Position numbers and translations under genes: made by a program. From assembly GCA_027604665.1 (NCBI GenBank), contig JADGIZ010000057.1, forward strand, positions 1 to 33,166: 33,166 nt of DNA. The letters run 5' to 3'. This document shows, piece after piece, positions 1 to 33,166 of the stretch (within the stretch, counting starts at the first letter, position 1; each line of letters opens with the position of its first letter). The DNA is from Polyrhizophydium stewartii. Its lineage: Eukaryota; Chytridiomycota; Chytridiomycetes; Rhizophydiales. The notes under the pieces are model-generated. The model had not been told where the DNA came from, searched no databases, and was given only the letters and a program-made list of their open reading frames with translations.

Positions 1-2
1 CC

Positions 3-2408
3 CGCGAGTTCGCCTCCGAGGCGCGGCTGTCGGCCCTGATGCTGGCGCGCTGCCGCACCAGCCACATCCGCGACCGCGCCATGGACCTGCTGCTCGAGGC
101 CCTCGACACAAACGCCCTCGCCACCGACGCCCACGAGGCCCAGGCCCTGCAGCACCTGTGGTCCGAGCTCGTGCACGTCTTCCGCAGCGTCATCGACGAC
201 CGCCGCCGCCGCCGCGCCATGGCCGGCGGCCTCGCCTTTGCCCCGCGGGCGGCCCAGCTGCCCTCGCCCTTTGCCGCCGGCCTGCACAATGGCGCCGCTT
301 CCGCCATCGGCGGCAGCCCGCACGACCGCGGCGTCGCGGAGCTGCTCGAGAGCGCTCTCGACACAAAGGTCCTTGTCGACGGCCACCTCGAGCGCGTGCT
401 GGGCGTACGTGCGATCCGCGTCCCGCCTGCGATCCCCCCCCCGCCGCGCGAGAGAGCGTCGAGAAGCCGCGCTGACCAGCATGCCGCCTCCCTCATCCAG
501 TGCCTGCAGCTGACCATGCAGCGCATCGAGTATGCCCGCGACGTCAAGCCGTTCGACCTCCTCCCGGTCATGGACGAGTCGTTCCAGCTGCTTCTCGAGG
601 ACCTGCAGCTCGTGCGCTCAGACGATCCCTACGTCCTGCAGCTCATCTCGAGCATCGCCGACAGCGTGCACTTTGCCATGACCGCGACACACAATGAGGA
701 CAAGGAGGAGGTCATGGCATTCCCGATCGGCATCTCGCTGCTCTCGCAGATTGTGCGCATGGTCATCCCAGACGACCTGCTGACCATGTACGAGTCGTTC
801 CACGGCATCATGGCCGATCTGAGCGAAAAAGGCCAGTGGCACCTTGGCCGCAAGTTCATCCGCATCCTGGCCGCCGCTGCCATGCTCAAGCAGGAGGCCT
901 GCATCCTGTTCATCAGGTTCGTCAGGGACCTCGAGGGCCTGAATTGGCAGTGGCAGTTTCTGGGGATCCTGTGTCTCGGCGCCATTGCGTGCTCGTCCGA
1001 GGCATCGCCGATCCGAAGACTCGCGCTCGAGGACGGGCTGTTTGTGTACGCCGACCACGGCAGCGAGCTGCGTGCTGCGGCGCCGAAGCAGGAGAGGCAG
1101 CAGCGGCAGATCCAGACCCCGGATCTCGTCGGCAAGAGCACCCTCGCGACGCCCGATCCCACGAGCTTGGCCCCCGCGCCGCCCAGCACCGCTGCTGCTG
1201 CTGGATCGCACGTGCTCGGCAGCCACGCAGCAGATGGCGACGCCCGCAACCGACCCGCCATGCAGACGGCATTGCAGCACGCGTGGAAACTGCGCGCCGC
1301 GGTTGCCGTCGCGCTGACAGAGATCTACCAGCAGTACCGCTCGCAGCCGCACGGCCTGCTGGCGCGCGAGGTCATGAGCAAGCAGCGCTCGCAGGAGACG
1401 CACCTGGTCGTGCAGCGGCTGCTCAATGCGCCTGCCGCCATCGCCCCGCAGGAGAAGACGCTGCGGCGCATCTCGTTTCTGTTCAAGTACACGTGCGTGT
1501 CGCTCGCCGAGCTGTACGCCGACACGCAGTCGGACTACATGTACCTTCGCAAGTACGTGCGCACGGCCGAGCGCAACGAGTCGCGGCGGCGGGCACAGCG
1601 CATGAAGCACGGGTCGACCGTGCGGCTCGACGATGTGTGGGAGCACGCTTCGCTCGGGCGGCGCGGGCCGCAGATGACGTTTGACGGGCTCGGCATGCTC
1701 GGCGGCGGAGGCGGCGGCGGCGGCGGCGGCGGTGCAAGTGTCGCCCGGAGCGTCGACGGCGACCATGTCTCGCGCGATGCGTGCAGCAACGCATCGCCGG
1801 TCGCTGGGCAGAGCGCGATGGCAATGCTGATGCGCTCCATGAACTCGCCGCTGCCCTCGCAACGGCTGCAAGAGGCGGCCAAGCAGAGCACCCGCAGCCG
1901 GCTAACAAAGGACAAGGTCGAGCGCATGATCACGGGCGGCGGGCTCGCGCAGCTGTCGATTGACCCGTACCACACCAACTACAAGCGCGTGCGCATCCAG
2001 CCGTCGGTCATCAGCGACTCGTTTGAGGAGTTTCTGCAAGAGTTCCACTCGCGGCCGCCGATCCCGAGTCTGGCACAGCTGCCGCCGCTGGCGCCGTCGA
2101 CGCTGCCGAGCTACATGCCGCCGCCCGCCCCGCCGCTCGATGCCGACAAGGTTGTGTCGCAGCCCAGCAACGGCACCGCAAACCGGCGCAAGCTGTTCAA
2201 CGTCGATCGCCTGTCGCTCGCGGAGCAGACGTATCTCGCCGCTGCAGAAGCCGCCGTGCACGGCCGTGCGTCGCGAACAGAGCGCGGCGACCACCAAGAG
2301 AAGCACGAGCACTCGACCACGGCCGACGACTCCAAGCAGCAGCAGCCGGTTGACCAAACCAAAGTGGTCAAGCATGTCATCCCGACGGTCGCAAACACAG
2401 ACAAATGA
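3..2408 (+). CDS. Uncharacterised helical protein, 5'-truncated
   Basis: The reading frame is open from base 3 to the TGA at 2406-2408. Twelve sense codons precede the first ATG (39), so the true start probably lies outside the window. I place one intron at 405-500 (96 nt, GTACGT donor, CTGAC at 472-476, AG at 499-500). It is a multiple of three without a stop, so retention also leaves an open frame. A weaker acceptor at 479 is possible. Spliced product is about 769 residues. The first two thirds look alpha-helical, with hydrophobic helices and armadillo-like spacing. This is followed by a basic segment, an 11-residue poly-Gly run and a Pro-rich, disordered C-terminus. There is no signal peptide or catalytic motif, and I do not recognise the family. 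It converges on EAF3 with 49 bp between stops. Confidence 0.75.
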   Translation, partial: REFASEARLSALMLARCRTSHIRDRAMDLLLEALDTNALATDAHEAQALQHLWSELVHVFRSVIDDRRRRRAMAGGLAFAPRAAQLPSPFAAGLHNGAASAIGGSPHDRGVAELLESALDTKVLVDGHLERVLGVRAIRVPPAIPPPPRERASRSRADQHAASLIQCLQLTMQRIEYARDVKPFDLLPVMDESFQLLLEDLQLVRSDDPYVLQLISSIADSVHFAMTATHNEDKEEVMAFPIGISLLSQIVRMVIPDDLLTMYESFHGIMADLSEKGQWHLGRKFIRILAAAAMLKQEACILFIRFVRDLEGLNWQWQFLGILCLGAIACSSEASPIRRLALEDGLFVYADHGSELRAAAPKQERQQRQIQTPDLVGKSTLATPDPTSLAPAPPSTAAAAGSHVLGSHAADGDARNRPAMQTALQHAWKLRAAVAVALTEIYQQYRSQPHGLLAREVMSKQRSQETHLVVQRLLNAPAAIAPQEKTLRRISFLFKYTCVSLAELYADTQSDYMYLRKYVRTAERNESRRRAQRMKHGSTVRLDDVWEHASLGRRGPQMTFDGLGMLGGGGGGGGGGGASVARSVDGDHVSRDACSNASPVAGQSAMAMLMRSMNSPLPSQRLQEAAKQSTRSRLTKDKVERMITGGGLAQLSIDPYHTNYKRVRIQPSVISDSFEEFLQEFHSRPPIPSLAQLPPLAPSTLPSYMPPPAPPLDADKVVSQPSNGTANRRKLFNVDRLSLAEQTYLAAAEAAVHGRASRTERGDHQEKHEHSTTADDSKQQQPVDQTKVVKHVIPTVANTDK
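1701..1733 (+). repeat. GGC-triplet run encoding poly-Gly
   Basis: A near-perfect (GGC)n tract inside the first gene encodes 11 consecutive glycines between the helical part and the disordered C-terminus. Such triplet runs change length easily and are unlikely to be structured. Confidence 0.85.
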
Positions 2409-2457
2409 ATCCGGGCAGGAAAAGCGAGATCTTTACTGTGCGCACGGCAGCATTCGC

Positions 2458-4072
2458 TCACTGCTTCTGCTGCGCAATGTACGTGGGCGTCGCAGGCTCA
2501 TAGTCCTTGAGAAACAGCTGCGCCTGGTGCTTTTGTAGGTATCTGCACGCAGAGGACGCCGTCAGTCAGCATCACAGCCAAGCGCCGCGAGACACACGCC
2601 TCTGGCGGCAAACTCACGCGAGAATCTGGGCAAAGTGGTCCTTGAGGATGTTGACGGCGTCCTGGTCCATATTGGTGTGCGCGACAAGCGCAGGTAGCTG
2701 CACAAACAGGCGGAGCAGGTGCTCCGGGCCGTAGATGTTGGACATGGACTCTTCCGGAAACCGCTTGCGGATGTCGGCGTACTGCTGGCGCTCGAAGCGG
2801 TACAGCAGGATGTTGCCGAGCGCGCGGTCAAAGTAGATCTTGAGGCCGTCGACAACCTCGGACACAGACTCCTCTAATCGGCTGCAGTGCAGTAGATATA
2901 CCCGTGTCAGCGTTGCGTATCGAGGGCGGTGGGCAAGCATGTCGCTGCAGCTCGCCTCTCTCTGATGCCCTTGCTCTTGAGCGCCTTGACAATCACCTCG
3001 CGGAAGTTGTCGAGCACGTTCGCCACGGTGATCTCGCGCGGCAGGGGCACGAGCTGCATGCGAAGGCCGGGTCGTGTCAGCGCTGCCGAGGACGGGTGCA
3101 CCGCCCGCATGGCATGGACTGCTTGCTTTGTGCATCTTCGTGATCATCTCCCAGTCCTCGATGAGCTGCGTCTTGAGCAGGTCAGGGACAGAGATCTTGA
3201 TCTCGGGCCGCTTGATGAAGGCATCCTCCTGCACCCCCACGCTGTCAGAACTCACACGAGCACGCACTTGCACGCTCGGCGTGCATGGCAGGCGCAGCAG
3301 CAGCATCAAAGGGAGCTCGAGCGCATCGGACAGCCATCACCTTTTCGGGCAGCGAGTCGCGGCGGCGCTTCTTGGCCTGCGACAGCGCGGCGCTGGCAGC
3401 GGGCGCCGCAGCAGCCGGGCCGCTAGCCTCGGCGTTGCGCTGCGCCCGCTGGTTCTTCTTGGCCGCCGCGATGGCATACCGCAGCTCCTGCTGCTTCTTG
3501 AGGCCCTCCGCGTTGTGCTTGAGAAGCCTGCTGTCAGGCACCCACTCGTCCCAGCTGGACAACCGCCCACGTCGTGAGCGTCAGACCAGAACACGCGGCG
3601 CAAGGCGAGCATGCTGCGGCAGGCTGTGCTCCCATGCGGCACGCACGTCGACTTCCAGCCCCTGTAGTGGACAAGGTAGTGCGGGCCGTCGTCGAACCCT
3701 CTCTCCTTCTCGTGGTACTGGGTTTGCAAGACCTGCGAGGCGGGCGTCAGCGGACGGCGAGCTCGCGCGTGCAAGGAGGATGCGTGCGTGGCTGGGAGCT
3801 GTCCAAGCAGGCGCTGCAGTGCCCGCGGGCCCGCTGTGCGGGGGAGCAGTCGGACTGCAACGGCTCGAGTGAACAGAATAACTGCCGCCGCTCCGCCCAG
3901 ATGCCGCCGATGCGGGCGGTTGCGTCCCCGCGGCGAGGCGCACCTTGGCCTCGTAGAGTAGCGGGCCGTGGAAGCATAGCACCGTCTCGCCCTGCTCATA
4001 GTTGAACCGCGGGTCCCGCTCAGCGTTGGCGGTGGGGGTGTGCTCGGCCGCAGCGGGGTCCGTCTCGTCCAT
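2458..4072 (-). CDS. EAF3: Chromatin reader Eaf3 (MRG15 family)
   Basis: Seven exons: 4072-3944, 3732-3647, 3554-3341, 3228-3127, 3053-2956, 2881-2618, 2542-2458 (about 325 residues). The N-terminal chromo barrel reads VLCFHGPLLYEAKV, HYLVHYRGWKSTWDEWV and the LLKHN linker. A basic, Ala-rich linker follows. The C-terminal MRG domain contains RPEIKISVPDLLK, KLVPLPREITV, GPEHLLRLFVQLPAL and a closing ATPTYI segment. In known relatives the chromo barrel binds H3K36-methylated nucleosomes, and the protein serves both the NuA4 acetyltransferase and the Rpd3S deacetylase complexes. The ATG at 4072 is the only good start; the frame further upstream opens only with TTG. Exons 4 and 5 are each followed by GC-AG introns, inferred because only those junctions restore the conserved MRG sequence in frame. 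It lies tail-to-head behind kanadaptin on the same strand, 146 bp apart. Confidence 0.93.
2882..2955 (-). other. GC-AG intron of EAF3 (intron 5)
   Basis: The donor is GAGAG|GCGAGC and the acceptor CACTGCAG (74 nt, phase 2), with GCTGAC about 28 nt before the AG. There is no GT at a suitable place between the exon coding KSKGIRE and the branch motif. The junction restores the RLEESVSEVV segment in frame. Confidence 0.75.
3054..3126 (-). other. GC-AG intron of EAF3 (intron 4)
   Basis: The donor is AAA|GCAAGC and the acceptor GCATGCAG (73 nt, phase 0), with a GCTGAC branch motif about 25 nt before the AG. Splicing joins MHK to LVPLPR, the conserved MRG-family order. A GT donor is available only for a 41-nt intron that would insert non-conserved residues. 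Confidence 0.8.
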
Positions 4073-4218
4073 GTCGGGTGGGCAGTCGCTGTCAAGGCTC
4101 TGCCACCCTCCCAACCACCGTGAATCCGCAATCCGCCTCGCGGGGGCTGGCTGCCTTTCATTGCGACTCTCCTTTGGCCGTCTCTCGGCCTGCTTCGCAG
4201 CAACAAGGCACGGGCCGG

Positions 4219-6491
4219 TCAGTACCCGTACGCAGCAGTCCTGCGCGCAATCTCGGCGTCGTCCGCGGCGTCGGCTCCAGCGCCGGCGGCCGAGTCGAAG
4301 ACATCCTCGGTCTCGATGTCGTGGCGCGCCATCTGGTCCATGGTGGGCACCGTGAACTTTCGCCGCTTCGTCGGCGGTGCTGGCTTCTTTGTGTCAGGGG
4401 CGGTCCCAGCTGGCGGCGGCAGCATCGCCTTTGTCGGCGAGGGCGGCGAGGCCAACGGCGGCGTCAGCCGCACGGGCGATGCAGGTGCATGCATCGATGT
4501 GGTTCGTGCACGAGGCGAGATCAGTCCCTTTGTCGGGATGGCGACGGGGATCGCAGCAGATCCAGTCGAGGACGCCGACGGCGAGCGCGGCGGAAGCGAG
4601 GGCGACTTTGGTGACACGCCCGTTGTCCTGACGGGGCTCGGAACCGCAAAGACGGGCTTGGGCTGCGAGAGCGAGGGCGACAGAGCAGGTGTCACTGTCG
4701 GCGATCCAGCCGCGGGCGATGCAGCCGCTGCCGGCGATGCTGAAGCCGACGCTGAAATCGAAGCGGTCGCAGAGACTGCTGAAGACGAGCGAGTAAAGCT
4801 TGAGCCGGGCTTTAGATCGAGCTCGGCGGGCTTGACGAGCTTGATCAGCTTATCGAGGCGAGCAATCTCGGCCTCGTGCTGCTTGAGCAGCTTCTCGTCT
4901 GCGGCCGTCGACTCTGACTGGATGCTCTTGTTGACCGTGGACATGAACTTATCGAGCTCGTCCTGGCCGTCCTCGGCATCTTTGGGCTGCTGGGCCGAAC
5001 TCGCGGCCTGCTGTATCCGTTCGCGCAGCTGCTCGATTTCAATGACGAGCTCGGCTCGCTTGGCGGTCAGGCTGTCGAAAGTCTCGACCTTGTCCTGTTG
5101 CGCAGATCCCTTGTTCTTTGCTTTCTTTCCCTCGGCTGCACGCAGCGTCGGTCAGTACAAGACGACAGCGGGAATTAGCAGGCACACACGGCAACAGCAC
5201 ATACTCATGGTGCGATCGTAGAAAGTGTCCTGATCGTCGTCATCTTCGCCGTAGAGCTCGCGCATGCGCTTCTTCTGGCGCTCAGCGGCCTCTGCGCCGC
5301 TGCCCCGCAGGACACCGAGCTTGTCGAGCTTGGCGCACGCCTCGAGACATGCATTGCGCTCGGCATCGCGCTTCCTACCCGCGCGGCCAGTCGCGCTCAG
5401 CGTGCCCATGCCGGTCTCAACAGGCAGCTCGATGCGCGCCGTGTACGTGCGCATGGCGCCAGGACCTTCCTCCTCGTACTGAAAGGCCATCTCGTCGCCG
5501 CGCGACTCGAACCACACACGCAGGGCCTTGCGCGGGTCGGCAAAGTAGAACGCATTTGGGTCGATGGATGCAATGTCGATGGCGGACATGTCAATGTCCT
5601 TGCCGGCAAACTCGTCGCCCTCGTAGGCGTCCTCGGCGAAGCCCCAGGTAACGCCCGTGTCCTCGGGCGGATCCGGCTCCGCGCGGGGGCGGGTCGGCGC
5701 CAGCGTCGTCTTGAAGGCGATCTCGGGCTGCTCCTGCTCGGGTCCCATGAGAATGTGCACGCGAGTGCTCTGCCCAAAGCGCACCATATCTGCAGCGAGG
5801 TGATGCCGTCAGCGCCTGCGGACCGGCTCGGCTGCGGGGGACAGCCGGCAGCGGGACGATCGGCGACTCGGGACAGCAGGCTGTGAGTGACGGGATGCTC
5901 ACCGCCAGCGCGGATGGGCCGGAACTCGCGCTTGGGCAGCAGCACCTTGTTGAGGAAGGTGCCGTGGCTGCTGCCGAGGTCGTAGATGAAGGCAGACCCG
6001 TCTGTCTTGAACTGGATCACGGCATGGTAGCGCGAGATGCTCTGTGGGTGGGTGTGGGGGGGGGGGCGGGCTGGCAGCGGCGTCGGGGCGGTCGGACATT
6101 GTCGCAGCGCGGCCGCACCTGGTGATCGAGCGGCACGTCGCAGACGGGCAGCCGGCCAAAGACAATGTACTCTTGGCGGAACAGCGGGGTCTGGTCGACG
6201 ATTGCGCCGCCCTTGATGGCCTGCGGGACGGCGGGGAGCATGCGTGCGGGGTGTCGGGTAAGCAGACGCAGCAGCGGGCATGCGATGCAGGGCGGCCGCG
6301 ACCTCGAGGAAGTAGTCGACTGGCGGTGCCGCAGACCACGGTGGCGGCGTGTACGGCAGCGGCGGCGGCTGTGGCGGTGCGGGGCGGCCAGCCTGCCGTG
6401 GCGGCGGCTGCGGTGGCTGCGGCTGCTGCGGCTGCTGCGGCGGGCGTGGGGCCGGGGCCGCGAACGCCGGCGGTGGTGGTGCGTCGGCCAT
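4219..6491 (-). CDS. SLC4A1AP: Kanadaptin (FHA-domain nuclear protein)
   Basis: Five exons: 6491-6303, 6220-6119, 6041-5903, 5789-5205, 5135-4219 (about 643 residues). A Pro/Gln-rich leader precedes a forkhead-associated domain (about 64-155) with IVFGRLPVCDVPLDH, SISRYHAVIQF and DLGSSHGTFLNK, the typical phosphothreonine-binding loops. Next is a double-stranded-RNA-binding-like region (about 220-305: DPRKALRVWF, RNACLEACAKLDKLGVL), the acidic DDDDQDTFYDRT motif and coiled coils with VETFDSLTAKRAEL. The Ser/Pro-rich tail ends in a basic KRRKF and a terminal YGY, as in animal kanadaptins (742-796 residues). Relatives are nuclear and linked to RNA processing; the molecular role is poorly known. 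The ATG at 6491 is chosen because the longer frame begins with TTG. It is divergent from FCHO/SYP1. Confidence 0.93.
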
Positions 6492-6711
6492 GGGCAAACT
6501 CGGCGGCGCGGCCGCTGGCCGAGGTTGCCCGCACCGCAGCCGCCGCCTGCAGCCGCCCGCCTGCCATGGCCTTCACCGCCGCCTTTGCCGTGAGCGGCCG
6601 CACCCGCAGCAGCCGCCGTACGCCATCTGCCGCCTGCTGACGCCGGCACTGCCTGTCCCTCGCCGCGCCGGCGTGCCGATCCCCTTGGCGACATGCGGTG
6701 ACAATGGCGAC
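6492..6711. promoter_or_regulatory. Shared divergent promoter, kanadaptin/SYP1
   Basis: These 220 bp separate two divergent start codons, so both promoters must lie here or inside the genes. The sequence is very GC-rich and I see no TATA box. Near the SYP1 end are a minimal uORF (ATG-CGG-TGA, 6693-6701) and an out-of-frame ATG at 6704, just before the SYP1 ATG at 6712. Confidence 0.5.
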
Positions 6712-9389
6712 ATGCTGCGACAACGACGACACCCCGCGGCGGCGGCGACGCCACGAGCCCAGTTCGACCGCCCGCGAGAGAGCGTCGACGTGCTGCTACG
6801 CCGCCTCAAGAAAGCCGTTGGCGTCGACGACGACGTCGCCGCCTTCTTCAAAGAGAGGCATGTCTCCACCGGCCTTCGGCTGCCGGCGAGCCTCTGGAGC
6901 ACGCCCGAGAGTCCCGTGCGCTGACGCCCCCCCCCGCACGCAGGGCTGCCATCGAGGAGCGCTATGCAGCCGACCTCGCCAAGCTGTCCAAGCGCACACT
7001 ATCCGACAAGGTCGACGCCGACCTCATCGGGTGCGTCACGGCCGCCCCGCCAACGCCGACGCCGACGCCGACGCCGACTCGGGCTCACGCCGCTGTGTTG
7101 CCCGGCACCCCGATGACCTGCCACGTCGCCGCTGTGCTGCGCCACTTGCAGCACCGTCGGCGGCCTCTGGACTGAGCTGCTCACCACCACGGCCAACGTC
7201 TCAAAGGCCCGCGCCGCAATGGCCGCCGACATCGCCAAGTTCGAGGCCGCCTTCCGCACCCGCTGCGACAAGGACCCGCAGGGCGAGTGGCACAAGGTCC
7301 GGCAGGGCCAGAGTGCCCTGAGCGCCAACTACGAGGCCGACTTTGTGCGCATCACAAAGGACTATGCCGACAAGATCGCCCGGGTCGAGAAGCTCGACTC
7401 CAAGACCAAGAAGCGCTCCGGCACTCAGCAAGGTGCCCATCTGCCCACATGCTCATCTGCCCGCTGCAAGCACCGCAAACCGCTGACTCCCCGCCCCGCG
7501 CAGTCGAAAGGAAGGTCCTGGATGCAATGACTGCCGCCGACACGGCCAAGCTCCACTGGGAGGCCGAGGCCACCAAGCTCTTCACGGTCCGTGGCGTCCT
7601 GCTCGCCGTCCGTCTCCGCCTTGCTCTGACCTGGCTCCGATCCGCCTCAGAAATTCGAGTCCATGGACCGCACCCGCCTCGAGTATCTCAAGACTCATCT
7701 CGCCAAGTACGCCGAGCTTGAGGGCTCTGTGCTTGAGAGCCTGTCCGCCGTGAGGATGCGCTTTGATGTCCTGCATCTGGGCTGCGTCGATGCTGACCTG
7801 ACTCGGGGCTGCAGATCAACATCGCGATTGTCACTGCCTTCTCGGATTTCAGCGTCGAGGATGAGATCCTCAACTTCTGCACCACCAAGGGCACCGCCAA
7901 TGGTGGGTTGAGGCTTGGAGTGCGTTTGGTGCGGCTGGACTGACGTTTACCTCTTCCAGGCGACCGTCGCGGCTCGCACCACGGATCTGTGCACCGCCAG
8001 GATGCTCCCTCGGCCGAAATGTGAGCGTGCCCCGCTGCCGGACACTCCTGCATTCCCAAGCTCATTCGATGTCTTGCAGGAGCCCGAACGCGTCCGGAAC
8101 GTTCAATGCCAGAAACACGAGCACGTCGCTGGTGCGCATCGCAATCTGACCAGGAAGCGCAAACCCACTGCCCAGAGACTGACGTGCACCACCGGCAGCA
8201 CGAGGACAAGCAGCACACGCAGCAGCAGCCGTCCATCGACGAGGAGGGCTTCTCGGTTCGCCCCGACGACACCGCCGATCCGTTTAAAATTGCGGCCAAG
8301 CCCGGCGACGACGACAGCGACGACGAGCAGCCGACTCAGCAGAAGCTCAAGGTTGCCATCAAGGATCACGCGATTGTCGAGAGCGGCCAGGCGGCTCAGG
8401 CCGACATTCTGTCTATCGCCGCCAAGCTGCCTCCGCCGACGACGGCCGGTCGCACGCTCAACCAGCGCACGCGCACGCGCACGCAGTCGACTGGGCCGGG
8501 CGTCCTGGGCTCGCCCGTGTCCGAGAAGTCGGTGCAGCTGCCGACGTCGGGTCTTGGGATGCTCGCGTCGTCGCCCGACAGCATGGGCGTGTGGGTCGAT
8601 GCCACGATCCACGAGACCGTCAATGTGCTGCAGGCCGCCGGCCAGGTCGATAAGATCCTTGTCACGGGCGAGATTCTGATGCAAGTTCCCAACCCCGCCG
8701 AACGTCTCAACTTGGCAAGCATGCTTGCGACAATCCGCGTACAGAACTTTGCCGCTCTTCAGCAGATCGTGCCCAACGAGGCGTTTGTGTCGGCGAGCCC
8801 GCACGGCGCTCCGGACGAGTTTGTGCTCGATCTGGGCCTTCTAGCTCTGCAGGGCCCTGCGCCGACGGCGCTATTCAAGTACCAGGTGCTGACTCAGTCG
8901 CCCGCCGACTGCGCGCCAATCTCGGTGCGGCCAATGTGGAAGTGTGACGAGAAGCAGGCGTCGCTGCTGTTGTCGTACGAGCCCAACGCGCCGCTGCTGG
9001 CGCGCCTGCCTGTGCACGACATCTCGCTGCTGGCGTCCATCTCGGGTGGCGGCGAGATTGGCAGCGTCCAGACCAAGCCCACGGGCGCATGGGATCTTGA
9101 CTCGCGCTGCATCGAGTGGCAGCTGGGCGAGGCCGACTTGCTCGGCGAGTCGCCCGACGGCGGCGCGCACCGCATTCTCGCGCGCATCGAAACCAGCGAG
9201 ACGTGCACGCCCAACGTTGTCGTGGTTCGCTTCGAGAGCCGCGGGACCACGCTGTCGGGCATCGACGTTGACGTTGTCGGCGGCCCCGCCGCGACGCCGC
9301 CTTCAGAGCACATCCGGCTGCTCCGCTCGGCGCACAAGCTCGTCTCGTCCGGCAAGTTTGGCGCGCAGGCCGAGCTCGTGCCCGCTTAA
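6712..9389 (+). CDS. SYP1: FCHO/Syp1-type endocytic adaptor (muniscin)
   Basis: Nine exons: 6712-6857, 6944-7030, 7152-7432, 7504-7586, 7651-7749, 7815-7902, 7960-8020, 8080-8131, 8199-9389 (about 695 residues). Residues about 20-260 form an F-BAR domain: LLRRLKKAV, FFKERAAIEERYAADLAKL, long charged helices, then VTAFSDFSVEDEIL. A disordered Gln/Asp-rich linker follows. The C-terminal mu-homology domain (about 424-695) starts near GVWVDATIHETVNVL and contains NPAERLNLASM and FKYQVL. Relatives bend the plasma membrane and recruit cargo at early clathrin-coated pits. Intron 1 is GC-AG. The N-terminal start is the least certain part, because two other ATGs lie within 20 nt upstream. The linker junction 8131/8199 was chosen by phase and branch site. 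Confidence 0.9.
6858..6943 (+). other. GC-AG intron of SYP1 (intron 1)
   Basis: The donor is GAGAG|GCATGT and the acceptor GCACGCAG (86 nt, phase 2), with GCTGAC about 20 nt before the AG. It joins FFKER to AAIEERYA, the most conserved F-BAR stretch. The nearby GT donor gives the wrong phase. Confidence 0.78.
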
Positions 9390-9614
9390 ACTCCACCCGC
9401 CGCACCGCCTGCGTGCATGCCGCATCGTCACTCATCTCTATCTCTCTTGCAGCGCCATCCATCCCAAATGCATCTCATGTCTTGTCTTCTTCAACTCGCC
9501 GCGCCGTGCCTCATGCACTGCTGCTGCGTAGAACCCACACCCTCAACCGCCAACACTCACCCTGCCGTCCGCCGCTGCCCACCACGGCGGCCTGCCCGCT
9601 CTCGACGATTGTGC

Positions 9615-9620
9615 AATAAA
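9615..9620 (+). terminator. Poly(A) signal AATAAA of SYP1
   Basis: A canonical AATAAA lies 226 nt after the SYP1 stop and 62 nt before the NAN1 start. The 293-bp gap 9390-9682 is otherwise pyrimidine-rich and holds no ORF that I can support. Confidence 0.6.
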
Positions 9621-9682
9621 CATGCGCTCTCACCGAGATCGGCGTTGGTTGCATTTTTCGGCACTTTGACCGCCAGCCGCCA

Positions 9683-12600
9683 ATGCCGCGCCATCACGAC
9701 CCCGACGCACCCGCGCGGGGCGCCTCCGCGGCGGCCGCCGATGCAGATGCCGCCGAGCCAGAGACGCAGCCCGCGGCGGCAGCGCCGCTCTCTGATGGTG
9801 CCGCGGCGGCCGAGCCGTCGGCGCCCAAGAAGCGCAAGTCGCGCAGGCACAAGCAGAGTGCTGGCACACAATCAAGCGACGCCGACCCGGCGCACCACGC
9901 CGCGGCGCAGGAGGCGGCCGATGCAGACGCCGTGGGGCCTTGGCACAACAGCACCAGCACCGGCGGTCGCCTCAACGACTGCCATGCCGTCTTCTCGGCC
10001 GACTCAACGTGCGTCGCCGTGTGTCGCCCGTTGCCCGCCCGTCGCTGTTTTTTTGTCGCTCACTTTTTTTCTTTTTGGTGTTGGCGCCGTCCGGCCAACC
10101 GACCTGGATCCCGCCGCCGCCGCCCGCTCGCCTGCCCGCCCGGCGTGCGCAGCCACTTCTTCTGCGGAAACGGCGCAAATGTCAAGATGTACTCTGTTTC
10201 ATCCGGCCTTGTTGTGCGCACGCTCATGCCGCCGCACGCTGCCTCAAAAGGCCCGATGGTCGTGTCCATCCAGCTCAACCCGTTCCGGCAAGGCCAGATC
10301 CTGGCTGCCTTCTCCAACGGCGTCGTTGCACAGTGGGACTACTCGACCGGCGCCGTGACCGAGGTGCGCACGCTCATTCTGCCGAGTCCATTGCGAACGA
10401 GACAACCCTCTGACGCTCTGCACGTTCAATCGCATGCCTCGTGCGCAGCAATGGAACTTCAAGCGGCCCGTGACGCAGATGCTGGTCAGCGCATCCCGCC
10501 CCAACGAGATCTTTGTGGTGACAAACGAAAAGTACGAGAAGCAGAGCGAGCGGTCCGGCAAGACGCAGCACCGCGAGCGCGGCACGGTGCTGCAGATGCA
10601 CATGCACACGCGCGATCTGCGCATTGCATTCGAGTCGCGCAAGGAGCCCGTCGTGAGCATCGGATTCGCGGCGCTCGGCAGCGTGCTCGTTGTTGCCGTG
10701 CCAATGGCCTTCTACCTCACTGATGTCGCCGGCGGCGACAAGGACGCCAAGCGCGGCCCGCGGCGGTGAGGCTTGTCGCTGGCCGGGCATCGTGTGCAGT
10801 CGCTGCGTGCTGACCCGCGCGCAGCTTTGAAGTCTCGGAGCGCATCGTGTCTCTGGCCGTCAACCCCGCGCAGCCCTTTGTTGCGACGGGCGACGTGCGC
10901 GGCCGCATCCATCTGTGGTACTGCTTCAACCTCGCCGAGGGCCAGAAGCCCGTGTCGTCGCTGCTGCACTGGCATGCGCACCAGGTCAATGCACTCAGCT
11001 TCACGCCCGACGGCACGTTCCTGGTCTCGGGCGGCGACGAGGCCGTGCTGGTGCTGTGGCAGCTCGAGACTGGAAGCAAGCAGTTTGTGCCGCGCATGGG
11101 CTCCGAGATCACGTCGGTGAGCATCAGCGGCGACCAGATGCTCTATGCCGTCGGCCACAAGGACAACAGCGTGCGCATCGTGTCCGTCACGGACATGCGC
11201 ATCCGCCAGGCCGTCGCGGGCGTCAAGTGCGCCAACGTCAACCACCGCGTGTACCCTATGACCGCAGGCCTTGTCGTCGACCCGCGCAGCGCGAGCGTCG
11301 TACTCAACGGCTACCCGGGCTCGATCCAGTTCTACAACGCCACCACGGACCAGTCCGTGTCCGACATTGACGTGTCTCCGCGCAACCGCGTGACGCGCAT
11401 CGAGGACCGCGAGATCCTGCGGCCGCATGTGCACCACATCCAGTTCTCGGCCGACGGCGAGTGGATGGCCACGGTCGACGTGCGCGACGACAAGGTGTTT
11501 GCGACCGAGACGTATCTCAAGTTCTGGCGGTACAACAGCGACGCACAGACGTTCATGGTCAACACGCGCGTCGATGCTCCGCACGACGGCGCCGTCACAA
11601 GCGTGCGGTTCCAGCCGCCCGTCGCCGGCCGCCCGCTGCTCGCCGTCACGACTGGCGCAGACAAGGTGTTCAAGGTTTGGGAGCTCGTTGAGGCGACCAA
11701 CGACCGCGAGTCGACGGTCTGGACGTGCCGCTCGACGGGATTCTTCAAGTCGCTCCCCGCGCAGGATGCGGCGTTCTCGGACGACGGCACGATCCTGGCT
11801 GTTGCGTTTGGACCAATCGTGACGCTGTGGGACCCGGAAACAAACTTGCTGCACTCGACTCTGACGTACGCGCCGTCGGCCGAGCCGGTGACTCGGATGG
11901 CGTTTGCGCGCGGCGAGCCGTATCTGGCCGTGGCGACGGCGTCGCACATGCACGTGTGGAACATCGTGACTGCTTCCGTGGCGTGGTCGCTGCGCGCGCG
12001 CGTCACGCACCTTATCGCCGACCCGCGATCGCCCCGCCTGCTGGTGCTCGCACACGAGCCCGAGGCGGATCGACCGCCGCTGCTGGCGCTTTTCGAGCCC
12101 AGCTCGCCCGTGCCCGTGTTTGCCAAGAGCATGGCGTCCAAGGTGCACGGCATCGCATTCTCGCAGGGCATCGAGGCCTCGCGCATCACATACCTCGACG
12201 CCGAGTTCCGGTTCCAGACACTCGTCAGGGACTCGGCCGTGGCGAGCGCGCTGTCGGCCGCCGAGGCCGCCGAGGAGCAGGCTGCGCACAAGTCACTGTT
12301 CACGAGTATATATGGCGAGACGATCTACCGCACGTCGCGCCAGGACGACGGCCCCGCGGGCGCTGGCAAGTCTGCGACGGCTGTGCGGTCCAGAGATGAC
12401 GCTGCCGGCGCCGCTGCGGATGCAACTGCGGCGCCCGGTGCACACTCTGCGACGTCGGCTGGCGCCGCGCTTGCGTTCCTCGAGGCACCTTCGCACATTG
12501 TGGCGGCGCCGTCCAAGCTCATTGAGTCGTTCATGGACCAGCTCTTGACGCGCCGCGAGGCATTCGACGCGGCCGACTTTGTGCACGGCGGCGATGACGA

Positions 12601-13108
12601 CGAGGAGCAGGCATCCGAAGCCGAGGACGCGGACTCGGCGGACGCCGTTGCTGTTGCGGCGGCCGCCGCTGCCGCTTCGGCCCACGACGTCGCTACGATG
12701 GCTGCGCCACCGACAGCATTCCTCGAGTCGTTCTTCTCGCGGCTGTTCGTGTCGGCGCCGTCGGCCGGTGCAGCCGCCAAAGAGGCATCTGCATCGTCCG
12801 TCAGGGCCGCCAACGGCGCGGTGAATGGAGCACCCAAGGACGCTACTCCTGCCGAGGCTTCTGCGGGCAAGGGCTCGGCCAAATCGGCTTCAGCGTCCGC
12901 GGCAGCCACGCCCAAAAGCGCAAAGGCTCCGGCCAAGGCTCCGGCCAAGGCTCCGGCCAAGGCGGCCGCTGTAGCAACACCAACGCCCGCGCCAAAGGCC
13001 AATGGCGCAGCACATGCTGCCGGCGTTGCGAATGACGGGGAAGCGGCTGCGGCCGCCAAGCCTGCATCGGGGAATCGGTCAAAGAAGAGGGCCTACGACG
13101 GGGCATGA
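9683..13108 (+). CDS. NAN1: U3 snoRNP WD-repeat protein Nan1/Utp17 (WDR75)
   Basis: Four exons: 9683-10008, 10153-10363, 10449-10765, 10825-13108 (about 1045 residues). After an Ala-rich leader with a nuclear-localisation-like KKRKSRRHK (about 49-57), the protein is a tandem WD40 array. It includes NDCHAVFSADST, VSIQLNPFRQGQILAAFSNG, FVATGDVRGRIHLWY, HWHAHQVNALSFTPDGTFL and SGGDEAVLVLWQLETG, the last being the hallmark region of this family. Relatives belong to the t-UTP/UtpA subcomplex of the small-subunit processome, which acts in pre-18S processing and rDNA transcription. The C-terminal 250 residues are low-complexity Ala/Lys/Pro with three APAK units. The protein is longer than the yeast one (about 896). 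The 10766 donor overlaps an in-frame TGA, so intron retention would truncate the product. Confidence 0.92.
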
Positions 13109-13113
13109 TTAAA
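13108..13113 (+). terminator. Possible poly(A) signal ATTAAA of NAN1
   Basis: ATTAAA starts on the last base of the NAN1 TGA. No better signal is seen in the 138 bp before the converging gene. The positioning matches the very short 3' UTR implied for the ZIP gene. Confidence 0.35.
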
Positions 13114-13246
13114 TCCAAACGCTCCTACATACTGGCCAGCATTCCTGCGTGACTGCGAGAGATTGACGTTGAGCGCAGCTCGAGACAGGTTGTCGGTGAC
13201 CGAGTTGGGCTCTCATGAGACGCGGGCGGCAGCCGCATACTCTCGT

Positions 13247-14338
13247 TCATTTCGTCTTCTTCTCCAGCGGCGTCTCCTCGGCGTCGTCGCTGTCGCTCTC
13301 CAATCCGCTGCTGCTCGCGCTCTCGATGCCTGGCGCACTCCCCTGCTGTACCTCGGTCTCTAAGGCGGCGACGGCAGCAGCAAGTGCCTCGGCTGTGCGC
13401 CGCTGCGCCTGGTCTACGCGCGCCTGCACCAGGATCTGGCCCGTCTGCGGGTCGGACAGCACACGATCGTTTAGCAGGATCGTCTTCTCGAGCAGAAAGA
13501 CGTTCTGGTGCGCCTTGTAGGCGATCGAGGCGACAATCTCGGCGTCCGTCAGGGTCTCGTCGAGGCCGACAAAGTACCCATATGCAGCGAATGCCGCAAA
13601 GACGAGGTTGCGCAGGAGATGCAGCTGGTTGAACTGCGAGTCGACGATCATCAAATACCCCTTGAGCGCCGTGCGCGAGAGCGAGAGCTGGCTTGAAAAC
13701 AGCGCGAAGCAGTCGGCAAAGGCGACAAAGATGACCAGGTACAGCGCCTGCTTGCACAGCGGCAACTTGCGGTGAGACAACACCGACGCGGCGTAGATGA
13801 CGAGCAGCACGGCGCCGTACTGCGCAACGATGGGCGGCAGCGCGACCGCGGCGTAGTCCCCGTGCTCGGCGCACCACCCGCACGACGTAAAGGCCGCGTG
13901 CCCGCAGTGGTCGTACTCGTTGCGGGCAGCCTCGGACTTGCGCAGCCGGTCAAACAGCTGCTCGACGGCTCGCACCTTGTCGACGGCCGGTCCGGGCTCG
14001 GCGTCGTGCCCCGCGGCGTAGGCGGCCGGCCACCCGGGAAACCGCTGGCGCATATGGCTCTGGAAGCGCAGGCTCAGGTCCAGCATCGTCTGCGGGCCGC
14101 GGTCCGTGCCCAGCCCGAGCGCCGTCAGGAGGTTGGGGTCCCGCGAGAGGAAGCCGAACGACGCAAAGCTCGCAGCGGCCCCCACGAGACACACTTGGGC
14201 CAGCCAGTCGCCCCGCGACTGCGGGCGCCGCGGCGCCGCTGCTCCCCCGCCCGCGCGGCGCTTGGCGACCAGCTCCAGCAGCTTGAAGAAGCCGACCGAC
14301 AGCGCAATGGTGCCGAAGACGCTGACGAGGTCGCTCAT
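13247..14338 (-). CDS. Unknown multi-pass membrane protein with CGWC motif
   Basis: Single exon, 363 residues from the ATG at 14338. An ATG at 14440 in the same frame would add 34 residues resembling a mitochondrial presequence, but it lies only 27 bp from the poly(A) signal of the upstream ZIP gene, so I prefer 14338. Hydrophobic segments are near 6-24, 45-64, 168-187, 198-217 and 242-258. Between the second and third is a Cys/His cluster (DHCGH near 143-147 and SCGWCAEHG near 152-160) that could bind metal or be redox active. The C-terminal third (after about 270) is helical and charged (FLLEKTILLNDRVLSDPQTG) and ends in an acidic, Lys-tipped tail, probably cytosolic. I do not recognise the family. 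Confidence 0.7.
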   Translation of the reverse strand: MSDLVSVFGTIALSVGFFKLLELVAKRRAGGGAAAPRRPQSRGDWLAQVCLVGAAASFASFGFLSRDPNLLTALGLGTDRGPQTMLDLSLRFQSHMRQRFPGWPAAYAAGHDAEPGPAVDKVRAVEQLFDRLRKSEAARNEYDHCGHAAFTSCGWCAEHGDYAAVALPPIVAQYGAVLLVIYAASVLSHRKLPLCKQALYLVIFVAFADCFALFSSQLSLSRTALKGYLMIVDSQFNQLHLLRNLVFAAFAAYGYFVGLDETLTDAEIVASIAYKAHQNVFLLEKTILLNDRVLSDPQTGQILVQARVDQAQRRTAEALAAAVAALETEVQQGSAPGIESASSSGLESDSDDAEETPLEKKTK

Positions 14339-14466
14339 TGGCGCACGGTGCTCGAGATGCGATGGTGGGAAAGTGCTGACAGGCACCGTCAGCCGCGCCA
14401 AGACGAATGCGCATGCTCGCAGCATGCTCGCAGCCGACATGAGCGCCTGCGGGCCAAGATCCAGTC

Positions 14467-14472
14467 TTTATT
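14467..14472 (-). terminator. Poly(A) signal AATAAA of the ZIP gene
   Basis: On the minus strand AATAAA begins one base after the TGA of the ZIP transporter. This implies a 3' UTR of only a few tens of bases, ending near the start of the next gene downstream. Confidence 0.6.
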
Positions 14473-14473
14473 C

Positions 14474-15729
14474 TCAGTGCGCGTGGTCGTGGTGGTGCTG
14501 GTCGTGCGAGTGAGAGCCGTGCGAGTGCGAGTGAGAGCCGTGCGAGTGAGAGCCGTGCGAGTGAGAGCCGTGCGAGTGCGAGTGGCCGCCAAACCACACG
14601 TTGACGCTCTCGAGCGCACAGAAGCAGACGACCATGCCCACAAAGAACGACACGCTGGCGGCGGTCTTGCCGGCGTACTTGATGGCCGTGGGCTGCAGCT
14701 CGTGGATCGAGATGCACAGCATGATGCCGCCAACGGCTGCGAGGCAGCGGCTCAGCACCATGGGCGTCAGATACGCCTGCAGCGCCAGGCCTCCGACGAC
14801 GACGCCGAGCGGCTCCGCAAGGCCGTTGACAAGAGTCCACCAGAGCACCTGCGCCGTCGACGCTGTGGCGGCGTAGAGCGGGATCGCGACCGCCATGCCC
14901 TCGGGGATGTTGTGCAGCATGATGGCCACTGCCAGCTGCACGCCCTGCTCGCACGCCGGCCCGCGCCCGGGTGTCAGCGGACCGCCGGTTGCGCTGATGG
15001 CGAGGAGTGAACGCTCACCAGTCTCATGTCGCTCATGGCCGACAGATACACGCCGAGGCCCTCGGGCAGGTTGTGCATGGCCAGCGCCACAAACGTGATC
15101 AGGCTCGTGCGCATCAGGTCCCGCTTCTCGCGCTCCGAGACCCCCTTGGGCCCGCGGGCGGGGCTCGCCGGCCGCTTGGCGGTTGCGGCGGCTTGCGGCT
15201 GCTTGCGACGGCGGGTGGGCGACTTGCGGGCGGTGCCCGGCGACGCTGTCGGCGACACTGCCGGCTCGTCGTCGCTCGCCGCGGCGGCGGCAGCGTGCCC
15301 GTGCCCGTGCTCGTGCTCGTCGCCGCCGTGCTGGTGCCCGTGGTCGTGGTCGCCGTGGTCGTGGCCGTCGTCGAGCAGCTTCTCGAGCAGGCCAAAGACC
15401 AGCACGCCCGCAAACACCCACAGCATCGTCTCCTGCGAGCCAAGCACCTCGATGGCCTCGGGCACCAGGTCAAAGCAGGTGATGTACAGCATCACGCCGC
15501 CGCTGAACGACTGCAGCACGCCCATGAGCCGCTTGGTGCGCGGCGACGTCGGGTCGGCCCGCGTCAGCTTGACGCCGGCGACGACCAGCAGGCCGCCCAG
15601 GAAGGTGCCCATCGAGGCCACGAACGCCAGCGTGAACGCCATGCTCTGCGTGCTCGACAGCGCTGCGGACAGCGGCACGCGCATGCCCTCGGGCAGCGCG
15701 CCCAGCAGCTGGTCCACGAACGGGTGCAT
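14474..15729 (-). CDS. ZIP-family zinc transporter (Zrt3/ZupT-like)
   Basis: Two exons, 15729-15019 and 14944-14474 (393 residues), joined by a 74-nt intron in phase 0. The predicted ZIP fold has helices near 30-52, 72-92, 102-118, 205-228 and onward. The paired metal-site motifs are HNLPEG (about 219-224) and HNIPEG (about 248-253), with NGLAEPLG in the following helix. The loop between helices III and IV carries a His/Asp-rich stretch (about 123-145), typical of ZIP cytosolic metal-sensing loops. The C-terminus is unusual: after the last helix is a His/Ser/Gly tail made of GSHSH units ending DHAH. Relatives move Zn2+ (sometimes Fe or Mn) into the cytosol from outside or from vacuoles. The intron falls exactly between the two metal-site helices. 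Confidence 0.92.
14504..14584 (-). repeat. 15-bp tandem repeat coding the ZIP His tail
   Basis: Roughly five copies of GTGCGAGTGAGAGCC (plus-strand reading), some with a 6-bp insertion, encode repeated GSHSH units. All length steps are multiples of three, so copy-number change would alter the number of histidines without breaking the frame. Confidence 0.85.
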
Positions 15730-15787
15730 GCCGAGATGCGGGAAAGTTGTGTCCGGCTGGTGGCTGGCCGCTTCCGCCAGCCGCCAG

Positions 15788-15792
15788 CCAAT
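15788..15792 (-). promoter_or_regulatory. Inverted CCAAT box upstream of the ZIP gene
   Basis: CCAAT on the plus strand, read as ATTGG for the minus-strand ZIP gene, lies 59 nt before its ATG. It is a common binding site for the heterotrimeric CCAAT (HAP/NF-Y) complex. A five-base match is weak evidence on its own. Confidence 0.25.
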
Positions 15793-15839
15793 CAGACGGG
15801 TTGCTCGTTTCCACGAACAGAGTCGCGGCTTCCCTGCAT

Positions 15840-15902
15840 CACACACACACACACACCCCCCCACACACACACCCACCCCCACACACACACACACACACAC
15901 AC
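15840..15902. repeat. CA/GT microsatellite
   Basis: About 63 bp of (CA)n, interrupted by C-runs, lie between the last visible SMC1 exon and the ZIP promoter. The surrounding 15730-16017 holds no coding continuation of SMC1 that I can find. Confidence 0.9.
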
Positions 15903-16017
15903 ATCAAGAACAAAGATCCACGCAGAAACGACAGCGAGCGCCAAGCCGTGTCAGTGCTCACAAATTGACAATATCCCACGCAGACTCCCCCCGGGGACAA
16001 ACAGCTCAGCCGCTCAC

Positions 16018-18223
16018 CTTGATGCACTGGATGGCCGTCTTTTGCGTGTCAACAACAATGGCGTCCATGTTCTTGCCAAGCACGACCGAGACGGCCGTGT
16101 TGAATCGCTTCTGCGTCGTCTGGCACAGATCCGACAGCCGCCCGTGCACGCCCGAGAACAGGCGCTTGAGCGTCTCGAGCGTCTCGCGCTTCTTCTTGTT
16201 GCGCTCCGACTCGTGGCGGTCGGCGCGCTCCTGCAGCAGGCGGCTGGCAATCTCGGCCAGCCGCTCGTTGGCCTCGCCCTCTTGCTGCGCAAGCCGCCTG
16301 AGCGTCGTGTCCATGTCCGAGAGGCGCTTCCTGGCGCCGGCCAGCTCCTCGCGCGACTGCTCGAGCTTGCCGGCAATCTGGCGGCGATGGTTGTGGTCGG
16401 GATCGCGGGTGAGGCAAGGTCAGCAAGCGCCAAAAACAAGCCAGTGCGAAAGCATAGCGGACGCACCTTGGCGCGCCGCTGCTCGTGGGTGCGGCGGTCC
16501 TGCGACAGCATCTTGCTGCGGGCCTGCTGTTCGTCGACCTTCTCCTGAATACGCTTGCGTGCCTCGCTGGCGGTCTGCAGCTGCACCTGCAGCAGCTGCA
16601 GCGTCTGGCGCTCGGCAAACGTGCGGGCATCGGCCTCGGCACGGCTGCGACGGCGGGTCAGCACGGCGGGTCAGCACGGCGGGTCAGCACGGCGGGTCAG
16701 CACGGCGGGTCAGCACGGCGGGTCAGCACGGCGGGTGAGCACGGCGCGTCCCACAAGGTGAACGTCGCTAAAGCATCCATGCACGCAAATGCACGCGCGC
16801 AAAAGATACGACTCACAGCTTGTTGTACTCTTTGATCTGCGCGGCGCCAAGCGACTTGGCCTGCTTGTCAGCCGAAGCCCTTGTTTCTTCCTCAAACTGG
16901 TCAATGGCCCTGCCCACGCGGCCCAGATCCGCGTCGAGCGAGCGCACGAGCTCGCGCTGGGCATCAAGCTCAGCCTGTGCCTCGGTAAGATGCTTCAGCG
17001 CCGTCTGGCGCTTGGCAGCAACGTGCTTGACCTGCTCGTCGACGCGGAGCAAGTCGGGCTTGAGCTCGTCCATGTCCTTTTGCGTGTTCTTGGCCTCGTT
17101 TTCGGCCCGCAGCAGCTTGCGCTGCGCCGCAGCGTGCTCCTTTTTGGTCGCGGCAACGTCGGCCTGGGCGGCCTCCATATCGTTGGTGATGGCGGTCGCC
17201 GAGGCCGAGTCCTTGGCCAGATCGGCGTGGATGCGCTCGGCACGCTTGTCAATGTGGAAGAGCTTCCACAGGCAGTGTGTCTCGACGAGCTTGTCCTGCA
17301 TTGCGCGCACGAGATAAGCGGGTCAGCGTGTCGGACGTGTGCAAGGGGAGGGAGGAGAGAGAAGATGGAAGCGGGCGAGCCGACGACGCACCCGTCTGTC
17401 CTGCAGCTCGTCGTAGCGCTCGGCCTCCTGCCTCTGCTCGCGGAACTGCTTCATCTCTGCATTGACGTTGCGCTTCTTTGAGAAGTTGAGGGCCGAGTTC
17501 TCGGTGGCAAGCTCGAGGGCCGACTTGAGGCGGTCGTACTCGTCCTTGAGCTCGATGGACCTGAGGAGGCGTGAGACGCCGGCGCGGTGAGACAGAGACA
17601 CTGGATGCGTCAGCGCTGCAATGGCAGCGGCCATAGGGGGGGGAGCTGGGAATCGATGGGATGATGTAGAGACGAAAGACTCGGCGTGGGAGCGGGAGCA
17701 CGACGCACCCGCTGATCTGCTCAATGAGCCTGGTGAGGTCCTTTGGCGACTGCGACGCCACGGCCTCGACATCGCCCTGGAAGACGAGGAAGTTGCGGGC
17801 CTTGACGAGGATGTTTTCGGCCTTGAGGATGGCGAGGTACTTTGAGTAGGTCAGGACCTTGTTGCCGACCTTGTAGTCGCTGGTGCCGTTGGCGTTGATG
17901 CTGTGAGCGGATGGTGAAACACGCACCGTTGGTAAGCAACGGGGTGGTGGTGGTTCCGAGCACACAGGAGGGGGTGACGCCGGCGGGCACGCACGTGCGG
18001 GTGAAGACGATGCGGGAGCCGTCTGCCGTTTCGTACACGGCTGAGACGGACGCCGTGGTCGGGTTGGCGTCTGGGTCGTCAGGGCCTGGCGAGTCCGAGT
18101 CGGCGGCTGCCGAGGGGTCGGAGCCCCGGCTGCGGTAGACGAGGTCGCGCAGCTGGACGGAGCGCAGGTGGGCTGACTTGACGCCGAGCACGAAGCTGAT
18201 GGCGTCCATCAGGTTCGACTTGC
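16018..18223 (-). CDS. SMC1: Cohesin SMC1, N-terminal half, truncated at both ends
   Basis: Six exons: 18223-17995, 17900-17709, 17560-17392, 17295-16817, 16644-16467, 16377-16018 (about 535 residues). The visible part begins inside the Walker A motif (GKSNLMDAISFVLGVKSAHLR) and includes NFLVFQGDVEAVASQSPKDL and TRLIEQISGS, diagnostic for SMC1. A long coiled coil follows, then the first half of the hinge (GRLSDLCQTTQKRF, VLGKNMDAIVVDTQKT). It stops at the donor after QCIK (16017). The exon carrying the start and the first half of the P-loop is not upstream, where a poly-Gln ORF lies. The second hinge half, return coiled coil and signature/Walker B head are absent downstream, where the ZIP gene begins. 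All visible exons are intact and in phase. It may be a partial duplicate, a split gene or a mis-assembly. Confidence 0.88.
16655..16745 (-). repeat. 13-bp minisatellite in an SMC1 intron
   Basis: Seven tandem copies of GGGTCAGCACGGC (plus strand), the last with one mismatch, lie in the intron 16645-16816. On the SMC1 strand each unit reads GCCGTGCTGACCC and so contains GCTGAC, the branch-site motif used throughout this window. The intron (172 nt) is about twice the usual length because of it. Confidence 0.9.
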
Positions 18224-18461
18224 CTGTGCGTGCGGGGGCGCCGGCGGGCGGCGGGCGCGGCTCACCTGGCCGGGCAGACTGTGCATGCGTGGGAAGGCGG
18301 CGCCGCCGGGCAGCTGGCGGCTGGGCGGGAAGCCGCTCTGCGGGAACCCCTGCGGCGGCGGCGGCTGCATGCCCGGCGGGCCCGCGGGCCCGCGCATCTG
18401 CGGCGGGTAGCCCTGCGGCGGCTGCGGCGGGTAGCCCTGCGGGGGCGGCTGCTGCTGCGGC

Positions 18462-18497
<36 letters not shown>

Positions 18498-19023
18498 GCG
18501 CGCTGCTGGAACTGCGCCGGCGGCGGCTGCATGGCGTCCTGCTCGCCCTTCTTCTTGCCCCATCCAAAGAGCGAGACGCCGGCGCCCGTCTGGCGCTTGC
18601 TCTTCTTCTTGGCGGCCGAGTCCTGCGCAGGGCCGCCGGCGTATCCGCGCTGGCCGGGCGGCTCCGACGGGCCCGTGTTGCGCAGGAAGTCGGCCAGCAG
18701 CTGCGTGTCCGACGGCCCGCGGGTCGGCGCGGCCGCGCGGCCAAAGTCGTCGTCGTCGCCCTCGAGGATGGCGTCGACCGAGTTGCGGCGGCGCGGCGGC
18801 GGGCCCATGGACGGCGGCGGCGGCGGGCTCTTGACGGTGGGGATCGAGACGGGCGGGTTGTAGGACTCGCGCTTGCGGCGTGCACCGTCGGGCGTCGGCT
18901 GCAGCAGCGGGGTGGGGCTATAGTATTTGGAGTCAAAGTCCATATCAAACTGTGACACGGAAGGCGGCGGCTGGAACAGAGCCTTCTGCTGCTGGAACTG
19001 CGGCGGCTGCTGTTGCTGCTGGA

Positions 19024-19065
<42 letters not shown>

Positions 19066-19561
19066 ACTGCTGCGGCGGCGGCCCTGAGAAGCCGGCCGGG
19101 ACGGGCGGCGTCGAGCGCACAGGCTGGCCGCCGCCCATCACGGGTCCGCTCTGTGGCTGCATGGCTTCTTTTGGGGCTGATGGCGGCCGAGGTGGAAAGA
19201 ACGAACCGCCCGGCGGGGGCGACAGCCGCGGCGTGCGGATGCTGTCGTACTGCGCCTGCGCCTCGCCCAGATGCTGGTCCAGCCCGGACAGCGTCACGCG
19301 CAGGGGCTCCGAGCCCGCAAGCAGCGTGCGCTCAAAGTCGGCGGCGCTGCGAATGCCCTGCCGGTCGAGGCTGCTGGCAATCTGGAGATGCGTGCCGGAC
19401 GGTCGCACGGCCTGCTGCTGCTGCTGAGGCTGCTGCTGCTGCTGCTGAGGCTCGTATCGGCGCTGCTGCTGGGCATGCTGTGTCTGCACCGCCCTTGGCG
19501 TCGGTGGCAGCGGGGCCGCTGGCGGCCGCGATGAGCCCAGATACGGCTGCCGCGTGCTCAT
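18209..19561 (-). CDS. Poly-Gln/Pro low-complexity protein
   Basis: An ORF of 450 residues from the ATG at 19561 to the TGA at 18209-18211. If the good donor at 18265 (CAG|GTGAGC) is used, the first 432 codons are one exon. The protein has several Gln runs (up to 13), PPQG/YPPQ-type Pro-rich repeats and short ordered-looking stretches: DRQGIRSAADFERTLLAG with VTLSGLDQHLGEAQ, DFDSKYYSPTPLL, RRRNSVDAILEGDDDDFG, TQLLADFLRNTGPSEPPG and a basic KKKSKRQ before SLFGWGKKKG. These read as linear motifs in a disordered scaffold. I recognise no family. The end of the ORF overlaps the first SMC1 exon by 15 nt, and its donor is out of phase with the SMC1 acceptor. The true C-terminus is therefore uncertain. 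Confidence 0.6.
18464..18496 (-). repeat. CAG run, poly-Gln tract
   Basis: Plus-strand (CTG)n, about 10 units with one CGG interruption upstream, encodes a Gln run of the low-complexity protein. Confidence 0.8.
19026..19062 (-). repeat. CAG run, 13-residue poly-Gln tract
   Basis: An uninterrupted plus-strand (CTG) run encodes 13 consecutive glutamines. It is the longest pure triplet tract in the window and a likely site of length polymorphism. Confidence 0.85.
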
Positions 19562-19926
19562 GGCGCGTCGATCGCGGCTCTGTCTGGTGGTGGACTCGGC
19601 GGTGCACACGATGCCGAGGTCGCCAGTCCGTGCCGGCTCGGGGGCACGGAAGCGCAAAGCCGCTACAGGTCGCCGTGTCGTCGCGGACAGCGTGGCCGGC
19701 TGCGTGCCTCCAGCCGTGGATGCGGATCCTCAGGGCCCCGTGCTCCTTTGCCGATGGTCTCGGTGTTGGGCATCGCAGTGTCGATGCAACAGCAGCAGCC
19801 ATACAACCGGCACGTCGGCTGTCAAGTTTTGTTAATGACTTTATTCATTTCCCGCAGCGTCAACGGCGGGAGCATTACATAATGAGGCGAGAATGCGGCG
19901 TCAGCACATCATCTGACGGAGAGATG
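19562..19926. other. Intergenic gap, membrane-protein gene to poly-Gln gene
   Basis: This 365-bp stretch lies between two minus-strand genes. It holds the 3' UTR and poly(A) signal of the membrane-protein gene (near 19840) and presumably the promoter of the poly-Gln gene. I looked here for the missing first exon of SMC1 (a frame with a P-loop) and found none. Confidence 0.6.
19840..19845 (-). terminator. Poly(A) signal AATAAA, membrane-protein gene
   Basis: TTTATT on the plus strand reads AATAAA for the minus-strand gene and lies 82 nt after its stop codon, in an AT-richer patch. Confidence 0.6.
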
Positions 19927-20865
19927 CTACAAGTCTCGCCGCTCGAATGGGTCGGCCACCGTGATGAGCGGCTGTAACGATGATGCGCTGCGCTGACTGA
20001 GCGACTCGCTCGAGCAGAGTACGCTGTACAGCGACTCGCCAAAGTCGGCCGCACCCACGTTTCCGGCGCCGATCAGCAGGTCCGAATCGCGGTGGTTGGC
20101 CTCGAGCGTCGTTGCGGTTGGTGCCGGCTTGGTCAAGATGGTCTGCCGCAGCAGCAGTATCGTCTGCAGCGACACGAGCTGGAAGCAGTCGTACAGACGG
20201 AATATGAGGTACGGGTCAAACAGGCTCTTGCCGAACACGAGCCAAATGAGCATCGGAACACAGCTCGTCAGCACAAGCGCCGTCGAGGCAACAAACACGA
20301 TTGCAAACTGCCGCCGCAGCGGTAGCGACTGCCGCGGCATCCATAGCAGTGCAAAGCGGACCATGGCGACGATGAACCCGTAGTTGCTGATGTTCAAAAA
20401 GGTCATGAATATATAAAAGCTGCGGAAGACCCAGCCCGTCGACGAAAACGTCCCGATGGACTGGAGCACCACCGTGACCGTGACCAGGAGCCCCGTGACG
20501 TACTGGCACAGTTTCATCTGCGCGGCGGTCAGGCACGGCCAGTACGCCGAAAAGAGCTTGCCAAGCTCGACCTCGGCGACGTAGAAGAGCGTGTAGTCGA
20601 CCTCGAGCACCAGCATCAAGACACGGGCGGCGAGGGTGTCCGACGACTCGGCCGATGCGACGAGCGGCAGCTCCAAAGCGGTGACCACAGCCAGGGTGAC
20701 ACATGCCGCCCGCGAGAACCTGGCAAACGTCGACGAGGGCAGCTCCCACAGCGACGGCAGCGTCGCAGCGGCCCACAGCAGCACGGCGTATGTCGACACG
20801 TAACGCAGCGCCGTGGTCGACTGGTCGGCCGGTGGTGGCAGGCCGAAGCCCCCAGCGCCGGTCAT
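19927..20865 (-). CDS. Unknown seven-helix membrane protein
   Basis: Single exon, 312 residues from the ATG at 20865. The frame stays open further upstream, but that part runs antisense into the copia relic, so 20865 (MTGAGGFGLP) is the most sensible start; an in-frame ATG in the LMLMRLL segment near 20935 is an alternative. Hydrophobic helices are predicted near 22-40, 52-71, 82-101, 119-139, 150-176, 186-211 and 219-240. A polar C-terminal tail of about 70 residues is rich in Ser. The count and layout resemble a seven-transmembrane receptor or an integral signalling protein. I see no DRY- or NPxxY-like motif and do not recognise the family. Charged residues inside helix 3 (LEVDYTLFYVAEVELGKLF) are notable. 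Confidence 0.7.
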   Translation of the reverse strand: MTGAGGFGLPPPADQSTTALRYVSTYAVLLWAAATLPSLWELPSSTFARFSRAACVTLAVVTALELPLVASAESSDTLAARVLMLVLEVDYTLFYVAEVELGKLFSAYWPCLTAAQMKLCQYVTGLLVTVTVVLQSIGTFSSTGWVFRSFYIFMTFLNISNYGFIVAMVRFALLWMPRQSLPLRRQFAIVFVASTALVLTSCVPMLIWLVFGKSLFDPYLIFRLYDCFQLVSLQTILLLRQTILTKPAPTATTLEANHRDSDLLIGAGNVGAADFGESLYSVLCSSESLSQRSASSLQPLITVADPFERRDL

Positions 20866-21190
20866 GAAGGTTTTTTCTTTTTTAGAAAAGAAGTTTAACG
20901 TCACATCCGCCGCCTGGAGCAGCCGCATGAGCATGAGATCAGCGCTGTACACACCCAGGAGGCACAGTAACTGGTGACCATCAATTTCAAACCAGAAGGG
21001 GCGTGAAAATGGTCGGTGGGCAGTCCCGGCGGGACTCGGCGAGTCTGCGCCAAGGCGCCCACCGCGAAGCACCAGGTTTTGCCGATCTACTGAACCAACT
21101 CGAACAAGTCGGATCGGTTCACGAACCACTTGATTGATAAGGCTTGCGCTGCCGTCGATGAACTCCTGCGGATCAATGGCGCAGAGAGCA
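20866..21190. other. Intergenic segment with T-rich tract
   Basis: Directly before the membrane-protein ATG is an A/T-rich tract (about 20868-20900), the most AT-rich stretch nearby and a plausible promoter part. Short imperfect inverted repeats (GGTTCACGAACC and GAACCAACTCGAAC) lie near 21075-21130. Part of it may be further-decayed retroelement, but I cannot read a conserved domain. Confidence 0.4.
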
Positions 21191-21568
21191 CGGGCGGACA
21201 GCGGCACGCTCATCAAGCTCGGCAAGGCGACTATCGGCGCCTTCAGCCGCAGACAGAAACTCGTGACGCAGTCGACCGCCTAGGCCGAATATGTGGCGAT
21301 CAACGACGCTGCGGCTCCGACCGTCTGGCTCCGTCGAATCCTCGAGTCTCTCGAGGAGCCACAATCGGAACCGACCGTGATCTTCACGGACAACATGGCG
21401 GCCCAGCATCTCAGCAACCACGCCAGGCATCACGACTGCTCCAAGCACATAGACATCAAGTTCCACCGCGTCCGCGAACTCGTCGGCGACAAGATCGTCA
21501 AAGTCGAGGGTGTTCGCACACAGGATTGTGCACCGAGTGGAAGCGTCATCAAAGCCCAGCATGCATAA
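21191..21568 (+). mobile_element. Decayed Ty1/copia RNase H fragment
   Basis: One reading frame over about 125 codons matches the C-terminal RNase H region of copia polyproteins. It has RADSGTLIKLGKATIGAFS, RRQKLVTQSTA, then AEYVAINDAAAPTVWLRRIL, TVIFTDNMAAQHLSNHA and KHIDIKFHRVRELV. An in-frame TAG (21281-21283) replaces the usual Glu codon of the STAEAEY motif. The sequence upstream has lost frame. No gag, integrase, reverse transcriptase or LTR pair is recognisable, so this is a relic. It ends ten bases before the first ATG of the LRR gene frame. Confidence 0.82.
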
Positions 21569-21571
21569 ATA
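21564..21571 (+). promoter_or_regulatory. TATA-like box of the LRR gene
   Basis: CATAAATA lies 88 nt before the preferred ATG (21659) and only 7 nt before an in-frame ATG at 21578, which argues for the downstream start. It sits at the edge of the copia relic. Confidence 0.4.
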
Positions 21572-21658
21572 CCAAACATGGCATTTCTTTCATCTTCCCG
21601 AGCGCATCAGCCACCACCACCGAGACCGCCTTCATCCTCTGACTGTTGCCTCGCAAAC

Positions 21659-24600
21659 ATGGACAACAGAACCGAGACCGCCGCGCAGCCTGGGAGCTCG
21701 GCCGACACTGCGGCGACAAAGCCGCCCAAGCGGCGCAGCTACTTTCGTCTGTTCAGGCGCTCCAGCCGTGACCATACATACACCCGCGACGAGCACGCCA
21801 GCAGCCCGTCGTCTGCCTCGCCCGCCTCGCCCGCCTCGCCCGCCTCGCCCGCCTCGCCCGCCTCGCCCGCCTCGCCCGCCTCGCCCGCCCCCTCGCAGGC
21901 CCAAGGATCCGACAAGGTGCGCCGGCACCGCCGAGTGCACCTGCGCACGGCCTGTGCACTACGCCTGCCGAGGCTGACCAGCCCCCGCAGCGCCGCGACG
22001 AGTTGCTTGCACTGCTCGACGGCGCCTCAGAGTCGGTCCGGAGCAAGACCGGCCTGCCAGATCAGGACTTTGAGCGCATCGTCGACGAGGTCATGGATGG
22101 GCTCTTTGACCTGCGCGGCCGCTTCATGAGCGCCCGTGCCGCCGCGGACGCAGCCAAGGTGTCGGCCAACGACCAGGCCGATAGCAAGGCGGTGCAAGCC
22201 TTTGAACGCCTGCGAGGAGTGCTCAACGCCGCGGCCAATGTGGGTACCGCACGCACGGCGACGTGAACGCACCGACCTCGCTTGAGCTCACCGCCAGGGT
22301 CCGCTGCTCGCAGAACCAAGAGACGATCAAGGCGGCCTGCGAGGTGTTTGTGCAGGAGATCGGCCCCAGCGCTCCCAAGGTCGACGTCGACACCGTCGCC
22401 AACATCGCCACGCTGTCGTCGTCGGTTGTCGAGTTTATCGAGCTTCTCAACCGCCCGCGCGACCCCGGCACCAAGGGCGTGCAGTCCGTCACCCGCTTCC
22501 TTGCCACAAACGGCCTCGAGATCGCCTCGACCGTCGTCAACGTCGCCAAGGCCGCAGCCGACTTTGTGCCGATTCCCGGACTCTCCACGGCCATCGGCAT
22601 CATCGACAAGATCCTCAAGAACATTGGCGACAGCCGCGATGCACCCAAGATAATGCAGGCGTTCTGCGCCGACTTGGCCGAGATCAAGGCGATCATTGCA
22701 CCAATGGCCAACCAGTGGTTCTCGGCGGACGTGCGGCGCAAGTGCAGCGACCTTGTCGCGCTGCTCAAGGAGGCCGACGCGGCTGTCGAGCGCGGCAAGG
22801 CCGATGCAAAGACATGGCGTGCGCTCATGGGCGGCGCCAGCTCCAAGATGGCCGCGCACGTCGAAGGCCTGCGCAGGCAGCTCTCCAAGATCAAGGAGCT
22901 GCTGTCGCTCGCCATGCAAGTCGACAGTGCCATGATGCTGATGCGCATGGCCAAGCAGATCAACATCATCGATGTCAAGTCGGACAAGATGCTTGCGTGC
23001 GTGGCCTTGTGCCGCACCGTGCGTCTGCCTGTCGCGCGCCGCTGACTTGTGCACTCGCCGCTGCTGCAGGCTGCTCCGCCCGCGCACGCTGCTGCTGCGG
23101 CACGACGACTTCATGGTTGCGCCCAGGCCAATCAACTCGTCGGGCGTGTTCCGCGTGTTCGAGGCCAAGATGGACGGCAGCCCGTTTGTGATCAAGGAGT
23201 TCCGCCACGGCATCGAAGGAATCGAGGAGGCAATCGAGGCTGAGGCGCAGCGCTGGTTCAACGCCAACCACCCGAACCTGCTGCAGCTCACGGGCATCTG
23301 CCTTGAGTCAGACACAAAGACGGGACGCGGGCCGTTCATTGCGATGCCGTTTGTCGAGCATGACCTCAAGTCGTTTGCTGCCGCGAATCCTGATCTCGGC
23401 ATGGACGACAAGCTGAGCATCCTGCTGCGCATTGCCCGTGGACTCAAGTACCTACACGACTACGCGCCAGGAGCGCCCATTGTGCACAGCAGCTTGACGC
23501 TGCGCCATGTGCGGATCGGTAAGTCAGTTGCAGCACGCTCCGTCGCCGCTTGCTGGCTTGCTTGATTACTGACTGCCGCATAATTGGTATGCAGAAACAA
23601 AGGAGCAGGTCGTCGACGGCGTCCGCGTCCCCAAAGTCCGCCAGGTCATGATCGTGCCGGCCATCAGCACCGGCACTGCAAGCGCCGATGACCCCAACAG
23701 GGACGCCTTCACGGCGCCAGAGATGCAGGAAAACAACTTTGAGCCAGATGCCAAGCAGGACATTTTCTCGTTTGGCGTTCTTGCGTTCTCGCTCGTTCTA
23801 CGCATGCAGCCAGCTGAAGTGAGAGAATCAGATCTCAAGCGGCCAGACGGGTTTGACGAGCAGTTGTGGTTGAGGCTCGAGCGCTCAATCAGCCCCAAGG
23901 TCTTCAACCGGCCCAAGATCGACGAGATTATTTCGCGGCTGAACATCCTGCTCAAGACAGGTAAGCGCCGCTCTGTGCTGCTCGCAACATAGGGCGTACT
24001 GACGCACGCGCTTGTTGATGAAGAGCTCAAGCCAGCAAGATCAGGCGCATCGGACATTGAGTTGTTATGCGCCGCGTTCCCCGAATGGTGCAAGGACAGC
24101 AATATCTGGCCCGGATTCCTCGATCCCACCGGCGACCTGGTCACCGTGTTTGACGCCGAGACGCAGCGCAGCATGGCCAAGTGGCGGCTCGAGTGGGACT
24201 CGGAGCACAATCTTACTGCCCTGTGCGTCGCTGCACGGTCAAAGGCTGTTCCAAGATGCGATGACAGCTGACGCTGCCTGTCGCGGCTGCAGGCGCCTGA
24301 CAGGATGCGGCATTGCCGGACAGATCCCGACCGACGTCGGCCGTATGACTCAGCTGACGACTCTGTAGGCTGCTAGTGCCTGCGTATCTGCACACCCTCG
24401 CGTTCCGTATGCTGACCGCCGTGACGCAGCTGGCTCGACCAGAACGAGTTTGACGGCGTCATCCCAGCAGAGATCTACAACCTGCACAAGCTGAAGTCGC
24501 TGTGGGTGCCAGACTCTTCCGGCTTCCACTCTGAGCTTGCTAACGGTGGCCATCAGGCGCCTGGCTCAGAACAGGCTAACGGGATCTGTGTCGGCAATCA

Positions 24601-27600
24601 TTGGCAGACTGAAGGAGCTCGTCGATCTGTAAGACGGCGTGCCAGATCAGTTTGCCGCTCTTGGCCATGGTTCTGATTATGTACATCCAGCGACATCTCT
24701 GACTGCAGCATTGACGAGCTGCCGGAGAGTATCCGCAGCCTCCTCAACCTCAAGAACCTGTAAGTGATGATCCGATTCGGGGAACTCCAGCGAGCCAGGC
24801 GTCGAGTTAACACGCGTCTGCACAGTAACGCTTCTGGAACTCCGATCAAGCAGCTGCCTCAGTCGATTGGCACGCTGCAGTCACTCGAGATCGTGTGAGT
24901 TGCGCTTGGTGATTTGGTGCTGGCCGTCGGACACTGACACGACGCTTGAGTCGCGCGTCTGGCCGCAACATCGAGGCGCTGCCCGCAAGTATCACGGACC
25001 TGGGCAACTTGCAAATCCTGTGAGTGACGAACTGGGAACTTCCGTTTCCGACTATTGTTTCTGACGAGATGCTTGTGTGCAGGGATCTGTCGCACGTCAA
25101 GAGCTCGGACGGCGCCAACGGAATCTCCGAGCTTCCTCACGACATTGGCAGATTGGCGAGCCTTGCGGAGCTGTAAGTTGTGTCGCACCGATCGGACCGC
25201 ATCCCGGCACTGCTGACGCCAAAATCCCAGGACGCTCGCAAACCATCAAATCAAATGCCTTCCGGACAGCATCGGCGAGCTCATGTTCCTTCACAAGCTG
25301 TGAGTCGCGGTGCGCACGCAACCGACTCAGATCCAAAGGCTGATCGTGCGTGCACCGACAGCAATATTCAGGGTAACCAGCTCAAGGAACTACCCAACTC
25401 GCTGTGCAATCTTGTTCATCTATACGAGCTGTGAGCCACGACGCCTGAACCGCGACTCGTTCATGATCGCAGCTGACGCCTCCACCAAGCAACCTGGGCA
25501 ACAACTTGATATCCAGCCTGCCAGACCGTATCGGCGATCTCGCCCTGCTCAAGAAGCTGTGAGTTGCAAATTCACTCTTGGATGCGCGGAGCACCGGCTG
25601 ATGCAAATACGTCACAGTAATCTCGGCAGGAATCGCCTTGACGCCGTGCCAGACTCGATCAGCCAGCTCGCGCGACTCACGCACCTGTGAGTTGTTTCGT
25701 CGATCTGGCCTGCATAGCTCGGGCTGACTGTGTCAAACAACTTACAGATCTCTCCGCGAGAACCGGATCTCGGCTTTCCCAGAGTCTGTGTGCCTGCTGA
25801 AGGAGCTGCAAGAGATGTAAGAGGCTCTCATAGCAGATCCTTGCTGTTGCGGCTCGGGCTCATGCGGCAGTGTTACAGCGACCTCGGTTACAACCAAGTT
25901 GTCACTGTCCCTGAAGCCGTGTCGCAGCTCAAGACACTCGAGAGGCTGTAAGCCTGGCTCGGTGCAGCTGCGATAAAATGACTCACGCCAGCACTAACAC
26001 TAAGGTCGGCCAGCCAACTGAACAACAACCAGATCGAGAGCCTGCCCGAGTCGCTCGGCCAACTCAAACGCCTCGTTGAGCTGTAAGACGGAGCTTCTCA
26101 GCAGGCGCACCTCACATCACGTTGCTGACTGCCCAACACGCAGCTCCCTGGGCCGAAACAAACTGACAAGTCTTCCCGAGACTATTGGTGGGCTCGAGAA
26201 CATCACAACCATGTGAGTTCAGCCGACACGCGCTTCTACTCTGATTGCACGACGCTGACGACTGCATATTGCAGCCATCTTAGCTTCAACCAGCTGCAAA
26301 GCCTGCCAGAGTCGCTTGGACTTCTCAAGGAGCTCGCTTGGCTGTGAGCGTCTCTGAAGGCAGAGACACGCGGCTGAATGGGCGGCTGATACACTTGCTT
26401 CGCAGATATGTGAACGACAACCGACTCTCAAGCCTTCCAGAGTCGATTGGACACCTGAGAAATCTCGAGAAGCTGTCAGTTGCATTGACGTCAAAATCGC
26501 CGTGCGCTGCGGTGCTGGCGCGCTGACGCACTGAACTGCCAGTCACGCAAACAACAATCAGATCTCGCATCTGCCTGAGAGCTTCACGAAGCTCGTCAGG
26601 CTCTCTGATCTGTCCGTGGCCTGACTTGCTCGATCACGTTGCCGCGTCGCGGCGTGTTGAACTGACTTTGTATTGCGCCTAGCAACATGCGCAGGAACCG
26701 GCTGGCGAGCCTGCCGGACCGATTCGGCCAGCTTCAAGATCTCGAGAAACTGTGAGATATTCTCGAAAGCGCAAGAGGAGCTTCAACACGGGGACGCTGA
26801 CATGCCCTGGTTTTGCGCAGATCGCTGAGCCAGAACTCCCTGTCGAGCCTGCCAAACTCGCTCTGCGATCTGAAGCAGCTCAGCTGGCTGTGAGGCAGAA
26901 TAGTTGAGGCGCATCCTATGTTTGGCTGGTCGACTGACATGGGCGACGTGCAGCTACATCAGCGCAAATCGGCTTTCCAGCCTGCCAGATTCGCTTTCCA
27001 GGCTCAAGCATCTGGTTTGGCTGTGAGTGCCGTGCGTATCTGGGAAGCTGCGTGCACTGCGTGTCTGACATTTGGTGCTGCAGAGATGCGAGTGGGAACA
27101 ACATCGCTAGTCTGCCGCAATCCATCGAAGAGCTCAAGCACCTGAACTCGCTGTAAGTGGCATCCCAGTGACTTGGCGAGGGCCGCGATGACGCTGACAC
27201 TCTCGGCCTTGACAGCTTCTTGAGCGGCAACCCAATCGCAAACCTGCCAGAGAGCATCGGCAAGCTCCGAAGCCTCGAGAAACTGTGGGTTAAACATCAT
27301 CTGTTCGCTGGACGCTTGCTTTGGTGGCTGACTTTGGTCTGTTGCAGCGACTGCGGTGGCGGCCAGCTCACCCAGCTCCCTGGATCGATTGGCGAGCTCA
27401 AGCACCTCACTTGGCTGTGAGAAAATGTCACAGCAGTATCACCGCGACGAGATATGCACGGCTGACACGCCGACTTGACAGCTGCGTTGACGACAACCAA
27501 CTTCGCAGCCTTCCTGATTCGCTCTCGCAGCTCAAGAAGCTCGTGCGGCTGTAAGTTCCGGCTGTGCATCCGCTGTTTCGACGAATCGTGCCTGACACAG

Positions 27601-27792
27601 AGCTGCAGGAGCATCAGGAACAACATGATCGAGACGAAGCCGCTCTTCTTCTCCACGCTCACCGGCACCACCTTGTGAGATGCACAGCGATTGCGGCAGC
27701 GCTGATGTGGTGTCGGCGTGCTGACAGCACAACTCACACGCAGCGTCGAGGACGGCAATCCGTATGCCCTCGCAGAGGCCGAGCAGGCCTGA
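21659..27792 (+). CDS. MLKL-like helical domain / pseudokinase / LRR protein
   Basis: A 33-exon gene of about 1357 residues. The first six exons are 21659-21916, 21991-22239, 22314-22996, 23070-23518, 23595-23960 and 24024-24222. The next 26 (24293-27674) are leucine-rich repeats, and the last is 27744-27792. In order the protein has a basic N-terminus (KPPKRRSYFRLFRR), an SPA-repeat linker, a helical region of about 310 residues, a kinase-fold domain (about 410-665), a short joining segment and the LRR array (735-1341), with a 16-residue tail. There is no signal peptide or membrane helix, so it is probably cytosolic with the LRRs as sensor. The helical part carries a VPIPGLSTAIG motif seen in MLKL/HeLo-like N-terminal domains (established for fungal and plant relatives). 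The kinase has lost its catalytic residues. A role in regulated cell death or self/non-self recognition is an inference. An in-frame ATG at 21578 would add 27 residues. Confidence 0.85.
21815..21886 (+). repeat. 9-bp tandem repeat coding (ASP)n
   Basis: Eight perfect copies of GCCTCGCCC in exon 1 of the LRR gene encode Ala-Ser-Pro units, a flexible linker between the basic N-terminus and the helical domain. Its perfection suggests recent expansion. Confidence 0.9.
22314..22996 (+). other. Exon encoding MLKL/HeLo-like helical region
   Basis: This exon (residues about 170-396) is predicted all-helical, with the hydrophobic helix and turn VAKAAADFVPIPGLSTAIGI followed by IDKILKNIGDSRDAPKIM. Long amphipathic helices follow (DVRRKCSDLVALLKEADAAV, LRRQLSKIKELLSLAMQVDS). 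The PxPGL turn after an amphipathic helix is the signature I know from MLKL-NTD-like domains of fungi and plants. The exon 2 product (LLALLDGASESVRSKTG...) is also helical and could be part of the same bundle. Confidence 0.6.
23070..23960 (+). other. Pseudokinase domain segment (exons 4-5)
   Basis: Kinase-fold landmarks are clear: the beta-3 lysine in FVIKEF (about K439), NHPNLLQLTGICLE, the hinge region FIAMPFVEHDL, LRIARGLKYLHD, TAPEM in place of the APE motif (about 586-590) and DIFSFGVLAFSLVL. The Gly-rich loop is reduced (INSSGVFRVFEAKM). The HRD catalytic loop reads HSSLTLRHV (about 536) and no DFG is found between it and APE, where VMIVPAIS stands instead. Two key aspartates are missing, so catalysis is unlikely. 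The fold is closest to the tyrosine-kinase-like group. Confidence 0.85.
24293..27674 (+). repeat. Leucine-rich repeat array, one repeat per exon
   Basis: Exons: 24293-24364, 24430-24501, 24557-24628, 24691-24759, 24826-24894, 24951-25019, 25083-25172, 25231-25299, 25362-25430, 25490-25558, 25618-25686, 25748-25816, 25879-25947, 26014-26082, 26144-26212, 26275-26343, 26406-26474, 26543-26611, 26683-26751, 26821-26889, 26954-27022, 27084-27152, 27216-27284, 27348-27416, 27482-27550, 27609-27674. All are phase 2, splitting the leucine codon CT|N at the repeat boundary. Twenty-one are exactly 69 nt (23 residues). The first three are 72 nt with plant-type xGxIP features (QIPTDVGRMTQLTTL). The fourth onward follow LxxNxLxxLPxSIGxLxxL. 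Exon 13 (25083-25172) carries a 7-residue insertion, and the last is a degenerate cap. Confidence 0.93.
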
Positions 27793-27909
27793 GTGATACC
27801 CGCAATGAAGAGCCGCTGCGATGCGTGAGCAGGCAGACTGGACTGTGCGCCGCTCTGTCGGGCGTCGATCCAGGGCGATATCGCACCTTCCCCGACTCCC
27901 CGACCCGCG

Positions 27910-29747
27910 ATGCTTCGAGCTGCCACGGTCGCCACTCCTGCGGCCGGACGCCGCCGGCTGCTCGCGCAGGCTGCTCGCGCCCTATCTGTCCCGCGGGCAG
28001 CTGCACCTGGTGCGTCGGCACCGCCTGCCGCCCCCGGCCCAGCGCGCTGCCGGCTGCGTCGCCCGCCCCGCTGACACACCCGCACGGCGACACCATCGCT
28101 GCTTTGGATCCTCCGTGCATGTCGCAGTCGCCGCGAGCGCACACCCGCTCGCCGTGCTCGACCGCATGCACCCGTCGCGCTCGGCAAACAGCATGGGACA
28201 CCGCAAGTGGATGGACGAGTTCCGCGACCGGATCCGGTCCATGTCGGCGGCCGCCCAGCAGCCCGTCGGCGCTGCCGAGGGCAAGCGGCCGCGCGACTCG
28301 TATGTCGAGATGTTCCTGCGGTTCGGGTCCGACGCGGCCGTGCTCGACGAGTATATCAACACCTACGGCTCCATCCGGTGCGGCCCGCTAGCATGCGTGC
28401 ACGCATTCTCGCCCGCCCGGCCGCGCTGCCGTCCACGGGCCGCCGACGGACCTGTCGCCGCGCTCCTCGGCCGCAGCGCCTTGTGTCGCGCGATGCCCGG
28501 CTGACGCGATCGGCACCTGATCATCGCCGATGGCCGCCCGTGCGAACCGCCCGCCCGGAATCAATGGTTTATCGCCTATCGCCGCTCGGCTCACCAGCGT
28601 GGGCAAGGTGCTCGAGGACCTCGACGCCCTCGCGGCCGCAATCGCGTTCCTTCACGTCGACGCATTTACCGCGGCCGGCGGGGACGCCCTGACGGTCGTG
28701 ACCGCGAGCGTCGACCGCATCGACATGCTGCGCGGCATCCCGACCAACATGGACGTCAAGATGAGCGGCCACATCACGTACGTCGGATCGTCGTCGATCG
28801 AGATCTCGATCGCGGTGGAGACGTGTCCGCAGGGTGCGCCGCCGCCGGGCAGCGAAGGGTTTGGATACGAGGCGTCGTTCCGCAACAATCACCCGTCGAG
28901 CGAGACGATCATCACGGCCAAGTTCATCATGGTCGCGCTGGACCCAAAGACGGGCAAGCCCGCCAAGGTCCACCAGCTGCGCCTCGAGACAGACGAGGAC
29001 AACCACAACTTTTTGCTCGGAGCAGGTGAGTCGTGGATCGCACTTGGCCTCTTCGCCTGACCAAGAGCCGGCACGGTTGGTTGCGTTGGATCTGGCGCTG
29101 ACCTCCCGCGCCGCGCAGAGCACAAGCTCTCGAAGAAGGAGAGCAGCGAGATGGCGCTGTCCAAGGTCCCGCCCAAGCTAGACGAGATGCTTCTGATCCA
29201 CGAGCTCCACCGCGAGAACCAGCGGTACCAAGGCCCCGACGGCGCAGTGCTCAAGCCCAAGGACGTCATTTGGATGAAAGAAGCCGTGCAGGAGTCCTTG
29301 ACCATCTGCATGCCGCAGGAGCGCAACCTGCACCACAAGATCTTTGGCGGGTACCTGATGCGCCTGGCATTTGAGCTTGCATACGCCAACGCACTCATCT
29401 TTGCCGAGTCGCCAATCGTATTTGTGGCGCTCGACGACATCACGTTCCGGCAGCCTGTCAACATTGGCTCGCTGCTCGCGCTGCGATCGCAGGTCGTGTA
29501 CGCGCCAGGCGCGCCTTCAATGAGCTTCCAGGTCATGGTGGTTGCCGACGTCATCAACCCGCAGTCCGACGGACCCAAGCGCCAGACGACCAACACCTTC
29601 CACTTTACTTTTGCAGCGCCAAAACTCGACCGCGTGCCCCGCGTCATGCCCGAGACGTACGAGGAGAGCATGAACTACATCGAGGGCCGCCGCCGCAAGC
29701 AGCGCTGGGTCGAGCACCAGACCAAGGTCAATCGCGATCTCTTGTGA
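27910..29747 (+). CDS. ACOT9: Mitochondrial acyl-CoA thioesterase (ACOT9-like)
   Basis: Four exons: 27910-28009, 28128-28377, 28598-29025, 29119-29747 (about 468 residues; animal ACOT9 about 440). The start MLRAATVATPAAGRRRLLAQ is Arg/Ala-rich without acidic residues, a typical mitochondrial presequence. The body has the family markers RDSYVEMFLRFGSD, IRVGKVLEDLDALAAAIAFL and two hotdog domains. The second contains NLHHKIFGGYLMRLAFELAY, the conserved helix of hotdog thioesterases, and VALDDITFRQPVNIGSLL. The enzyme hydrolyses fatty acyl-CoA to free acid and CoA in the mitochondrial matrix. Exon 3 starts at 28598 because that acceptor alone restores the conserved RVGKVLEDLD in phase. The start lies 117 bp after the LRR gene stop. 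Confidence 0.92.
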
Positions 29748-29863
29748 GCGCTGGCAGTGCCAACGGCGGCGTCGTCTTCCACCGCCTCTTCCCTTAAGAC
29801 TATTGAAGCCTCGCGTGGTTCATTCCTTGTTGTTCTCGCCGCCGACAAACAAGTGTACCGTGG

Positions 29864-30521
29864 TCACAGGTCCACGGCCATGTGCAGGTGCGGCTGGCCC
29901 TCGTCGAGGAAGGGCACGTGGTCGGTGATGTAGTACCCGAGCTTCTCATAGAACGGAACGGCGTATTCCTGCGAGTGGATCGCGAGCCGCTTGACGCCCA
30001 GGCTGCGGGCGTGGTCATGCAGCGCGAGCGCCAGGATGCGGCCCCATCCCTTGCCGCGGCCGGCCTTGACCACGCACAAGCGGCCGAGTGCTGGCGGGTC
30101 GCTGGGCACGAGGCGCACGGTGCCGAGGCCGCGGCCGGCAACAGGCTCGTCCGGGCCAAGGTCGTCCGGCAGCAGCAGCCAGTGCGTGCACTGTGGGTCG
30201 ATCGGATCGTCGACCTCGATCTGGTGCGAGTAGCCCTGTGGGCGCCGTGCATCATCGCATGCGGCGAGGCGGCGCCGTGCGCTCGAGTCGTCAGCCGCTG
30301 GTCTCGGCCGCCGTCTCAGGGGCCATTTCCGCCTTGGCGCCAACTGGGGCACAGGCGTTCCTCAGTGGTCGGGCACGCCCGCCCACTCAGCCCCACCGCC
30401 CTCGCCCCGCCCGCTCGGTGCAGCACACACGGCGCACCTGCTCCTCCACAAAAACCTCGATGCGCACGCGGTGGACCTCGTCGAGCTCCGCTTGGGTGGT
30501 GACGAGTCTCGCAACCGGCAT
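29864..30521 (-). CDS. GNAT-family N-acetyltransferase
   Basis: Two exons, 30521-30438 and 30235-29864 (151 residues), joined in phase 0 across a 202-nt intron, long for this window. The N-terminus AELDEVHRVRIEVFVEEQGY is the usual first strand-helix of small GNAT enzymes. The acetyl-CoA pyrophosphate loop (motif A) is GRGKGWG at about 86-93, preceded by the LCVVKAGR strand. The C-terminal motif B reads FYEKLGYY (about 124-131). The EVFVEEQG..HQIEVDD start resembles the ElaA/YitH-type subfamily. The acceptor substrate cannot be told from sequence. There is no signal peptide, so it is probably cytosolic. It converges on ACOT9 with 116 bp between stops. Confidence 0.88.
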
Positions 30522-30750
30522 CGATGAGTTTCGGGGAAACCGCGCCCATCTCCAACACATGCGGGCATGCTCGTGTGGCATGACCAGGGCACAAGCCGGA
30601 GGCGTAGGTATATGGCAATGGCCGGTAAGGCACGTCAGCTGGCCCATCTGCCGCACCCCGCGTCAGCTGGCGGACCCGCCGGCGGCCAGATCGGGTGCTT
30701 TGAGGCCTGTGTCCTGTGAATGCCGACGCTCAACGTCTGTTTCTCCCTCG
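30522..30750. promoter_or_regulatory. Shared divergent promoter, GNAT/RTT106
   Basis: These 229 bp lie between divergent start codons. I see no TATA box. An out-of-frame ATG at 30720 precedes the RTT106 ATG (30751) by 31 nt. Confidence 0.45.
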
Positions 30751-33166
30751 ATGTCCGCAACGTGGGTTTGGCCGACAGCAGTGCTGCACGGCCTCCACCC
30801 GCGGCGCTGACCCCTCGCTGCGGTGCGGCGGCTGCGGCGGCTTTCTGCCGGTCGGTGCTGTCCGTCTGCCGCCTGCGCACCGCGCGCTCGCCCCCCCGAC
30901 AGCGGCGACGTGCTCGCGCTGCTGCCCGAGCCGCTGCGCCAGCGTGTCCGGGATCTTGTCGAGCAATACCCGCCCAGCGCGCCGGTCGTCAGCGACCTGG
31001 TGCGGCACATGGCCTCGCCGGCCTTTGCCGCATCCGCCATATCTTCGGCCGCAGCAGCGTCCCCGGCCGGCGCGGCCCCGGTCGCTGGTGCGCTGCCTGC
31101 CGCGCATGTCGCCAAGCAGGGCCTTTCGGACGGTGAGACAGAGACCGCGTCCGACCTCTGAGCCGCACAGCGAGACTGACGAGCGGGCGGCTGCGCAGAT
31201 GCCATGTCCGGCGTGACTCTGACGGGCGCCATCACACTCTCTTCCAGCTCGGCGCGGCCGGCGACTGCCGCCCCAGGCCGCCTGCTGCTGGCCGTCCACG
31301 ACGTCTCGTTCACTGCGCCGCTTCGCAAGAAGATGCATCTGTGCTTTTACGAGCGAGCGGTCGTGGTGGCGTCTGGCCCGCCGCCCGCCGACGCCGATGC
31401 GCCGGTGACCGCCGAAGCCAGCGTCGCCGTTTCCGAGATTGCCCGCGTGCTCTGCCTGCCGACGCCCGACCGCCAAAAGCCGCACTACACGCTCGTGCTC
31501 GTCCACGGCGTGCCAGACGCATCTGGGGGCACGCTCGCGCAGGCGCAGTCGCCGGCCTCGCTCGTCGCGGGCTTTGAGGAAAAGGGCACGCTCAAGATCT
31601 GGCGCGGCGGCCGGGTGGAGACCCTTGCGGCGGCCAAGGCGTCTGCACAGGGACCGCAGAGCGCGACTGACGATGGCGACGAGGCGGCTGCGCCGATCGA
31701 TGTGCTCAAGGCGGGCGTGTGTGCCGCGATCGACTGGGTGCTGGGTGTGTACGCAGAGCGCGGCGCGATTACGCACGCCATGCGGATCCATGAGCCCAGC
31801 TTGAAGGCGTTCCGGTCGGCTGCGTCCAAGGCCGGCAAGCCGCCTGTCTTTTATGTCGCCTGCCATGTCAAGGCCAAGAGCGGGTGGGCCGTCATCCTGC
31901 TGGCAGCTGTTGCGATGCCGACGCGCGGCGCTGACTGAATGCAATGGACGCAGGCATCTGTACTTTTTAGAGTCGGGCATCTTCTTTGGATTCAAAAAGC
32001 CGGTGCTCTTTCTGGGGATCGCGGACGTGGCCCGCGTCCAGGTCCTGGGCGTGACGGGCCACACTTTCAACATGCTTGTGGAGCTGCGGCGCACATCTGG
32101 CGCACATGCCACTCGCGGCGACGACGATGGCGACGCGGGACAGACAGCCGGGTCGATTGTGTTTGAGATGATCGACAACAGCGAGTACACGGGGATATCC
32201 GAGTATGCGGCCGAGTTCCACAAGCGTGCTGCGCGGTTAGGCCCCAGTGCTGCCCCACACAGCGCCAAGATGCACCGCGCCGACGAGAGCAAGGCAACGA
32301 CGGACTCGGCTTCCAAGGCGCCATATGCCGAGGACGACGACAGCGACTTTCACGGGTCTGGGTCGGGCACGGACAGCGATCTCGCCGAGGAGTTTGACTC
32401 TGAGCACGAGACCGACTCACAAGCGAGCTCTGTCAGCGTTGGCACCAAGAGCGACGAGGACGACGAGGATGACGATGACGAGGATGACGAGGATGACGAT
32501 GAAGATGACGAGGACGACGAGGACGACGAGGACGAGAACGGCGAGATAGATCTCGAGGAGGAGGAGGAGAAGCACAAGCGCGCCAAAGGCGCCAGAAAGG
32601 CTGCGGCCGAGAACGCTGCGTCACGGAGGCCGCCAAAGCGCGCGGCGTCGTCTGAACTGCTCGATGCGCGGCACGACATGAGCGTCGATAGCGGCCCCGT
32701 CGCGGATCTGCGGCACGAGCGGACCGAGTCGACGTCGACGACGGGCGAGTACCGGCCGCCGTCGCCGCTGGCGATGAGCGCGGGGCGGCGGCAGCTGTCG
32801 GCCATGACGGCGCAGCTGGCGGCTATCGAGCACGAGCGGCGCACGCGGCTGAAGCGCGGGGACCCGCCTGCGCCTGCGTCGCCGTCGCTGTCTGGTATGT
32901 CGGCGGCAGCGCCTGGGCGACATCGTGGCGACGACGCGGCGGACGAGTCGGAGCAGGAGGAGATGCGCGAGCGCATGCAGCTGCGCGTCCTTCCGTCGGG
33001 GCAGGCGGCAGGCGTGGTGGCCGTCGATGTTGTGCTCGACGACGTGGACGTGGATGGCGAGGGCGAGGCGGACGAGGCGGACGCGGACGACGACGACGCG
33101 TTTGTGGACGACGAGGACAACGACGACATGGCGCTGCTGCTGGAGCCGTCGGCGGCGGGGCGGGGC
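30751..33166 (+). CDS. RTT106: Histone chaperone Rtt106, 3'-truncated by window end
   Basis: Exons: 30751-30761, 30903-31132, 31199-31883, then 31954 to the window end, where the frame is still open (713 codons so far; the yeast protein is 455). The first exon is only 11 nt (MSA plus two bases); it is chosen because it gives an ATG in phase with the acceptor before GDVLALLPEPLRQRV. The N-terminal helical segment matches the Rtt106 dimerisation region. The double PH domain includes LLLAVHDVSFTAPLRKKMHL, PVFYVACHVKAKSG and HLYFLESGIFFGFKKPVLFL. Relatives deliver acetylated H3K56 H3-H4 to chromatin in replication and silencing. The C-terminal extension is strongly acidic (long Asp/Glu runs near 32440-32570), then basic, then acidic again; acidic tails in chaperones bind histones. 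FACT subunits share this PH fold but not the N-terminus. Confidence 0.88.

Follow-up and report, generated by a model that had tools for sequence, protein, structure and literature searches.

In animals, MLKL consists of a helical N-terminal region followed by a pseudokinase that keeps the beta-3 lysine and has lost the HRD and DFG motifs, its own versions reading HGK and GFE. JAK pseudokinase domains and STRAD exert allosteric control over live kinases. Among fungi, HELL domains joined to a kinase or pseudokinase exist, and in HET-S/HeLo it is the extreme N-terminal helix that does the work, according to the cited part of a 2025 review, which also states that no LRRs have been identified among fungal NLRs (PMC12881547). 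MLKL homologs with Sel1 repeats are placed in Glomeromycotina only by the cited part of PMC8778642, and that of PMC9815663 describes an N-terminal extension on Goodbye-like and basidiomycete MLKL heads. As for LRR proteins, a 2010 survey, again as cited in part, finds LRR receptors almost absent from fungi and reports four LRR-kinase genes without a membrane helix in B. dendrobatidis (PMC2939053). Related literature also includes PMC10197012.

Here we describe a gene of the chytrid Polyrhizophydium stewartii that joins an MLKL-like helical head, a pseudokinase, and a long LRR array. Among the papers listed by literature searches of a collection with few subscription journals or bioRxiv preprints, none describes this three-part architecture in its title or abstract opening.

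A gene with a helical head, a pseudokinase, and LRRs

The DNA analyzed, hereafter the window, is a 33,166-nucleotide stretch of contig JADGIZ010000057.1. At 21659-27792 on its forward strand, to which all window features below belong, a spliced gene rebuilt from the DNA has 33 exons and encodes 1,357 residues, with GT-AG borders in 32 of 32 introns and a stop codon at 27790-27792. This DNA-derived model reproduced the 33-exon gene of the initial annotation. Because the choice of splice sites favored an open frame and an LRR-like exon length, and was in part manual, the model cannot count as independent of the LRR reading. The rebuilt gene and Pfam searches placed the helical part, the pseudokinase, and the LRRs in this order on a single chain, as the initial annotation had it.

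Exon 1 (21659-21916, residues 1-86) encodes a Ser/Pro/Ala-rich low-complexity tail in the spliced model and bears a basic, aromatic patch, KRRSYFRLFRRS; the related protein P0002 carries a similar patch, KRGGVFKLFGRS, at the equivalent position. Exon 2 (21991-22239, residues 87-169) encodes an N-terminal extension that is predicted to be helical, shares 33-50% identity with six paralogous loci across 45-66 residues, and corresponds to helices of low confidence in the structure model of P0002. The helical domain (exon 3) and the kinase domain (exons 4 and 5) follow, and a conserved cap-like segment (exon 6, 24024-24222, residues 669-734) precedes the first LRR. Exons 7-32 (24293-27674), 26 in number, each encode about one LRR; 21 of them are 69 bases long, three 72, one 90, and one 66. 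Their flanking introns are all in one phase, a layout that allows repeats to be gained or lost. Exon 33 (27744-27792) adds the C terminus, VEDGNPYALAEAEQA, and the stop codon.

Pfam LRR_14 matched the protein with an E value of 7.9e-89. A strict LRR pattern recovered about 22 repeats and the last LRR exon is degenerate, so the 26 LRRs counted initially are to be read as 26 LRR exons. The LRR part of the P0002 model is confident (pLDDT mostly >90) and structurally near bacterial LRR proteins, SHOC2, and plant LRR receptors. SHOC2 is among the closest known systems. Against plant LRR receptor ectodomains, the aligned ranges of the P0002 model, judged by their endpoints only, start at 667-669, which is the start of the cap-like segment.

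The initial annotation described the protein as having neither a signal peptide nor a membrane helix, and this was correct. The highest 19-residue hydropathy mean is 1.32, leaving no membrane-helix-like stretch, and no hydrophobic N terminus was found, the first ∼60 residues being hydrophilic (highest 19-residue mean, -0.55). The gene shares LRRs and a TKL/TK-like kinase domain with plant LRR receptor kinases and fungal LRR-kinase genes, but it differs from LRR receptor kinases in lacking both of these membrane features, in placing the LRRs C-terminal to the kinase domain, in its lost kinase motifs, and in its MLKL-like head. Pfam found no NACHT or NB-ARC domain in the protein at E ≤ 10, and the kinase domain occupies the place between head and LRRs; an NCBIfam search gave matches far under cut-off, mostly to kinases.

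The initial annotation had treated this gene as a lone case, whereas it proved to be a family member with live-kinase sisters. Eight further pseudokinase loci in the same genome (C161, C409, C135, C253, C660, C512, C218, and C114) match its head and kinase domain, and all eight are followed by LRR-like patterns (pattern-based matches). A search for the same architecture elsewhere, which had been suggested at the outset, found 18 predicted proteins, nine in P. stewartii (P0001-P0008 and P0015) and nine in Entophlyctis helioformis (P0009-P0014 and P0016-P0018), with no third species in these word-based searches. The P. stewartii proteins represent about six loci, because three protein pairs resemble second models. 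All relative searches rely on shared five-residue words, and one of them scored the 7,991 candidates richest in such words. A search for distant helical relatives with P0016 as the query returned only P. stewartii and E. helioformis, and one with the first 200 residues of a live-kinase sister returned P. stewartii only. Four of the loci (C409, C135, C161, and C218) are 97-100% identical to P. stewartii proteins over exon-length pieces, while the best partner of window exon 3 among the proteins found reaches at most 88.5%; the window gene may be unannotated. The nine loci and the 18 proteins of the two species are one family.

The family bears on the possibility that the gene model fused an adjacent head-kinase gene and LRR gene. 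The splice sites were selected for an open frame and the model comes from DNA alone, both of which leave room for such an artifact. However, LRR families lie in the same chain in 17 of the 18 relatives from two species (themselves predicted gene models; P0009 stops after two repeats), and exon 6 and the border of LRR 1 keep phase and sequence. We regard a fusion artifact as very improbable, and the division into two separate genes, which the initial annotation named as a possible refutation, was rejected on the strength of the 17 single-chain homologs. Selection was estimated against five paralogs: dN/dS was 0.34-0.42 for exon 3 and 0.36-0.45 for exons 3-4, and the latter range indicates that the reading frame is under constraint (purifying selection in exons 3-4). 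The three-part architecture is real, constrained, and family-wide.

The pseudokinase and its live-kinase sisters

Pfam PK_Tyr_Ser-Thr (PF07714) matched the window protein with 42.1 bits (cut-off, 23.1; E = 8.5e-11). Exon 4 (23070-23518) encodes the N-lobe, with the beta-3 lysine K439 kept in the context VIK, and the catalytic-loop position, where HRD is replaced by H536-S-S; exon 5 (23595-23960) encodes the C-lobe, in which V-P-A stands at the DFG position and APE is retained. The description of the domain as a pseudokinase without HRD and DFG was therefore correct, and since these catalytic motifs are missing, the kinase domain is predicted to be inactive. Among the aligned homologs, the beta-3 lysine is present in 17 of 17, the HRD aspartate is missing from all 15 that have letters at that position, and DFG is absent from 16 of 16. 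The HRD aspartate is also missing in nine of the 10 same-genome loci with an exon 3 match, window included, the one that retains it being C474. Loss of HRD and DFG is so common across homologs and loci that it is a family trait rather than decay. Exon 5 diverges fast: six pseudokinase loci have a match to it, at identities of 26-50%.

When a profile of the family's kinase domain was compared with the PDB, 1,808 distinct sequences matched at 0.001. The nearest chains are tyrosine kinases, with 7t6f, which we take to be JAK1, in first place and aligned through two kinase-like stretches, followed by EGFR and MET; an MLKL chain stands at rank 58 within the best 60 of the 1,808. The window protein resembles MLKL in its domain order and its pattern of kept and lost motifs, but its kinase domain is nearer to tyrosine kinases and it carries a C-terminal LRR array.

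Two further P. stewartii proteins, P0019 (locus C575) and P0020 (C310), combine an MLKL_N-like head and a kinase domain that retains HGDLK and DFG with a cap-like segment and LRRs, so that live and dead kinase classes share one layout. Their heads scored 19.7 and 16.1 bits, respectively, against MLKL_N, both sub-threshold. At a third locus, C623, kinase genes with HGDLK and DFG are followed, after the last of them, by an MLKL_N head that reaches 27.0 bits in hmmscan and passes the cut-off; any kinase of its own would lie beyond the contig end. The C623 head also weakly matches PigL_N (0.052) and Goodbye (0.35). Comparison of the pseudokinase-family core with the heads of three live-kinase genes gave a probability of 13% in local and 6% in global mode. 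These sister classes suggest a split resembling that of RIPK3 and MLKL, which is new here.

The helical head and its link to MLKL

Exon 3 (22314-22996, residues 170-396) contains the motif VPIPGL (22566-22583, residues 254-259), and P-x-P-G is found in the window protein as well as in 16 of the 17 aligned homologs, the exception being P0012. The top Pfam family for the helical core is MLKL_N (PF22215). A six-frame genome scan matched it at 22704-22958 (residues 300-384) with 22.3 bits, and hmmscan gave 18.6 bits for the whole protein (E = 1.4e-3) and 20.8 and 22.5 bits otherwise, the last for the core (E = 8.9e-5), all under the cut-off of 27. The genome scan returned seven MLKL_N matches at E ≤ 1, five of which are exon 3 of the pseudokinase family; these cover five of its nine loci and the other four had no match. 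Of the two matches outside the family, one is the C623 head.

Alignments were made of 10 heads (A3) and of nine pseudokinase rows plus C474 (A4). MLKL_N matched six of 10 family heads of ∼310-355 residues each, with a best E value of 6e-5, and nowhere in the pseudokinase family was the cut-off reached. As a control, six of ten cores of 179-180 residues were reversed: two of the four forward cores and none of the six reversed ones matched. Heads or cores without a match were four of the 10 heads, the cores of P0007 and P0009, and the heads of C114 and C474. Among solved structures, a profile of the helical alignment had 12 matches (best E, 0.23), none of them an MLKL chain, and the window protein had no Pfam match to Goodbye-like families.

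The predicted structure of residues 170-396 is all-helical with a mean pLDDT of 55.7, so that the failure to form a helical bundle, which would have counted against the initial annotation, did not occur, although the matches are generic. The C-terminal part of this low-confidence model mostly aligns with four-helix bundles, and Foldseek searches with the low-confidence helical models gave 0 of 487 matches at 0.001, the exon 3 model retrieving generic helical bundles only. The Foldseek list for the P0002 model was filled by LRR matches, and the absence of MLKL from either list is uninformative. The initial claim of MLKL-like helices is supported by the best-family match to MLKL_N, but this match is sub-threshold and none of the solved MLKL bundles was retrieved. 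Taken together, homology of the head to the MLKL N-terminal bundle is likely, and the link, sub-threshold as it is, appears real but weak.

The position of the bundle sets the head apart from known examples. About 250 residues precede it in the window protein, unlike in MLKL, and in low-confidence models the MLKL_N-like core is preceded by helices. A helical extension before the bundle is likewise found in the Goodbye-like and basidiomycete MLKL_NTD heads of fungal NLRs (PMC9815663, as cited in part), but these sit on NACHT/NB-ARC proteins, where the window protein has a pseudokinase. Fungal HeLo/HELL-kinase proteins and the Glomeromycotina MLKL homologs resemble the window protein in joining a bundle to a (pseudo)kinase or to repeats, the repeats of the latter being Sel1 in the cited part of the source. 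In HET-S/HeLo and HELLP the membrane-active helix is extreme N-terminal, whereas the MLKL_N match of the window protein lies at residues 300-384 of 1,357. Because the bundle is not at the N terminus, helix release of the HET-S type cannot be assumed.

In our leading reading, which we hold tentatively and at somewhat less than an even chance, the window protein would be an LRR-gated, MLKL-like membrane effector inside the cell. The LRR array and cap would hold the pseudokinase closed, masking the helical bundle. A ligand, or phosphorylation by a motif-keeping sister kinase of the P0019/P0020 type, would shift the pseudokinase, and the released bundle would oligomerize and attack the membrane, possibly in cell death or immunity.

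Close behind gated membrane attack comes a role as a signaling receptor or scaffold without killing, a substantial possibility that we rate slightly lower. Here the head would be a dimerization or localization module, the pseudokinase would allosterically control the live sisters, and the LRRs would choose a partner or ligand. Such a role fits the existence of same-layout sisters with kept kinase motifs, the double alignment of the top-ranked tyrosine kinase chain, the resemblance of the LRR array to that of SHOC2, a cytosolic LRR scaffold, and the sub-threshold MLKL match. It fits less well with MLKL_N being the best match of the window head and with the concentration of genome-wide MLKL_N matches in the pseudokinase family. 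The head is, moreover, the most conserved part of this family, and HeLo/HELL, related to the MLKL bundle, are fungal killer domains in the cited part of PMC12881547.

Mosaic divergence among paralogs

Synonymous divergence was compared among six of the nine pseudokinase loci (all but C512, C218, and C114). In 13 of 15 locus pairs, dS was lower in exons 3-4 than in exons 5-6 (at least 986 of 1,000 bootstraps). For the window gene, helical/N-lobe dS was three- to fivefold under C-lobe/cap dS in four of five comparisons, as with C161 (0.26 versus 1.32) and C409 (0.34 versus 1.56), while the comparison with C660 gave no clear difference (0.72 versus 0.88; 190 of 1,000 bootstraps). The C135-C253 pair is reversed, with a dS of 0.19 in front and 0.03 at the back. 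A block of 88% DNA identity to C161 (22309-23526) covers exons 3 and 4 together with the intron between them and ends shortly after the exon 4/intron 4 border; the C409 block, also 88% identical, ends at 23523, and the C135 and C253 blocks (80% and 78%) extend to 23863, within exon 5.

That dS is lower for the helical/N-lobe exons than for the C-lobe/cap part makes module exchange between paralogs likely. Recombination would also account for a C161 block that spans an intron and stops at exon 4, a C409 block that behaves alike, and the reversed C135/C253 pair. The probable cause is recombination between paralogs, through which heads stay similar while C-lobes and sensors are exchanged. The picture is less clear for C135 and C253, whose blocks run into exon 5, and for the window gene and C660, where the dS difference is indistinct; a mutation-rate or misalignment effect behind the high dS of exons 5-6 is conceivable but less likely.

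Arrays differ even between recent duplicates. C135 and C253 share 92% DNA identity across 2,978 bp; past this stretch, the match is limited to a 95-base piece. Their LRR pattern hits number 15 and 3, respectively, although inspection by eye suggests ∼7 for C253. Within E. helioformis, P0016 and P0012 are separated by a tree path of 0.28 changes per column at the back (window residues 590-734) and of 1.04 in front (222-546). These trees used 13 of 19 rows (the window protein and P0001-P0018), leaving out P0001, P0006, and P0008, which were taken as second models of loci already represented, P0015 and P0017, whose kinase region is gapped, and P0018, which the alignment did not contain. This mosaic divergence is our strongest new result. 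Recognition genes show such a pattern, and it predicts that heads are exchangeable and sensors private.

The same pattern bears on whether these LRR kinase-like proteins serve development or nutrition, as a family expanded in Rhizophydiales with no link to defense and sensing, for example, self-peptides. Copy-number expansion, likely module exchange, and differing LRR arrays in recent duplicates are instead what recognition genes show, and we consider such a role rather improbable. Returning to gated membrane attack, its broadest form, which we find conceivable but on balance doubtful, is a necroptosis-like immune repertoire of Rhizophydiales made of dead-kinase killers and live-kinase activators with the same LRR layout. 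The pseudokinase would replace the nucleotide-binding switch of NLRs, swaps of C-lobes and LRRs would renew the sensors, and gene conversion would keep the head uniform.

If gated membrane attack is the correct reading, an LRR protein that has an MLKL-like head, and a pseudokinase where NLRs have their NOD domain, would offer another route, beside NLRs and receptor kinases, from LRR sensing to membrane attack. The co-occurrence of live- and dead-kinase sisters within a single genome would make it testable how a RIPK3/MLKL-like pair arose.

Surroundings of the pseudokinase-LRR gene

The neighbors of the gene in the window include a WDR75-like beta-propeller gene (9620 to 13105, forward strand), an FHA domain (5400 to 6572, reverse strand), and a match to SMC_N that fell below the cut-off (17724 to 18917, reverse strand). 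A short open frame at 21284 to 21568 on the forward strand ends about 90 bases upstream of the start codon of the gene. On visual inspection, this frame resembles the last part of an RNase H of the Ty1/copia type, and a Pfam search with it returned no match. It is perhaps a mobile-element remnant that directly adjoins the gene.

Variation among related loci

A related kinase-LRR gene (L047, C454:111-962) has a motif pattern reversed relative to that of the window family: HRD is present, the beta-3 lysine position is occupied by Q, and GFG is found at the DFG position. The locus on contig C474 (L048) encodes VPVPL in its head and a kinase domain with HGD and with NFN in place of DFG, and it may be intermediate between the live-kinase and dead-kinase classes.

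The C218 locus (L045) contains two tandem matches to the helical head. P0015, the P. stewartii protein matching C218, is annotated as a single chain whose N-terminal part carries ANF receptor and 7tm_3 domains. This chain is probably a fused gene model, though an odd one.

A basic/aromatic patch in the N-termini

A short patch of basic and aromatic residues recurs at the N-terminus of several family members, inside the low-complexity tail, which is encoded by exon 1 in the window gene (21659 to 21916). The versions of this patch are FRLFRRS, FKLFGRS, RLFGCAA, and YDRLICG, some with cysteines, and the patch could possibly serve as a membrane anchor.
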